Program-made: the position numbers and the translations under genes
The notes under the pieces: model-generated
Database searches by the model: none
What the model was told of the DNA's origin: nothing
What the model saw: only the letters and a program-made list of their open reading frames with translations
Part shown: positions 1 to 64,000 of the stretch, in pieces
Numbering within the stretch: position 1 is the first letter of the stretch
Layout: each line of letters opens with the position of its first letter
Assembly (NCBI RefSeq): GCF_003432385.1
Contig: NZ_CP031841.1
Span: 2,333,579-2,397,578, forward strand
Direction of reading: 5' to 3'
DNA from: Breoghania sp. L-A4
GTDB taxonomy: Bacteria > Pseudomonadota > Alphaproteobacteria > Rhizobiales > Stappiaceae
DNA: 64,000 nucleotides

Positions 1-261
1 GAACCGGTCGAAATCCGCCTGACGGTGGTTGCCCAGGGTCACCTCCATCAGCACGGTGGCCACGGGCGCGATCACCCGCATGGCGACCCGGGCATGATAT
101 CCCGCCACGATTCCCGCCTTTTCAAGCTTGCGCAGCCGCATCCAGCACGGGGTGGGCGAGAGCCCGGCCTTTTCCGCCAGCGCCAGCTTGGTAATGCGCC
201 CGTCGCGCTGGATCGCCTCGAGAATGCGCAGGTCGATCGGGTCGAGCTTGAGGCCGGTCAT
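1..261 (-). CDS. Lrp/AsnC-family regulator of the ectoine cluster (partial, C-terminus outside window)
   Basis: Only the first 87 codons are present; the gene runs off the left edge. They encode an N-terminal AsnC-type winged helix (MTGLKLDPIDLRILEAIQRD, then a recognition helix around SPTPCWMRLRKLEKAGIVAGY) and the beginning of the ligand-binding RAM domain. The ATG at 261 lies 89 bp from the start of the divergent enuR. Lrp/AsnC regulators called DoeX or AsnC accompany ectoine breakdown genes and are thought to sense the intermediate diaminobutyrate or acetyl-diaminobutyrate. That role is inferred here from family and position; the ligand-binding half cannot be seen. Confidence 0.8.
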   Translation of the reverse strand, partial: MTGLKLDPIDLRILEAIQRDGRITKLALAEKAGLSPTPCWMRLRKLEKAGIVAGYHARVAMRVIAPVATVLMEVTLGNHRQADFDRF

Positions 262-309
262 TGCTATGGTTCCGTGCACTGTTGTCCGCATCACCATGAT
301 GCCGCGAGA

Positions 310-339
310 TTTTGATTGTCAATTGCACTGATTTTGATC
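310..339. promoter_or_regulatory. Candidate EnuR operator between asnC-like gene and enuR
   Basis: The 89-bp divergent intergenic region contains AATTGCACTGAT (321-332) and two copies of TTTTGAT (310-316 and 332-338) spaced 22 bp apart. The same pair, AATTGTACTGAT followed by TTTTGATC, recurs before ehuA at 1786-1809. MocR-type regulators commonly bind direct repeats near their own promoter and that of the target operon, so a shared EnuR site is a reasonable inference. No binding data are available. Confidence 0.4.
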
Positions 340-350
340 TCATATAAGTC

Positions 351-1736
351 ATGACATTCTGGAGTCCCGATCCCACCCTGTTGCGGCGTCCGGCGTATCT
401 GTCGCTCGCAGACCAGATCGCCCGCGCGATCCATGAGGGCAAGCTCGCGAACGGCGAGCGTTTGCCGCCGCAGCGCAAGATGGCGCATGAACTCAGCCTT
501 TCCGTTCAGACGGTGAGCCGCGCCTATGAGGACTTGATAAGGCGAGGCCTGGTATCCGGTGAGATCGGCCGGGGCAGCTTCGTCCAGACGATGCGCCGCG
601 AGCCGGACCCGCCTTATTTGCCGGAGAGGCTTGGCGAGGTCATCGATCTGTCCATCCTCAAGCCGGTCTGCGAGGCCATGCACCATGAGCGGCTGAAGCA
701 GGGGCTTGGCTGGCTTGCCGAAAACCTGCCTGCGAATTCGGCGCTGTCGTTCCGGCCCAACGTCGTCTTCCCGCGCCATGCCGCCGTCGCGGTGGAGTGG
801 CTGCGCCGCTGCGGCATCGAGGCCTCCACACAGAACGTCACGGTGACGAACGGCGCGACGGCGGGCATGACGGTGGCGTTGATGAGTGTCGCACCGCCGG
901 GGTCGACCGTCGCCATGGAAGTCGTCGGCCACCATACGTTGCGGCCGCTGGCAAACTATCTGGGCTTCAATCTTGATGGGCTGGCTGTCGACGAGGACGG
1001 CATGATCCCCGAGGCGCTCGACGCGGCCTGCCGGCGTCACGACATCCGCGCCGTGTTCCTGCAGCCCTCGGTCATGAATCCGCGCGCCGTCCTGATGAGC
1101 CAGGCGCGCCGCGAGGCGCTGGCGGCGGTCGCGCGCCAGCACGACATCGCGATCATCGAGAACGACGTCCTGGGCCCGCTTGTCGAGGACCGTCCGCCGC
1201 CGGTCGCCGCAATCGCGCCCGAACGCACGATCTATATCACCAGTTTCACCAAGATTACGGTGCCGGGCCTGCGCATCGGTTATCTCGCGGCCCCCGACCG
1301 TTATGTCGCCGCCGCCACCAACCGGCATCTGGTGACCAACTGGATGGCCACGCCGATGGTGGCCGACATCGCCTCGCAATGGGTGCTGGACGGCACCGCC
1401 CTGGACCTCATGATGTGGCAGCGCGCGGCCCTGCGCCGCCGCCAGGCGATTGCCGCCGAGGTGCTGCAGGGCGTTCGCTACCGCAGCCATCGCGACGCGT
1501 TGCATCTGTGGCTGCCGCTGCGCGGCGAGCGGACGGAGGCCGGGTTCGTCGCCCAGGCGCGGCTGCTCGGTGTCGCGGTCGCGCCGGGCGAGTCGTTCCG
1601 CGTGGCCGACGGCGGCACGCAGCCGGCGGTGCGCGTCGCCCTGGGCTCCACCGGAGAGGACGAACTCCGGGCCGGGCTCGGGATGATCGCAAAACTTCTG
1701 CTGGGCGATCCGGAGATGCCGTTGCTGGCGATCTGA
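351..1736 (+). CDS. enuR: EnuR, MocR/GntR-type PLP-dependent regulator of ectoine catabolism
   Basis: A 461-residue MocR regulator: a GntR winged helix at about residues 15-78 (QTVSRAYEDLIRRGLVSGEI) joined to a fold-type I aminotransferase domain. The predicted PLP lysine is K301 in ITSFTKITVPGLRIGY, preceded by the N271-D272 pair. In Ruegeria pomeroyi EnuR the equivalent lysine (K302, recalled) holds PLP and links inducer binding to derepression. It stands between a divergent AsnC-like gene and the ehu/eut operon, the classical position. Known EnuR proteins repress ectoine uptake and catabolic genes until N-alpha-acetyl-diaminobutyrate or diaminobutyrate appears. The aminotransferase domain is probably not catalytic. 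Length and motifs match the family. Confidence 0.9.
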   Translation: MTFWSPDPTLLRRPAYLSLADQIARAIHEGKLANGERLPPQRKMAHELSLSVQTVSRAYEDLIRRGLVSGEIGRGSFVQTMRREPDPPYLPERLGEVIDLSILKPVCEAMHHERLKQGLGWLAENLPANSALSFRPNVVFPRHAAVAVEWLRRCGIEASTQNVTVTNGATAGMTVALMSVAPPGSTVAMEVVGHHTLRPLANYLGFNLDGLAVDEDGMIPEALDAACRRHDIRAVFLQPSVMNPRAVLMSQARREALAAVARQHDIAIIENDVLGPLVEDRPPPVAAIAPERTIYITSFTKITVPGLRIGYLAAPDRYVAAATNRHLVTNWMATPMVADIASQWVLDGTALDLMMWQRAALRRRQAIAAEVLQGVRYRSHRDALHLWLPLRGERTEAGFVAQARLLGVAVAPGESFRVADGGTQPAVRVALGSTGEDELRAGLGMIAKLLLGDPEMPLLAI

Positions 1737-1785
1737 TTGCCCGGAATTTGAGCGCCGGCGCATGATATCTGTGCGGGAATTCAAT

Positions 1786-1809
1786 AATTGTACTGATACT
1801 ATTTTGATC
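1786..1809. promoter_or_regulatory. Candidate EnuR operator upstream of ehuA
   Basis: AATTGTACTGAT (1786-1797) and TTTTGATC (1802-1809) repeat, with one substitution and a 5-bp larger offset, the pair found upstream of enuR. The site lies 63-86 bp before the ehuA ATG, in the AT-rich part of the 135-bp enuR-ehuA gap. It is the natural place for the main ehu/eut promoter. Inference from sequence similarity only. Confidence 0.4.
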
Positions 1810-1871
1810 ATTGACATGATTTGGTAACTTTCGCATCGTCAGTGCTTCGGTTTCTCCAGCTGGAGCGCTGC

Positions 1872-2669
1872 ATGTCCGCGCCAAATGTCTCGCCGATCAT
1901 ATCAATCGACTCCATCTCCAAGAGCTTCGGCGATGTCACGGTTCTGGACGGGTTGTCGATGCAGGTCATGCCGGGTGAAAAGCTCGCGCTGATCGGCCCG
2001 TCCGGCTCGGGCAAGACGACGATCCTGCGCATCCTGATGACGCTTGAGCGTATCGACGCCGGGCATATCCAGATCGATGGCGAGGAGCTCTATCACATGG
2101 AGCGCCAGGGCAAGCTGGTGCCCGCCGACGAGAAGCATCTGACGCGGATGCGGCAGAAGATCGGCATGGTCTTTCAGCTGTTCAATCTGTTTCCGCACAA
2201 GTCGGTGATCGACAACATCACCCTGGCGCCGATGCTGACCAAGGGCGTTTCGCGTCAGGCGGCGGAAAAGCAGGCGATGGGACTGCTCGACATGGTCGGC
2301 ATGGCGGACAAGGCAAAGGCGATGCCCGCGCAACTCTCCGGCGGCCAGAAGCAGCGCATCGCCATCGCCCGCGCGCTCGCCCTGCAGCCGAAGATCATGC
2401 TGTTCGACGAGGTGACCTCGGCGCTCGATCCGGAACTGGTGGAGGAGGTTCTCTCCGTCATGCGCCGGCTCGCGGATGAAACCGACATGACCATGCTGCT
2501 GGTCACCCACGAAATGGGCTTTGCGCATGATTTTGCCGACCGGGTGCTGTTTTTCGACGGCGGCAAGATCGTCGAGGAAGGCAAGCCCGACGACATTTTC
2601 ACCAACCCGAAGCAGGAACGCACCCAGAGCTTCCTGAAGAAGATCATTGCGGCGGGACACCGGGTCTGA
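1872..2669 (+). CDS. ehuA: EhuA, ectoine/hydroxyectoine ABC transporter ATPase
   Basis: A 265-residue polar-amino-acid-type ABC ATPase. Walker A is at residues 42-50 (GPSGSGKTT), the signature LSGGQ at 155-159, Walker B at 175-180 (IMLFDE), followed by the ALDPE D-loop. The ATG at 1872 was chosen because GGAG lies eight bases upstream and it gives the usual family N-terminus; an in-frame codon at 1821 would add 17 unlikely residues. It powers the importer formed with EhuB, EhuC and EhuD at the inner membrane. First gene of the operon. Confidence 0.92.
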
Positions 2670-2742
2670 GGCTTGGCCCCGCACAACCGGCGCAGCCGCC
2701 GAGCCGCGCCACTTACCTGCATCATCAGAGGAGAACAATCAG

Positions 2743-3588
2743 ATGAAGACGTTTGGAATTCTGGCCGGAACCGCCGGCCTCGCCCTGATGGCCGCCATGG
2801 CCGTCTCACAGCCGGCTCTCGCCGACAAGCTCGAGGATCTCAGGGAACAGGGCTTTGCCCGCGTGGCCATCGCCAACGAGCCGCCGTACACCGCGGTCGG
2901 CGCCGACGGCAAGGTCTCGGGCGCCGCCCCCGATGTTGCCCGCGCGGTGTTCAAACGCCTCGGCATCGACGAGATCGTCGCTTCGATCTCCGAATATGGC
3001 GCGATGATCCCCGGTCTGCAGGCCGGCCGCCACGACGCGGTCACCGCGGGGCTGTTCATGAAGCCCGAGCGCTGCGCGGCCGTTGCCTATTCGCAGCCGA
3101 TCCTGTGCGACGCGGAAGCGTTTCTCGTGAAGAAGGGCAATCCGGGCGGCTACAGGAGCTTTGCCGATATCGCCAAGGACGAGGCCGCGACGATCGGCGC
3201 GCCGGGCGGCGGCACCGAAGAGAAGGCGGCGCTGGAAGCCGGCGTGCCGCGTGATCGCGTCATCGTGGTGCCGGACGGCCAGTCGGGCCTGAAGATGCTG
3301 CAGGACGGCCGCATCACGGTCTATTCGCTGCCGGTTCTGTCGCTCAACGATTTGAAGAAGAAGTCGGGCGACGACAGCATCGAGGTTTTCGCACCGGTCG
3401 AGGGCGCGCCCGTCTATTGCGACGGCACGGCGTTCCGCAAGCAGGACACGGCGCTGCGCGACGCCTATGACGTCGAGCTCGCCAAGATGAAGGCGTCGGG
3501 CGAATTCGCGGAGATCATCGAGCCTTACGGCTTCTCGGCCGCCGCCGCGATGTCGACCTCGCGCGAAAAGCTCTGCGCCGCGAAGTAG
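2743..3588 (+). CDS. ehuB: EhuB, periplasmic ectoine/hydroxyectoine-binding protein
   Basis: A 281-residue family 3 solute-binding protein with a Sec signal peptide (cleavage near ALA-DKL, residues 27/28). An AGAGGAG ribosome site (2727-2733) precedes the ATG. E46, Y49, Y85, F105 and R110 have exactly the spacing of the ligand residues E21, F24, Y60, F80 and R85 described for Sinorhizobium meliloti EhuB (recalled, offset 25), with Tyr replacing the first Phe of the aromatic cage. It captures ectoines in the periplasm for EhuCD. A strong stem-loop follows the gene, which may help keep binding protein above permease. Confidence 0.92.
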   Translation: MKTFGILAGTAGLALMAAMAVSQPALADKLEDLREQGFARVAIANEPPYTAVGADGKVSGAAPDVARAVFKRLGIDEIVASISEYGAMIPGLQAGRHDAVTAGLFMKPERCAAVAYSQPILCDAEAFLVKKGNPGGYRSFADIAKDEAATIGAPGGGTEEKAALEAGVPRDRVIVVPDGQSGLKMLQDGRITVYSLPVLSLNDLKKKSGDDSIEVFAPVEGAPVYCDGTAFRKQDTALRDAYDVELAKMKASGEFAEIIEPYGFSAAAAMSTSREKLCAAK

Positions 3589-3607
3589 TAACGCCGGAAC
3601 CAATACT

Positions 3608-3633
3608 CCGGGGCGATCCGCGGATCGCCCCGG
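3608..3633. terminator. Perfect 26-nt palindrome after ehuB (attenuator or mRNA-stabilising stem)
   Basis: A 13-bp arm (CCGGGGCGATCCG) is followed directly by its exact reverse complement, 20 bases after the ehuB stop. There is no T-run, so complete rho-independent termination is unlikely. Such stems after binding-protein genes often protect the upstream mRNA or partly attenuate read-through into the permease genes. Role inferred from position. Confidence 0.55.
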
Positions 3634-3660
3634 CTATCGGATCGGTCCGCGCGGCGTGCC

Positions 3661-3804
3661 TGGCCCATCCTTCGAGACGCCCGCAAGCGCGGGCTCCTCA
3701 GGATGAGGTCCCCGGATGAGGCAGACCGGGGCGGCACCGGGAAAGCGCGACACATTCAACCTCATCCTGAGGAGGGCCGACAGGCCCGTCTCGAAGGATG
3801 GGCC
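3661..3804. repeat. Dispersed palindromic repeat in the ehuB-ehuC gap
   Basis: Two nested perfect inverted repeats: outer 18-bp arms at 3662-3679 and 3787-3804, and inner 16-bp arms at 3694-3709 and 3759-3774 (CTCCTCAGGATGAGGT and its complement). The arm words, CCTCATCCTGAGGAG and CGTCTCGAAGGATG, are familiar from intergenic repeat families scattered in many Hyphomicrobiales genomes (recalled). It is non-coding and fills most of the 276-bp space in the transporter operon. Confidence 0.75.
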
Positions 3805-3864
3805 GCAAGTCCTGACAGGCGCGACAGGCACCGCCTTCAGCGGTTCCGGTAACGTGAGGCTTCT

Positions 3865-4524
3865 ATGATCGACTGGACCGGATATATCGGGCTGATCCTG
3901 CAGGGCGCGTTGGTGACGATCGAGCTGACGCTGATGGGCAGTGTGCTGGCCCTGGCGATGGCGTTCATCGCGGGTCTCGGCCGCCTGTCGCGTTTCTTCG
4001 CGGTGCGTTCGCTGGCCACCGCCTACATCGAGTTCTTCCGCGGCACCTCGATCTTCGTGCAGTTGTTCTGGGCGTATTTCGTGCTGCCGTTTGCCGGAGT
4101 CACCCTGACGCCGCTGCAGGCCGGCGTGCTGGCGCTGGGGCTCAATGTCGGCGCCTATGGCGCGGAGGTGGTGCGCGGCGCGATCCAGTCCGTCGGGCGC
4201 GAGCAGTACGAGGCCTGCGTGGCGGTCAATCTCAGCCGCTGGCAGTGCATGCGCCATGTCATCCTGCCGCAGGCCTTCATCGTCATGCTGCCGACCTTCT
4301 GCAACAACGCCATCGAGCTTCTCAAGGCGACCGCCGTCGTCTCGCTGATCTCGCTGACCGACATGACATTCCAGGCCCAGGTGGTCCGGGCCCAGACCGG
4401 CAACACCCTGGTACCCTTCGGGTCGATCCTGATTTTGTACTTTCTCATGGCGCTGGCCATTTCCTGGGGCGTGCGGGGGCTCGAGCGGCATCTGGCGCGT
4501 GGCCTGGATGGCGTGAGGAGCTGA
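3865..4524 (+). CDS. ehuC: EhuC, ectoine ABC transporter permease
   Basis: A 219-residue HisM/HisQ-type permease with about five hydrophobic segments and the family start (GYIGLILQGALVTIELTLMG). The cytoplasmic coupling (EAA) loop lies around residues 112-140 (EQYEACVAVNLSRWQCMRHV). It forms the membrane channel with EhuD, whose gene follows two bases after its stop. Separation from ehuB by a palindromic repeat is unusual, but the gene order ehuABCD is the standard one. Confidence 0.9.
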   Translation: MIDWTGYIGLILQGALVTIELTLMGSVLALAMAFIAGLGRLSRFFAVRSLATAYIEFFRGTSIFVQLFWAYFVLPFAGVTLTPLQAGVLALGLNVGAYGAEVVRGAIQSVGREQYEACVAVNLSRWQCMRHVILPQAFIVMLPTFCNNAIELLKATAVVSLISLTDMTFQAQVVRAQTGNTLVPFGSILILYFLMALAISWGVRGLERHLARGLDGVRS

Positions 4525-4526
4525 GC

Positions 4527-5186
4527 ATGGAATGGGATTGGGCCTTTGTCTGGCAGATCATGCCGACCCTCATCGAGGGGGTGAAGATCACTATTCTGGC
4601 GACGCTTCTCGGCTCCGTGCTGGCGGCGGCGGTCGGTCTGGTCATCGCCCTGCTGCGGCGCTCGCCGAACCGGCTGATTTCCCGGCCGATCGGTTTCGCG
4701 GCGGAGTTCATTCGCGGCACGCCGCTTCTGGTGCAGCTCTACTTCATCTTCTATGTGCTGCCGGATGCCGGAATCCTGCTGTCTCCGCTGGTGGCCGGCG
4801 TCATCGGGCTGGGGCTGCACTACGGCACCTACACCGCGGAGGTCTATCGTGCCGGAATCGAGAATGTTCCCACAGGACAGTGGGAGGCGGCAAAGGCCTG
4901 CAACCTGAGCGCCGGCCAGACCTGGACGAACATCATCCTGCCGCAGGCCATTCCGCCGATGATCCCGGCGCTCGCCAACTATTTTATCGCCATGTTCAAG
5001 GAGACGCCGCTGCTGTCGGTGATTACAGTGCTGGAACTGATGAATCAGGCCAAGAGCGTGGCCAACTCCAGCTATCGCTATATCGAGCCAATGACCCTGG
5101 TGGGAGCCTTCTTCCTGACGATCAGCCTCATCTCCGTCGTCGGACTGCGTTGGCTGGAGCGCCGGTATGGACGGATAGAGCGATGA
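4527..5186 (+). CDS. ehuD: EhuD, ectoine ABC transporter permease
   Basis: A 219-residue paralogue of EhuC with the same polar-amino-acid permease fold; its EAA loop reads GQWEAAKACNLSAGQTWTNI. The ATG at 4527 follows the ehuC stop by two bases. Its TGA overlaps the start of eutA by four bases, so uptake and catabolic genes are translationally coupled. Confidence 0.9.
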   Translation: MEWDWAFVWQIMPTLIEGVKITILATLLGSVLAAAVGLVIALLRRSPNRLISRPIGFAAEFIRGTPLLVQLYFIFYVLPDAGILLSPLVAGVIGLGLHYGTYTAEVYRAGIENVPTGQWEAAKACNLSAGQTWTNIILPQAIPPMIPALANYFIAMFKETPLLSVITVLELMNQAKSVANSSYRYIEPMTLVGAFFLTISLISVVGLRWLERRYGRIER

Positions 5187-5989
5187 TGACGCGGAGCGGT
5201 TCCGGGCAGTCGATACGGGTCAGCGGCACGCCACCCGTGTTTGACGCGCGCACGCATGAAAAGCGTGTCGGGCTGATCATCCTGGCAACGGATCACACCA
5301 CGGAACCGGATTACGCGCGCATGGTGGCGAGCGATCGGATCGGTGTCTACGTCAGCCGCATCGCTTACGCCAATCCCACGACGCCCGAGAACCTGCGCGC
5401 GATGCAGCCGGAGCTGACCCGGGGCGCGGAATTGATCCTGCCTGGCGAGGCGCTGGACGCGATCTGCTATTCCTGCACGTCCGCCTCCGCCGTCATCGGC
5501 GACGCGGCGGTGGAGGCGGCAATCCACGCGGCCCGGCCCGGCGTGCCCGTCATCACGCCGCCGATGGCGGCCGTGCGCGGCTTGCGGGCGCTGGGCGCGC
5601 GCCGGATCAGCGTCCTGACGCCTTATACGAAAGAGACGAGCCGGCCGATGGCGGAGTATTTCGCCCGCCACGGCTTCGACATCGCGCGCTTCACGTGCCT
5701 GGAGCTGGACGACGACCGGGTGATGGCGCGGATCTCGCCCGCCTCGCTCGTGGAGCTCGCGCAAGAGGCAATGGCGCCGAACTCTGATGCGCTGTTCATT
5801 TCCTGCACCGCGGTGCGCGCCGCGCTCGCAGCCCCCGCGATCGAGGCGGCGATCGGCAAGCCGGTGGTCGGCAGCAATCTCGCCACCGCCTGGAACTGCC
5901 TGCGCCTGTGCGGCGACGACACGCCACGGCCCGAGCACGGCCGCCTGATGACCCTGCCACTCGATCCTCCACTGCGAGACGCCTCATGA
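5183..5989 (+). CDS. eutA: EutA, Asp/Glu racemase-fold ectoine utilisation protein
   Basis: A 268-residue member of the Asp/Glu/hydantoin racemase superfamily, related to maleate isomerase and arylmalonate decarboxylase. Candidate catalytic cysteines are C98 in the CYSCTSASA segment and C208 in ISCTAVRA. The start at 5183 (or the next codon, 5186) overlaps ehuD; a much longer upstream reading would run through ehuD. EutA, EutB and EutC are thought to convert 5-hydroxyectoine towards ectoine-type intermediates; EutA is predicted to act as a racemase or isomerase. The exact reaction rests on family knowledge. Confidence 0.87.
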   Translation: MMTRSGSGQSIRVSGTPPVFDARTHEKRVGLIILATDHTTEPDYARMVASDRIGVYVSRIAYANPTTPENLRAMQPELTRGAELILPGEALDAICYSCTSASAVIGDAAVEAAIHAARPGVPVITPPMAAVRGLRALGARRISVLTPYTKETSRPMAEYFARHGFDIARFTCLELDDDRVMARISPASLVELAQEAMAPNSDALFISCTAVRAALAAPAIEAAIGKPVVGSNLATAWNCLRLCGDDTPRPEHGRLMTLPLDPPLRDAS

Positions 5990-6978
5990 CAGCGCTCTCC
6001 GTGACGCTTGCCGATATCGAAGCGGCGCGCGAGCGCATCGCGGGGATGATCGAACGCACGCCGACGGTCGCGTCGGAAAGTCTGAGCGCGCTTGCCGGCG
6101 TGCCGGTTCATCTGAAGCTGGAGCATCGCCAGATCACCGGAAGTTTCAAGCTGCGCGGCGCCAGCAATGCCGTGGCAAGGCTGTCGGATGCGGAGAAGGC
6201 GCGCGGCGTGACCGCGGCGTCGACCGGCAACCACGGCCGCGCCTTGTCTCATGCCGCGAAACGCGCCGGCGCGCGCGCGGTCATCTGCATGTCGCGCCTG
6301 GTGCCCGAGAACAAGCGCGAGGCGATCCGGCAGCTCGGCGCGGAAGCGCGGATCATCGGCGCCAGCCAGGACGAGGCGCAGCTCGAGGTGGACCGGCTTG
6401 TGGCGGAGGACGGGCTCGTCATGCTGCCGCCGTTCGATCACGCAGACATCATCGCCGGGCAGGGCACGCTGGGGCTGGAAATCCTCGAGGATGTGCCGGA
6501 TGCGGCGACCATCATCGTGCCGCTGTCGGGCGGCGGGTTGATCAGCGGCATCGCGGTGGCGGCCAAGAGCCTGCGGCCGGACATCCGCATCATCGCGGTG
6601 TCCATGGAACGCGGCGCGGCGATGCACGCAAGTCTTGCGGCGGGTCATCCGGTGCAGGTCGAGGAACTGGAAAGCCTCGCGGATTCGCTCGGCGGCGGCA
6701 TTGGTCTCGACAACGCGCATACGTTCGGCATCTGCCGCGCGCTGGTCGATGAGGTCGTGCTGCTGACGGAAGAGGAGATCGCTTCGGGGATCCGCCACGC
6801 CTATGTTCAGGAGCGTGAGATTGTGGAAGGCGCCGGCGCCGTCGGCATCGCGGCGTTGCTTGCCGGCAGGATCGCAAGCGATAGGCCGATCGTCCTGCTG
6901 CTGTCGGGCCGCAACATCGACATGGCGGCGCATCGCGCCATTGTCTGTGATGACGCGTTGGCGGAGGCGGGCGCATGA
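5986..6978 (+). CDS. eutB: EutB, threonine-dehydratase-like hydroxyectoine utilisation enzyme
   Basis: A 330-residue fold-type II PLP enzyme. The Schiff-base lysine is K55 in ITGSFKLRGASNA, and the phosphate-binding glycine loop is SGGGLISG near residue 183. EutB is thought to dehydrate a hydroxylated diaminobutyrate-type intermediate of hydroxyectoine. The start overlaps the eutA stop by four bases and the gene overlaps eutC by four more, showing a tightly coupled operon. Confidence 0.88.
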   Translation: MTALSVTLADIEAARERIAGMIERTPTVASESLSALAGVPVHLKLEHRQITGSFKLRGASNAVARLSDAEKARGVTAASTGNHGRALSHAAKRAGARAVICMSRLVPENKREAIRQLGAEARIIGASQDEAQLEVDRLVAEDGLVMLPPFDHADIIAGQGTLGLEILEDVPDAATIIVPLSGGGLISGIAVAAKSLRPDIRIIAVSMERGAAMHASLAAGHPVQVEELESLADSLGGGIGLDNAHTFGICRALVDEVVLLTEEEIASGIRHAYVQEREIVEGAGAVGIAALLAGRIASDRPIVLLLSGRNIDMAAHRAIVCDDALAEAGA

Positions 6979-7967
6979 GCCGCATGTCCATTCTCACCCA
7001 GGCCGAATTGCGCACGCTGGTGCCGCTCGATCTCGACGCGGTAAGCTGCGTGGAGAACGCCTTCCGGGCGCTGGCGACCTTGCCTGTCGTGATGCCGCCG
7101 ATCCTGCGGCTGGACATTCCGGAATTTCGCGGCGAGGTCGACGTGAAGACCGCCTATGTGCCGGGCGTCGATGGATTTGCCATCAAGATCTCGCCAGGCT
7201 TCTTCGATAATCCGGCGCTGGGCCTGCCCAGCGTCAACGGGCTGATGGTGCTGTTATCCGCCAAAACAGGCATGGTCGAGGCGCTGTTGCTCGACAGCGG
7301 TTATCTCACCGACGTGCGCACGGCCGCCGCCGGCGCCGTCGCCGCCAGGCATCTGGCGCGCGAGGAGTCGTCCGTTGCCGCGATCCTTGGCGCCGGCGTT
7401 CAGGCGGGGCTGCAGCTCGAGGCCCTGATGCTGGTGCGGCCGATCCGCGAGGCCCGCATCTGGGCGCGCGACGCGGTCAAGGCTCAGGCCAAGGCGATGG
7501 AACTCACCGCCCGGCTCGGCATTGCCGTTGAAGCCGGGGCCGATCCGCAAGCCGCCGTCGATGGCGCCGACATCGTCGTGACCACCACGCCATCGGAGAC
7601 GCCGCTGCTGCGCGCGGACTGGCTTGCGCGCGGCACCCACGTCACGGCCATGGGCTCGGACGCGGAGCACAAGAACGAGCTTGATCCGGCCCTGGTCGCC
7701 GGCGCCGACATCTACGTCGCCGACAGTCTGTCGCAGACGCGGCGGCTGGGTGAATTGCACCACGCCATTGAGGCGGGGCTTGTTCCTGCCGATGCCGAAT
7801 TCGCGGAACTCGGACAGATCATCGCCGGTCTCAAGCCTGGTCGCTTGTCAGTCGACGCCATCACTGTGGCGGATCTGACCGGAACGGGCGTGCAGGACAC
7901 GGCGATCGCGACGCTGGCGCGCGACCGGGCGGCGGCCGCGGCCGCTGGAACGATTTTCGATAACTGA
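6975..7967 (+). CDS. eutC: EutC, ornithine cyclodeaminase/mu-crystallin-family protein
   Basis: A 330-residue ornithine cyclodeaminase-family protein with an NAD(P)-binding Rossmann segment near residues 130-140 (VAAILGAGVQAGLQLEAL). In hydroxyectoine utilisation EutC is thought to reduce or rearrange the product of EutB. An internal ATG at 6984 is a possible alternative start. It overlaps eutB by four bases and precedes eutD by 38 bp. Confidence 0.88.
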   Translation: MSRMSILTQAELRTLVPLDLDAVSCVENAFRALATLPVVMPPILRLDIPEFRGEVDVKTAYVPGVDGFAIKISPGFFDNPALGLPSVNGLMVLLSAKTGMVEALLLDSGYLTDVRTAAAGAVAARHLAREESSVAAILGAGVQAGLQLEALMLVRPIREARIWARDAVKAQAKAMELTARLGIAVEAGADPQAAVDGADIVVTTTPSETPLLRADWLARGTHVTAMGSDAEHKNELDPALVAGADIYVADSLSQTRRLGELHHAIEAGLVPADAEFAELGQIIAGLKPGRLSVDAITVADLTGTGVQDTAIATLARDRAAAAAAGTIFDN

Positions 7968-8005
7968 CACGCGGCCCGAGCGCCGCATTGAATAGGATTA
8001 CGCCC

Positions 8006-9199
8006 ATGACGGGTCCGGTCTTGAAGTTTTCCCGAGAGGAATATTCCGCGCGCCTTGCCAAGACCCGCCAGGCCATGGTGGCCAAGGGCATTGATCTGCT
8101 GATTGTCAGCGATCCGTCCAACATGGCCTGGCTCACCGGCTATGACGGCTGGTCCTTTTACGTGCATCAGGCCGTTATCGTGGCCATGGACGGGGAACCG
8201 GTGTGGTTTGGCCGCGGTCAGGACGGAAATGGCGCCAGACGCACCACCTATCTCGAGCATGACAACATCGTCAGCTATCCCGACAATTATGTGCAGTCGA
8301 CCGAGCGTCACCCGATGGATTTTCTTTCCACGGTGCTGACCGGCCGGGGCTGGGGCAACCGCATCATCGGCGTGGAAATGGACAACTACTGGTTTTCCGC
8401 CGCCGCCTTCGCGTCGCTCAACAAGCATCTGCCCAACGCCCGGTTTATCGATGCGACCGCCCTGGTGAATTGGCAGCGCGCGGTGAAGAGCCCCACCGAG
8501 ATCGTCTACATGCGCAATGCGGCGCGCATCGTGGAAGCAATGCATGCGCGCATTCTCGACACCATCGAGGTGGGCATGCGCAAGTGCGATCTGGTCGCCG
8601 AGATCTATGATGCAGGCACGCGGGGTGTGGACACGCCGCAGGGCCGCATCGGCGGCGATTACCCGGCCATCGTGCCTCTGCTGCCCTCCGGCGTGGATGC
8701 CTCCACGCCGCATCTCACCTGGGACGACAAGCCGATGCGGGCCAATGAGGGCACCTTCTTCGAGATCGCCGGCTGCTACAACCGCTACCACTGCCCGTTG
8801 TCGCGCACCGTGTTTCTCGGCAAGCCGACGCAGGAGTTCCTTGACGCGGAGAAGGCGACGCTGGAAGGCATGGAGGCGGGGCTCGAGGCGGCCCGGCCCG
8901 GCAACACCTGCGAGGACATCGCGCTTGCCTTCTTCGGCGTGCTGAAGAAATACGGGATCACCAAGGACAACCGCACCGGCTACCCGATCGGGCTCAGCTA
9001 TCCGCCCGACTGGGGCGAGCGCACCATGAGCCTGCGCCCGGGCGACCGGACCGTGCTCGAACCGGGCATGACGTTCCATTTCATGACCGGACTGTGGCTC
9101 GAGAACATGGGCCTGGAAATCACCGAATCCCTCCTGATCACCGAGACGGGCGTCGACTGCCTCGCGGACGTGCCGCGCCAGCTCTTCGTGAAGGACTAG
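8006..9199 (+). CDS. eutD: EutD/DoeA, ectoine hydrolase (M24 peptidase fold)
   Basis: A 397-residue protein of the Xaa-Pro aminopeptidase (M24) family. It opens the ectoine ring to N-alpha-acetyl-L-2,4-diaminobutyrate, the compound linked to EnuR induction. The ATG at 8006 gives the expected MTGPVLKFSREEY start; a TTG at 7988 would add six residues. Its length is close to that of Halomonas DoeA (about 399 residues, recalled). EutE follows three bases after the stop. Confidence 0.9.
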   Translation: MTGPVLKFSREEYSARLAKTRQAMVAKGIDLLIVSDPSNMAWLTGYDGWSFYVHQAVIVAMDGEPVWFGRGQDGNGARRTTYLEHDNIVSYPDNYVQSTERHPMDFLSTVLTGRGWGNRIIGVEMDNYWFSAAAFASLNKHLPNARFIDATALVNWQRAVKSPTEIVYMRNAARIVEAMHARILDTIEVGMRKCDLVAEIYDAGTRGVDTPQGRIGGDYPAIVPLLPSGVDASTPHLTWDDKPMRANEGTFFEIAGCYNRYHCPLSRTVFLGKPTQEFLDAEKATLEGMEAGLEAARPGNTCEDIALAFFGVLKKYGITKDNRTGYPIGLSYPPDWGERTMSLRPGDRTVLEPGMTFHFMTGLWLENMGLEITESLLITETGVDCLADVPRQLFVKD

Positions 9200-9202
9200 A
9201 CC

Positions 9203-10242
9203 ATGCCGTCATCCCACGACTCCGCCCCCCTGCAGACCCCGATGCTGCGTCCGTCGCTGATTTCGCCCACCGTCGACTTCGACCGCGACGGCCTGCAGCA
9301 TGGACTATTGCGCCTGCCGTATTCCCGCGATGATTCCGCCTGGGGGTCCGTGATGATTCCGGTTTGCGTCATCAAGAATGGCTCCGGCCCGGTGGCGCTG
9401 CTGTCGGGCGGCAACCACGGAGACGAATACGAGGGCCGCTGGCACTCTACGATCTGGCGGCGAAGCTGAAGCCGGAGGAGGTGAACGGCACGGTGATCAT
9501 CGTCCCTGCGATGAATTATCCCGCTTTTCAGCTCGGCACGCGCACCTCGCCGGTCGACAAGGGCAACATGAACCGGTTGTTCCCGGGCAAGCCCGACGGC
9601 ACGGTGACGGAAAAGATCGCCGACTATTTCCAGCGTCACCTGTTGCCGATGGCCGATATCGTGCTCGATTTCCACTCCGGCGGCCGCACGCTCGATTTCC
9701 TGCCCTTCTGCGCGGCTCATGTGCTCGAGGACAAGGAGCTGGAAGCCCGCGCGATGGCGGCGGTCGAGGCGTTTTCCGCGCCCTATTCGGCGCGCATGCT
9801 GGAGATCGACGCGATCGGCATGTACGACACGGCGGCGGAGGAACAGGGCAAGGTGTTTGTCACCACGGAACTGGGCGGCGGCGGCACGGCGCGCGCCGCA
9901 ACGGTGCGCATCGCGCGGCTCGGGGTCATGAATGTGCTCAAGCACGCCGGCATCGTCGCCGGTCCCGTTCAGAGCAAGCCGACGCGCTGGCTCGACATGC
10001 CGTCCGTCGACTGCTTCTCGTTTTCCGAAGACGAGGGCCTCTACGAGACGATGGTCGATCTTGGCGAGCGCGTGACCAAGGGCGACGTCATCGCCCGCGT
10101 ACATTCGATCACCCGCACCGGACGCCCGTCACATGACATTCGCGCCAAACTTTCCGGCGTGCTGGCGGCGCGGCATTTCCCGGGCCTGATCAAATCCGGC
10201 GACTGCGCCTCTGTCGTGGCGGTATTCTCGGACGAGATGTAA
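9203..10242 (+). CDS. eutE: EutE/DoeB, N-acetyl-diaminobutyrate deacetylase (frameshifted in this sequence)
   Basis: A zinc deacetylase of the succinylglutamate desuccinylase/aspartoacylase family; restoring one base gives about 346 residues. The first frame carries the zinc motif GGNHGDEYEG and then loses sense, while homology resumes in the next frame at PLALYDLAAKLKPEE. The break is at 9433-9437 (GAGGGCCGCTG), where one G or C appears to be missing. DFHSGGRTLDFLPF is a further conserved site. The enzyme removes acetate to give 2,4-diaminobutyrate. Because both halves are intact, a sequencing error is likelier than a dead gene. The downstream aminotransferase and dehydrogenase genes of the pathway are not in this window. 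Confidence 0.85.
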
Positions 10243-10246
10243 GCTC

Positions 10247-10813
10247 TCAGGACGGCGTCGCCCGGCTTTCTGCCAGGTCGTTCCAGACGCGCTGCTCCGT
10301 GAGCTTGCCCCCATCGGTGGTGAATCGGTCGATGAAGCGGATGCCGGAGAAGGCTGTGCCGTCCGGCCACTCGCCGGACAGCGTTCCGAAGCAATAGACG
10401 ACCATGCCGGTCTCACCGAAGCATTCGTCGAAGCCCTGATAGGTCTTCGTCACGAAGCGATAACGCTGCGCGCCCCACGCCACGAGCTCCTCAAGCGTCG
10501 TGAACACCGCGCCGCCGGGAAACGTCATGCGGAACCCGTCGGCGAGACAGTCTCTTGCCGCATCGAGATCCCGGGCCTGCATCGCGCGGAGAAAGTCCCG
10601 TACCAGGTCCGTGGCGCCGGGCAGGGGCGGCCCCGGCGTCCGCGAGACGCGGCCGCGCATGTAGCTTGTGGGTTTCACCTCCTCGATCGCAACGGTAATG
10701 CCGTCGAGCGGCGCCGCGATGGTGGCGCGGACGGCATCCGTCAGGCGGGTTGCGAGCGTCCGTCTTGTTTCGTCGTCATATCCCTCGATCAGCGTCATGC
10801 GGATGACCGGCAT
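10247..10813 (-). CDS. 4-oxalocrotonate tautomerase domain fused to a SnoaL/NTF2-like domain
   Basis: A 188-residue protein with two domains. Residues 1-62 resemble a 4-oxalocrotonate tautomerase, including the catalytic Pro immediately after Met (MPVIRMTLIEGY) and the GITVAIEEV strand. Residues about 75-185 resemble a SnoaL/NTF2-like domain (DLVRDFLRAMQARDLDAARD). A strong AAGGAGG site precedes the ATG, which faces the GntR gene across 95 bp. Tautomerases isomerise enol/keto or unsaturated acids; NTF2-like domains bind or modify small molecules. The position suggests a part in the neighbouring catabolic pathway. The substrate is unknown and this fusion is not one I recognise. Confidence 0.75.
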   Translation of the reverse strand: MPVIRMTLIEGYDDETRRTLATRLTDAVRATIAAPLDGITVAIEEVKPTSYMRGRVSRTPGPPLPGATDLVRDFLRAMQARDLDAARDCLADGFRMTFPGGAVFTTLEELVAWGAQRYRFVTKTYQGFDECFGETGMVVYCFGTLSGEWPDGTAFSGIRFIDRFTTDGGKLTEQRVWNDLAESRATPS

Positions 10814-10853
10814 TGTGTTCCTCCTTGCACGAAGAAATGTTTCATGAGCACAA

Positions 10854-10882
10854 TTGACATAATGGTATAAGGATATACCATT
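10854..10882. promoter_or_regulatory. Promoter and candidate GntR operator in the divergent gap
   Basis: A perfect inverted repeat, AATGGTATA-AGGA-TATACCATT (10861-10882), lies 27 bp before the GntR-family ATG. A TTGACA box (10854-10859) starts just upstream, and TACCAT (10876-10881, 16-bp spacing) could serve as the -10, placing the palindrome between the two. GGTATA...TATACC resembles the symmetric sites of the HutC branch of GntR regulators. It could control both divergent genes. Confidence 0.55.
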
Positions 10883-10908
10883 AGATCCGCAAACAGCGAG
10901 AACATGCG

Positions 10909-11763
10909 ATGGCCGGTGCGGACCCCAACGACGCGAACACCACGGACGGCACGGCCGGCTGGCCCTACGGGCGTCTCGACGCCAACACCCGCGTGCCGCT
11001 GTATCACCAGATTTTCCTGATCCTCCGCAACCGCATCTACGGCGGCGACCTGATCGCTGGGTGTCTTGTTCCCGGCGAGCAGGATCTGGCCGCCGAATTC
11101 CGGGTCTCGCGGATCACCGCCAAGCGCGCGCTCAACGAGCTCGCCGACGCTGGTCTCGTGGTGCGCGAACGCGGCCGCGGCACGCGGGTCATCAAGCGCC
11201 CCCCGGCGCCCGCCGTCACCTCGTCGATCGAGGGCTGGCTTGAAAATATCTCGCTCATGGGAATCTCGACGACGGCGCGTGTCCTGGCTTTCGGCTATGT
11301 CGCGGCCAGTGAGGACATCGCCCATGCGCTGGACATCGAGCCTGGCACCGAGGTGCAGCACGCGGTGCGCGTGCGCAGCCTCGATGGCGAACCGATGTCC
11401 TATCTCGTGACCTACGTGCCGGCTGAAATCGGCAGCCAGTTTGATCGCGACGATCTCGACGCCCAGCCGCTTCTGCACCTGCTTGAGATGGCCGGCGTCG
11501 ATGTCGCCTCCGCGCGCCAGACGATCTCGGCGACCGTCGCGGATCCGGAGGTCGCCAGCGCGCTGTCGATGCCCGCCGGCGGGCCGCTGATCGAGGTCAG
11601 GCGCGTTGTGTGTGACGGGTCGGAGAGACCTGTCGAGTATCTCCGGGTGCTGTATCGCCCGGATGTCTACCGCTTTGAAATGTCGATGCGCCGAGTGCGC
11701 GAACAAGAAGGCATGCGGTGGGCAACCTTGAAGTCATCGCCGGTCCCCGCCGGTGATGGATAA
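10909..11763 (+). CDS. GntR-family regulator, HutC/UTRA type
   Basis: A 284-residue regulator: a GntR winged helix at about residues 25-95 (PLYHQIFLILRNRIYGGDL; FRVSRITAKRALNELADAGL) followed by a UTRA ligand-binding domain to the C-terminus. UTRA domains bind small metabolites, often the pathway substrate or product. It stands at the head of a long gene row running to 25066 and faces a perfect palindrome, so it probably represses or activates that cluster in response to the substrate. The ligand cannot be predicted. Confidence 0.88.
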   Translation: MAGADPNDANTTDGTAGWPYGRLDANTRVPLYHQIFLILRNRIYGGDLIAGCLVPGEQDLAAEFRVSRITAKRALNELADAGLVVRERGRGTRVIKRPPAPAVTSSIEGWLENISLMGISTTARVLAFGYVAASEDIAHALDIEPGTEVQHAVRVRSLDGEPMSYLVTYVPAEIGSQFDRDDLDAQPLLHLLEMAGVDVASARQTISATVADPEVASALSMPAGGPLIEVRRVVCDGSERPVEYLRVLYRPDVYRFEMSMRRVREQEGMRWATLKSSPVPAGDG

Positions 11764-11820
11764 GACAGTGGGAACACCGGGGACTACCGAGCGCAGACCA
11801 GTAATTTACGGGAGATTGTC

Positions 11821-13053
11821 ATGACCGATACCACAGGGGCGGGCGGAATGCGCCGCCGCGACTTCCTCGCAACCAGTGCCGCCGCTCTCGGCGTCGGCCT
11901 CACCGGCTTTCCGGCCGTCCTGCGTGCGCAGGCCGCTCCGGTGAAGATAGGCCTGATCCATCCGGTGTCCGGCTTTATCGCCTTTTCCGGCAGCCAGTGC
12001 CGCGAAGGCGCGATGATGGCGATTGCCGACATCAATGCGGCCGGCGGCATCAAGTCGCTCGGTGGAGCCAGGATCGAGGCGATGCTCGCCGACAGCCAGG
12101 GCAAGCCGGATATCGGCGCGGCCGAGGTGACCAAGATGGCTGAAGCGGGTGTCACGGGCATTGTCGCCGGCTATTCCTCCGCGATCTCGCTGGCGACCTC
12201 GCAGGAAGCGGCCAAGACCAACACGCCGCATGTGGTTGATGTCGGCGTTTCCGACAAAATCGTGCAGCGCGGGCTGTCCAATACGTTCCGCTTCGGTCCG
12301 GGCTATGGCGTGATCGCCAAATTCGCCGTCGACAATCTGGCCGCGATCAACGCCATGACCGATACGCCGGCGAAGACGGCGATGATCATCCATGAGGAAT
12401 CGCTGTTCGGCACGGGCACCGCGGGTCTGTTGCAGAAGGAACTGCCGGGCAAGGGGATCGAGGTCGTCGATGTCATCAAGCACGCCAACCCGACGCGCGA
12501 CTTCACCAACATCGTGCTGCAGATCAAGGCCAAGAAGCCGGATCTGATCATCCCGGCGAACTATTACAACGAATATGTGCTGCTTGCCCGCACGCTGCGC
12601 CAGCAGCGCGTCGAGGCCAAGGGCATCTATTCGGTGCTCGGTGGCGCCGCGTCGAACTACAAGTTCGTGCACGAGTTCCCCGAAGCCGCCGAATACATCA
12701 TGGACTGCAACCACTGGTTCAATCCGAAATCGGACGTGGCGCAGGCGCGCAAGGCGGCGGCGGAAGCCAAGGGCCTGATCTACACCTATGAGGTGTTCCT
12801 CGCCTACAACGCCGTCGTGGCGCTGGCCGACGCCATCGAACGTGCGGGCTCGACCGACTCCGAAGCGGTGAACGCGGCGCTGGCGTCCTCCACCCTGGAC
12901 ATGTCCTACATGCCCTATGGTCCGACCAGTATGATCGACGGTCAGAATGTCGGCGCCCAGCCGGTCAACACCCAGGTGCTGAACGGCGACATCGAGGTGA
13001 TCTTCCCGCAGGCCTACGCCTCGGCGAAGCCCGTCTTCCCGATGCCGTCCTGA
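11821..13053 (+). CDS. Liv-type ABC transporter substrate-binding protein (Tat signal)
   Basis: A 410-residue family 6 periplasmic binding protein (amide/urea/branched-chain type), with a twin-arginine signal in the first 38 residues (MRRRDFLATSAAALG). The mature part begins PVKIGLIHPVSGFIAFSG, typical of FmdD/UrtA/LivK relatives. It is the first gene after the regulator and is followed by two permeases and two ATPases. Relatives bind amides, urea or carboxylates, which suits a nitrogen-containing ring compound, but the ligand is unknown. Confidence 0.85.
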   Translation: MTDTTGAGGMRRRDFLATSAAALGVGLTGFPAVLRAQAAPVKIGLIHPVSGFIAFSGSQCREGAMMAIADINAAGGIKSLGGARIEAMLADSQGKPDIGAAEVTKMAEAGVTGIVAGYSSAISLATSQEAAKTNTPHVVDVGVSDKIVQRGLSNTFRFGPGYGVIAKFAVDNLAAINAMTDTPAKTAMIIHEESLFGTGTAGLLQKELPGKGIEVVDVIKHANPTRDFTNIVLQIKAKKPDLIIPANYYNEYVLLARTLRQQRVEAKGIYSVLGGAASNYKFVHEFPEAAEYIMDCNHWFNPKSDVAQARKAAAEAKGLIYTYEVFLAYNAVVALADAIERAGSTDSEAVNAALASSTLDMSYMPYGPTSMIDGQNVGAQPVNTQVLNGDIEVIFPQAYASAKPVFPMPS

Positions 13054-13067
13054 CACGCAGGCATCCT

Positions 13068-13086
13068 GGCGGAGCGGTGCTCCGCC
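13068..13086. terminator. Stem-loop between binding protein and permease genes
   Basis: GGCGGAGC (13068-13075) pairs perfectly with GCTCCGCC (13079-13086) around a three-base loop, 15 bases after the binding-protein stop. No T-run follows. It probably protects the binding-protein mRNA or partly attenuates transcription, like the stem after ehuB. Confidence 0.45.
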
Positions 13087-13111
13087 GGGCCCATTCCAGC
13101 CCGGGTCGATC

Positions 13112-13984
13112 ATGATCGAGCTTTCAATTCTCATTCCGTCGGTGCTCAACGGGCTCACAACCGGTGCGCTCTACGCGCTGGTGGCGCTCGGCTTGACGCT
13201 GATCTACGGCGTGCTGCACATCATCAATTTCGCGCATGGCGCGTTGCTGATGGTGGGTCTCTACGCGGTCTATTATCTCAACGTGCAGTTCGGCATCGAT
13301 CCATACGTCGCCCTGCTGATCGTGCCGCCGGGCATGTTCATTCTCGGCTACGCCTTGCAGCGCGGCATCATCAGCCGCGCCAGCCACGGCCGCGACGAGA
13401 ACATCCTTCTGGTGACCCTCGGGCTGGCGATCATCATCGAGAACCTGTCGCTGTTCGTGTTCAAGTCGGACACGCGGGTGGTCGACACGCCGTATTCCTT
13501 CGAGGTCGTCGAGCTTTTCGGCGCCTTCCTGCCGCTGCCCAAGGTCTTCGCCTTCATCGGCGCCTTCGTCACCGCAGCCCTGCTGTGGCTGCTGATGTCA
13601 AAGACCGACCTTGGCCGCGCCATCCGCGCGCTCGCCAAGGAGCGCAAGGGCGCGCAACTGGTCGGCATCGACACGAACCACGTCTTCGCCATGAGCTTCG
13701 GACTTGGCGTGGCCTGTCTTGGCGTCGCCGCCTGCCTGCTTCTGCCCAGCTACTACGTCAATCCGCAGGTGGGCACGGGCTTCGTTCTCATCGCCTTCAC
13801 CATCGTGGTCCTCGGCGGCATGGGCTCGTTCGTCGGCGCCTTGATTGGCGGCTTGATCATCGGTGTCGTCGAGGCGCTGGGCGGGCTGTTTCTCGGCGAA
13901 AGTCTCGGTCAGATCGGCATCTTCGTCATCTTCATCGGGGTGCTGATTTTCCGGCCGACCGGCCTGCTCGGTCACAAGGTATGA
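13112..13984 (+). CDS. Branched-chain/amide ABC transporter permease, LivH type
   Basis: A 290-residue integral membrane protein of the LivH/UrtB family, with the conserved start (SVLNGLTTGALYALVALGLT) and the segment LIYGVLHIINFAHGALLMVG. It pairs with the LivM-type protein whose start overlaps its stop (ATGA). It forms half of the channel for the compound bound by the preceding protein. Confidence 0.88.
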   Translation: MIELSILIPSVLNGLTTGALYALVALGLTLIYGVLHIINFAHGALLMVGLYAVYYLNVQFGIDPYVALLIVPPGMFILGYALQRGIISRASHGRDENILLVTLGLAIIIENLSLFVFKSDTRVVDTPYSFEVVELFGAFLPLPKVFAFIGAFVTAALLWLLMSKTDLGRAIRALAKERKGAQLVGIDTNHVFAMSFGLGVACLGVAACLLLPSYYVNPQVGTGFVLIAFTIVVLGGMGSFVGALIGGLIIGVVEALGGLFLGESLGQIGIFVIFIGVLIFRPTGLLGHKV

Positions 13985-14973
13985 CCTCCATGCGCCAACT
14001 TGCCATTCTCGCCCTGGTCTTCGCGCTGATCGGCACAGTGCCTTTCGCCATCACGACGGATTCCTGGCTCAACATCGTCATCATGACGCTCTACGCGGCA
14101 CTGCTCGGCCAGGCGTGGAACATGCTCGGTGGCTACGGCGGCCAGTTTTCCTTCGGCCACGCGGCGTATTTCGGCACCGGCGCCTATACGGTCGCGGTGC
14201 TGCAGGTTCAGCTCGGGGTCAATCCCTGGATCGGGCTCGCGGCCGGCGGCGCCATGGCCATGCTGGTCGCCGCGATCATCGGCTTCTCGACCTTCCGCTA
14301 TGGGCTGCGCGGCTCCTATTTCGCCCTGGTGACGCTGGCGTTTGCCGAGGTGCTGCGCATCCTGTCCAATTCGCTGGACTTCACGGGCGCGGGCGTCGGC
14401 ATCCTCATCCCGCTGGATGTGGGGGCGGCCAACCTGCAGTTCGCGAGCAAGCACGGATTCTTCTGGCTGATCTGGGCCATGACGCTGGCCGCCTGTCTCA
14501 CCGTATGGTGGATCGGCAATTCGCGCTTCGGCGCCCAGCTCATGGCGGTGCGCGACAACGAGGACGCGGCCCGCGCGCTCGGCGTCAACGCGTTCCGGGT
14601 CAAGATGGGCGCGATCGTGCTCTCCGGCCTGTTCGCCGGTCTCGCCGGCGTCTTTTACGCGCAGTATTTCCTCTATCTCGATCCGCACATCGCCTATGGC
14701 GCCGCCGTGTCGATCGAAAGCCTCCTGGTGCCGATCGTCGGCGGCATCGGAACGCTGTTCGGCCCGCTGCTGGGCGCCGCCGCCTTGCATGCGCTTTCGG
14801 AAGTGACGCGCTGGATCATCGGCGACGTGCCGGGCATATCGCTGGTGCTCTATGGCGTGCTGCTGGTCTGCATGGTGCTGTTCATGCCGCGCGGCTTCGC
14901 CGGTCTGATCGGCAAGCTTCAGCGCAAGCCGCGCGACAAATCCGCCGCCCGACCGGAGCCGCGCCATGCTTGA
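13981..14973 (+). CDS. Branched-chain/amide ABC transporter permease, LivM type
   Basis: A 330-residue LivM/UrtC-family permease. The signature segment NMLGGYGGQFSFGHAAYFGT is near residues 42-61, followed by multiple hydrophobic helices. The ATG at 13981 overlaps the previous stop; the ATG at 13990 is possible. Its stop overlaps the next ATPase gene by eight bases, confirming one operon. Confidence 0.88.
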   Translation: MTSMRQLAILALVFALIGTVPFAITTDSWLNIVIMTLYAALLGQAWNMLGGYGGQFSFGHAAYFGTGAYTVAVLQVQLGVNPWIGLAAGGAMAMLVAAIIGFSTFRYGLRGSYFALVTLAFAEVLRILSNSLDFTGAGVGILIPLDVGAANLQFASKHGFFWLIWAMTLAACLTVWWIGNSRFGAQLMAVRDNEDAARALGVNAFRVKMGAIVLSGLFAGLAGVFYAQYFLYLDPHIAYGAAVSIESLLVPIVGGIGTLFGPLLGAAALHALSEVTRWIIGDVPGISLVLYGVLLVCMVLFMPRGFAGLIGKLQRKPRDKSAARPEPRHA

Positions 14974-15704
14974 GGTTCGCGACATCTGCAAGTCGTTTGG
15001 CGGCGTTCACGCCTCCAGCCATGTGACGCTGAGCGTGCCGGAGGGCAGGATCACGTCGCTGATCGGCCCAAACGGCGCGGGGAAGACGACGCTGTTCGCC
15101 CTGATCACCGGATTTCACAAGCCCGACGCGGGCTCCGTCAGTTTTCTGGGTGAGGACATCACGGGCATGGCGCCGGACGCCATCGCGCGCCGCGGCATGA
15201 TCCGGACGTTCCAGATTGTCCAGCCCTTCGCGGGCCAGAGCGTGCGCGAGAACATCGCGGTGGGCGCGCATCTGCGCATCAAGTCACGCCGTGACGCGCT
15301 CGCAAAGGCGGAAGCCGTGGCGCGCCAGGTGGGGCTTGGCGACCGGCTCGAGATGGACGCCGCCTCGCTGACGGTGGCCGGACGCAAGCGACTGGAGGTG
15401 GCCCGGGCGCTGGCGACGGACCCGAAGCTGATCCTCTTCGATGAAGTGCTGGCCGGGCTGAACCCGTCCGAAATCCGCGATGTGATCCCGGTGATCCAGG
15501 CGATCCGCGAGGCGGGCGTCACCATCGTGCTGATCGAGCACGTGATGCAGGCGGTGATGAGCCTGTCGGAACACACCTGGGTGCTGAACCAGGGCGAACT
15601 GATCGCCGAAGGCGCGCCGCGTGACGTGGTCAGCGACCCGCGGGTCATCGAGGCCTATCTGGGCAAGGGCATGGCGGCGCGGATCGCGGCGCGGGAGGCA
15701 GCCG

Positions 15705-15712
<8 letters not shown>
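14966..15712 (+). CDS. ABC transporter ATPase, LivG type
   Basis: A 248-residue ATPase. Walker A is at residues 33-41 (GPNGAGKTT) and Walker B is LILFDEVLAGLNPSE. The usual LSGGQ signature is replaced by LTVAGRKRLEVARALA, as is common in LivG/UrtD proteins. It energises the LivHM-type importer with the following LivF. It overlaps both neighbours. Confidence 0.86.
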
Positions 15713-16403
<691 letters not shown>

Positions 16404-16407
<4 letters not shown>

Positions 16408-17693
16408 TGACGTCCCCACAGACACTGGCGCAGAAGATCATTGCCCGCGCGGCGGGGCGCGACACCGTGGTCCCCGGTGAGGTCGTGACAGCGCGCGTGG
16501 ATCTCGCGATGATCCATGATTCCGGCGGCCCGCGCCGCGTCGAGCCGATCCTCAAGGATCTCGGCGTCGGCCTGTTCGACGCGGACAAGGTCGTGCTGAT
16601 CTCGGATCACTTCGTGCCCGGCGACACCGACGAGGGCGCGCGCATTCTCGAACTCACCCGCCAGTGGGCGCGCGAGCGCAAGGTTACTTTTCATGACGGT
16701 GAAGGCATCTGTCACGTGGTCCTGCCCGAGCGGGGACATCTGAAACCCGGCATGTTCGTCGTGGGCGGCGACAGCCACTCACCGACGGGCGGGGCGTTCG
16801 GCACCTACATGTTCGGCGTCGGCGCCACCGAGATGGCGGGCGTGCTGGCCACCGGCGAGATCTGGCTGACGGTCCCCGAAACCATCCTGCTGGAATGGCA
16901 GGGCCACCTGCAGCCCGGCGTCACCGCCAAGGACATGATGCTGGCGCTGTGCGGCCGTCTCGGCATGGACGGCGGCCAATATCAGGCCGTGGAATATGCG
17001 GGTGAGGCGATCGCGGCGCTGTCGATGCAGGAGCGCATGACGCTGTCGAACATGGCGGCCGAGCTTGGCGCCCAGGCTGGACTGATCGCACCGGATGAGA
17101 CCACCGCCGACTATCTCGAGGATGTGGGCGGTGACGCGGGCGACTGGCGGGCGCTTCGCACCGATCCCGGCGCCGATCTGCTGGCGCATCATGTCTTCGA
17201 TGCAACGGCGCTCGAGCCGCAGGTGGCGGCTCCGCATTCCCCGGCCAATGCCGCGTCGATCTCGGATGCGCCGGCCACGCCCATCGACGTGGCTTACATC
17301 GGCGCCTGCACCGGCGCGAAATACGAGGATCTGAAGCGCGCCGCCGGCATCCTGCGCGGACGGACGCTGGCGCCCTCCGTCGAACTGATGGTCGCGCCCG
17401 CCACGCGGCGGGATCAGGATCGTGCCGCGGCGGAGGGCATCATGGCGGTCTTCGAGGAGGCAGGCGCGCGGATCCTGCCCAATGCCTGCGGCATCTGCGC
17501 GGGCTACGGCACCGACCGGCTCGGCGAGAACGTCACCTGCATTTCCTCGACAGCCCGCAACTTCAAGGGCCGGATGGGGGCTGCGTCGTCCCAGGTCTGG
17601 CTGGGGTCGCCTTTGACGGTCGCGGCCTCGGCCATCACCGGGCGGATCAGCGACCCGCGCGACTTTCTCACCGGCAAGGAGGAGGGCGCATGA
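16404..17693 (+). CDS. Aconitase-family dehydratase, large subunit (LeuC/DmdA-like)
   Basis: A 429-residue Fe-S dehydratase large subunit. GDSHS is at residues 122-126 and the three predicted cluster cysteines are C302 (IGACTGAKYEDL), C362 and C365 (NACGICAGYG). The next gene encodes the matching small subunit. Such pairs reversibly hydrate unsaturated di- or tricarboxylates: isopropylmalate, citraconate, maleate or dimethylmaleate. Because a KRCGH-type lyase follows rather than leucine genes, a catabolic hydratase such as 2,3-dimethylmalate dehydratase (DmdA) or a maleate-type hydratase is more likely than LeuC. Substrate unproven. Confidence 0.82.
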
Positions 17694-18196
17694 GCGGGCG
17701 CGTGTTCGTGTTTGGCGATGACATCGACACCGACCAGCTTGCTCCGGGCCAGTACATGAAGGGCGGGCTCGACATGCTCGCCGCGCATTGTCTGGAAGGA
17801 CCGCGGCCCGATTTCGCGTCCACGGTGCGGCCGGGCGATGTGGTCGTGGCCGGCAGGAACTTCGGCATGGGCTCGTCGCGCGAACAGGCGGCGGAAGCCT
17901 TGAAACACCTCGGCGTCGCCGGCGTCGTCGCGCGATCCTTTGCCGGCATCTTCTACCGCAACGCCATTAATCTCGGCCTGCCCGTCCTCGTCGCAAAGGA
18001 TCTCGATGCCGTTCATGACGGCGATGTGGCCGAATTCGATGTCGAGGGCGGCGAACTGCGGCTGGTGAATACAAACCGGACGGTGCGGCTCGAGCCGTTG
18101 CCCGACAATCTCAAGCGAATGCTCGCCGACGGCGGCCTGGTGCCGCATCTGAAGAAGCGCTTTGCGGCAGAGCGCGACAAGGAAACAAGCACATGA
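17690..18196 (+). CDS. Aconitase-family dehydratase, small subunit (LeuD/DmdB-like)
   Basis: A 168-residue swivel-domain subunit with the hallmarks GDDIDTDQLAPG (residues 9-20), NFGMGSSREQAA and FYRNAINLGLP. It completes the active site of the preceding large subunit. It overlaps both neighbours by four bases. Small subunits set much of the substrate preference, but the specificity residues cannot be read confidently here. Confidence 0.85.
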   Translation: MSGRVFVFGDDIDTDQLAPGQYMKGGLDMLAAHCLEGPRPDFASTVRPGDVVVAGRNFGMGSSREQAAEALKHLGVAGVVARSFAGIFYRNAINLGLPVLVAKDLDAVHDGDVAEFDVEGGELRLVNTNRTVRLEPLPDNLKRMLADGGLVPHLKKRFAAERDKETST

Positions 18197-19062
18197 GCTT
18201 GAAGCAAAGACTGGGAGAAGAGCGGATTCTGCTCGCGCCCGGCGTCTATGATTCACTGACCGGGCTGATCGCGGAGCAGGCGGGCGCGGAAGCCGTCTAT
18301 CTCTCCGGCGCCTCCATCGCCTACACCCGTTTCGGCCGGTCCGATATCGGTCTGGTGTCGATGAGCGAGGTCGCCGACACGATCGCCGTGCTGCGCGACC
18401 GCATCGCGCTCCCGATCGTCGTCGATGCCGACAACGGCTTCGGCAACGCGCTCAACGTCCAGCGCACCGTGCGCGTGTTCGAGCGCATGGGCGCCAACGC
18501 GCTGCAGCTTGAAGACCAGACGATGCCCAAGCGCTGCGGCCATCTCGACGGCAAGTCGGTGGTCCCGGTCTCGGAGATGGCGGGAAAGATCCGCGCGGCG
18601 TGTGACGCGCGCGCTTCCGAGGACACGCTGATCATCGGCCGCACCGACGCCATCGCCGTGGAAGGCTTCGAGGCGGCGGTCGACCGCGCCGAGGCCTATC
18701 TGGAGGCCGGCGCCGACATGCTGTTCATCGAGGCGCCGCAGTCGATGGAGCAGATCGAACAGATCCTGGCGCGCTTCAAGGGCCGCGTGCCGCTGATGGC
18801 CAACATGGTCGAGGGCGGCAAGACCCCGATCGTCAATGCGGCCGGGCTGGAGGCGCTCGGCTTCAGCTTCGTGATCTTTCCCGGCGGCATCGTGCGCGCC
18901 ATCGCCGCAACCGCGCGCGACTATTACGCCAATCTGGTCGCCACGGGATCCAACGAGGCCTTCCGCAACCGCATGTTCGACTTCACGGGGCTGAATGACG
19001 TGATCGGCACACCGGACCTGCTCGCCCAGGGCAAGCGCTATGACGGGGAGGGAGGGCAATGA
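18193..19062 (+). CDS. Isocitrate-lyase/PEP-mutase-family C-C lyase (dimethylmalate- or methylisocitrate-lyase-like)
   Basis: A 289-residue TIM-barrel protein. DADNGFGN (78-85) supplies metal ligands, and KRCGH (113-117) with catalytic Cys115 marks a C-C bond lyase rather than a phosphonomutase. Family members cleave methylisocitrate, isocitrate, oxaloacetate or 2,3-dimethylmalate to a 2-oxoacid plus a second acid. Directly after a dehydratase pair, it probably cleaves the 2-hydroxy diacid that pair makes; 2,3-dimethylmalate to pyruvate and propionate is the best-known precedent. Substrate inferred from context. Confidence 0.83.
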   Translation: MSLKQRLGEERILLAPGVYDSLTGLIAEQAGAEAVYLSGASIAYTRFGRSDIGLVSMSEVADTIAVLRDRIALPIVVDADNGFGNALNVQRTVRVFERMGANALQLEDQTMPKRCGHLDGKSVVPVSEMAGKIRAACDARASEDTLIIGRTDAIAVEGFEAAVDRAEAYLEAGADMLFIEAPQSMEQIEQILARFKGRVPLMANMVEGGKTPIVNAAGLEALGFSFVIFPGGIVRAIAATARDYYANLVATGSNEAFRNRMFDFTGLNDVIGTPDLLAQGKRYDGEGGQ

Positions 19063-20795
19063 GCATCGATCCGGTTACCCTCGCCATTCTCAAGGGCCGC
19101 CTGGAGCAGGTCGCCGACGAGATGGATGCGACGCTGTTCCGCTCCGCCTTCAACCCGATCATCGCCGAAGCCCACGACGCCTCGCACGGCATCTATGATG
19201 CGACGACGGGCGACACGCTTGTGCAGGGCAAGTCCGGCCTGCCGATCTTCGTCGGCGTCATGGCGTTTGCCGTCAAGGCGGTGATCGACAAGGCCGCAAA
19301 ACAGGGCGGCGTCAACGAAGGCGACGTCTGGATCTTCAACGATCCCTATGACGGCGGCACCCATCTGTCGGATTTCCGGCTGGTCAAGCCGGTGTTCCGC
19401 GACGGCGCGGTGTTCTGCTATCTCGCGTCTGTCGGCCATTGGCACGACGTGGGCGGCAACGTGCCGGGCAACTACAACCCCGCCGCGACCGAGTGCTTTC
19501 AGGAAGGCATGCTGATCCCGCCGGTCAAGCTCTATGACCGCGGCGAATTCCGCCAGGACATCGTGGACATTCTGTCGGCCAACTCGCGTCTGCCGCTGTC
19601 TCTCTACGGCGATCTCAACGGCCAGATCAATGCACTGGAGCTGGGCGAGAAGCGCATGAACGCGCTGCTCGATGAATATGGCGATGCGACGGTGGGCGAC
19701 TGCCTGGTCGAGCTGAAGGCGCGTGCGGCCGCCATGATGCGCGCCCAGATCTCCGGGCTGCCGTCCGGCACCGTATCGGCCGAGGATTTCCTCGACAACG
19801 ACGGCATCAATGACGTGCCGCTGAAGATCGCGCTGGACCTGACCATCGACGGCGACCGCATGGTGATGGATTTCTCGCGCTCGTCCCCGGCCTGCGCCGG
19901 TCCGGTCAACATCTCCCGCGCCACCACCATCGCCGCCTGTTACGTGGCGCTGAAGCACATCTTCGGCGACGTGCCCGCCAATGCGGGCGTGCTTGAGCCC
20001 GTCGAGTTCCGCATCGATCCGGACTCGCTGTTGTCGGTCAAGGCGCCCAAGCCCGTCGGCGGCTACACCGAGACCATCCTGCGGCTCATCGATGTGGTGT
20101 TCCAGGCGGTGGCGCAGATCGCGCCGAAAGAAGCCATGGCCTGCGCCTACGGCACCATCAACGCGCTGTCGCTCGCCGGCCACCGCGCGAACGGCCAGCG
20201 CTGGGTGATGTTCTCCTTCTTCGGCGGCGGCCACGGCGCGCATGGCGCCGGCGACGGCCTCAACCACGGCAACGCGCCCATTTCCACCGCGACGATCCCG
20301 CCGCTGGAAATCCTTGAATCCGCCTATCCGGTGCGGTTCACACAGTGGGCGTTGCGTCCGGATTCAGGCGGCGCCGGCGAATATCGTGGCGGGCTCGGCG
20401 CGGTCTACGAGATCGAGCTGCTGGAGAAACACGCCGACGTCTTCCTGTTCGGCGAGCGCGGCAAGTTCCCGCCGCGCGGTGTGGTCGGCGGCGGTGCGGC
20501 CGCGCTCAACACCTTCCATTATGAGCAGGCGGACGGGAGCCACACGCCGCCGATGGTCTCCAAGATCGTCGGCATCCACATCGATCGCGGCCAGGCGCTG
20601 CGGCTGGAGACCCCGGGCGGCGGCGGCTACGGCCAGGCGTTCGCCCGCGACCCGGCCAGCGTCGCCCGCGATGCTCGTCTCGGTTTCATCAGCCGCGCCT
20701 GCGCCGAGGCCGACTATGGCGTCGTGCTGCGCATGGACGGCACCGTGGACGATGCCGCCACCACAAGCCTGCGCGCCCAGGAGGCGGCTCAATGA
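19059..20795 (+). CDS. hyuB: Hydantoinase B/oxoprolinase family protein
   Basis: A 578-residue HyuB-family subunit. It begins with the typical DPVTLAILKGRLEQVADEMD and carries NDPYDGGTHLSDF near residue 91 and, towards the C-terminus, PGGGGYG. It forms an ATP-dependent amidohydrolase with the HyuA protein encoded next; relatives open 5-oxoproline, hydantoins, N-methylhydantoin or caprolactam. It overlaps the lyase gene and hyuA by four bases each, tying ring opening to the dehydratase-lyase module. Confidence 0.88.
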   Translation: MSIDPVTLAILKGRLEQVADEMDATLFRSAFNPIIAEAHDASHGIYDATTGDTLVQGKSGLPIFVGVMAFAVKAVIDKAAKQGGVNEGDVWIFNDPYDGGTHLSDFRLVKPVFRDGAVFCYLASVGHWHDVGGNVPGNYNPAATECFQEGMLIPPVKLYDRGEFRQDIVDILSANSRLPLSLYGDLNGQINALELGEKRMNALLDEYGDATVGDCLVELKARAAAMMRAQISGLPSGTVSAEDFLDNDGINDVPLKIALDLTIDGDRMVMDFSRSSPACAGPVNISRATTIAACYVALKHIFGDVPANAGVLEPVEFRIDPDSLLSVKAPKPVGGYTETILRLIDVVFQAVAQIAPKEAMACAYGTINALSLAGHRANGQRWVMFSFFGGGHGAHGAGDGLNHGNAPISTATIPPLEILESAYPVRFTQWALRPDSGGAGEYRGGLGAVYEIELLEKHADVFLFGERGKFPPRGVVGGGAAALNTFHYEQADGSHTPPMVSKIVGIHIDRGQALRLETPGGGGYGQAFARDPASVARDARLGFISRACAEADYGVVLRMDGTVDDAATTSLRAQEAAQ

Positions 20796-22843
20796 CAAAA
20801 CCTGCATATGTGATCGGCGTCGACGTCGGTGGCACCTTCACCGACGTGTTCATTCTGGATGAAACTACGGGCACGGTCGTCACCGCGAAAGTGCCGTCGA
20901 CCCGCGGCGACCAGTCGAAGGGCTTTGTCGAGGGCATCGCCCAGAAAGTCGCCGATTTCGCCGATATCAGGACCGTGGTGCATGGCACCACCGTGGGCAC
21001 CAACGCCTTGCTGGAGCGCAAGGGTGCGCGCACCGGCATCATCACCACGGAAGGCTTTCGCGACGTGCTCGAGATGCGCCGCCGCGATCGGCCGACCACC
21101 TGGGGGCTGAAGGGCTCGTTCACGCCCGTGGTCGAGCGGCCCGATCGCGTCGAGGTCGGCGAACGCATCCTGGCTGACGGCTCTGTGCTGCGCGTGGTCG
21201 ACGAGGCGGAGGTGAAATCCCGCGCGCTTGACTTGGCCGAGGCCGGGTGCGAAGCGGTTTGCGTGTTCTTCATCAATGGCTACGCCAACAACGACAACGA
21301 GGCGCGCGCCGTGGAGGCGGTGCGCTCCGTCTGGCCCAACGCCTACGTGACTGCCGCCACCGAGATCCTTCCCGAAATCCGTGAATTTGAGCGCCTGTCG
21401 ACCGCGACGCTGAACGCCTATCTGCAGCCCGTGGTCTCCTCCTATCTTGACCGGCTGGAAAAAGGCCTGGCCGCGCGCGGTTTCACAGGCGACATCCTGA
21501 TCGTTCAGTCCAACGGCGGCGTTATGTCCATCGACACCGCCAAGCGCTATCCGGTGCGCACGGCGCTTTCGGGACCGGCCGCCGGCGTCATCGCCGCCAC
21601 CGCCATAGCCAAGGCCGCCGGTTTCGAGAACATCATCACCTGCGACATGGGCGGAACGTCGTTCGACGTGTCGCTCGTGGCGGGCGGCGAGGCGGCGCTG
21701 GCCGCGCAGACGTCGATCGATTTCGGCATGGTCGTGCGCACGCCGATGATCGAGATCACGACGATCGGCGCGGGCGGCGGATCCATCGCCCATGTCGACA
21801 AGAGCGGCCTGCTGCAGGTCGGCCCCGAATCCGCCGGTTCCGATCCCGGTCCCGTCTGCTACGGGCTCGGCAACGACCGTCCGACCGTCACCGACGCCAA
21901 CGTGGTGCTGGGCCGTATCAACGCCGACAGGCCGATCGGCGGCAAGCTGGACCGCCTCGACGTCGAGGCGGCGCGCACGGCCATCGAAACGCATATTGCC
22001 ACGCCCCTGGGTCTGACGGTCGAGGCCGCGGCCGAAGCGATCCTGAAGCTCGCCAACGCCAAGATGGCCGGCGCCATCCGTCTCGTTTCCATTGAAAAGG
22101 GTCATGATCCGGCGAAATTCTCCGCCATGCCGTTCGGCGGCGGCGGCGCGCTGCACACCGGCGCCTTGATCAAGGAAGTCGGGTTGGCTTCCGCGCTGGT
22201 TCCCCGCTTTCCGGGCGTCACCTCCGCCCTGGGCTGCGTGGTTGCCGACATGCGCCACGACCGGGTGCAGACGGTCAACAGGCTGCTCGATCACCTCGAT
22301 GCGGCCGACCTCGGCACCGAGATGATGCGCGTCGCCGACGAAACCGGCGCTCTGCTTGACGGCGCGGGCGTCGCCTTCGCCGCCGTGGACCGGGTTTTCG
22401 AACTCGACATGCTGTATCTGGGCCAGACCCATACGGTGAACGTGGCGCTTGCCATGCCGGTGGACGGGCTGACCACCGCGGCGATCCGGTCCGCCTTCGA
22501 GGCGGCCTATCACGAGACCTACGGACGGCTGCTCGACGGCATTCCGATGCGCGTGATGAACTACCGCATCGCTGTGATCGGCCGCCGGCCTGGGCTCGAC
22601 ATGGCCGTCTTCGCGCCCGTTGGCGGCAAACCGGCCGATGCCTGCCGCACGGGCACGCGCCGTGTCTTCAGCGACGGCGCATGGCACGACGCCGGAATCT
22701 TCGAGCGGCTGCAGCTTGAGGTCGGCGCCACGATCAGCGGACCGGCCCTGTTGGAGCAGGCCGACACGACGATCTTTGTTGATCCGGGGCTTGGAGCGCG
22801 CGTGGACGCCTATGGCAATCTTGTCATCACGCCGGTGGGGTAG
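20792..22843 (+). CDS. hyuA: Hydantoinase A/oxoprolinase family protein (ATPase subunit)
   Basis: A 683-residue HyuA-family subunit with an actin-like ATPase fold. The phosphate-binding motif is VDVGGTFTD (residues 10-18), followed by HGTTVGTNALLERKGA and CDMGGTSFDVSLV. With HyuB it hydrolyses cyclic amide or imide bonds using ATP to activate the carbonyl. Downstream is a palindromic repeat and then an amidase-type gene, the same pairing as N-methylhydantoinase with N-carbamoylsarcosine amidase in creatinine breakdown. The actual substrate may be different. Confidence 0.88.
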   Translation: MTKPAYVIGVDVGGTFTDVFILDETTGTVVTAKVPSTRGDQSKGFVEGIAQKVADFADIRTVVHGTTVGTNALLERKGARTGIITTEGFRDVLEMRRRDRPTTWGLKGSFTPVVERPDRVEVGERILADGSVLRVVDEAEVKSRALDLAEAGCEAVCVFFINGYANNDNEARAVEAVRSVWPNAYVTAATEILPEIREFERLSTATLNAYLQPVVSSYLDRLEKGLAARGFTGDILIVQSNGGVMSIDTAKRYPVRTALSGPAAGVIAATAIAKAAGFENIITCDMGGTSFDVSLVAGGEAALAAQTSIDFGMVVRTPMIEITTIGAGGGSIAHVDKSGLLQVGPESAGSDPGPVCYGLGNDRPTVTDANVVLGRINADRPIGGKLDRLDVEAARTAIETHIATPLGLTVEAAAEAILKLANAKMAGAIRLVSIEKGHDPAKFSAMPFGGGGALHTGALIKEVGLASALVPRFPGVTSALGCVVADMRHDRVQTVNRLLDHLDAADLGTEMMRVADETGALLDGAGVAFAAVDRVFELDMLYLGQTHTVNVALAMPVDGLTTAAIRSAFEAAYHETYGRLLDGIPMRVMNYRIAVIGRRPGLDMAVFAPVGGKPADACRTGTRRVFSDGAWHDAGIFERLQLEVGATISGPALLEQADTTIFVDPGLGARVDAYGNLVITPVG

Positions 22844-22878
22844 AGTGCGCTATACGTCGAGAGATGGATTTGACTGCC

Positions 22879-23001
22879 CCTCTCCCCCTTGAGGGGGAGA
22901 TGTCGGCGCAGCCGACAGAGGGGGGTGGGCGGCAGGTTCCGAGCATGTGGCTCACCCCCTCTGCCCCCTATCGGGGCATCTCCCCCTCAAGGGGGGAGAG
23001 G
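22879..23001. repeat. Dispersed palindromic repeat between hyuA and the hydrolase gene
   Basis: Outer arms at 22879-22901 and 22978-23001 are inverted copies differing by one base of a G/C run. They enclose a TGTCGGC-GCA-GCCGACA hairpin (22901-22917) and a second complementary pair of G- and C-rich tracts. The words CTCCCCCTTGAGGGGGAGATGT and GTCGGC..GCCGACAGAGGGGGT are familiar from intergenic repeats of many Hyphomicrobiales (recalled). It occupies most of the 201-bp gap. Confidence 0.75.
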
Positions 23002-23044
23002 AGAGCAGACCGCTGATTCCACATCAAGAAGAGCAGCATCAGGC

Positions 23045-23658
23045 ATGACTGCAATCACCATCGATCCCGCCCGCACGGCCCTGCTGATCGTCGATCTGCA
23101 GAATGATTTCCTGCATCCCGACGGCGCCTATGCCCGGGGCGGTCAGAAGAATGCCGACATCGCCGCGCTTCCCGACCGCGTGCTGCCGGTCGCCGACGCG
23201 CTGCGCGCCAAGGGCGGCTGGATTGCCTCGACCCAGTTCACGCTGGTGCCGGGCAAGGGTGGCGAGCCGTTCATCTCAGCCCATCTGAAGGAACTGAGAC
23301 CGTTCCTGCGCAAGGGCGACTTTTGCCCCGGCGCCTGGGGCATCAACTGGTCGACGCGCTGCAGCCGGCGGATCTGGCGATCGAGAAGGTCGCCTATTCC
23401 GCCTTCTACATGACGCGGCTGGAATGGGTGTTGCGCAAGGCCGGCATCGACACGCTGATCATCTGCGGCATCGTCACCAACGGCGGCGTCGCCTCGACCG
23501 TGCGCGACGCGCATGTGCGCGACTTCAAGACCATCGTGCTCAGCGACGGCTGCGCCGCGTTCTCGCGCGAGACGCATGTGCGCGCCATCGGCGATCTTGC
23601 GACGGTGGCCGGCACACTGACCTGCGCCGAGGCAATCGCGATGATTTCGGGCGTCTGA
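23045..23658 (+). CDS. Isochorismatase-fold hydrolase lacking the usual cysteine (frameshifted in this sequence)
   Basis: With one base restored in the G-run at 23337-23340 this is a 204-residue isochorismatase-family protein. D17 (IVDLQNDF) and K115 (IEKVAYSAF) of the catalytic triad are present. The position normally held by the nucleophilic Cys (TNxCV) reads TNGGV, so the residue is Gly148. Cysteine-dependent relatives are N-carbamoylsarcosine amidase, maleamate amidase and RutB; true isochorismatases of the PhzD type also lack the Cys. A hydrolase acting on the HyuAB product is expected from context, but the missing nucleophile makes amidase activity uncertain. Confidence 0.75.
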
Positions 23659-23659
23659 C

Positions 23660-25066
23660 ATGGGGACGGCATCGATTTCGCATGATGCACCGGCGCGCAT
23701 TGACGTCCAGGCCGATGTGGTCGTCATAGGAGCGGGCGCCTGCGGCCTTGTCGCGGCGCTGAAGGCGCGCGCCGGCGGCGCCGAGGTCATCGTTCTGGAA
23801 CGCGACGCCTCTCCGTCGGGCTCCACCTCCATGTCGTCGGGATTTGTTCCCGCGCCCGCCACCCGCTTCCAGCGCGCCATCGGCGTCGAGGACGACACGC
23901 CGGAGCGTTTCGAGTCTGACATTCTCGCCAAGTCCAAAGGCAAGTCGGTCGCCGCGCTCGCGCGCCTCGCGAGCCGTACCATCGGCCCGGCGCTGGAATG
24001 GCTCGCGGACGCGCACGGCATCGACTGGATCGTGCTCGACGATTTTCTCTATCCCGGCCATTCGCGTCACCGCATGCACGCGGTGCCGGAGAAGACCGGC
24101 GAGGGACTGGAAGCGCGCCTTCTGGCGGCGGCCGAGGCGGCCGGCATCTCGGTGGTCACCGAGGCGCATGCCACCAGGCTGTTCGCCAGTGAAGAAGATC
24201 GTATCGATGCGGTCGAGATCAGCCGTCCCGATGGCGCGCGCGAAGTGCTGGGCTGCGGCGCATTGATTCTCGCCTGCAACGGTTTTGGCGGCGACGCGGC
24301 GCTGGTTCGCGCCCATATCCCGGAAATCGCCGGCGGGCTCTATTACGGCCACGAGGGCAACACCGGCGACGCGCTCGCGTGGGGCGAGGCGCTCGGCGCG
24401 AAGACCATGCATCTCTCCGGCTACCAGGGCCACGGCTCGCTGGCCCACCCGCACGGCATCCTGATTTCCTGGGCGCTGATGATGGAAGGCGGTATTCAGG
24501 TTAACGCCGATGGCGAGCGCTTTTCCAACGAGCACGGCGGCTATTCAGAGCAGGCGGTGAACGTGCTGGCGCAGCCGGGCGGCATCGCCTGGAACATTTT
24601 TGACGCACGGCTGCACGGCTTTGCGCAAGGCTTCCCGGACTACGCGGACGCCGTGAAGGCCGGCGCCATCCGCGAGGCTGCAGACGTGGCGGCGCTGGCC
24701 CGTGTCACCGGCCTGCCCGAAGCGGCGCTCGCAAGGACGCTTGCCGATGTCACAGCCCTTCAGGCAGGGGAGGGCGCGGATCCGTTCGGCCGCGATTTCA
24801 CCACCAAGCCGCCGCTGACGGCTCCCTATCATGCGGTCAAGGTCACGGGCGCGCTGTTTCATACCCAGGGCGGTCTGATGATCGACGAGCACGCGCGGGT
24901 GCTGGATCGGGCGGGGAGGCCGTTCCCGAACCTCTACGCGGGCGGAGGGGCCGCGTGCGGTGTCTCCGGTCCCGACGTTTCGGGTTATCTGTCGGGCAAC
25001 GGTCTGCTGAGCGCCATCGCTTTCGGATATCTGGCGGGACGCGATGCCGCAGGCGGGCCGGATTAG
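23660..25066 (+). CDS. FAD-dependent oxidoreductase, fumarate reductase/TcuA-like flavoprotein
   Basis: A 468-residue flavoprotein with an N-terminal dinucleotide-binding motif (VVVIGAGACGLVAAL, residues about 20-34) and the C-terminal FAD segment PFPNLYAGGGAACG...YLSGNGLL. The family includes fumarate reductase flavosubunits, 3-ketosteroid dehydrogenases and tricarballylate dehydrogenase (TcuA), which add or remove hydrogen across a C-C bond next to a carbonyl or carboxylate. The start lies one base after the preceding stop. In this cluster it could desaturate a succinate-like diacid before hydration by the aconitase-like enzyme; this is inference. Confidence 0.8.
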   Translation: MGTASISHDAPARIDVQADVVVIGAGACGLVAALKARAGGAEVIVLERDASPSGSTSMSSGFVPAPATRFQRAIGVEDDTPERFESDILAKSKGKSVAALARLASRTIGPALEWLADAHGIDWIVLDDFLYPGHSRHRMHAVPEKTGEGLEARLLAAAEAAGISVVTEAHATRLFASEEDRIDAVEISRPDGAREVLGCGALILACNGFGGDAALVRAHIPEIAGGLYYGHEGNTGDALAWGEALGAKTMHLSGYQGHGSLAHPHGILISWALMMEGGIQVNADGERFSNEHGGYSEQAVNVLAQPGGIAWNIFDARLHGFAQGFPDYADAVKAGAIREAADVAALARVTGLPEAALARTLADVTALQAGEGADPFGRDFTTKPPLTAPYHAVKVTGALFHTQGGLMIDEHARVLDRAGRPFPNLYAGGGAACGVSGPDVSGYLSGNGLLSAIAFGYLAGRDAAGGPD

Positions 25067-25340
25067 AGCCGCAATCCGCGTCAGTGCGCCCTCCGGATCG
25101 CATCGAGCGCCCCGCTTCGCCACACGCGGCGCTCCTTGTCGGACGGCTCGTGGAGGCGGTCAAAGCGATCCGAAGCCTCAGGCGTGGTTTGATGTCACGG
25201 AGCCCACTTGAAGGACCGTGCCGCGCGTGTGGACGAACGCGGGCGCAGCCGGGCGCTCCCGATGAGGCCCTCAACCGTGACCCGGGTGCGCGCTCGCGAG
25301 CGCGTGGACAGTTCCAAACTATTGGGATCTCTTGGGAAGT

Positions 25341-25416
25341 TGGTGAGCCGACAGGGGCTCGAACCCTGGACCTACTGATTAAAAGTCAGTTGCTCTACCA
25401 GCTGAGCTATCGGCTC
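25341..25416 (-). tRNA. tRNA-Lys (anticodon UUU)
   Basis: The reverse strand folds as a complete tRNA. The acceptor stem GAGCCGA/TCGGCTC pairs fully, the D-arm contains AGCTCAGCTGGTAGAGC, and the anticodon loop CTTTTAA (anticodon TTT) closes on an ACTGA/TCAGT stem. The T-arm has GGTTCGAGCC, and the 3' CCA is encoded (25341-25343). Confidence 0.96.
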
Positions 25417-25879
25417 CCAATGAGGGCGGTTTCATACCAGATCCACGGCTTCGCGCAAGTCTCCTTCCGAAAACTCTTTTTATCCTCTGTGGATTGATCT
25501 CCCGCGCGGGCGGGTTCGCGCGCGCCGCGTCTGTGCCGGACGGGCGTCGGCTCCTGTGCCGCGAGCGGCCCGCGAGCGCGTGCGTCGGGCGGGCTTTTGA
25601 ATGATCCCGGAATCTTGCCGTATCACAGCAAAATCAGCGTTGTGAAAATTCTCGAGGGGGCGGTTGTCCGTATATATTGTTACTTTCCAGGAGATTCGTT
25701 TCCGGCAAAAAGCATTCGCATGCAAACAGTTTGCATATTTTCCGAATTGCATTTTGCAAAAATATGTGGCCGAATTCGCCCGTCGTCTGGATATTTAGGG
25801 TATCCGTGTAACTTAGTAAAAGCCGCACAGGATCGAACGTGTCAACGTTCGAGGTCGGAAGCAATCGAGGCGAACTCAT
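25417..25879. other. Non-coding region between tRNA-Lys and a small unknown gene
   Basis: 463 bp with no convincing gene. It includes an AT-rich stretch (about 25620-25830) with several near-repeated words such as TTTGCATATTTTCCG and GCAAAAATATG, in clear contrast to the GC-rich surroundings. It probably holds the promoter of tRNA-Lys (leftward) and of the gene at 25880. I see no integrase, terminator or insertion sequence. Confidence 0.4.
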
Positions 25880-26179
25880 ATGGCGGATGATGAAGACCGT
25901 AGGGGTGCCGGCGTTGTCGAGTTTGATTTTCTCAAGGGCCATATCGCGGCGACCATGACGCTGGTACACGGTCTGATCGCCCAAAACGTGATTGATCGCG
26001 ATGCGCTCGACAGTTATTTCACCGATTTCCTCAGTCGCTTGCCGCAGACGCGCCAGACTCTGCCGCTGCGCCTGATTGTCGATCAGTGGCGGCAGGGGTT
26101 GCGCGAAGACATGGCCGAAACGCGACTGCGGCGGCATATCTTCGAGGTCATCGAGGGCGGCCGCGTCGGCGGCGAATAG
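25880..26179 (+). CDS. Small hypothetical protein (99 residues)
   Basis: Not recognised. A 99-residue soluble, predominantly helical protein with an acidic N-terminus (MADDEDRRGAGVVEFDF), no signal peptide and no cysteines. Codon use looks like that of neighbouring real genes. It has its own AT-rich upstream region and stands alone between tRNA-Lys and the TAXI-TRAP cluster, 519 bp from the next gene, so there is no operon context to suggest a role. Confidence 0.6.
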   Translation: MADDEDRRGAGVVEFDFLKGHIAATMTLVHGLIAQNVIDRDALDSYFTDFLSRLPQTRQTLPLRLIVDQWRQGLREDMAETRLRRHIFEVIEGGRVGGE

Positions 26180-26698
26180 AGCCTGCCAGCACCGTTCTTT
26201 TCCTCCGGAAAATCTTTCGCGAGAGTCTGCTTGCCGCAGGGTAACGCGTGCGGCCTGCGGCGGATGTAACGGGTAGGCACAGCGCTATTGGCGGTGTCGC
26301 AGTACCGTCCCGCCGCGCAGGTGAGTCCCTCGATTCAATCGGCATTCAAAGTCAAATGACGTTCCGTTTTGCGGCCGCGCATGCGGATTTTTGTCAAGAT
26401 ATTCCGTAGCGGAACTTTTTTGTCGAGCGCGTATCCTCTACCAGGGCTGCGATCCGTCCAGACGATTTTGGCAGGCACTTGAGACAACATGCGATTTTCT
26501 TGTGACAGGGTGCTTGTCTCTACCGTGATTTACGCTCTCACTCAGGTATTTTACATATCAAATTACGATCTGAAACTTGTTCCCGCGTCGCGACTTGGTT
26601 TAGGCTTCTGACCGGAACAAGAGGCTGGTCCAGGCGCACGAACAACAAGCAGGCGTCGCGGCCGGATTTATCAGGTCAGCCAATTCGGGAGGCAGACG
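26180..26698. other. Non-coding region upstream of the TAXI-TRAP operon
   Basis: 519 bp without a gene, moderately AT-rich towards the right (26380-26600). It ends in a CGGGAGGC ribosome site just before the ATG at 26699 and should contain the promoter and control sites of the transport-catabolic operon. No clear palindrome, riboswitch or terminator was recognised. Confidence 0.4.
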
Positions 26699-27711
26699 AT
26701 GCGTTTCTTGCCGGTTCACTTCTTTTCACGCGATCTTTCCAGGGTTCGTCTGGCGGCGCTTGCCGCAACGGTGGCCGCATTCGGGTTAGCGGGCGTCTCG
26801 GCGCCGGCACGCGCCGCCGAACAGCAGTTCGTGTCCATCGGCACGGGCGGCATCACCGGGGTCTACTATCCCACCGGCGGGCGATCTGCCGGCTGGTCAA
26901 CAAGGACCGCAAGGAGCACGGCATCCGCTGCTCCGTGGAATCGACCGGCGGCTCGATCTACAACATCAATACCATTCGCGCCGGCGAGCTTGAATTCGGC
27001 GTCGCCCAGTCGGACTGGCAGTATCATGCCTATAATGGGACCTCGAAGTTCGAGGATCAGGGCCCGTTTGAAGACCTGCGCGCGGTCTTCTCCGTGCACG
27101 CCGAGCCGGTGACGATCCTGGCGCGTGTCGACGCCAACATCTCCAACATCACCGATCTCAAGGGCAAGCGGGTGAACATCGGCAACCCCGGTTCCGGCAC
27201 GCGTGGCACCTGGGACGTGATCGAACAGGCGCTTGGCTGGTCGCGCGACGATTTGCGGCTCGCGGCCGAGCTGAAGTCGGCGGAAACCGGGCAGGCTTTG
27301 TGCGACGACAAGATCGACAGCTATTTCTGGCTCGTCGGGCATCCCTCCGCGCTCACCCAGGAGACTCTGTCGACGTGCGACGCGGTGCTGGTCAATGCGA
27401 CGGGACCCGAAATCGACAAGCTGGTCGCCGACAATCCTTTCTACCGCAAGGCGATCATTCCGGCCGGCATGTACAACAATGCCGAGGATGTGGTGACCTT
27501 TGGTGTGGGCGCGACCTTCGTGACCTCCGCGAAGGTGCCCGACGACGTCGTCTACGTCATCGCCAAGGCCGTGATGTCCAATCTTGACGATTTTCGCGCT
27601 CTGCACCCGGCGTTCGGCAACCTGAAGGCGGAAGAAATGATCAAGGACTCGCTGTCCGCGCCGCTGCATCCCGGCGCGGTGAGGGCCTACAAGGAACTTG
27701 GCCTGATGTAG
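26699..27711 (+). CDS. TAXI-family TRAP transporter substrate-binding protein (frameshifted in this sequence)
   Basis: With one base restored, a 337-residue TAXI-family periplasmic binding protein with an N-terminal signal peptide ending near APARAAEQQ. The motif IGTGGITGVYYPTGG is the TAXI hallmark. It is cut by a frameshift at 26879-26881 (GGCGGGCGATC, one G short), after which the other frame continues AICRLVNKDRKEHGIRC. The remainder (DLKGKRVNIGNPGSGTRGTW) is intact. It delivers its ligand to the fused permease encoded 40 bp downstream. TAXI ligands include glutamate and other carboxylates; here an amino acid or keto acid fits the enzymes that follow. Confidence 0.82.
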
Positions 27712-27751
27712 GGTCCATGCTGCCGGTTATCCTTGCTGCGGAGGGGATGTG

Positions 27752-30416
27752 ATGGGGCAATCCAGGGCGGAAGACACTGCCTCGGGCGGCGATCAGGGCG
27801 GGCGCGGCGGGGGGGCCGCGATTGATGCGGAGTCCCTCGTCGCCCAGGTGGACACGGGCGCGCGCAATCCGGCAGGCTGGCAAGGGCGGTTCATTCCCCT
27901 CGTGTGTTTCCTTTGGGGATGTTCCAGCTCTACATCGCCTCCGGCATTCCCTACCAGCTTGCGGATATTCTCGGCAATAACAGCTTCATTTTCAACAATT
28001 CCGAGGCGCGGGTCATCCATCTCGCCTTCGCGCTGTTTCTGGCCTCCATGGCCTATCCGCTGCTCAGGGCCAGCCCCCGGCGCTACGTTCCCTGGTACGA
28101 CTGGCTGCTCGGGCTCGCGGGCGTGGCCGCCTGCCTCTATCTGCTGGTGTTCAAGAATGAGATCGCGGTGCGCGCGGGGCTGCCGACGACAGGGGATCTG
28201 ATCGCCTCCACCATCGGCATGGTGGTCCTCGCGATCGCCGTCTTCCGCTCGCTCGGGCTGCCGCTGGTGGTGGTGGCCTGTGTCTTCGTGCTCTACGTCT
28301 TCTTCGGTCACAGCGACGTGCTGCCGGATGCCATCCGCTGGAAGGGCGCGTCCTACGGCAAGGCGATGTGGCACTTCTGGATGCAGACGGAAGGGGTCTT
28401 TGGCGTGGCGCTGGGCGTGTCCGCCTCGATGATCTTCCTGTTTGTCGCCTTCGGCTCGATCCTGGAGAAGGCGGGCGCCGGTAACTGGTTCATCAAGATC
28501 GCCTTCGCGCTGCTGGGTCACCTGCGCGGCGGGCCGGCCAAGGCGGCCGTGGTGGCCTCCGCCATGAGCGGGCTGTATTCCGGCTCCTCCATCGCCAACA
28601 CGGTGACCACCGGCACCTTCACCATTCCCTTGATGAAGCGCACCGGTTTTTCGGCCGAGAAGGCCGGCGCCGTGGAGGTCGCCTCATCGACCAACGGCCA
28701 GCTGACGCCGCCGGTGATGGGGGCGGCCGCCTTTCTGATCAGCGAATTCACGGGCATCAGCTACCCCGAGATCATCAAGCACGCCTTCCTTCCGGCGGTC
28801 ATTTCCTACATCGCGTTGGTCTATATCGTGCACCTGGAGGCCCTGAAGATGGGGCTCAAGGGCTGCCCAAGCCGCCCTCGCATATGACCGCGATGATGAA
28901 GATGATCGGCTTTCTCGGCGGTTTCATCGGCATCTCGGTGCTCGCCGCCGCGGTCTACTATGGGCTTGGCTGGGTCAAGGTGGCCTATCCCGGCATGGGC
29001 TTCTGGAGTGCCGCCGTTCTTTTCCTGGGCGCCTATCTGCTGCTCATCGGCATCGCCTCGGGGCGTGAGGATCTCGTTGTCGACGATCCCGACGCGCCAA
29101 TCCTCGAGTTGCCGCGTTCGGGCGAGACGGCGCTGACCGGGCTCTACTACCTGCTGCCCATCATCATCCTGATCTGGTGCATTCTCATCGAACGTCTGTC
29201 GCCGGCGCTGTCGGCCTATTGGGCGACGGCGGCGATGATCGTCGTCACGCTGACCCAGCGGCCGCTGAAGGCCCTGTTCCGGGGATCGGGCGACCTGTTG
29301 GGCGCGTTTGCCGCCGGTGTGACGGACACGATCAACGGCATCGTCGCAGGCGCGCGCAACATGATCGGCATCGGCGTGGCGACGGGCGCCGCCGGCATCA
29401 TCGTCGGCACCATCTCGCTCACCGGCGCGCATCAGGTGGTGGGCGAACTGGTGGAGTTTCTCTCCGGCGGCAGCCTGCTGGGCATGCTGTTTCTGGTTGC
29501 GGTGATGAGCCTCGTTCTCGGCATGGGCCTGCCGACCACGGCCAATTACATCGTGGTGTCGTCGCTGATGGCGCCGGTCGTGGTCTCGCTGGGCGCGCAA
29601 AGCGGGCTGATCGTGCCGCTGATCGCGGTGCACATGTTCGTCTTCTATTTCGGCATCCTGGCCGACGACACGCCGCCGGTGGGGCTTGCGGCCTTCGCCG
29701 CCGCCGCCATATCGCGCGGCGATCCGATCAAGACCGGCGTGCAGGGCTTCATGTACGACATCCGCACCGCGCTGCTGCCGTTTCTGTTCATCTTCAACAC
29801 GGAGCTGCTGCTGATCGACGTGACGCCGGTCAAGGCGGTGTTCGTCTTCTGCGTCGCCGTGGTGGCGATGATGCTGTTCGCCGCCGCCACCCAGGGCTAT
29901 TTCTTCGCGAGGAGCCGGATCTGGGAGACCGTGGCGCTGCTGCTCGTGGCCTTCACGCTCTTCAGGCCCGGGTTCTGGCTCGACATGGTTCAGGATCCGA
30001 TCATCGAGCATCCGGGAACGGAGATCGCAGAGATTGCCGAAAGACTGCCCGTGGGCGAGGGGCTGCGCGCCCGGGTGAGCGGTCCGGATTTCGACAATCC
30101 CGACGCGACGCTGGAGACGGTGATCGTTATCCCGCTGGGCGAGGTGGACGATGGCGAGGCGCGCCTTCAGGCCGCCGGCATCAGCGTGGATGTGGCGGAC
30201 GGGGCGGCGGTGCTCGAGGAGCCTCTGCCGGGTTCGGCGTTCGACGAACTGGGGCGGAATTTCGACTTCTATGGCGATGTCCCGGTCGTGATCGCCAGCG
30301 TCGGCGTGGAGAACACCGAGCGGGTGTGGAAGGAGGTCTTCTATCTTCCCGCGCTGCTGCTGCTCGGTATCGTGATCATGCTGCAGTCGCGCCGCACGAC
30401 AGTGCCGGCATTTTGA
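27752..30416 (+). CDS. Fused 4TM/12TM TRAP transporter permease with DUF3394 tail (two frameshifts in this sequence)
   Basis: Restoring two bases gives an 888-residue fused DctQM-type TRAP permease: a cytoplasmic N-tail, the small-subunit helices, the large DctM domain (VASAMSGLYSGSSIANTVTT; MGLPTTANYIVVSSLMAP) and a C-terminal soluble DUF3394-like domain before a last helix. Frameshifts occur in the G-run 27915-27918 (after IPLVCFLWG) and at 28860-28863 (after KMGLKG); both fit loss of one G or C. ATG 27752 follows GAGGGG. It works with the TAXI protein as a sodium- or proton-driven importer. Confidence 0.83.
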
Positions 30417-30536
30417 AGTCCGGAGCCCATACCGGCCCGAAAGGTCCGGGCGGGTGCTCCGTCAGTCTGAAACCGACGCGGTTTCATGCCTTCTCGACGT
30501 CTGCGTTGAAGGCGGGACCGGATCTTGGAGGCGGCG

Positions 30537-30965
30537 GTGTACAAGAACATTCTCCTGCCGATCGACCTGGGCGAGGAAAGCTCGTGGCGCAAGGCGCTGC
30601 CCGAGGCCGTCGATCTCGCGCGCCACTACCCGGCGGACCTGCATATCGTCGCGGTCGTGCCGCAGATCGGCTCGGCGCTGGTGGGCTCCTTCTTCCCCAA
30701 GGACTACGAGAAGCGGGCGGTCGCCGAAGCCTCAAAGTTGCTTGAGGCCTTCATTGCGGAGCATGTTCCCTCCGGGATCGTCGCCAAGGGGCACATCGCG
30801 CACGGCGTGATCTACGAGGAGATCCTCCATGCGGCGAACAAGATCGATGTCGATCTCATCGTGCTTGGCTCGCACCGCCCCGAGCTGAAGGATTATCTGC
30901 TCGGCCCCAATGCTGCCCGGGTCGTGCGCCATGCACGTCAGTCGGTGATGGTGGTGCGCGAATAG
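30537..30965 (+). CDS. Universal stress protein (UspA family) linked to the TRAP transporter
   Basis: A 142-residue Usp domain. A GTG at 30537 with GGAGG eight bases upstream is the best start, giving MYKNILLPIDLGEE. The ATP-binding region towards the C-terminus reads LGSHRPELKDYLLGPNAARV. Usp proteins often sit with TRAP transporters; TeaD beside the ectoine TRAP system of Halomonas elongata lowers uptake (recalled). A comparable modulatory role is likely. It lies 120 bp after the permease and 66 bp before the aminotransferase. Confidence 0.85.
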   Translation: MYKNILLPIDLGEESSWRKALPEAVDLARHYPADLHIVAVVPQIGSALVGSFFPKDYEKRAVAEASKLLEAFIAEHVPSGIVAKGHIAHGVIYEEILHAANKIDVDLIVLGSHRPELKDYLLGPNAARVVRHARQSVMVVRE

Positions 30966-31031
30966 GCCGCCGGCGCCGCGGGCATTTCAGCCTGAACATG
31001 ACAGAAACCACGCCGCGTTCGGGAGGATTCC

Positions 31032-32390
31032 ATGAGCGAGCAAAGCCGCGTTTTTCCGCGTCACACGAAGGCCGTTCTGCCGACGGCGGTGGCGGGCGAG
31101 GGCGTCCACATCATCGACAGCGCCGGCAAGCGCTATCTCGACGCCTGCGGCGGAGCGGCCGTCTCCTGCCTGGGCCACAGCGACGGCGCCGTGATCGCGG
31201 CGATCAAGGCGCAGCTCGACGCGATTCCCTTCGCCCACACGGCGTTTTTCACCAGCGAACCTGCGGAAACCCTGGCGGCCAGGCTTGTGGACCTGGCGCC
31301 TGAGGGCATCGAGCGGGTGTATTTCGTCTCCGGCGGGTCGGAAGCAGTGGAGGCGGCGCTGAAACTGTCGCGGCAGTATTTCCTGGAGCGGGGAGAACAC
31401 ACGCGGCGCAACGTGATCGCCCGCTGGCAGAGCTATCACGGCAACACGCTGGGCGCGCTGTCAGCCGGCGGCAACCGCTGGCGGCGCGCGCAGTTCGAGC
31501 CGCTGCTGGTCGGTGCCATGCATCATATCGCGGCCTGCCATCCCTACCGGGACCGGCGCGCGGACGAGAGCGAGGAGGCCTACGGCTTGCGCGTGGCCGA
31601 TGAACTGGAAGCCAAGATCCAGGAGCTCGGTCCTGACACCGTCGCCGCCTTCATCGCGGAACCGGTCGTCGGCGCCACCATGGGCGCGGTGCCCGCCGTG
31701 CCGGGCTACTTCAAGCGCATTCGAGAGATCTGCGACCGGCACGGCGTGCTGCTGATTCTCGATGAGGTGATGTGCGGCATGGGACGCACGGGCACGCTGT
31801 TCGCCAGCGAAGCCGACGATGTGCGCCCGGACATGGTCGCCATCGCCAAGGGGCTGGGGGCCGGTTACCAGCCCATCGGCGCGCTGCTGGTCTCAGGCGC
31901 AATTTACGAGGCGATCGCAACGGGCTCGGGCTTTTTCCAGCACGGCCACACCTATATCGGCCATCCGGCGGCCTGCGCGGCCGGATGCGCGGTGCTCGAT
32001 CGCGTGGCCGGCAGCACGGGCGACGGGCTGCTCGCCAATGTCCGCGCCATGGGGGACAAGCTCGATGCCGCTTTGCGCGACCGCTTTGCCGGCGATCCTC
32101 ATGTCGGTGATATCCGCGGCCGGGGACTTTTTCGCGGGCTTGAAATTGTCGCGGATCGGGTTACCAAGGAGCCGTTCGCGCCGGCGCTCAAGGTCAATGC
32201 AATGATCAAGCGCGCGGCGATGGAGGAGGGCCTTATGTGTTATCCGATGGGCGGAACGATTGATGGTGAGCGCGGGGATCACGTGCTGCTGGCGCCGCCA
32301 TTTATCATCGACGACAGCCATGTCACCGAAATCGCCGACAAGCTCGGGCGCTCCATGGCGCGCGTCTTCGCGCAAGTGGCCGCGGCATGA
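31032..32390 (+). CDS. Class III PLP-dependent aminotransferase
   Basis: A 452-residue class III (omega-amino/beta-alanine type) aminotransferase. Features: the PLP phosphate segment FVSGGSEAVEAALKLSRQY, the cofactor aspartate in LILDEVMCGMGRTG and the Schiff-base lysine in VAIAKGLGAGYQP (about residue 280). The family moves terminal or beta amino groups to pyruvate or 2-oxoglutarate. It overlaps the BKACE gene by four bases, so it most simply makes a beta-keto acid from an imported beta- or omega-amino acid for that enzyme. Exact substrate unknown. Confidence 0.86.
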   Translation: MSEQSRVFPRHTKAVLPTAVAGEGVHIIDSAGKRYLDACGGAAVSCLGHSDGAVIAAIKAQLDAIPFAHTAFFTSEPAETLAARLVDLAPEGIERVYFVSGGSEAVEAALKLSRQYFLERGEHTRRNVIARWQSYHGNTLGALSAGGNRWRRAQFEPLLVGAMHHIAACHPYRDRRADESEEAYGLRVADELEAKIQELGPDTVAAFIAEPVVGATMGAVPAVPGYFKRIREICDRHGVLLILDEVMCGMGRTGTLFASEADDVRPDMVAIAKGLGAGYQPIGALLVSGAIYEAIATGSGFFQHGHTYIGHPAACAAGCAVLDRVAGSTGDGLLANVRAMGDKLDAALRDRFAGDPHVGDIRGRGLFRGLEIVADRVTKEPFAPALKVNAMIKRAAMEEGLMCYPMGGTIDGERGDHVLLAPPFIIDDSHVTEIADKLGRSMARVFAQVAAA

Positions 32391-33226
32391 GCGATCCGGT
32401 GATGATCATGGTCGCGCCCAACGGGGCGCGGCGCACGAAGGCCGACCATCCGAACCTGCCGATGACGGCCGCCGAGATCGCCCGCGACGTGGCGCGTTGC
32501 GCCGATGCGGGCGCCTCGGCCGTGCATGTGCATGTGCGTGACGCGGAAGGCGTGCACGTGCTCGACGCCGATCTGTACCGCGACGTGACGGCGGCGATCA
32601 CGCGCGAGGCGGGTCCCGGGATTGTGGTGCAGGCGACCACCGAGGCGGTCGGCCGTTACGCGCCGCAGGAGCAGATCGCGATGGTGCGCGCTCTGAAGCC
32701 CGAGGCGGTCAGCGTGGGACTGCGCGAGGTCTTGCCCGATGAGGAGTCGGTGGCTGCCGCCGCGGACTTCTATGGCTGGTGCCTCGCGGAGCAGATTGCC
32801 GTTCAGCATATTCTTTATGATGCCGCCGACCTGCACGCATTCCTCGAGTTCGTGCGCCGCGGCGTCATTCCGGGCGGCCACTGGTCCGTCCTTTTTGTGC
32901 TGGGGCGGTATACGGCCAACCAGGAAAGCGATCCCAATGCGTTGCGCGCGTTTCTCGACGTGATGGACACCGCGGAAGAGCGGCGCGCGACCGCCTGGAG
33001 CATTTGCGCCTTCGGGCGTGGTGAAACGGCGTCGGTAACAGCCGCCATTGCGATGGGCGGTCACGCGCGGGTCGGATTCGAGAATTCGCTCTGGGCGCCC
33101 GATGGCACGATGACGCGTGGCAATGACGCCGCCGTCGCGCGCATCCGCTCGATCGCGGAACTGCTCGGCCGTCCCGTCACCGATCGCGAGCAGACCCTGC
33201 GTGTGCTGGGCTTCCCGCAGCCCTGA
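32387..33226 (+). CDS. BKACE (DUF849) beta-keto acid cleavage enzyme
   Basis: A 279-residue member of the 3-keto-5-aminohexanoate cleavage family. H47 and H49 in AVHVHVRD match the zinc ligands, and PNGAR near the N-terminus and GFENSLW towards the C-terminus are typical. The enzymes condense a beta-keto acid with acetyl-CoA to yield acetoacetate and a new CoA ester. Paired with an aminotransferase and an importer, it suggests a route that deaminates and then cleaves an amino acid. It is slightly shorter than many relatives but appears complete. Confidence 0.86.
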   Translation: MSDPVMIMVAPNGARRTKADHPNLPMTAAEIARDVARCADAGASAVHVHVRDAEGVHVLDADLYRDVTAAITREAGPGIVVQATTEAVGRYAPQEQIAMVRALKPEAVSVGLREVLPDEESVAAAADFYGWCLAEQIAVQHILYDAADLHAFLEFVRRGVIPGGHWSVLFVLGRYTANQESDPNALRAFLDVMDTAEERRATAWSICAFGRGETASVTAAIAMGGHARVGFENSLWAPDGTMTRGNDAAVARIRSIAELLGRPVTDREQTLRVLGFPQP

Positions 33227-33246
33227 CTCCGCGAGGTGAATCGGCA

Positions 33247-33280
33247 GCCATCCCGCGGTTCGTCTGCGGGGTGGCGTTTC
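33247..33280. terminator. Stem-loop between convergent BKACE and soxT genes
   Basis: GCCATCCCGC (33247-33256) pairs with GCGGGGTGGC (33266-33275), one wobble, around a nine-base loop, followed by GTTTC. It lies between two converging genes and is suited to stop the rightward operon. Confidence 0.55.
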
Positions 33281-33330
33281 GGACACGGTGATTGGCGCGG
33301 GAAAGGGCGCGTTGCATGGGCGATACGGTG

Positions 33331-34428
33331 TCAGGGAAGCCGGCGAACCGCGATGAGCGAACTGAAAAGCCCGCGCAGCGATCCCTCCATCAGCCAGCTC
33401 AGGCCGAGGCGCGCCCCCAGCGCGATCGAGAGGAACACCACCGGCGTGGAAATCGACAGCGCCGAAGCCGCCGTCATGCCCTGTCCGATGGTGCATCCGA
33501 AGGACATCACGCCGCCGGTTCCCATCAGGAACGCGCCGGAGAGGTGACGGCGCAGCTCGCGGACATCGTCGCAGGCCTCCCACCGGAATTCACGCCGCAT
33601 GGCCGCGCCGGCGAGCGCCCCCGCGATAACCCCGACAACCGCGCCGACGCCGAAGTCGATGGTCGCGCCGCTGAAGGTCATGGCGTAGAGGATCGTCTGA
33701 CCCACAGGGCGTACGAAGGTGTAGGAGGCCAGCGGCTGCGGATCGAAGGGATCCGCGCCGAGCGTCGCGGTGGCGAACCACCCCCAGGCGATCACCAGGC
33801 CCACGGCGACACCGGAGACGACCAGCCGCCAGCGTTGCCGGAACCCTTTGTCCCGGAGGGCCCATAGCGCCAGGACCGCGGCGACCAGATAGCCCCAGAG
33901 CGCGCCCGCGTTGGTGCCGAGCAAGATGTCCATCATCGCGGCGAAATCATGCGCGCCGAGCGCCGACAGATCCAGCGTCACCGGATCGGTGAACTCGAGC
34001 CTGATAAACGATGTGACGCCGCCCATCATCATGTAGGCGGAGATTCCCAGCACGAGGAAGGTGACCAGGGCGCGCAGGTCGCCGCCGCCCATCCTCACCA
34101 GCGTACCGAAGCCGCAGGTGCCGTTGAGCGCCATGCCCGCGCCGAACAGCAGCCCGCCGACGATCGCGCTCAGCCACGTGAACTCCGCCGCGCGGTAGAT
34201 GGATTGGTCGAGATCAAGGATTCCCTGCCACGCCATGGTTTGCACGAGCACGATCGCCACGGCGACCGCCAGCGCCCACGCGCGCATGCGGCGATAGTCG
34301 GAGCCGTAGAAAATGTTCTCGAATGCCGCCAGCGTGCAGAACCGGCCCAGGCGCGCGGCGAGACCCAGCACCACGCCTCCGGCAAAACCGGCCAGGGCGA
34401 GCAACACCGGCGTCGACAGCGCATCCAT
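33331..34428 (-). CDS. soxT: YeeE/YedE-family sulfur-compound transporter (SoxT-like)
   Basis: A 365-residue membrane protein made of two similar halves with many helices. The conserved cysteine motifs are GTCGFGTLVR in the first half and SFGCTIGQG in the second, as in thiosulfate transporter TsuA. In sox clusters the equivalent protein is named SoxT and brings thiosulfate or another sulfur compound across the inner membrane, partly as a signal for SoxR. It is transcribed leftward, downstream of soxR. Confidence 0.82.
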   Translation of the reverse strand: MDALSTPVLLALAGFAGGVVLGLAARLGRFCTLAAFENIFYGSDYRRMRAWALAVAVAIVLVQTMAWQGILDLDQSIYRAAEFTWLSAIVGGLLFGAGMALNGTCGFGTLVRMGGGDLRALVTFLVLGISAYMMMGGVTSFIRLEFTDPVTLDLSALGAHDFAAMMDILLGTNAGALWGYLVAAVLALWALRDKGFRQRWRLVVSGVAVGLVIAWGWFATATLGADPFDPQPLASYTFVRPVGQTILYAMTFSGATIDFGVGAVVGVIAGALAGAAMRREFRWEACDDVRELRRHLSGAFLMGTGGVMSFGCTIGQGMTAASALSISTPVVFLSIALGARLGLSWLMEGSLRGLFSSLIAVRRLP

Positions 34429-34629
34429 TGTGGCGATACCCTCTCCCAGAGCATGTCGTCTTGCCGCGCCGCCGTTTTGTCCGGTTTTTGCGGCCCCGGG
34501 ACCTCTTGCGGGTCCCTTCGTGTGTCGGCGTGGCGCGGACGCATGGGTTTGATACCGGTCGTCCCATGCCCGGCATCCGCTGTCTGAAGCGCCGCCGGTC
34601 AGGCTCCGCTGTCGTTCCGCGCCCGAACT

Positions 34630-34980
34630 CTATTTGCGGCAGAAGATGTCGTAGACCACGTCGATGACCTTGCCGACGTCCTCGTTGCCGATCTTGTAGT
34701 AGACGGTCTTTCCGTCACGCCGCGTGGTGACCAGGTTGTCCATGCGCAGCCGGGCCAGTTGCTGGGAAACCGTCGGCTGCCGCAGGGACAGGATTGATTC
34801 GAGCTCGGTGACCGACTTTTCGCCCTCGGCGAGGATGCACAGGATCATCAGCCGGCTTTCGTGCGCGAGCGCCTTCAGGAAGTCGCTGGCGTCCTTGGCG
34901 TTATCCAGAATCTTGTCGAGTTCAGGCGACGACTCCGTCTCTTCGAGTTCGGATATGATCGCCTTGCTGTCCTTGAACAT
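34630..34980 (-). CDS. soxR: SoxR, ArsR-type repressor of sox genes
   Basis: A 116-residue ArsR-family winged helix. The ATG at 34980 gives MFKDSKAIISELEET; a TTG at 35046 would add 22 residues. The recognition helix is in LSLRQPTVSQQLARLRMDNL and the wing in RRDGKTVYYKI. A Cys in the dimer or DNA-binding region (LMILCILAEG) and another at the C-terminus (CRK) are candidates for the persulfide switch known for SoxR-like regulators. It probably represses the divergent sox operon in the absence of thiosulfate. Confidence 0.86.
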   Translation of the reverse strand: MFKDSKAIISELEETESSPELDKILDNAKDASDFLKALAHESRLMILCILAEGEKSVTELESILSLRQPTVSQQLARLRMDNLVTTRRDGKTVYYKIGNEDVGKVIDVVYDIFCRK

Positions 34981-35065
34981 GTCGTTCGTTCCACGCTTCT
35001 CAAGCTCGTCACCCGGATACGTCGATTTACCGGCAGCGCCCAACAAAGTCGAGGCTCTGTTTCAA

Positions 35066-35487
35066 CTATCGTGCGGGCGCATCCGGCACCGCCATGGCGC
35101 TTCGCTTCGCCTGGGCCTCGTCCAGATCCTCCAGAAGCCGGCCCAGCAGCCCCAGAAGAAGTCTTCGCCCGGATACCCGCGGATGCGGCCGATTTCCACT
35201 CCGTCCTCGACCAGCACGAAGGTCGGCGTGAAATGGTCGGAGCGGATCTCCGACAGATCGTCCGGCATCGGCGCATGGATATCCACCTGGCGCAGGGGCG
35301 CGCGGCGGCCTTCCTCGGTCTTGGGATAGATCGGGCCGATCTGCTCGTGCCACATCGCGCACCATTCGCAGCCCTGCTGCTCCAGCATCACCAGTTCCGC
35401 CGCGCGGGCGCTGTGCGCGAGGCCGGCGGAGGCGAGAAGGCCCGCAAGCAGGGCGAGACTGGAAAGGGTTGTGCGCATGCGCCACAT
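35066..35487 (-). CDS. soxS: SoxS, periplasmic thioredoxin-like protein (frameshifted in this sequence)
   Basis: With one base restored, a 140-residue thioredoxin-fold protein with a signal peptide. It has CEWC redox cysteines in MLEQQGCEWCAMW and the cis-Pro region FTPTFVLVEDG. After GYPGEDFFWG the frame is lost; the other frame continues LLGRLLEDLDEAQAK to a stop at 35066. The G-run (35150-35153 on the other strand) is one base short. SoxS reactivates SoxYZ by thiol-disulfide exchange and takes electrons from SoxV, encoded divergently. An ATG at 35478 is an alternative start. Confidence 0.82.
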
Positions 35488-35635
35488 TGTGATGTATCCG
35501 AAGCCGTGGTTCTTGAGCCTGCTTCCGCGCCGTGTTCAATGCGCGGCCGGAAACCGGGGCGTCCGGCTGGTCTCGCGCAAAGGTGAGTGCACGGAAATCC
35601 CGTGATGGTCTATATAAGAGTAGACTATCATATAT

Positions 35636-35659
35636 CATAATGCGAATGTATTTTCGCAT
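35636..35659. promoter_or_regulatory. Candidate SoxR operator between soxS and soxV
   Basis: A perfect inverted repeat ATGCGAA (35640-35646) / TTCGCAT (35653-35659) with a six-base spacer lies in the AT-rich divergent region. Read on the minus strand, ACATTCGCATTATG (35649-35636) resembles ACATTCGAATATG before soxC and ACATATGAATATG before soxX. The position suits control of both divergent units by SoxR; not experimentally known. Confidence 0.5.
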
Positions 35660-35733
35660 GAGAGGCTGCAAGTCCGCCGTATCGGACGATCGCGGCAACC
35701 GTGGAACATCGCAAGTCGAAGGGCATACGCCGC

Positions 35734-36504
35734 ATGCAGGACATTTCGATCTGGGGAGCCTTCATCGCGGGTCTGCTGTCATTCGTCTCTCCCTGCGTGC
35801 TGCCGCTGGTGCCGCCCTATCTGGCGTTTCTCGCCGGGGTTTCCATGGATCAGCTCACCGGCACCGCCGCGGCGCAGCCAGCGGGCGCCCAGGCGGCGTC
35901 TGCGCCGGTGCAAGGCGACGGCACCGGTGTCTTCATGGCCGCTCTGGCGTTTGTTCTCGGATTCTCGACGGTCTTCGTGACGCTGGGCGCCAGCGCCTCC
36001 GTCATCGGCCAGTTCGTTTCCAGCCACATCCAGGAGCTGGGCTACATCGCCGGCGCCGTGATCATCATCATGGGGCTGCACTTCCTTGGCGTCTTCCGCA
36101 TTCCGCTTCTGTACCGCGAGGCGCGCTTTCATCTCGAGCGCAAGCCCGCGGGGCTTGTTGGCGCCTACGTGATCGGCCTGGCGTTCGCCTTCGGCTGGAC
36201 GCCATGCGTGGGGCCGATTCTCGCCGCCATCCTGTTCGTTGCCGGCTCCGAGGATACCGTGTTCCAGGGCGCGCTGCTGTTGGGATCCTACTCGCTTGGA
36301 ATTGGCGTGCCGTTTCTGGCCGCCGCCGTCTTTGCCGGACCGTTCATGCGGTTCATGGGCAAGTTCCGCCGCCACATGGTCACCGTCGAACGGGCCATGG
36401 GCGTGCTGCTGATCATCACCGGCGTGGCCTTTCTGACCGGGCAGATGGCGAATCTGTCATTCTGGCTGCTCGAGACGTTTCCGGTTCTTTCGGTGGTCGG
36501 GTAA
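35734..36504 (+). CDS. soxV: SoxV, CcdA-family membrane electron carrier
   Basis: A 256-residue CcdA/DsbD-beta protein with about six helices and the paired redox cysteines in LLSFVSPCVLPLVPP (first helix) and FGWTPCVGPILAA. The ATG at 35734 gives MQDISIWGAF; a GTG at 35701 would add 11 residues. SoxV carries reducing power from cytoplasmic thioredoxin to periplasmic SoxS or SoxW. It is divergent from soxS across a palindrome-rich promoter. Confidence 0.87.
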   Translation: MQDISIWGAFIAGLLSFVSPCVLPLVPPYLAFLAGVSMDQLTGTAAAQPAGAQAASAPVQGDGTGVFMAALAFVLGFSTVFVTLGASASVIGQFVSSHIQELGYIAGAVIIIMGLHFLGVFRIPLLYREARFHLERKPAGLVGAYVIGLAFAFGWTPCVGPILAAILFVAGSEDTVFQGALLLGSYSLGIGVPFLAAAVFAGPFMRFMGKFRRHMVTVERAMGVLLIITGVAFLTGQMANLSFWLLETFPVLSVVG

Positions 36505-36844
36505 CCGGCCCGTGCATCGGGAACGCGGTGTTAGGTTGGATGAAGCCACGAAACCTGTGGCGCGCATGGTAAGATGGCGGCCCTATGTTGCATTGCACTC
36601 TAGATTGATCTTGTTGCATTATCCGGCACGGACAATCTCTAGGCCCGGCTCTGCAACGCCGCATGTGAAATCACATGCAAACATATGAATATGATTATTG
36701 ATCTTGGCGCCCGATGCTGCTAAGACTAGTCGAACCTTGGCGGGTCCCGGACGACTGGACGGGATCTTGCGAAACGCCGCACAAGAACCGCGGCCATGAA
36801 GCCTTGCGGGTGGGGAAGCCTCGCAGGAGGGAAGGAAATCGCCG
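36505..36844. promoter_or_regulatory. Promoter region of the soxXYZABCD operon with palindromes
   Basis: 340 bp with no convincing gene. It holds a perfect palindrome GCATGTGAAATCACATGC (36661-36678) directly followed by ACATATGAATATG (36681-36693), which resembles sequences in the soxS-soxV gap and before soxC. A GGAGGGAAGG ribosome site precedes soxX. This is the likely control region of the structural sox operon. Confidence 0.55.
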
Positions 36845-37300
36845 ATGAAAATTCTCCGTACCAGTTTGGCGGCCGCCGGCGTCCTTGCGCTGTCGCTTGT
36901 CGCGGCGCAGGCGGGTAAGCCGGCCTATGAAATCGTGGACGGCGGCATTGCGGTGTCGCTGACGGGCAAGCCGGGCGATCCGGCTGCGGGCAAGGTGACG
37001 CTCGCCGACCGCAAGCTGGGCAATTGTCTGGCCTGCCACGTAGTGTCCGATCTGTCCGATCTGCCATTCCATGGCGAAGTCGCGCCGCCGCTCGACGGGG
37101 TCGCAGATCGCTATGACGAAGCGCAGCTGCGTTTGTTGCTGGTCGATTCCAAGAAGGTTTTCGAAGGCACCATCATGCCGGCCTTCTACAAGTCGGAAGG
37201 CTTCAACCGTCCTCTCGATAAATTCGAGGGCAAATCCATCCTGACCGCCGATCAGGTCGAGGATGTGCTGGCCTATCTTCTGACGCTGAAAGAGCAATAG
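36845..37300 (+). CDS. soxX: SoxX, monohaem cytochrome c of the SoxAX complex
   Basis: A 151-residue precursor with a signal peptide (to about residue 23), a c-haem site CLACH at 61-65 and a probable axial Met at 111 (GTIMPAFYK). With SoxA it forms the haem enzyme that oxidatively joins thiosulfate to the SoxY cysteine. First gene of the structural sox row. Confidence 0.94.
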   Translation: MKILRTSLAAAGVLALSLVAAQAGKPAYEIVDGGIAVSLTGKPGDPAAGKVTLADRKLGNCLACHVVSDLSDLPFHGEVAPPLDGVADRYDEAQLRLLLVDSKKVFEGTIMPAFYKSEGFNRPLDKFEGKSILTADQVEDVLAYLLTLKEQ

Positions 37301-37400
37301 AGAGCGGTGCGACGCGACACCGGGCGATAGGTCCGGGGCGCATCGAAGGTCCGGATCGCGGATCGAATTCCGCGGATGACATGCAAATGACGAGGAAACG

Positions 37401-37862
37401 ATGACGGTATCATTGAACCGGCGCCAGGCGCTGGCACTGGGAGCGGGTGCTGCGGCGCTCTTTCTCACCGTTGGACCCCGCGGCGAAGCCTTTGCCGCGA
37501 GCGACGACGTCAAGAAAGCCATCATGGACTTTACCGGCGGCAAGGAGCCCGCAACCGGCAAGGTCGAACTGACGGCTCCTGAAATCGCGGAGAACGGCAA
37601 CACCGTGCCGATGTCGGTCTCGGTCGAAAGCCCGATGACGAGCGATGACTATGTCGCATCGGTGCTGCTGCTGGCGGCGGGCAACCCGAACCCGGGCGTC
37701 GCCACGTTCCATTTCTCGGACATGTCGGGCGAATGCGCTGCCTCCACGCGGATGCGGCTCGCCAAGACACAGGACGTGATCGCGGTGGCGAAGATGGCGG
37801 ATGGATCCGTTTTCATCGACACGAAGACCGTCAAGGTCACCATCGGCGGCTGCGGCGGCTGA
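37401..37862 (+). CDS. soxY: SoxY, sulfur-substrate carrier subunit
   Basis: A 153-residue precursor with a twin-arginine signal (LNRRQALALGAGAAALF) and the diagnostic C-terminal swinging arm VTIGGCGG, whose Cys carries the sulfur substrate. It forms the SoxYZ heterodimer with the next gene's product in the periplasm and is presumably exported with it. Confidence 0.95.
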   Translation: MTVSLNRRQALALGAGAAALFLTVGPRGEAFAASDDVKKAIMDFTGGKEPATGKVELTAPEIAENGNTVPMSVSVESPMTSDDYVASVLLLAAGNPNPGVATFHFSDMSGECAASTRMRLAKTQDVIAVAKMADGSVFIDTKTVKVTIGGCGG

Positions 37863-37911
37863 TTGGACCGAGCGGTTTCAACGGATCCAGTGATAATTCA
37901 GGAGACAGGCA

Positions 37912-38238
37912 ATGGCAGACCCTAAGCCTCGCGTAAAAGTGCCGAAGAAGGCCTCGAAAGACGAGATCATCGCAATCAAGACGCTGATCAGCCACAAGAT
38001 GGAATCGGGTCAGCGGAAGGATAAGGAAGGCAACCTTATCCCGCGCCAGATCATCAACAAGTTCACCTGTGAATTCAACGACAAGATGGTGTTTGGCTGC
38101 GATCTCGAGCCGGCGGTGTCCGCCAACCCCTACCTCGAGTTCAACGTGCGCGTGCCGGAATCCGGAACGTTCAAGTTCACTTGGGTGGATGACGACGGCT
38201 CCGTTTACGAGACGGAATCCAAGATCACCGTCGGGTGA
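37912..38238 (+). CDS. soxZ: SoxZ, partner of the SoxY carrier
   Basis: A 108-residue protein of immunoglobulin-like fold without its own signal peptide, expected to be exported with SoxY by the Tat path. It starts 49 bp after soxY, and its sequence (PRVKVPKKASKDEIIAIKTL) is typical. It completes the carrier protein that passes among SoxAX, SoxB and SoxCD. Confidence 0.95.
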   Translation: MADPKPRVKVPKKASKDEIIAIKTLISHKMESGQRKDKEGNLIPRQIINKFTCEFNDKMVFGCDLEPAVSANPYLEFNVRVPESGTFKFTWVDDDGSVYETESKITVG

Positions 38239-38313
38239 TCTGACGAGTACGGCCGCAGACAGGCAACGGGGTGGGTTCAGGCCTGCCCGCCAATAAATCG
38301 GAGGGAACGCCGA

Positions 38314-39180
38314 ATGAAATGGGCCCGAACCTATTCCGGAAAGAGCATATGCGCCGGTTTCGCCGCCGCAGCGCTGCTTTCCAGTGCCATGGCCGCACAG
38401 GCTGAGGATGCCGAGTTTCCGAAAGTCGGCGATACGGTCCTGACGACCCGTGTCGCGCCGCCGGAAGGACACCCGCTCAGTGAAGTCATCTCAGGTCTCG
38501 AGTATCGCACGAGCGAGACAAAGGACCTGCAGCTTGATGATTTCAACAATCCGGGCTTCCTGATGGTCGATGAGGCCGAGCAGGCCTGGTCGACGGTGGA
38601 CGGGGCCGCGGGAAAGTCCTGCGAATCCTGCCACGGCGATGCGTCTGAAAGCATGAAGGGCGTGCGCGCCGCCATGCCCAAGTGGAACGAGGCCGCCGGC
38701 CGACCGTTCACGCTGGAAAACCAGATCAACGCTTGCCGCACCGAGCGCATGGAAGCGGATCCGTGGAAATGGGAATCCGATGCTATGCTCGGCATGACGG
38801 CTTACGTCGGCCTTCAGTCGCGCGGCATGCCGGTCGATATTGACGTCAGCGGCCCGATGCAGCCGTGGTTCGAGCGCGGCAAGGAGCTCTACTACACCCG
38901 TGTCGGACAGCTCGACATGGCGTGCTCCAATTGCCACGAGGACAACTACGGCAAGTACATCCGCGCCGACAAGCTCAGCCAGGGCCAGTCGAACGGATTC
39001 CCGACCTACCGCTTCAAGTGGCAGAAGATGGGCTCGCTGCATCGCCGCTTCAAAGGCTGCATGGAGAACATCCGCGCCACGGCCTACAAGCGCGGTTCGG
39101 ACGAATTCGTCGCGCTGGAAACCTATCTGGCGTGGCGCGGCACCGGCCTTTCGGTTGAAACGCCGGCCGTTCGCAACTGA
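38314..39180 (+). CDS. soxA: SoxA, dihaem cytochrome c
   Basis: A 288-residue precursor with signal peptide (to about residue 30) and two c-haem sites, CESCH (103-107) and CSNCH (204-208). C249 in RFKGCMENIR is the probable active-site haem-ligand cysteine that becomes persulfidated. C141 could pair with another cysteine in the first domain. It works with SoxX to attach thiosulfate to SoxY. Confidence 0.94.
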   Translation: MKWARTYSGKSICAGFAAAALLSSAMAAQAEDAEFPKVGDTVLTTRVAPPEGHPLSEVISGLEYRTSETKDLQLDDFNNPGFLMVDEAEQAWSTVDGAAGKSCESCHGDASESMKGVRAAMPKWNEAAGRPFTLENQINACRTERMEADPWKWESDAMLGMTAYVGLQSRGMPVDIDVSGPMQPWFERGKELYYTRVGQLDMACSNCHEDNYGKYIRADKLSQGQSNGFPTYRFKWQKMGSLHRRFKGCMENIRATAYKRGSDEFVALETYLAWRGTGLSVETPAVRN

Positions 39181-39190
39181 CACGACTGCT

Positions 39191-39217
39191 TTCCGGCGGA
39201 GCGACGCTTCGCCGGAA
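39191..39217. terminator. Strong stem-loop in the soxA-soxB gap
   Basis: TTCCGGCGGAGCG pairs with CGCTTCGCCGGAA (one G-T wobble) around a single central base, ten bases after the soxA stop. No T-run follows. Probably an attenuator or mRNA 3' protector. The rest of the 305-bp gap (39181-39485) shows no gene. Confidence 0.5.
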
Positions 39218-39485
39218 CCGGCGCAGCCGGATCTGATCGGCTGCGCGCGACAGACGGATTGACGATGGCCGGCATGGATCGGCCATCGTCACCCGCCCCA
39301 ATCGACCTGCATCCAGCCTCCACGCGGGCTTTCCGGCGGTTTGACACCGCATCGGGAAACCGCGTCCTGGATTCCGGCGTTCCCCGATTGGCGCACAGAC
39401 CCTGAAAACAATGCCGCCGGCCTTGTCGCGGCAGTTGAAAATGCGCCACCTTGATCGAGGCGCAATCGAAGACGGAGCGTAAGCC

Positions 39486-41177
39486 ATGATCTCGCGGCGT
39501 GAATTCCTGATGGCGGCCGTAGCGACGGCGGCGTTGACCGGCGGCGGGTTTGGCCGTCTCGGTCGCGTGGCGGCGCAGCAGGCGCTGAGCCAGTCCGATC
39601 TTCTGGCGTTTGAGCCGATGGGCAATGTCACGCTGGTGCACATCACCGACATTCACGCCCAGCTCAAGCCGCTGTATTTCCGCGAACCCGAGGTCAACGT
39701 CGGCGTGGGTGCCGTGCGCGGCCTGCCGCCGCATGTCACCGGAGCCGATTTCCTCAAACTTTACGATATCCAGCCCGGATCGCCCGAGGCCTATGCGCTG
39801 ACCTACGAGGATTTCACCGCGCTGGCGAGGACCTACGGCCGTATGGGCGGTATCGACCGCGTTGCGACCGTGCTCAAGTCGATCCGCTCGGGCCGCGAGG
39901 ACAACACGCTGCTGCTCGACGGCGGCGACACCTGGCAGGGCTCCTACACCTCGCTGAAGACGCAGGGCCAGGACATGATCGACGTCATGGCCGCGCTGAA
40001 GCCCGACGCCATGACGGGTCACTGGGAGTTCACCTACGGCACCGACCGTGTGAAGGAAGCGGTCGACTCGCTGGATTTCCCGTTCCTGGGCGGCAATATC
40101 CGCGACACCGAATGGGATGAGCCGGCGTTTGATCCAATCGCCTATTATGAGCGTGGCGGCGTCAAGGTCGCGGTCATCGGCCAGGCGTTTCCCTACACGC
40201 CGATCGCCAACCCGCGCTGGATGTTCCCGACCTGGTCGTTTGGCATTCGCGAAGAGGACGTGCAGGCGAACGTCGACACGGCGCGCGCCGAGGGCGCCGA
40301 GCTCGTCGTGCTGCTGTCGCACAACGGCTTCGACGTGGACCGCAAGCTGGCGTCGCGCGTCACCGGTATCGACGTGATCCTCACCGGCCACACCCATGAC
40401 GCGATTCCCGAGCCGGTCCAGGTCGGCTCGACCCTGCTGCTGGCATCCGGTTCCAACGGCAAGTTCGTCTCGCGCCTCGACCTTGACGTGCGCGACGGCG
40501 CCGTGAAGGGCTTCCGCCACAAGCTGATCCCGATCTTCTCCGACGTGATCGAGCCCGACGCGGAGGTTTCCGCCCTGATCGACAGCGTCCGCGCGCCTTA
40601 CGAGGCGGAACTGGGCCGGGTGCTCGGCTCCGCCGACTCGCTGCTGTATCGCCGTGGCAACTTCAACGGCACGTTCGACGATCTGATCTGCCAGGCGCTG
40701 CTCGAGCAGCGCGACGCGGACATCGCCTTGTCGCCGGGATTCCGCTGGGGCACCAGCGTGCTGCCGGGCCAGGACATCACGGTGGAGGACCTGCACAACG
40801 CCACCTCCATGACCTATCCCGCGGCCTACCGCTCGATGATGAGCGGCGCCTTCATCAAGGAGATCCTCGAGGACGTGGCCGACAACCTGTTCAACGTCGA
40901 TCCCTACTATCAGCAGGGCGGCGACATGGTGCGCGTCGGCGGGCTTGGCTACACGATCGATCCCACCAAGACCATCGGCGAACGCATCACCGGCATGACG
41001 GTGCTCAAGACCGGCGACGCGATCGATGCCGCCAAGGAATACGCGGTCGCCGGCTGGGCCAGCGTCAACGAGGGCACCGAGGGTCCGGCGATCTGGGACG
41101 TGGTGGAAGACTATCTTGCCGAGCACAAGACGGTGTCGCTGGAACCCAATCGCTCGGTCAACGTGGTCGGTCTCTGA
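39486..41177 (+). CDS. soxB: SoxB, dimanganese sulfate thiohydrolase
   Basis: A 563-residue precursor with a twin-arginine signal (MISRREFLMAAVATAAL). The metallophosphatase motifs are VHITDIHAQL, DGGDTWQGS, GHWEF, LLSHNGFD and TGHTHD. It hydrolyses the SoxY-bound sulfonate, releasing sulfate, in the periplasm. Length and motifs match 5'-nucleotidase-family SoxB proteins. Confidence 0.95.
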   Translation: MISRREFLMAAVATAALTGGGFGRLGRVAAQQALSQSDLLAFEPMGNVTLVHITDIHAQLKPLYFREPEVNVGVGAVRGLPPHVTGADFLKLYDIQPGSPEAYALTYEDFTALARTYGRMGGIDRVATVLKSIRSGREDNTLLLDGGDTWQGSYTSLKTQGQDMIDVMAALKPDAMTGHWEFTYGTDRVKEAVDSLDFPFLGGNIRDTEWDEPAFDPIAYYERGGVKVAVIGQAFPYTPIANPRWMFPTWSFGIREEDVQANVDTARAEGAELVVLLSHNGFDVDRKLASRVTGIDVILTGHTHDAIPEPVQVGSTLLLASGSNGKFVSRLDLDVRDGAVKGFRHKLIPIFSDVIEPDAEVSALIDSVRAPYEAELGRVLGSADSLLYRRGNFNGTFDDLICQALLEQRDADIALSPGFRWGTSVLPGQDITVEDLHNATSMTYPAAYRSMMSGAFIKEILEDVADNLFNVDPYYQQGGDMVRVGGLGYTIDPTKTIGERITGMTVLKTGDAIDAAKEYAVAGWASVNEGTEGPAIWDVVEDYLAEHKTVSLEPNRSVNVVGL

Positions 41178-41345
41178 CGTCCATTCGGGCTGCGGATCAG
41201 GGGTTTGAATGCGAGAGGGCCGGGCGGCGCGAGCGGCCCGGCCCTCTCGCGCTTGGCGCGGAGGAAAGCCCGTGAAAGCGCGGCGTTTTTATTGCGTGTT
41301 TTGCCGTGCAGACGCTTTTCATGGTGGTCGATATAATATATTCTC

Positions 41346-41359
41346 ACATTCGAATATGT
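41346..41359. promoter_or_regulatory. Candidate second sox operator upstream of soxC
   Basis: ACATTCGAATATGT, with the perfect 8-bp palindrome ATTCGAAT in its centre, lies in a short AT-rich stretch 30 bp before soxC. It shares ACATnnGAATATG with 36681-36693 before soxX. It may give soxCD their own regulated promoter. Confidence 0.45.
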
Positions 41360-41388
41360 TTGGTTGAGGAAACGAACGGAGCTCGTCC

Positions 41389-42675
41389 ATGCCCATGAAA
41401 AGTGGCGATGACGGAAAACTGCCGCGGCCCACGCGGCGCGGCTTCCTGAAGGGTGGCCTGGCGGCCGGCGGCCTGATCGCTGCGGCCGGCGGCGTGCGCG
41501 CCGAAAGCGATCCGGCAAACCTGCCGCCGAATGTGGCGGACTGGAGCCGCTATCTCGGCGCAGGCGTCGATGCGGCGCCCTATGGCATGCCCTCGGAATA
41601 TGAAAGCAATGTGGTTCGCCGCAGCGTCGAATGGCTGACGGCGTCGCGCGAAAGCTCGATCAACTTCACGCCTCTGCATGATCTCGACGGCATCATCACG
41701 CCCAACGGGTTGTGCTTCGAGCGCCATCACGGCGGTGTCGCCGAGGTCGCTCCGACCGACTACCGGCTGATGATCAACGGCCTGGTCGACAAGGAGCTGG
41801 TCTTCACGCTCGACGATCTGAAGCGCTTTCCGCGCGTAAACCGGATCTATTTCCTTGAGTGCGCGGCCAACTCCGGCATGGAGTGGCGCGGCGCGCAGCT
41901 CAACGGCTGCCAGTTCACCCACGGCATGATCCACAACGTCATGTATACCGGCGTGCCGCTGCGCTATCTGCTCGAGGAAGCCGGGCTGAAGACCAATGCC
42001 AAGTGGCTGATGCCCGAAGGCGGCGACGCCGCCGGCATGAACCGCTCGCTGCCTTTGGAAAAGGCGCTCGACGATTGCATGATCGCCTTCAAGATGAACG
42101 GCGAGGCGCTGCGTCCCGAGCAGGGCTATCCCGCCCGCCTGGTCGTTCCCGGCTGGGAAGGCAACATGTGGGTCAAGTGGATCCGCCGCATCGAGGTTGG
42201 CGACGAGCCGTGGCATGCCCGCGAGGAAACCTCCAAATACACCGATCTTCTCGCCGACGGCCGGGCGCGGCGCTTCACCTGGGTGATGGACGCCAAGTCC
42301 GTCGTCACCAGCCCCAGCCCGCAGGCGCCGATCACCCATGGCAAGGGCTTCACCGTGCTGACCGGCGTCGCGTGGTCGGGCCGGGGACGCGTCACCCGCG
42401 TCGACGTCACCACCGATGGCGGCAGGAACTGGCATCAGGCGCGCATCGACGGCCCGAGCCTCGACAAGTCGATGCACCGTTTCTACTACGAGTTCGACTG
42501 GGACGGCTCCGATCTGCTGGTGCAGTCGCGCGCCTATGATGACACCGGCTACGTGCAGCCAACCAAGGATGAGTTGCGCGCGGTGCGCGGCACCAACTCG
42601 ATCTATCACAACAACGGCATCCAGACCTGGCATGTCAAAGCCAATGGCGAGGTGGAAAATGTCGAAATTTCGTGA
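41389..42675 (+). CDS. soxC: SoxC, molybdenum sulfane/sulfite dehydrogenase subunit
   Basis: A 428-residue molybdopterin protein of the sulfite oxidase family with a twin-arginine signal (TRRGFLKGGLAAGG). The molybdenum-ligating cysteine is C158 in YFLECAANSGMEWRG. With the SoxD cytochrome it oxidises the sulfane sulfur on SoxY, allowing complete oxidation of thiosulfate to sulfate without stored sulfur globules. It overlaps soxD by 17 bases. Confidence 0.94.
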   Translation: MPMKSGDDGKLPRPTRRGFLKGGLAAGGLIAAAGGVRAESDPANLPPNVADWSRYLGAGVDAAPYGMPSEYESNVVRRSVEWLTASRESSINFTPLHDLDGIITPNGLCFERHHGGVAEVAPTDYRLMINGLVDKELVFTLDDLKRFPRVNRIYFLECAANSGMEWRGAQLNGCQFTHGMIHNVMYTGVPLRYLLEEAGLKTNAKWLMPEGGDAAGMNRSLPLEKALDDCMIAFKMNGEALRPEQGYPARLVVPGWEGNMWVKWIRRIEVGDEPWHAREETSKYTDLLADGRARRFTWVMDAKSVVTSPSPQAPITHGKGFTVLTGVAWSGRGRVTRVDVTTDGGRNWHQARIDGPSLDKSMHRFYYEFDWDGSDLLVQSRAYDDTGYVQPTKDELRAVRGTNSIYHNNGIQTWHVKANGEVENVEIS

Positions 42676-43330
42676 GCATTTCTCGCGCCTTGCCGGTGTC
42701 GCCGTCGTCGCCTGCGTGATCTCGGTTCCCGCCGTCGCCGGCAAGCTGGGCATCGGTACGGAAGCGACGCCCGAGGAGGTTGCCGGCTGGGATATCGACG
42801 TGCGTCCGGACGGGCAGGGCCTGCCGGAGGGTGAGGGCAGCGTCACCGATGGTGAGGCGGTCTTCGCCGAGCGGTGTGCGGCCTGCCACGGCGATTTCGC
42901 CGAGGGCGTGGACCGCTGGCCGGTGCTCGCCGGCGGCCGGGACACCTTGAAGTCCCAAAACCCGGTGAAGACCGTCGGTTCCTACTGGCCGTATCTCTCC
43001 ACCGTCTACGACTACATCCATCGCGCGATGCCGTTTGGCGACGCCCAGTCCCTGACTCCGGACGAGACCTACGGGATCGTCGCCTATCTGCTCTACATGA
43101 ACGACATCGTCACCGATGAGGAGTTCGTGCTGTCGAAGGAGAATTTTACCTCCATCCGCATGCCGAACGAAGGAAACTTCATCGACGATGATCGGCCCGA
43201 TACGCCGCTTGCGAGTGCGCAAGAGCCTTGCATGAGCGATTGCAAGGCGGACGTGAAGATCACCAAGCGCGCGGTGGTCATCGATGTGACGCCGGAGGGC
43301 GAAGAGCCGGACGGCGGTTCGGTCGACTAG
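42659..43330 (+). CDS. soxD: SoxD, cytochrome c subunit (short, single haem)
   Basis: A 223-residue precursor with signal peptide and one c-haem site, CAACH (73-77). Dihaem SoxD proteins such as that of Paracoccus are much longer. This one ends after the CMSDCKADVKITKRAVVIDV segment that in the long forms precedes the second haem domain (recalled), and a terminator follows five bases after the stop. It accepts electrons from SoxC. Confidence 0.9.
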   Translation: MSKFREHFSRLAGVAVVACVISVPAVAGKLGIGTEATPEEVAGWDIDVRPDGQGLPEGEGSVTDGEAVFAERCAACHGDFAEGVDRWPVLAGGRDTLKSQNPVKTVGSYWPYLSTVYDYIHRAMPFGDAQSLTPDETYGIVAYLLYMNDIVTDEEFVLSKENFTSIRMPNEGNFIDDDRPDTPLASAQEPCMSDCKADVKITKRAVVIDVTPEGEEPDGGSVD

Positions 43331-43335
43331 AAAAC

Positions 43336-43369
43336 AAACGGCCCGCGGCGCAACGCTGCGGGCCGTTTT
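43336..43369 (+). terminator. Rho-independent terminator after soxD
   Basis: AAACGGCCCGC (43336-43346) pairs perfectly with GCGGGCCGTTT (43358-43368) around an 11-base loop, and the 3' arm ends in TTTT. It ends the soxXYZABCD row five bases after the soxD stop. Confidence 0.9.
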
Positions 43370-43420
43370 GCTATAGTATGGATGCTTGTGTCGGCTGGTG
43401 GGTTGCGAGGGAGGATCGCG

Positions 43421-43843
43421 ATGTTCCGGACGCTGGGAGCATTCAAGGTTGCCGGGGCGGCTTATTGTTCCGTCCTGTTATCGGGCTTCGTGCCCGAGGC
43501 CGCGGTTGCGCGCGGCGCCGAATTGATTTCACAGATGCGGCCGCCCGCAGTTTTTGACGCCGCGGCGCCTAGCGGTACACCCGACGTTTGGGCAGTATCG
43601 GATAATGCGGGCGATCCCGAATATGGCGCCTATCTGGCGAGCGAATGCGTGACCTGCCATCAGGCCAGCGGTGCGGATGACGGTATTCCGTCAATCACCA
43701 ACTGGCCGCCGGACGAGTTCACGCGCGCCCTTCATGCCTACAAGAACAAGACGAGGGACAACCCCGTGATGCAGCTCATCGCGTCGAGTCTGTCGGATGA
43801 GCAGATCGCAGCGCTCGCCGCCTATTTCGCGGCGGCCGATTGA
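43421..43843 (+). CDS. Monohaem cytochrome c (FccA/SoxE-like)
   Basis: A 140-residue precursor with signal peptide and a haem site CVTCH at 76-80. The ATG at 43421 follows AGGGAGGATCGCG. Its pairing with the flavoprotein gene 19 bp downstream is that of flavocytochrome c sulfide dehydrogenase (FccAB) or SoxEF. The protein has one haem, unlike dihaem SoxE, so an FccA-type role as electron acceptor for the flavoprotein fits best. Confidence 0.83.
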   Translation: MFRTLGAFKVAGAAYCSVLLSGFVPEAAVARGAELISQMRPPAVFDAAAPSGTPDVWAVSDNAGDPEYGAYLASECVTCHQASGADDGIPSITNWPPDEFTRALHAYKNKTRDNPVMQLIASSLSDEQIAALAAYFAAAD

Positions 43844-43862
43844 ACAAGATCGGGAGGAAGAG

Positions 43863-45143
43863 ATGGCTGGAATTTCAAGAAGGACATTCGCCAAATATAT
43901 GGGCGCCACGGCCGGCGTCGCGGCCACGCCGCGGTTCACCCGCGCCCTTCACGCGCAGGGCCGCCCGCGCGCCGTTGTCATCGGCGGCGGCGCCGGCGGG
44001 GCCACGGCCGCGCGCTACATTGCCAAGGATTCCAAAGGCGCGATCGACGTCACGCTGATCGAACCGACGCGCAGCTACTACACCTGCTTCTTCTCCAACC
44101 TCTATATCGGCGGCTTCCGAACGCTCGCCTCCATCGGTCACAGCTATGGCGGGCTCGCCTCGGATTACGGCGTCAATGTCGTGCACGACTGGGCCGTGGG
44201 CGTGGACCGCGACGCGCGCGAGGTGGCCCTGGCCGGCGGCGGGCGCGTGCCCTACGACCGGCTCGTCGTGGCCCCCGGAATCGATCTGCAATATGACAGT
44301 GTGCCGGGCTATTCGCTGGCCGCCGCGGGCCGCATGCCGCACGCCTGGAAGGCCGGCACCCAGACAACCTTGCTCAAGGAGAAGGTCCTGGCCATGCGCG
44401 AGGGCGGGACTTACGTGATGGTCGCCCCGCCCAATCCGTACCGGTGCCCGCCCGGCCCTTACGAGCGTGTCTCCATGGTCGCGCATCAGCTCAAGAAGAC
44501 CAATCCGACGGCCAAGATCATCATTCTCGATCCGAAGGAGAAGTTCTCCAAGCAGGGCCTCTTCATGGAGGGCTGGGAAAAGCATTATCCCGGAATGATC
44601 GAGTGGCTGCCCGCCTCCATCAGCGGCGGCGTTACCGGCCTGAATCCGGAAACCGGAGAAATCGAAACCGAACTCGATACGTTCAAGGCGGACGTCGCCA
44701 ACGTGATCCCGGCCCAGACGGCGGGCCATATCGCATCGCAAGCCGGGCTGACCGACCGCAGTGGCTATTGCCCCATCGTGCCGGCCACCATGCAAAGCCG
44801 CATGGACGAGGCCATTCACGTGCTGGGGGACGCCTGTATCGCCGGCGACATGCCCAAATCCGGCTTCTCCGCCAACAGCCAGGCAAAAGTCGCGGCGATG
44901 GCCGTGCGCGGCGCGCTGACGGACGCGAAAACATTCCCGGCGCGCTTTGCCAACACCTGCTGGAGCCTCATTGATACCGACGATGGGGTGAAGGTCGGGG
45001 CGCGCTACGAGGCGACCGACGAGAAGATCGCCAGTATTGACGGCTTCATCAGCCAGACCGGCGAGGATGCGGCCTTGCGCAAAGCGACGTTCGAGGAGTC
45101 GGTTGGCTGGTACGCGGGCATCAGCGCCGACATGTTCGGCTAG
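43863..45143 (+). CDS. soxF: Flavocytochrome c sulfide dehydrogenase flavoprotein (FccB/SoxF)
   Basis: A 426-residue flavoprotein with a twin-arginine-like signal (GISRRTFAKYMGATAG) and an FAD-binding GGGAGG at 41-46. Cysteines in NPYRCPPGPYER and ANTCWSL fit the redox disulfide pair of FccB. It oxidises sulfide in the periplasm and passes electrons to the preceding cytochrome. The start at 43863 follows a GGAAGAG ribosome site. Confidence 0.88.
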   Translation: MAGISRRTFAKYMGATAGVAATPRFTRALHAQGRPRAVVIGGGAGGATAARYIAKDSKGAIDVTLIEPTRSYYTCFFSNLYIGGFRTLASIGHSYGGLASDYGVNVVHDWAVGVDRDAREVALAGGGRVPYDRLVVAPGIDLQYDSVPGYSLAAAGRMPHAWKAGTQTTLLKEKVLAMREGGTYVMVAPPNPYRCPPGPYERVSMVAHQLKKTNPTAKIIILDPKEKFSKQGLFMEGWEKHYPGMIEWLPASISGGVTGLNPETGEIETELDTFKADVANVIPAQTAGHIASQAGLTDRSGYCPIVPATMQSRMDEAIHVLGDACIAGDMPKSGFSANSQAKVAAMAVRGALTDAKTFPARFANTCWSLIDTDDGVKVGARYEATDEKIASIDGFISQTGEDAALRKATFEESVGWYAGISADMFG

Positions 45144-45161
45144 GGGCCACCAAAACGCTCC

Positions 45162-45184
45162 GGGGTGCGGCGCTGCCGCGCCCC
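45162..45184. terminator. Bidirectional stem-loop between soxF and the EamA gene
   Basis: GGGGTGCGGC (45162-45171) pairs with GCCGCGCCCC (45175-45184), one wobble, three-base loop, between two converging genes. No T-run on the plus strand; likely shared 3' structure. Confidence 0.5.
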
Positions 45185-45208
45185 CAATACACAGTCATGC
45201 CGCATGTC

Positions 45209-46147
45209 TCAGGAGCGTGCGCCGCGCAGCGCCGCGAAGGGAGCGGTGAGCAGGCGGCTGGGTGCAGTCGCGAGGATCAGCCCGCTCATCACCAGCGCGG
45301 ATCCCGCTGCATGGAATGCATGAAATTCCTCGCCCAGGAATACGATGGCCATCAACACGCCGTAGGGCGGCAGAAGATACATGAACAGCCCCGTCACCGA
45401 GGGCCCAAGAACCTTGATGCCGTACTGGAAGCAGGAGAAAGCCAGCAGCGAAGCGCTGATGACGATGCCGCCGATCGACAGCCATGCCTCGGCGTCGAGC
45501 GGAAAGCGGCCGGTATGGAGGACTTCAAAGGCCATGAAAGGCGCAAGCGTCAGCGCGCCCGTGATCGTGGTCGCGGCAAACAGCACGGTGCTGGGCAGCG
45601 GGGCGACGCGCCTGTCCTTCAGCAATACGCAATAGACGGCCCAGCTCAACGCGCAGCCGGCAAACAACAGATCGCCTGCGTTGAAACGCATGCCCAACAG
45701 CACGTCGACACTCCCCTTGACGACGATGGTCACGACGCCGCCAAGCGCCAGCACGATGCCGATGGCTTCCCGTACCCCGATGACCCGGCCGCGAAAGATC
45801 CGCTCCAGCAACAGGATCAGCACCGGCGAGGCGGTATAGATCAGCGTGCCGTTGGTTGCCGTGGTGAACTGCAGCGCCAGATAGACGACGGCGCCGCAAA
45901 TCCACATGCCGAGAAATCCCAGCAGCGTCAAAAGCCGCCATTCGCCGCGCAGCAGCTCCGCATGGCGCCGCAGCCCGCCCCATGCGAAGGGCAGAAGGAT
46001 CGCGGCGGCCAGCGCCCAGCGCAGGAAGGCCAGCGTGAACGGCTCCACGGCATCGATCGCCGCGCGCCCGATGATCAGGTTCGACGTGAAGAACAGCGGC
46101 ATCACGCACAGCAGCAGATAGGCGCGGGTGCGCTCGGTGAGGTTCAT
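45209..46147 (-). CDS. EamA/DMT-family membrane transporter
   Basis: A 312-residue protein with about ten hydrophobic helices in two EamA repeats (TSNLIIGRAAIDAVEPFTLA; GVREAIGIVLALGGVVTIVV). The ATG at 46147 gives MNLTERTRAYLLL; an upstream in-frame start would add 15 residues. DMT exporters move amino acids or metabolites out of the cell; the substrate cannot be told. Convergent with soxF, and apparently not part of the sox system. Confidence 0.83.
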   Translation of the reverse strand: MNLTERTRAYLLLCVMPLFFTSNLIIGRAAIDAVEPFTLAFLRWALAAAILLPFAWGGLRRHAELLRGEWRLLTLLGFLGMWICGAVVYLALQFTTATNGTLIYTASPVLILLLERIFRGRVIGVREAIGIVLALGGVVTIVVKGSVDVLLGMRFNAGDLLFAGCALSWAVYCVLLKDRRVAPLPSTVLFAATTITGALTLAPFMAFEVLHTGRFPLDAEAWLSIGGIVISASLLAFSCFQYGIKVLGPSVTGLFMYLLPPYGVLMAIVFLGEEFHAFHAAGSALVMSGLILATAPSRLLTAPFAALRGARS

Positions 46148-46274
46148 GAAGACTGTCTGTTCTTGAGGTGCGATACGCCGCTGGCGGTGCATCGCGTTGG
46201 AAGGCGCGGCCGCAACGATGCGTCAGTCGGCCGGACCGGTCAAGCTTCGCGCCGCCGCCGTCTGGAAGGGATTG

Positions 46275-47123
46275 TCATTCCGGAACAAGCCAGTCGATGA
46301 AATGACGCGCGCCGCTGCTTTGCGCCAGCGTCTTCGTCAGCCAGGGCATTGCCATGCGCAGCGAGGCCTCCAGTGTCCACGGCGGATTGATGATCAGCAT
46401 GCCGCAGGATTTCATCGGCCCGTTGGTGGAGGCGCGCCCCACATTCAACTCGACGCGCAGGATGTTGCGGATGCCTGTGTCGATCATCATCTGATAAAAA
46501 TGGTTGATCGTCGTCTGCGTCTTGATCGGATACCAGGCGGCGTAGGTGCCGTTCGACCAGCGCCGGGTCGCCTTGAACAGGGCGCTGGCGAGATGGACGT
46601 ATTCGTCAGTGTCCTCAAACGCCGGATCGATCAGAACCGCGCCGCGCTTTTCCTTCGGCGGCACGAAACTGCGCATCGCCAGCCAGGCGTCGAGCTCGAT
46701 GAGCTTGATCTGGTGATCGCCGCCATAGCGTGCTGCCAGAGTCGCCTGATCGTCAGGGTGCAACTCGACCAGTGTCAGCCGGTCTTGCTTGCGCGCAAGC
46801 CTGCGGGCGATTTCCGGAGAACCCGGGTACCGGGTCAACGGCCCGTCGGGGTTGAGCGCGCGCACCACGTCAAGATAGGGCGCGAGCACCGCGGCGACAG
46901 GCGCCGGCGGTTTGGCCGCCATCAGACGGCCGATGCCGTCGCGCCATTCGCCGGTCTTCTGCGCCTCCACGCTGCCGAGATCATAGACGCCGATGCCGGC
47001 GTGGCTGTCGATCAGCCGGAAGGCGGATTCCTTGCCCTTGAGATGTTCGACGATGGCGGCAAGGACAATGTGCTTGAGCACATCGGCGAAGTTTCCCGCG
47101 TGGTAGGCGTGGCGATAGTTCAT
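46275..47123 (-). CDS. rlmJ: RlmJ, 23S rRNA A2030 N6-methyltransferase
   Basis: A 282-residue methyltransferase with the diagnostic start MNYRHAYHAGNFADVLKH and SAM region RLIDSHAGIGVYDL. The catalytic motif, usually DPPY or DPPF, reads DPAF at 166-169, an Ala in place of the second Pro. It methylates A2030 (E. coli numbering) of 23S rRNA. The ATG at 47123 was chosen to match the conserved N-terminus. Confidence 0.88.
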   Translation of the reverse strand: MNYRHAYHAGNFADVLKHIVLAAIVEHLKGKESAFRLIDSHAGIGVYDLGSVEAQKTGEWRDGIGRLMAAKPPAPVAAVLAPYLDVVRALNPDGPLTRYPGSPEIARRLARKQDRLTLVELHPDDQATLAARYGGDHQIKLIELDAWLAMRSFVPPKEKRGAVLIDPAFEDTDEYVHLASALFKATRRWSNGTYAAWYPIKTQTTINHFYQMMIDTGIRNILRVELNVGRASTNGPMKSCGMLIINPPWTLEASLRMAMPWLTKTLAQSSGARHFIDWLVPE

Positions 47124-47254
47124 CTGGGGCGCGTTTCTGTCGGGTCTGGAGGACACGTCGGTCCGGGAGCGATGCTGCGCCGGACCGGGATCCGGGATCT
47201 ATGGCGCTCACGCGCGGCAATGACAATCGTTCGTTTGTGCAAAAACGAGTGGTC

Positions 47255-48079
47255 TCAGCGCGCGGTCAGCTGTTGGCCGACAAAAAGCGTCGGTTTGCAG
47301 GCGATCCGGCGCGCGGTCAGCCGCGCGCACGTCTTTGCGGCATCCGCCGCATTGGGGAAGGGGCCCGCGAGCAGATGCGCGCTCAGGCTGCCGTTGGCCT
47401 GGTAGACGGAGGCGAGCGGCGACAGCGATCCGATAATCGACGATTCCGTCACCTTGAGCGCCGACCAGGCGCTTTCCACGTCGTCCAGTGAGGAATAACG
47501 GCCAAGATCAATTCCGAAGTTCGAACGCGGCGCGCTGCTCGAGCTGACCGGCGCCTGCGATGCTGGACGTTCGTCGTTGGACGCGGAGCGCCGCACGCCC
47601 GAGGGCAAGCGGCTTATCCCGGCGGACGGCACCGTATGCTGGGCATTCGGCGCCTGCGCCTCGAGCTCGTTGACCCGGATGGAAAGCTGCTCATTGAGAT
47701 GCCGCATGGCCTCCGAGGAGCGGCGCAACGCAATGATCTCATGGCGGAGCGTCTTCAACTCCACGTCCATCCGGTTGGACAGCGCGTTGGATTCCGGGGA
47801 GGAGGCCTCGAATATGTCGAACCGCTGGCGGGGAACCCCGCCACGGGTACCGTTGCGGGTGCCGATATTCGCGGTCGTCGTCACATCGCCGCCCGGCGGC
47901 AGCGGGATTTGCGCGTAGGAGGCCTCCAGATCAACGTCATCGATACGGAACTGGAAAGCAGAGACCGCGAACAGAAACGCCATCAATGCACAGAATCCCC
48001 AGCCGGAAATCAGCAATGCGGGACGGACCCGTTCATTGCCTTTGAACAGCTGACGAAGTTGGGACTTTTTCTTCTGCAC
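47255..48079 (-). CDS. Membrane-anchored hypothetical protein with C-terminal SPOR-like domain
   Basis: A 274-residue protein starting at GTG: a short basic N-terminus, one transmembrane helix (about residues 20-42), a coiled-coil segment (about 105-140, MDVELKTLRHEIIALRRSSE), a Ser/Pro-rich linker and a C-terminal segment resembling a SPOR domain (GSLSAHLLAGPFPNAADAAK). SPOR domains bind denuded peptidoglycan at division sites. Name and exact role unknown. Divergent from glmU, which makes a cell-wall precursor. Confidence 0.68.
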   Translation of the reverse strand: MQKKKSQLRQLFKGNERVRPALLISGWGFCALMAFLFAVSAFQFRIDDVDLEASYAQIPLPPGGDVTTTANIGTRNGTRGGVPRQRFDIFEASSPESNALSNRMDVELKTLRHEIIALRRSSEAMRHLNEQLSIRVNELEAQAPNAQHTVPSAGISRLPSGVRRSASNDERPASQAPVSSSSAPRSNFGIDLGRYSSLDDVESAWSALKVTESSIIGSLSPLASVYQANGSLSAHLLAGPFPNAADAAKTCARLTARRIACKPTLFVGQQLTAR

Positions 48080-48315
48080 GAACTCGCACCGGCTTCCTGA
48101 ACCGAATCAACGAAACAGTCCTTCTGTCATCTGAACGCGAAACAAGATCCCGAACAAGACAGGAAGAACGATTAGTCGTTAGAAAACGGCATGTTCGCCG
48201 CAAGCTAACCTTCTGTTACAGCGTCATGGTAATGCTGATCCGCGAAAGCCCGTAATCGCCGCGGATGCATGACCACCTGACACCCTTATATATCTGTTGT
48301 ATTGACAGGGCCTTT

Positions 48316-49689
48316 ATGGCCGAAAAACTTGAGACACCGATGAGCGCACGCACCTGTCTGATCGTCATCCTCGCCGCCGGCCTCGGCACCCGGATGCGCT
48401 CGAAGACCCCGAAAGTCCTGCATCCCGTCGGCGGTCGGCCGATGCTGGCGCATGTGATCGCCACCGCGCATCAGGCGGGCGCGGACCGTCTTGCGGTGGT
48501 GTGCGGGCCGGATATGCCGCAGGTGGCTGATCTTGTGGGCGCGGCCGGCATGCCCGCCACGCTGCACGTCCAGCATGAGCGCAAGGGAACCGGACATGCG
48601 GTTCTGGCGGCGCGCGCGGCGCTGGAGCGGGCGGCCGACGACGTGCTGGTGCTGTTCGGGGACACGCCTCTGATTACCCCCGGCTCCATCATGCGGGTGC
48701 GCGAAGCGCTGGCGGGTGGCGCCGATCTCGCGGTGCTGGGCTTTGAGGCGGCCGACCCCACCGGCTATGGCCGGCTTCTGGTCAAGGGCGGCCGGCTTGT
48801 CGCCATCCGCGAGGAAAAGGATGCAAGCGATTCAGAACGCTTGGTCACTCTTTGCAATTCGGGCGTCATGGGATTTTCGGGCAGCCTGCTGCCGGAGTTG
48901 CTCGACGCCATCGGCAATCGCAACGCGCAGGGCGAATATTATCTCACCGATGCGGTGGAGATCGCCAACGCGCGCGGCCACACCGTGGTCGCGGAAACCG
49001 GGCATGCGGACGAGGTTCTGGGCGTCAACAACCGCGCCCAACTGGCGCAATGCGAGGCGATCTTCCAGGTTCGTGCCCGCCATGCCGCGATGCTCGGCGG
49101 CGCCACGCTGATCGCGCCCGAGACCGTTTTCTTTTCCCATGACACGAAGCTGGGCGCGGACGTGCTGATCGAACCGAATGTCGTGTTCGGTCCCGCTGTC
49201 ATTGTCGAGGACGGCGCGACGATCCGCGCTTTCAGCCATGTCGAGGGCGCGCATGTGAAGTCCGGCGCCGTCGTCGGTCCCTATGCCCGGTTGCGCCCGG
49301 GAGCGGATGTGGGCGAAAACGTCCGTATCGGCAATTTCGTCGAGGTGAAGAAGGCGGTGCTGGAGGCCGGCGCCAAGGTCAATCATCTCAGCTACATCGG
49401 CGACGCCCGGGTGGGTGCCGGCGCCAACGTCGGCGCGGGCACCATCACCTGCAACTATGACGGTTTCTCCAAGGCGCACACGGATATCGGCGCGGGCGCC
49501 TTCATCGGATCCAATTCGGCGCTTGTCGCGCCGGTGGCGGTTGGCGATGGCGCGATTGTCGCCGCCGGCAGTGTCATCGTCGATGACGTGCCGGCGGACG
49601 CCTTCGCCGTGGCGCGTGGCCGCCAGGCGGTCAAGCCGGGCTGGGCCGCCGCCTTCCGCGCGGCCAGGCGGAAGAAGCCGAAGGACTGA
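48316..49689 (+). CDS. glmU: GlmU, bifunctional GlcNAc-1-P uridylyltransferase/GlcN-1-P acetyltransferase
   Basis: A 457-residue two-domain enzyme: an N-terminal nucleotidyltransferase (VILAAGLGTRMRSKTPKVL; FGDTPLI) and a C-terminal left-handed beta-helix acetyltransferase (GNFVEVKKAVLEAGAKVNHL; GAGTITCNYDG). It makes UDP-GlcNAc for peptidoglycan and lipopolysaccharide. ATG 48316 gives a length near E. coli GlmU (456); ATG 48340 is an alternative. glmS follows. Confidence 0.96.
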   Translation: MAEKLETPMSARTCLIVILAAGLGTRMRSKTPKVLHPVGGRPMLAHVIATAHQAGADRLAVVCGPDMPQVADLVGAAGMPATLHVQHERKGTGHAVLAARAALERAADDVLVLFGDTPLITPGSIMRVREALAGGADLAVLGFEAADPTGYGRLLVKGGRLVAIREEKDASDSERLVTLCNSGVMGFSGSLLPELLDAIGNRNAQGEYYLTDAVEIANARGHTVVAETGHADEVLGVNNRAQLAQCEAIFQVRARHAAMLGGATLIAPETVFFSHDTKLGADVLIEPNVVFGPAVIVEDGATIRAFSHVEGAHVKSGAVVGPYARLRPGADVGENVRIGNFVEVKKAVLEAGAKVNHLSYIGDARVGAGANVGAGTITCNYDGFSKAHTDIGAGAFIGSNSALVAPVAVGDGAIVAAGSVIVDDVPADAFAVARGRQAVKPGWAAAFRAARRKKPKD

Positions 49690-49711
49690 GACGAGGCCCT
49701 CGGGCCTTGTC
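49690..49711 (+). terminator. Terminator-like stem-loop after glmU
   Basis: GACGAGGCCC (49690-49699) pairs with GGGCCTTGTC (49702-49711), one wobble, two-base gap, followed by ATTTCTT. It lies directly after the glmU stop and separates it from glmS, which then needs its own promoter in the 255-bp gap. Confidence 0.65.
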
Positions 49712-49966
49712 ATTTCTTGAAACAACGTTTGATTTCAATTCGCACGGTGCCGCCCGTTAAACGTGGTGCCGAACGCGGAGCAGACCGGTGCGGGCCGCCC
49801 GGCTGGAACAAGCGACACGGATGAATGCCGGTGCGCTGAGCGCCGGAAGGCAGGAGGCGGCGGGCGCGTGAGCGTTGTCCCGCCCTTGATTGCCGCGAGG
49901 AATTGAAACGGAAGCGGCTGGCGTCATTGCGATGACGGCGGCCGGTCCGGCGAAAGGGTTTGAAGC

Positions 49967-51793
49967 ATGTGCGGTATCGTCGGAATTCTGGGTCGCGAGC
50001 CGGTGGCGCCGCTGCTCGTTGACGCGTTGAAGCGGCTGGAATATCGCGGCTATGATTCCGCCGGCGTCGCCACGCTGGAGGCGGGGCAGCTCATGCGGCT
50101 GCGCGCGGAAGGAAAGCTGCGCAATCTGGAAGCGAAGCTGCCCGGCGCGGGCCTGATGGGCCATTCCGGCATCGGCCATACCCGTTGGGCCACCCATGGC
50201 GCGCCGACGGAGAGAAACGCCCACCCGCACAAGGCCGCGGGCGTTTCCATCGTCCACAACGGCATCATCGAGAATTTCGCCGAGCTGCGCACCGAGCTCG
50301 AGCAGACCGGCGTGGTGTTCGAGACGGAAACCGACACGGAGGTCGTGGGCCATCTGGTCGCGGCCGGTCTCAAGGCGGGGCTGGAGCCGGCGCCCGCCGT
50401 CCAGCAGGCGCTGGTGCGGCTGGAGGGTGCGTTTGCGCTGGCGATCCTGTTCGAAGGCCACGACGATCTGCTGATCGGCGCGCGCCGCGGCAATCCGCTG
50501 GCGGTCGGCTATGGCGACGGTGAGATGTATCTCGGCTCCGACGCCATCGCGCTGTCGCCCTTCACCAGCCGCATCGCCTATCTCGAGGACGGTGACTGGG
50601 TGGTGGTGACCCGCGAGGGCGCCGTCATCCGCGACGAAAGCGGCGCGGTGGTCGACCGCCCCATACAGATCTCGTCGATGAGCCGCTCGCTGGTGGAGAA
50701 GGGCAACTACCGGCACTTCATGGCCAAGGAGATCCACGAGCAGCCGGAAGTCGTCAGCCACACCCTGGCGCATTATCTCGATCTGAGCCGCATGGAAACC
50801 CGGCTGCCGAACGGCCTGCCGTTCGATTTCAAGGATCTCGACCGTGTCGTCATCACGGCCTGCGGCACGGCCTATTACGCGGGCCTTGTCGCCAAATACT
50901 GGTTCGAGAAGCTGGCGCGCCTGCCGGTCGACATCGATATCGCCTCGGAGTTCCGCTATCGCGAGACGCCGCTGAAGCCCGGCGGTCTGGCGGTGTTCAT
51001 CTCGCAGTCGGGCGAGACGGCGGACACGCTGGCGTCCTTGCGTTACTGCCGCTCGCAGGGCCAGCACATCGCCTCCGTGGTCAACGTGCTGGAATCCACC
51101 ATCGCGCGGGAATCCGATGTGGTGCTGCCGACGCTGGCGGGCCCCGAAATCGGCGTCGCCTCGACGAAGGCCTTTACCTGTCAGCTCGCGGTCCTCGCCT
51201 CGCTCGCGGTCGCCGCAGGCCGGGCGCGCGGCGTGCTCGACGCAGAGGATGAGGCCCGGCTGGTGCGCGCGCTCTCGGAAATACCGAAATTCATGGTCGA
51301 GGCGCTCAAGCTGGAGCCGGAGACCGAAATCCTGGCGCGCACGCTCGCCAAGGCCAGCGACGTGCTGTATCTCGGCCGCGGCTCCAGCTTCCCGATCGCC
51401 ATGGAAGGCGCGCTGAAGCTGAAGGAAATCTCCTACATCCATGCCGAAGGCTACGCGGCTGGCGAACTCAAGCACGGCCCCATCGCGCTGATCGACGAAA
51501 CCATGCCGGTCATCGTTATCGCGCCGCATGACAGGATCTTTGAGAAAACCGTCTCCAACATGCAGGAAGTCGCGGCGCGCGGCGGCCGCATCATCCTGAT
51601 CACCGACGAGGACGGCGCCAAGGCCGCATCGGTTGCGTCGATGGAAACGCTGGTGCTGCCGCAGATGCCGGCCACCATCGCTCCGATCGTCAACGCCATC
51701 CCGATCCAGTTGCTGGCCTATCACACGGCCGTCTTCATGGGCACGGACGTGGATCAGCCGCGCAATCTGGCGAAATCGGTCACCGTCGAATAA
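49967..51793 (+). CDS. glmS: GlmS, glutamine-fructose-6-phosphate aminotransferase
   Basis: A 608-residue amidotransferase. After Met removal the N-terminal nucleophile is Cys2 (MCGIVGILGRE) of the glutaminase domain; two SIS sugar-isomerase domains follow (ITACGTAYYAG; ISQSGETADTL) with the conserved C-terminus NLAKSVTVE. It makes glucosamine-6-phosphate, the first step towards the GlmU product. Length matches E. coli GlmS (609). Confidence 0.97.
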   Translation: MCGIVGILGREPVAPLLVDALKRLEYRGYDSAGVATLEAGQLMRLRAEGKLRNLEAKLPGAGLMGHSGIGHTRWATHGAPTERNAHPHKAAGVSIVHNGIIENFAELRTELEQTGVVFETETDTEVVGHLVAAGLKAGLEPAPAVQQALVRLEGAFALAILFEGHDDLLIGARRGNPLAVGYGDGEMYLGSDAIALSPFTSRIAYLEDGDWVVVTREGAVIRDESGAVVDRPIQISSMSRSLVEKGNYRHFMAKEIHEQPEVVSHTLAHYLDLSRMETRLPNGLPFDFKDLDRVVITACGTAYYAGLVAKYWFEKLARLPVDIDIASEFRYRETPLKPGGLAVFISQSGETADTLASLRYCRSQGQHIASVVNVLESTIARESDVVLPTLAGPEIGVASTKAFTCQLAVLASLAVAAGRARGVLDAEDEARLVRALSEIPKFMVEALKLEPETEILARTLAKASDVLYLGRGSSFPIAMEGALKLKEISYIHAEGYAAGELKHGPIALIDETMPVIVIAPHDRIFEKTVSNMQEVAARGGRIILITDEDGAKAASVASMETLVLPQMPATIAPIVNAIPIQLLAYHTAVFMGTDVDQPRNLAKSVTVE

Positions 51794-51801
51794 TGCGCCG
51801 C

Positions 51802-51826
51802 GCGCCGGCCGCTGTCCGGCCGGCGC
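51802..51826. terminator. Stem-loop between convergent glmS and DUF454 genes
   Basis: GCGCCGGCCG (51802-51811) pairs perfectly with CGGCCGGCGC (51817-51826) around a five-base loop, nine bases after the glmS stop. Likely a shared terminator of the converging genes, though no T-run follows. Confidence 0.6.
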
Positions 51827-51859
51827 CGCTTGCGGATCAGCGGTGAGAGCCCGGAGCGA

Positions 51860-52275
51860 TCACGATGCCGGCCCCGAGGGCCGCGTCACGACGAAGGCCG
51901 CGCAGGCCAGCACGAAGCCCGCGCCCAGGATGAGCGCCAACGGATTGGCCTCGGCCGAATAGGCGAAGAGGCCGTAGCCGATCACCATCCCGGACAAGGC
52001 AAGGAGCTTTGCCGTCAGCGGATTGCGCCGTGCTCGATCCAGCGGCGCACCGGCGTGCCGAATTGCGGATGGTTCAGGATCCAGGTTTCCATGCGTTCGT
52101 TTGAACGCGCGAAGCACGGCACCGCGAGGATGAGGAAGATCGTCGTGGGCAGCAGCGGCAGCACCGCGCCGACGAGCCCGATGCCGACGAGGACGAATCC
52201 CAGCGCGCCATAAAACATCCGGCCGGATGCGGGGAGCCGGCTGCGCCGCTTGCTGGGCGGAGGACGCTGCGTCAC
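51860..52275 (-). CDS. YbaN/DUF454-family inner-membrane protein (frameshifted in this sequence)
   Basis: With one base restored, a 138-residue DUF454 membrane protein. The first part has FYGALGFVLVGIGLVGAVLP and ARSNERMETWILNHPQFG; the frame is lost after WIEHGAI at 52020-52021, and the other frame continues PLTAKLLALSGMVIGYGLFA to the stop at 51860. The break fits loss of one C from a CCC run on the coding strand. The start is GTG. Function of the family is not established. Confidence 0.72.
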
Positions 52276-52590
52276 GGGACGAGTCCAGGCGGGGCAGGTG
52301 GAGCGAAGCGGCCGAGTGGCTGAAAATTATGCAAGCGAATGGCCTTCCGGATGCCATAGAGTTTCTATTATGTAGGGATAGCTGGCATGTATGGCTAGAG
52401 TGAGCGGCCTGCGGGCTGGCATCCCCATACGGCACAAAACTTGCTCGATTTCTGAACGTTTGAGCGGTTCGTGCGTTGGTATTGCGTGCGATGGTGGCCT
52501 GATCGGCTCAACCTGCTCTCGGCAATCGCTCTTGGCGCTTCCGGCGCCGGCACATCACCTGGCTTGACGCCACCGTAGGACGACGCAATC
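52276..52590. other. Non-coding divergent region
   Basis: 315 bp between the leftward DUF454 gene and the rightward DUF502 gene. It should hold both promoters, and an AT-richer part lies at about 52340-52400. I see no gene, RNA or repeat in it. Confidence 0.4.
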
Positions 52591-53346
52591 TTGACCACCG
52601 AGCCCCATTCTCAGAAGTCGTCCGGCGCCATGACCCGACTGAGAAACTACTTTCTGACCGGCCTCGTCATCACGGGGCCGCTTGGCATCACCGCCTATCT
52701 CACGTGGTCGCTGATCCTGTGGGTCGACGGCTGGGTGAAGCCGTGGATTCCGATCCACTACAATCCCGATACCTATCTGCCCTTCGCCGTGCCCGGTTTC
52801 GGTCTGATCGTTTCCTTCTTCACGCTCACGATGATCGGCTTTCTGACGGCCAACATCGCGGGCCGCACGCTGATTTCCTATGGCGAGCAGATTCTCGGCC
52901 GCATGCCGGTGGTGCGGAATCTCTATCGCGGGCTGAAGCAGATTTTCGAAACCGCCCTGTCCCAGCGCGGCAACAGCTTCAAGAAGGCGGCGCTGATCGA
53001 ATACCCGCGCCATGGCCTCTGGGCCATCGTCTTTCTGGCGACCGGCACCAAGGGGGAGGTGGCGCATCTGCTCGGTGACGACCGGGAGCTCGTCAGCGTT
53101 TTCCTGCCAACGACGCCCAACCCCACCTCGGGCTTTCTGCTGTTCGTGCCGCGCGCCGATATCCTGGAACTCGATATGGGGGTTGAGGACGCCGCCAAGC
53201 TGGTGATTTCCGCCGGCCTCGTGGCGCCGGAATATCAGAAGAAGACGCGTGCGCTGGCGGATGACGCCAGGGCGAAGCAGGCGGACAAGGTGCCCGCGCC
53301 GGCAATCGAGCATGAGCGCGAAAGCGCCGACAGCCCGGCCGAATAG
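52591..53346 (+). CDS. DUF502-family membrane protein
   Basis: A protein of up to 251 residues with two N-terminal helices (about residues 22-45 and 65-90) and the DUF502 core (GRMPVVRNLYRGLKQIFETA; FLLFVPRADILELDMG). The TTG at 52591 has a weak GGACG upstream; the ATG at 52630 would give MTRLRNYFLTGL and is also plausible. The C-terminal 30 residues are charged and low in complexity. Function unknown. It converges with recG. Confidence 0.8.
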   Translation: MTTEPHSQKSSGAMTRLRNYFLTGLVITGPLGITAYLTWSLILWVDGWVKPWIPIHYNPDTYLPFAVPGFGLIVSFFTLTMIGFLTANIAGRTLISYGEQILGRMPVVRNLYRGLKQIFETALSQRGNSFKKAALIEYPRHGLWAIVFLATGTKGEVAHLLGDDRELVSVFLPTTPNPTSGFLLFVPRADILELDMGVEDAAKLVISAGLVAPEYQKKTRALADDARAKQADKVPAPAIEHERESADSPAE

Positions 53347-53348
53347 CG

Positions 53349-55450
53349 TCAGCCCGCGCGCAGCAGCCGGATCGCGTCGTCGCGCGAGAACAGATACAGC
53401 AGCACACGCAGCGCCTGGCCGCGCGGGCTCGTCAGCGCGGGTCTTTTTCCAGCACCAGCCGCGCGTCGTCGCGCGCCACGTCCATCAGGTCTCCATGCGC
53501 CTCGATGCTGGCGATGCGGAACCCCGGCAGGCCGCTTTGCCGTGTGCCCAGGATTTCGCCCTCTCCGCGCAGCCGCAGATCCTCCTCGGCGATCAGAAAA
53601 CCATCGTTGGTCTCGCGCATGATCTGCAGCCGCGCGCGTGACGTTTCCCCCAAGGGGCCCTTGTAGAGCAGCAGACAGGTCGATGGCTTGTCGCCCCGGC
53701 CCACGCGGCCGCGCAACTGGTGCAACTGGGCCAGCCCGAAGCGTTCCGCGTGCTCGATGACGATGATCGTCGCGTCGGGCACGTCCACGCCCACCTCGAT
53801 CACCGTGGTGGCGACCAGAACCTGTTTGGATCCGGCACGGAATTCCTCCATCGCCGCGTCTTTCTCCGCCGCGGACATGCGGCCATGCACCAGCGCGATC
53901 CGGTCGCCGAATTCCTGCCGAAGCGTCTCGAAGCGCTCCTCGGCCGCCGCCACGTCGAGCTTTTCGGATTCCTCGACCAGCGGGCAGACCCAGTAGACCT
54001 TCTCGCCGCGCGCCAGCAGCCCGTGCAGCCGCGCCACCACCTCATCGAGCCGGTCGAGCGACACGGAGCGGGTTTCGATCTCCTGCCGGCCCGCCGGCTT
54101 GTCGGTGAGCTGCGAGACATCCATGTCGCCGAAATAGGTCAGCACCAGCGTGCGCGGGATCGGCGTCGCCGTCATCACCAGCACGTCCACGCCGCGACCC
54201 TTCATCGACAGCGCCAGCCGCTGGTGCACGCCGAAACGGTGCTGCTCGTCGACCACCGCCACCGCGAGATTGTGGAACTCCACGGTGCTCTGGAACAACG
54301 CATGCGTGCCGATGAGAATGTCGATCTCGCCGGATGCGAGGCCTTCCAGAACCGCGCGGCGCTCGGCCGCCTTGGCCTTGCCGGTCAGCAGCGCGACGGT
54401 GAGTCCCGCCGCTTTGCACAGGGGTTCGATGGAGCGCAGGTGCTGACGGGCGAGAATTTCCGTCGGCGCCATCAGCGCCGCCTGTCCGCCCGCCTCGATG
54501 GCGGCCGCCATCGCCAGCAGCGCCACAACGGTCTTGCCCGCGCCCACGTCGCCCTGGAGCAGCCGCAGCATGCGCTCGGGCGCCGCCAGATCGGCCTCGA
54601 TCTCGGCCACGGCGGTTTGCTGGCCCGGCGTCAGGCTGAAGGGCAGGGCGGCCAGGATCTTGGCCTTGAGTTCGCCGGTGGCGATGCGCCGTACGCCGGC
54701 GACCTTGCGCATCTGCGCGCGCACCATGGCGAGCGCCAGCTGGCTGGCCAGATATTCGTCATACGCCAGCCGCGACCAGGCCGGCGAGGCCGGATCGATT
54801 TCCCTGGGCTCGTGCGGATGATGCACGGTTTCCAGCGCCGAGCGGAAGTCCGGCCAGTGATCGCGCGCCAGATGCGCCTCGGACAGCCATTCCGGCATCG
54901 GCGGCACATTGGCCAGCGCGCCGGCAATGGCCTTCTGCAGGGTTTTCGAGGCAAGTCCCGCGGTCATCGGATAGACCGGTTCCACCAGCAGCAGGCCGTC
55001 GAATTCCTCGCCCGTGACGATATGGTCCGGGTGCACCATTTGCGGCTGACCATTGAACCATTCGACCTTGCCGCTCACATAGCGGGTCTCGCCGACGGGT
55101 GCGGTGCGCTCCAGCCAGTCCTGGCGGGGATGGAAGAACACCAGCGCGATCTCGCCGGTGTCGTCATGGGCGAAGATGCGGTAGGGCGCGCGGCTGCCGC
55201 GCGGCACGGGCTGATGCCGGTCGATGCGCACCTTCAGCGTGACGATGGCGCCTTCCGCCGAATAGGCGATTCCCGGCTGATTGCGCCGGTCAATGACGGT
55301 GGACGGCAGATGGAACAGCAGATCGGCCACATGCGCGTCGCGCTCGCCTCCGACGCCGACAAGTGTGGCGATCAGCTTTTCGATCTTCGGCCCCACGCCG
55401 GGAAGCGTTGAGACGGGGGCAAACAGCGGGTCGAGCAGGGGCGGGCGCAT
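53349..55450 (-). CDS. recG: RecG, ATP-dependent DNA helicase (C-terminal frameshift in this sequence)
   Basis: With one base restored, 700 residues. It has an N-terminal wedge/OB domain (TLPGVGPKIEKL), Walker A (LLQGDVGAGKTVVA), the DEQH box (VVDEQHRFGVHQR) and motif VI (QLRGRVGRG). As read, the frame stops at 53432 after LVLEKDP; the adjacent frame supplies ALTSPRGQALRVLLYLFSRD to a stop at 53349, with one base apparently lost at 53438-53440. The ATG at 55450 matches the usual start. RecG reverses stalled forks and unwinds branched DNA. Confidence 0.92.
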
Positions 55451-55675
55451 GGAAAACTCGGCCGGATTTCGGAATCGCGTGTCAGGGCAACGGAGCGTCG
55501 GCGCATTTGGCACGGCAATTGTGCGCTTCGCAATGCCGATACCCATCGTGGTGCGTGGTATCAGGCGCTGACAGAGCGGAAACGCGGCGCTATACAGACG
55601 CGCGGCCCGGGCGCATCGGGCTCGCGGAACCGGACCCCTCCGCCGCCCGGGGCACCGATACAGACAACCGAGGAC

Positions 55676-55975
55676 ATGCCGATGACCGGAGTTAGCCGAT
55701 CCAGCGCGGGGCTCGATGTGCGCCGCAAGCGCATGCTCTATCGTTGCTGGCACCGCGGCATCAAGGAGATGGACCTTCTTCTGGGCGGTTACGCGCAGGC
55801 CAATCTCGAGACGCTTGATGACGGCGCGCTCGACCGGCTCGAGCATCTGATGGACGCAGGCGACAACGACCTTCTGGCCTGGTTCACCGGACGCGATCCG
55901 GTGCCGGCCGAATACGACACCGACATCTTCAAGGCGGTGGCCGACTTCCATGCGGCCAATGGCGGCGTGATCTGA
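55676..55975 (+). CDS. sdhE: SdhE, succinate dehydrogenase FAD assembly factor
   Basis: A 99-residue member of the SdhE/Sdh5 family with the conserved RGIKEMD motif (residues 27-33) and DLLAWFTGRDPVP. It assists covalent FAD attachment to SdhA. Placement between divergent recG and mfd is usual in Hyphomicrobiales. Confidence 0.9.
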   Translation: MPMTGVSRSSAGLDVRRKRMLYRCWHRGIKEMDLLLGGYAQANLETLDDGALDRLEHLMDAGDNDLLAWFTGRDPVPAEYDTDIFKAVADFHAANGGVI

Positions 55976-55991
55976 CACTACCTGCGATGTC

Positions 55992-58900
55992 ATGCTGACC
56001 GGGCCGTCGCCCGCACGATTCTTCTGGAGACGAGATTTGCTGAAGCCGCTCAAGGGCCTGTTTAGCCGTCATGCCAATGCGGTCATTGCGTCCGTTCCCG
56101 ATGGCGCGGAAGCGCTGGTGCTCGGTCAGTTGGCCGAATCCGCCGCGCGCTCCGGTGGCCCGGCGCTCGTCTACGTGGCGCGCGACGGCCAGCGCATGGC
56201 AGCGGCGGCCGAGGGCGTGGGCTTCTTCGCGCCCGGCGTCGACGTCATCCAGCTTCCCGCCTGGGACTGCCTTCCCTATGACCGCGTGTCGCCGAACGCC
56301 AATGTGGTGGCCCGCCGGCTGAGCGTGCTGGCGACCCTGGCGCATGGCGCATTCGGCAGCCGTCCCGTGATCCTGATGACCACCGTCAACGCAGCCACGC
56401 AACTGCTGCCGCCGCGCGAATGGACCCGGACCAACGCCTGGGCGGCGCAGGCGGGCGGCCAGGTCGACATGGGCGCGCTCGTCGCCTGGCTGGAGACCAA
56501 CGGCTATCTGCGCACCAACACCGTGCGCGAGACCGGCGAATACGCCGTGCGCGGCGGCATTCTCGATCTGTTCGCGCCGGGATCGGCCGAGCCGGTGCGG
56601 CTCGACTTCTTCGGCGACACGCTGGAGACCATTCGTCCTTTCGACGCCGAAACCCAACGCTCCACGGGCAAGCATGCCCGGCTCGATCTGGTGCCGATGA
56701 GCGAGGTGGTGCTCTCGGAGGAGGCGATTTCGCGCTTCCGCCGCAACTATGTCTCGCGTTTTGGCGCCGCGACCCGCGACGACGCGCTGTATCAGTCGGT
56801 CAGCGAAGGCCGGCGCTATTCCGGCATGGAGCACTGGCTGCCGCTGTTCCATGAGCATCTGGAAACCCTGTTCGATTATGTGGGCGACGCGCCGGTGGTG
56901 CTTGACCCGCAGGTCGAGGACGTGGTGCGCGAGCGCGTCGATCAGGTCAAGGATCACTGCGCCGCGCGGCACGACGCGCTGGAGCGCAAGGGCGGCGCGG
57001 ACGGCGTGCCCTACAAGCCGATCGATTGGCCGGAACTCTACCTGTCGCAGGACGACTGGACGACGCGCATCGCCGATCGCACCTCGGCGCGCTTCAATCC
57101 CTTCGCGGTGCCGGACGGGCAAGGCGCGGTGGTCGATCTGGAGGGGCGCGGCGGACGCACCTTCGCCGCCGAACGCGCCGCCGGCGACGTCAACATCTTC
57201 GACGCGGTCATCAATCATATCGCCAGCCTGCACAAGGACGGCAAGCGGGTGGTCATCGCCTGCTGGAGCGAGGGCGCGCGCGACCGGCTGTCCCAGGTGC
57301 TGAACGATCACGGGCTGGACCGCGCCGCCCAGGTCTCCTCGCAGGCGGGAGCCCAGGCGCTGCCGCAGGGCGTGGCGGCGCTGGCGATTCTGGGGCTGGA
57401 GACCGGCTTCGAGCTCGGCAAGCAGGTGTTCATCGGCGAGCAGGACATTCTCGGCGATCGTCTGGTGCGCCAGCGCAAGCGTTCGAAAAAGGGCGCGGAT
57501 TTCCTCACCGAGGTCTCCAGCCTGTCCGAAGGCGATCTCGTGGTTCATGTCGATCACGGCATCGGCCGCTTCGTCGGCCTGAAGACCATCGACGCCGCCG
57601 GCGCGCCGCACGATTGCCTGGAACTCCAGTATCACGGCGGCGACAAGCTCTATCTGCCGGTGGAAAATCTCGAGCTTCTGACCCGCTACGGCTCGGACGA
57701 CACCGAGGCGCAGCTCGACAGGCTTGGCGGCGGCGCCTGGCAGGCGCGCAAGGCGCGCATGAAGCAGCGCATTCGCGACATCGCCGAGGGTCTGATCAAG
57801 ACGGCCGCCGCGCGCGCGCTGCGCTCGGCCACGCCCATCACCCTGCCCGAGGGCGTCTACGACGAATTCGCCGCACGGTTCCCCTATGAGGAGACCGAGG
57901 ACCAGCTCAACGCCATCGACGCTGTCTTCTCCGATCTCGCCTCCGGGCGGCCGATGGACCGGCTGGTCTGTGGTGACGTCGGCTTCGGCAAGACCGAAGT
58001 CGCGCTGCGCGCCGCCTTCGTCGCCGCCATGTCCGGCCGCCAGGTGGCCGTCGTCGTGCCCACGACGCTGCTGGCGCGCCAGCATTTCAAGACCTTCCAG
58101 GAGCGCTTCCAGGGTCTTCCGGTACGGCTGGCGCAGGCCTCGCGGCTGGTCTCCGCCAAGGAACTGGCGGCGACCAAGAAGGAGCTGACGGACGGCACGC
58201 TGGACATCGTCATCGGCACCCACGCGCTGCTCGGCAAGGGCGTCGATTTCAAGGATCTCGGCCTGCTGATCATCGACGAGGAGCAGCATTTCGGCGTCAA
58301 GCACAAGGAGCGGCTCAAGGAGCTGAAGTCCGACGTCCACGTTCTGACCCTGTCCGCGACGCCGATCCCGCGCACCATGCAGATGGCGCTCACCGGCGTG
58401 CGCGGCCTGTCGCTGATCGCCACCCCGCCGGTCGACCGGCTTGCCGTGCGCACCTTTATTTCGCCCTTCGATGCGCTGGTGGTGCGCGAGGCGCTGCTGC
58501 GCGAGCGCTATCGCGGCGGCCAGTCCTTCTATGTCTGCCCCCGCGTCGCCGATCTGGCGGACACAAAGGCATTCCTCGATGAGAACGTCCCGGAGTTGAA
58601 GGTCGCGGTGGCGCACGGGCAGATCCCGCCGGGCGAACTCGACGACATCATGAACGCCTTCTACGACGGCAAGTACGACGTTCTTCTGTCGACCACCATC
58701 GTGGAATCCGGGCTCGATATTCCCACGGCCAACACCCTGATCGTGCATCGCGCGGACATGTTTGGCCTGGCGCAGCTCTATCAGTTGCGCGGCCGGGTCG
58801 GGCGCTCCAAGACCCGCGCCTACGCGCTGTTCACCGTCCCCGCCAACAAGACGCTCACCAAACAGGCGGAGCGGCGGCTCAAGGTGCTGCAGTCACTCGA

Positions 58901-59546
58901 GGCGTTGGGCGCGGGCTTCCAGCTCGCAAGTCACGATCTCGATATCCGCGGCGCGGGCAATCTCCTGGGCGAGGAACAGTCGGGCCACATCAAGGAGGTC
59001 GGCTTCGCGCTCTACCAGCAGATGCTGGAGGAGGCGGTGGCGCAGCTGCGCGCCGGCGAGGACGAGGTGTCCGATGAGCAGTGGTCGCCGCAAATTTCCG
59101 TCGGCACCCCGGTGCTCATCCCCGATCACTATGTTCCCGACCTGCAGTTGCGGCTCGATCTCTACCGCCGCCTGGCCGATCTCACCGACGCCCAGGAGAT
59201 CGACGGCTTCGGCGCGGAGCTGATCGACCGTTTCGGGCCGCTGCCCGGCGAGGTCGAGCATCTGCTGAAGATCGTCTTCATCAAGGCGCTGTGCCGCCAG
59301 GCGCATGTGGAAAAGATCGACGCGGGTCCCAAGGGCATCGTCATTGCCTTCCGCAAGAACGAGTTCCCCAATCCCGCCGGTCTCATCAGCTATGTGACCG
59401 AGCAGGGCGTGCTGGCGAAAATCCGTCCCGACCAGAAGATCGTCCTGTCGCGCGACTGGCCCGACGCTGAGGAGCGTCTCAAGGGCGCGGCGGTGATCCT
59501 GTCGAAGCTCGTGAAACTCGCGCAAATAAGCCAGAAGGCCGCCTGA
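55992..59546 (+). CDS. mfd: Mfd, transcription-repair coupling factor
   Basis: A 1184-residue helicase: N-terminal UvrB-like domains, the RNA polymerase-interacting domain (SEGDLVVHVDHGIGRFVGL), a RecG-like ATPase with Walker A (CGDVGFGKTEVALRAAF) and DEEQ box (LLIIDEEQHFGVKHKE), and a C-terminal TRCF domain. It removes stalled RNA polymerase and recruits UvrA. The ATG at 55992 has no clear ribosome site; a TTG at 56037 (LLKPLKGLF) with TGGAGA upstream may be the true start. Confidence 0.94.
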   Translation: MLTGPSPARFFWRRDLLKPLKGLFSRHANAVIASVPDGAEALVLGQLAESAARSGGPALVYVARDGQRMAAAAEGVGFFAPGVDVIQLPAWDCLPYDRVSPNANVVARRLSVLATLAHGAFGSRPVILMTTVNAATQLLPPREWTRTNAWAAQAGGQVDMGALVAWLETNGYLRTNTVRETGEYAVRGGILDLFAPGSAEPVRLDFFGDTLETIRPFDAETQRSTGKHARLDLVPMSEVVLSEEAISRFRRNYVSRFGAATRDDALYQSVSEGRRYSGMEHWLPLFHEHLETLFDYVGDAPVVLDPQVEDVVRERVDQVKDHCAARHDALERKGGADGVPYKPIDWPELYLSQDDWTTRIADRTSARFNPFAVPDGQGAVVDLEGRGGRTFAAERAAGDVNIFDAVINHIASLHKDGKRVVIACWSEGARDRLSQVLNDHGLDRAAQVSSQAGAQALPQGVAALAILGLETGFELGKQVFIGEQDILGDRLVRQRKRSKKGADFLTEVSSLSEGDLVVHVDHGIGRFVGLKTIDAAGAPHDCLELQYHGGDKLYLPVENLELLTRYGSDDTEAQLDRLGGGAWQARKARMKQRIRDIAEGLIKTAAARALRSATPITLPEGVYDEFAARFPYEETEDQLNAIDAVFSDLASGRPMDRLVCGDVGFGKTEVALRAAFVAAMSGRQVAVVVPTTLLARQHFKTFQERFQGLPVRLAQASRLVSAKELAATKKELTDGTLDIVIGTHALLGKGVDFKDLGLLIIDEEQHFGVKHKERLKELKSDVHVLTLSATPIPRTMQMALTGVRGLSLIATPPVDRLAVRTFISPFDALVVREALLRERYRGGQSFYVCPRVADLADTKAFLDENVPELKVAVAHGQIPPGELDDIMNAFYDGKYDVLLSTTIVESGLDIPTANTLIVHRADMFGLAQLYQLRGRVGRSKTRAYALFTVPANKTLTKQAERRLKVLQSLEALGAGFQLASHDLDIRGAGNLLGEEQSGHIKEVGFALYQQMLEEAVAQLRAGEDEVSDEQWSPQISVGTPVLIPDHYVPDLQLRLDLYRRLADLTDAQEIDGFGAELIDRFGPLPGEVEHLLKIVFIKALCRQAHVEKIDAGPKGIVIAFRKNEFPNPAGLISYVTEQGVLAKIRPDQKIVLSRDWPDAEERLKGAAVILSKLVKLAQISQKAA

Positions 59547-59729
59547 GGCGGCATTCGTCCAGGCCGCGCGGCGCTGCCGGATGCGGCGGACCGGACCCCA
59601 TCCGTCGCGCCGGTCCGCGTCACCCCTGCACGCAAATCGGTCAAATTGATTCGATCGTCTCAACGGCCTGTTAAGGCTGATGGCGGATGATGCTCGCTTG
59701 CAGTATCCAGTAGAGTAACGCGTCGTTCC

Positions 59730-60056
59730 ATGTACACACGGCAACGCAAGAAATCAGTCGTCCGGCGGCTCTTTTTCCCCGTTCTCACCATCGCCATCCT
59801 GGGCTATTTCTCCTTTCACGCGCTGAACGGCGAGTACGGCCTGATCGCGCGCGCGCGTCTGGATACTAAGACCGCGCGGTTGCAGGCCGAGCTTGATGAA
59901 CTCAAGCAGGCGCGTTTGAAGCTGGAGCGCCGCGTGGTGCTTCTGCGGCCCTCGAGCCTCGATCCGGACATGATCGACGAGCGCGCCCGGGCAAGTCTGA
60001 ACCTGGTGCACCGGGATGAAATCACCATCCTCCGTGCTGCATCGCAGCAAAATTGA
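59730..60056 (+). CDS. ftsB: FtsB/DivIC-family septum formation protein
   Basis: A 108-residue bitopic protein: a basic N-terminus, one helix (about residues 16-32), then a coiled coil (ARLQAELDELKQARLKLERR) and the C-terminal SLNLVHRDEITIL. It links FtsL and FtsQ at the division site. Location just before pdhA is typical of this order. Confidence 0.86.
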   Translation: MYTRQRKKSVVRRLFFPVLTIAILGYFSFHALNGEYGLIARARLDTKTARLQAELDELKQARLKLERRVVLLRPSSLDPDMIDERARASLNLVHRDEITILRAASQQN

Positions 60057-60228
60057 CAACAACCGGAAAGAAGTTAATCGAAGTTATTTAACCGAAATCG
60101 GATTAATTCTAATTATGCGTGTTTTTTCAGATAATTAAGCCTTCATAAATGCCGCAATCCCTATCTTGGATTGACAGATCCCCTTCGGTAATTTCCGGTA
60201 ACGTCTAGCGAGGGGAACGCTCACCGAG
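60057..60228. promoter_or_regulatory. AT-rich promoter region of the pyruvate dehydrogenase genes
   Basis: The 172-bp gap is much richer in A/T than its surroundings. It contains TTAATC (60074-60079) and GATTAA (60101-60106) as an interrupted inverted repeat, and TTAATTCTAATTATG just after. It is the expected promoter and operator region for pdhA-pdhB-pdhC; the regulator is unknown. Confidence 0.45.
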
Positions 60229-61287
60229 ATGAGGGCCATGGCAGCTACCAAACCGAAGTCTACTGGCACGCGCGCAAAAGGGGCTTCTCGCTCCAGGGCG
60301 TCCGCCAAATCCGCACCCGCGATCGCTGACTTCTCGAAAGAGGACGAGCTGCACGCCTATCGCGAGATGCTGCTCATCCGCCGTTTCGAGGAAAAGGCCG
60401 GCCAGATGTACGGCATGGGCCTGATCGGCGGCTTTTGTCATCTCTACATCGGCCAGGAGGCGGTCGTCATCGGCATGCAGATGGCGATGAAGGACGGTGA
60501 TCAGGTCATTACCGGCTATCGCGACCACGGGCACATGCTGGCCACCGGCATGGAATCCAATGGCGTGATGGCGGAGCTGACCGGCCGGCGCGGTGGCTAT
60601 TCGCGCGGCAAGGGCGGCTCCATGCACATGTTTTCGCGGGAGAAGAATTTCTACGGCGGACACGGCATCGTCGGCGCGCAGGTGTCGCTGGGAACGGGAC
60701 TGGCGTTTGCCAACCGTTACCGTGACAACGGCAACGTCTCGGTGACCTATTTCGGCGACGGCGCCTCCAACCAGGGCCAGGTCTACGAGAGCTTCAACAT
60801 GGCGAAGCTGTGGAACCTGCCGGTGATCTACGTCATCGAGAACAACAAGTATGGCATGGGCACCAGCGTCGCGCGCGCCTCGTCCAACACGGATCTGTCG
60901 GAACGCGGCGCGTCCTTCGACATCCCCGGCGACCAGATCGACGGCATGGATGTGCGCGCGGTCAAGGCGGCGGCCGACAAGGCGCTGGCGTGGTGCCGGG
61001 CGGGCAAGGGCCCCTACATTCTCGAAATGCAGACGTATCGCTACCGCGGTCACTCCATGTCCGATCCCGCGAAATACCGCTCCAAGGAAGAGGTCCAGAA
61101 GATGCGGACCGAGCATGATCCGATCGAGCAGGTTCGCGGGCGTCTTTTGGAAAAAGAATGGGCCACCGAGGACGAGTTGAAGGCGACGGACAAGGACGTC
61201 CGCGCGATCGTCGCGCAAGCCGCTGAATTCGCCCAGAGCGATCCCGAGCCGGATCCGTCCGAGCTGTGGACCGACATCGTACGCTGA
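60229..61287 (+). CDS. pdhA: PdhA, pyruvate dehydrogenase E1 alpha subunit
   Basis: A 352-residue E1-alpha with a low-complexity basic N-terminus. The thiamine diphosphate motif is [20 protein letters not shown] and the conserved active-site loop [13 protein letters not shown] follows. It decarboxylates pyruvate with PdhB. ATG 60238 is a possible alternative start. It precedes pdhB by 19 bp. Confidence 0.95.
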
Positions 61288-61306
61288 GGCGAGAGGACAA
61301 ACGACA

Positions 61307-62677
61307 ATGCCGACAGAAATTCTGATGCCGGCCCTCTCTCCGACGATGGAAGAGGGCAAACTGGCCAAATGGCTGGTCAAGGAAGGCGACTCGGTCACCT
61401 CCGGCGACGTGATCGCCGAGATCGAGACCGACAAGGCGACCATGGAAGTGGAGGCCGTCGACGAGGGCGTGATCGCCAGGCTGCTGATCGCTGAGGGGAC
61501 CGAGGCGGTGAAGGTCAACACGCCGATCGCCATCATAGCCGAAGAGGGCGAAGAGGTGGACGATGCGCCGGCTGCGAAAGCCGGGGCCTCCGCGCCGCCG
61601 CCGCAACAGCCCGCGCCCGTCGCCGCCGCTCCCAAGGTCGAGGCGCCTGTGGCGGCCGTTGCACCCGACACCGAGGTGCCGGAAGGCACCGCGATGAAGT
61701 CCATGTCCGTGCGCGAAGCGCTGCGCGACGCCATGGCCGAGGAAATGCGCGCCGACGGCGATGTCTTCGTCATGGGCGAGGAAGTCGCCGAATACCAGGG
61801 CGCCTACAAGATCACCCAGGGGCTGCTGGACGAATTCGGCGCCCGCCGGGTCATCGACACGCCGATCACCGAGCACGGCTTTGCCGGCCTGGGCGTCGGC
61901 GCGGCGCTCTCAGGGCTGAAGCCCATCGTCGAGTTCATGACCTTCAACTTCGCCATGCAGGCGATCGACCAGATCATCAACTCCGCCGCCAAGACGCTCT
62001 ATATGTCCGGCGGCCAGATGGGCTGCCCGATCGTGTTCCGCGGCGCCAATGGCGCCGCCGCCCGCGTCGGCGCCCAGCATAGCCAGGATTTCTCGTCCTG
62101 GTATTCCCAGGTGCCGGGTCTGAAGGTTGTGATGCCCTGGTCCGCGGCTGACGCCAAGGGCCTGCTGAAATCCGCCATTCGCGATCCCAATCCGGTGGTG
62201 TTTCTGGAGAACGAGATCCTCTACGGCCAGACCTTCGACGTTCCGGATCTCGATGACTGGACCGTGCCGATCGGCAAGGCGAAGATCGTGCGCGAAGGCG
62301 AGCATGTGACCATCGTCTCCTTCGGCATCGGCATGAACTACGCTACCAAGGCGGCCGAGGAACTGGCCGCCGAGGGCATCTCGGCCGAAGTTATCGATCT
62401 GCGCACCCTGCGCCCGCTCGACATGGACACGGTGCTGGCTTCTGTGAAGAAGACCGGCCGCTGCGTCTCGGTGGAGGAAGGCTGGCCGCAGTGCTCGATC
62501 TCCTCGGAGATCGGCTTCCAGATCATGGAGAAGGCGTTCGATTATCTCGACGCGCCGGTCGCCCGGGTCACCGGCAAGGACGTGCCGATGCCCTATGCCG
62601 CCAATCTCGAAAAACTCGCGCTGCCGACGGTCGCCGACGTGGTCGCGGCCGCCAAGGCCGTCACCTACACCGCCTGA
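61307..62677 (+). CDS. pdhB: PdhB, pyruvate dehydrogenase E1 beta subunit with N-terminal lipoyl domain
   Basis: A 456-residue protein: an N-terminal lipoyl domain (lipoyl-lysine K43 in [11 protein letters not shown]), an Ala/Pro linker, then the E1-beta transketolase-like fold (residues about 130-456). Fusion of a lipoyl domain to E1 beta is known in alphaproteobacteria. The first 50 residues match those of the next gene at 45 positions, showing a domain duplication. Confidence 0.95.
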
Positions 62678-62694
62678 AGGCTGGAGGGACAGAA

Positions 62695-64000
62695 ATGCCG
62701 ATCAACATCCTGATGCCGGCGCTCTCTCCGACCATGGAAGAGGGCAAGCTGGCCAAGTGGACCGTCAAGGAGGGAGACACCGTCTCCTCCGGTGACGTCA
62801 TCGCCGAAATCGAGACCGACAAGGCGACCATGGAAGTGGAAGCCGTCGACGAGGGCACGATCGCCAAAATCCTCGTGCCCGAGGGTTCGGAAGCGGTGAA
62901 GGTCAACGAGATCATCGCCATCCTGCTGGAAGAGGGCGAGGACGAAAGCGCGCTGGACAGTGCGAAGGCTGAGAAGCCTGCGCCCAAGCCGGCCGCCGAT
63001 GTCGGCAAGGCGCCGTTCAACGACGATGGTCCGAGCGGCGATCCAGAACCGACCCCGACGCCAACCCCGACACCAACCCCGACCCCGACCCCGAGTTCCT
63101 CGGGCGGATCCCCGATCAGCACGCCGGCCGGCAACCGGCTGTTCGTCTCTCCGCTGGCGCGGCGCATCGCCGAGACCGGTGGTCTCGATCTCGCGGCCAT
63201 CAGCGGTTCCGGCCCGCGCGGCCGCATCGTCAAGCGCGACGTGGAGGCGGCGATCTCCGGTGGCGGCGCCAAGGCGGCTCCCGAGGCCGCGCCCGCTGCG
63301 AAGGCTTCGGCCGTCTCCGCCCCGCCGAGTGATGACGCGATCCTGAAGCTGTTTGAGGAAGGCAGCTATGAGCTCGTGCGGCACGACGGCATGCGCAAGA
63401 CCATCGCCAAGCGGCTCGTGGAATCCAAGCAGCAGGTGCCGCATTTCTACCTCACGGTGGATTGCGAGATCGATGCGCTGCTGGCCTTGCGCAAGCAGAT
63501 CAACGACGGCGCGCCGAAGAACAAGGATGGTGATCCGGCCTACAAGCTCTCGGTCAACGACATGATCATCAAGGCGCAGGCCATGGCGCTTCAGGCCGTG
63601 CCCGACGCCAACGCGTCCTGGACGGAAAGCGCGATGGTCAAGCACAAGCATTCCGACGTCGGCGTCGCCGTCTCAATTCCCGGCGGCCTGATCACGCCGA
63701 TCATCCGCAAGGCGGAGAGCAAGCCGCTTTCGGTCATTTCCAATGAAATGAAGGATTTCGCCAAGCGGGCGCGCGAGCGCAAGCTGCAGCCGTCCGAATA
63801 CCAGGGCGGCACCACGGCGGTCTCCAACCTTGGCATGTTCGGCATCAAGGACTTCGCCGCCGTCATCAACCCGCCGCACGCGACCATCCTGGCCGTGGGC
63901 GCGGGCGAGCAGCGCGCGGTTGTCAAGGACGGTGCGCTGGCGGTGGCCACGGTGATGAGCGTCACTCTGTCGACAGATCACCGCGCCGTTGACGGCGCGC
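62695..64000 (+). CDS. pdhC: PdhC, dihydrolipoamide acetyltransferase E2 (partial, 3' end outside window)
   Basis: 435 codons are visible. They give one lipoyl domain (K43), a Pro-Thr linker (about 119-133), the E1/E3-binding domain ([27 protein letters not shown]) and most of the catalytic domain, up to the region just beyond [11 protein letters not shown], which contains the catalytic His. It transfers acetyl groups to CoA and forms the core of the complex. A GGAGGG site precedes the ATG at 62695. Confidence 0.95.
63049..63093 (+). repeat. Pro-Thr repeat linker in E2
   Basis: Seven consecutive Pro-Thr codon pairs plus a final Pro (CCG/CCA alternating with ACC/ACG/ACA) form an in-frame low-complexity linker between the lipoyl and subunit-binding domains. 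Such extended linkers let the lipoyl arm swing between active sites. Tandem codon pairs could vary in number between strains. Confidence 0.8.

Follow-up and report, generated by a model that had tools for sequence, protein, structure and literature searches.

The described routes nearest to the gene cluster analyzed here are the maleamate/maleate and dimethylmaleate pathways, known from NicF/NicE and from nicotinate fermentation. Their enzymes for amide removal, isomerization, hydration and C-C cleavage belong to families comparable to those of the cluster; to our knowledge, they include neither a HyuAB ring opening nor a fusion of a tautomerase with a SnoaL domain. Our literature search found no paper joining pathways of this type to such a cluster, and no paper on a 4OT-SnoaL fusion or on a HyuAB-LeuCD-lyase cluster.

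The portion of PMC11641302 that concerns canonical 4-oxalocrotonate tautomerase (4-OT) gives its active site as P1 with R11, R39 and F50. The 4-OT family and the fusion studied here are alike in the Tautomerase Pfam domain and the N-terminal proline, whereas the fusion has Tyr for R11, Thr for R39 and Tyr for F50, and carries an extra C-terminal SnoaL domain. For MgaD, a protein of the SnoaL type, the authors of PMC12314914 propose a tautomerase role in syringate catabolism. The folds of TerC, limonene epoxide hydrolase and ketosteroid isomerase resemble that of fusion residues 65-187 at ~10-20% identity. The best solved relative is the protein of PDB entries 9MUA and 9MUP, released 2025-04-09 and titled '4OT-SnoaL from P. 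atlanticus', apo and 3-bromopropiolate treated, respectively. Compared by titles and sequence, it has the same domain order as the fusion, with Pro, Tyr12, Tyr51 and Arg53 common to both, and no architectural difference was seen.

The fusion gene lies in a 64,000-nucleotide stretch of the Breoghania sp. L-A4 genome, hereafter the window, to which all coordinates refer unless a locus (L) or contig (C) is given.

Domains and conserved residues of the fusion protein

The gene (10247-10813, minus strand) encodes a 188-residue protein beginning MPVIRMTLIEGY, and its reading frame is intact, unlike three broken frames among the genes nearby. Pfam places a Tautomerase domain (PF01361; 35.2 bits against a gathering cut-off of 22) at residues 2-54 (10652-10810, minus strand), with Pro2 as the mature Pro1, and a SnoaL/NTF2-like domain (PF12680, SnoaL_2; 36.9 bits against 27) at residues 71-173 (10295-10603, minus strand). 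Both lie above their cut-offs, as expected for the two-domain fusion described in the earlier note. With regard to the maleate isomerization raised in the earlier note, the protein gives no Pfam match of the Asp/Glu-racemase type, the fold of maleate isomerase, up to E 0.01. The protein is collinear with 9MUA, its residues 2-184 aligning to 1-183 (E 2.4e-59) at ~53% identity in a structure-guided alignment. Because 9MUA/9MUP aligns across nearly its full length, the fusion is, as judged by sequence, a member of the already known 4OT-SnoaL architecture, and that architecture is not new. The earlier note had called the fusion unusual, a view that is not supported: a relative has already been crystallized, and the fusion is common in the window's family (40/87 genomes).

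An AlphaFold2 model built from three sequences (mean pLDDT 67.1) resolves an NTF2-type fold at residues 65-187, which matches 9mua with Z 20.7 and r.m.s.d. 1.7 over 123 residues, and TerC with Z ~16. Residues 1-60, however, have a pLDDT of only 33-57, leaving the tautomerase half without a usable fold, and the whole-length match to 9mua covers 187 columns with TM 0.61 and r.m.s.d. 13. Of the two domains, structure prediction therefore bears out the SnoaL domain alone, and two folded domains are expected because of the homologous crystal structure, known here from the sequence match and the entry titles.

Residue conservation was assessed in an alignment of 58 full-length rows (the window, 9MUA and 56 relatives, many being closely related) and three short forms, with open reading frames picked by profile. 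The fusion residues aligned to 4-OT P1, R11, R39 and F50 are Pro, Tyr, Thr and Tyr. Position 11 is Tyr in 58/58 full-length rows, as is position 50, and position 39 is Thr in 54, Ile in two and Ser in two. Pro2, Gly11, Tyr12, Ala34, Glu45, Tyr51 and Arg53 are invariant in all 58 full-length rows and all three short forms, so the proline noted directly after Met is a constant feature of the relatives aligned. None of the NCBIfam 4-OT models scores above its cut-off for the fusion, the best reaching 35.1 bits against 55. Thus, the domain is 4-OT-like in its Pfam assignment and N-terminal proline, but the residues at R11 and R39 (Tyr and mostly Thr) rule out a plain 4-OT.

The SnoaL half has its own invariant set, R117, Y118, K123, R159, D162, W177, N178 and D179 (window numbering), found in 58/58 full-length rows, with W149 kept in 57/58. 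The eight invariant residues are also kept in 7/7 genes that encode a SnoaL domain only (a tandem gene excepted) and in no fewer than 24/27 rows of stand-alone paralogues. In the three short forms (L076, L077 and L136) the tautomerase residues are all present, whereas Y118, W149, N178 and D179 are lost, a loss on which two alignments agree; R117 is Arg in one alignment and Ala/Met in another, the alignment of the short forms being uncertain.

Gene cluster and shared control region

Divergent from the fusion is a gene for a GntR/UTRA (HutC-type) regulator with Pfam GntR and UTRA domains (10909-11763, plus strand), followed on the same strand by the remainder of the cluster. A LivK-like substrate-binding protein (Peripla_BP_6; 11821-13053) precedes LivH-, LivM-, LivG- and LivF-like permeases and ATPases (13112-16407). 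Next come LeuC-like (16404-17693) and LeuD-like (17690-18196) dehydratase subunits, supported by NCBIfam PRK00402 above cut-off and by Pfam Aconitase and Aconitase_C, and a protein of the PrpB/isocitrate-lyase/PEP-mutase superfamily (18193-19062). The latter is assigned by Pfam and PDB relatives, which include methylisocitrate lyase and dimethylmalate lyase, with carboxyvinyl-carboxyphosphonate phosphorylmutase as the top match; it scores 281.7 bits with the prpB model, below the cut-off of 354.4. HyuB (hydantoinase B/oxoprolinase; 19059-20795; Pfam, 561.7 bits) and HyuA (hydantoinase A/oxoprolinase; 20792-22843; Pfam) both fall below the caprolactamase cut-off, so that none of the three, lyase, HyuA or HyuB, reaches the curated cut-off of a named function. 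Successive genes from leuC through hyuA overlap by 4 bases. The set further comprises an isochorismatase-family amidohydrolase (23045-23652), whose first part matches Pfam Isochorismatase and whose solved relatives include RutB, biuret hydrolase and a carbamoylsarcosine-amidase relative, and an FAD-dependent oxidoreductase of the fumarate-reductase/flavocytochrome c type (23660-25066), assigned by family searches.

Three frames in the neighborhood are broken. The amidase gene breaks near 23.3 kb, and the protein of a relative matches over both frames; livF (15705-16404) breaks near 15740 and 15845 and matches relatives in three frames; doeB (9203-10242), of the convergent ectoine (eut/doe) cluster, seems split into open reading frames at 9203-9469 and 9364-10242 when these are compared with the model match. 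These breaks may reflect sequencing or assembly error, or decay.

Between the fusion and gntR lies a perfect 24-bp operator-like palindrome, TAATGGTATA-AGGA-TATACCATTA (10860-10883), which overlaps a promoter-like TTGACA-16-TACCAT directed at gntR. It is the sole match in the window at up to three mismatches, with none in 100 shuffles. Across the 5.03-Mb genome the core pattern matches exactly once, and two other places match at three mismatches, as many as a reversed-pattern control yields. In relatives, 20/20 loci with a Liv-type transporter (window included) match the operator pattern at 0-3 mismatches, and 23/25 loci with a TRAP transporter match TGTATT-N6-AATACA at 0-2 mismatches (L073 and L075 do not), with both patterns derived from the same loci and shuffled controls that preserve base content alone; the test covered these two types of locus, to the exclusion of L076, L077 and the class-wide loci. 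The natural reading of the sequence is that the palindrome is a putative operator of a local, self-controlled divergon of gntR and the fusion, in agreement with the palindromic control region earlier proposed to be common to both.

Linkage and one-half variants in relatives

In a first set of 46 loci, comprising 39 other genomes of the window's family, two named genomes and five plasmids, the fusion adjoins members of the cluster in every case. Among 13 further fusion loci from across the class, 11 lie beside cluster genes; the exceptions are L129 and L135, and in the genome of the latter (G421) the cluster is found on another contig (L163). The recurring set consists of a GntR regulator, a Liv-type ABC or TRAP transporter, a LeuCD-like or MmgE/PrpD dehydratase, a PrpB-like lyase, HyuAB, an isochorismatase-type amidase and an FAD enzyme. 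It occurs in two main layouts and a third type. The Liv-type layout is that of the window, with fusion and divergent gntR, livKHMGF, leuCD-like genes, PrpB-like lyase, hyuBA, amidase and FAD oxidoreductase. In the TRAP-type layout, fusion-hyuB-hyuA-amidase-lyase-FAD run in one direction and gntR-leuCD-TRAP in the other; on three annotated Sulfitobacter plasmids, this run opens with the fusion, which overlaps hyuB by 4 bases. In the third, seen in Tistrella and Neorhizobium, MmgE/PrpD replaces LeuCD and two racemase-type genes are present; hyuAB was not found in the Tistrella stretch. The stretch of L144 has two PuuE-like genes and no HyuAB.

Genome counts were made with HyuB at E <= 1e-180 as the marker for the cluster; they come from related genomes and are not statistically independent. 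In the window's family of 87 genomes, 42 have HyuB and 40 the fusion, with 40 in common (Fisher p 9e-23, ignoring kinship). The class and phylum searches for the fusion scored the best eight first-look candidates per genome and the class search for HyuB the best three, so the genome counts of fusion and HyuB are lower bounds. Of 385 genomes sampled from the class, at least 28 have HyuB and at least 14 the fusion, with 11 in common (Fisher p 1e-11, ignoring kinship); the fusion genomes G093, G270 and G445 have no HyuB at E <= 1e-180 among the best three candidates per genome. That the fusion tracks the HyuAB-dehydratase cluster, as proposed earlier, is thus upheld in one direction, since HyuB is present in 40/40 fusion genomes of the family and 11/14 of the class. 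The reverse is weak in the class, where 11/28 HyuB genomes have the fusion and 17/28 lack it among the best candidates scored. Most cluster genes are present in L150, L151, L155-L157, L160 and L161, with no fusion or SnoaL gene in the stretch, so the cluster does not strictly need the fusion. The fusion is therefore an accessory of the cluster, being absent, reduced to a SnoaL-only gene or carrying a shortened SnoaL half in some clusters.

The full-length fusion is not rare in the window's family and is scarcer in its class, where two of the 14 or more are the short Tistrella-type form. A sample of 398 genomes from the phylum holds at least two with the full-length fusion (G000 and G776), both of the window's class. 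Confinement to the window's family is ruled out by the class sample and by Zhengella, Mesorhizobium and the Sulfitobacter plasmids.

In L138, L140 and L144, a SnoaL-only gene occupies the divergent place beside gntR, and the stretch has no tautomerase. A separate tautomerase gene could serve such genomes, and this was rejected: no Pfam tautomerase is found genome-wide at E <= 0.001 in G280, G373 and G151, and the one in G826 is unlinked. The tautomerase half is thus dispensable. A stand-alone SnoaL paralogue, sharing 44% identity across residues 67-182, is encoded elsewhere in the window's own genome (C1:3910826). In a tree of 76 SnoaL domains, built after 20 rows had been removed as near-identical or redundant, along with one fragment, and weak in its inner branches, 22/23 stand-alone paralogues form one clade (SH-aLRT 99). 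The SnoaL-only forms of the cluster fall among the fusions, and L141 groups with the fusion of L129 (SH-aLRT 99). The tree suggests that the tautomerase half was lost or gained repeatedly, in either direction.

Several other arrangements were observed. A second context places an isochorismatase-type gene beside a SnoaL-only gene (L141:9013-12950) or a fusion (L129:9755-11770); L129 adds an SDR gene, and L141 adds PuuE-like and CitE/RipC-like genes. In L155, whose cluster also has HyuAB, the FAD gene is directly followed by a polysaccharide-deacetylase-family gene (L155:14935-15846) that looks PuuE-like by eye. One 294-codon open reading frame (L146:9480-10361) holds two SnoaL domains of the fusion's family in tandem, with a PrpB-like lyase gene ~0.5 kb away. 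In L145, L147, L149 and L171, stand-alone SnoaL paralogues lie near other Liv-type or branched-chain-type ABC transporter genes. Asp/Glu/hydantoin-racemase-type genes occur in 4/91 loci (L076, L077, L136 and L151), from ~three genera, and all four either lack the fusion or carry it with a shortened SnoaL half; we treat this as a lead and do not count it as evidence, and L172, where an Asp/Glu racemase gene lies close to a stand-alone SnoaL paralogue that is intact, speaks against it.

Proposed pathway and alternatives

Our best explanation as a whole, to which we give a little less than an even chance, is that the fusion is a two-domain isomerase dedicated to one GntR-controlled catabolic pathway. 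Its parts differ in strength. Dedication to the pathway of the cluster is very probable, and cyclic-amide catabolism as the nature of that pathway is about an even call, an imide being a somewhat unlikely form of it and a hydantoin a distinctly unlikely one. The gap between the two ratings was narrowed on account of the racemase-type genes, whose family also covers hydantoin racemases. That the fusion isomerizes a tautomeric, double-bond or geometric form of an unsaturated intermediate is possible, at a confidence well short of even.

In the proposed sequence of steps, the substrate would enter via the Liv or TRAP transporter and HyuAB (PuuE-type enzymes in one variant) would open the cyclic amide ring of an imide or hydantoin. 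The isochorismatase-type enzyme would take off the remaining amide or carbamoyl nitrogen, and the FAD enzyme would set or remove a C=C bond. LeuCD, or MmgE/PrpD in the variant, would then hydrate an unsaturated di- or tricarboxylate, and the PrpB-like lyase would cleave the hydrated product, yielding a 2-oxo acid along with a carboxylic acid. The fusion would convert an isomeric form of the unsaturated intermediate to the one usable by the next enzyme, presumably with Pro1 as the base and Tyr11, Tyr50 and Arg52 (mature numbering) replacing R11/R39/F50 of 4-OT, and with R117, Y118, K123, W149, R159, D162, W177, N178 and D179 as the set of the SnoaL half. Because some clusters lack the gene or one of its halves, this step probably proceeds slowly without the enzyme or is met by another isomerase.

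An imide route could explain all the steps, because LeuCD and the lyase could use a substituted maleate. One specific form of it, which we consider very unlikely, would be an undescribed aerobic route for substituted cyclic imides such as 3-methyl-4-alkylmaleimides from the breakdown of tetrapyrroles (chlorophyll, haem, bilin). HyuAB opening and amide removal would be followed by hydration of 2-methyl-3-alkylmaleate and its cleavage to pyruvate and a carboxylate, and the fusion would act as an alkyl(idene)maleate or maleamate isomerase whose single chain combines two active sites of unrelated kinds.

In the hydantoin alternative, HyuAB would open a 5-alkyl(idene) hydantoin, the carbamoylsarcosinase/RutB-like enzyme would remove the carbamoyl group, and the tautomerase half would turn the enamine (a dehydroamino acid) into an imine that loses ammonia. 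Hydantoin-ring hydrolases are found in both the HyuAB and the PuuE families, the amidase has RutB and the carbamoylsarcosine-amidase relative among its solved relatives, and the extra racemase genes of the Tistrella variant belong to the Pfam Asp/Glu/Hydantoin racemase family. Taken alone, however, this route leaves the LeuCD/PrpD dehydratase and the PrpB-like lyase unexplained, as both want a hydroxy di- or tricarboxylate. By gene content, it would account more readily for ring opening, amide removal and the racemase-type genes than for the hydration and lyase steps, and we regard it as unlikely.

The substitution of the fusion by SnoaL-only genes in L138, L140 and L144, together with the three out of four SnoaL-only genomes tested that are without any Pfam tautomerase, could also mean that the SnoaL half is the sole catalyst in most members and the tautomerase half mainly an oligomer scaffold or relic. 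This appears quite unlikely, as Pro2, Tyr12, Tyr51 and Arg53 are invariant in 61/61 rows, including those of the three short forms, in which SnoaL residues are missing. 3-Bromopropiolate is a Pro1-directed reagent. It appears in the title of 9MUP ('3-bromopropiolate treated'), which also argues against this reading.

Membership of the fusion gene in the convergent ectoine cluster is extremely improbable: it ends 4 bases from doeB, and genes resembling doeA and doeB also lie near the fusion in L133, but eut/doe matches occur beside the fusion in the window and L133 alone (0/46 loci of the first set and 1/13 further fusion loci), and its promoter region is common to gntR.

A dedicated isomerase within the GntR-controlled pathway remains our preferred reading. 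What is new here is the genomic context of the fusion in a locally controlled, probably cyclic-amide catabolic cluster, together with the variants in which one half is missing or shortened. A crystallized fusion type, for which we found no pathway placement in the literature, is now given a concrete gene cluster, one that occurs in many alphaproteobacteria. The cluster offers a regulator with a single-site putative operator and natural variants in which one half is missing or shortened, making both the division of labor between tautomerase and SnoaL halves and the substrate of the HyuAB-LeuCD-lyase cluster directly testable.
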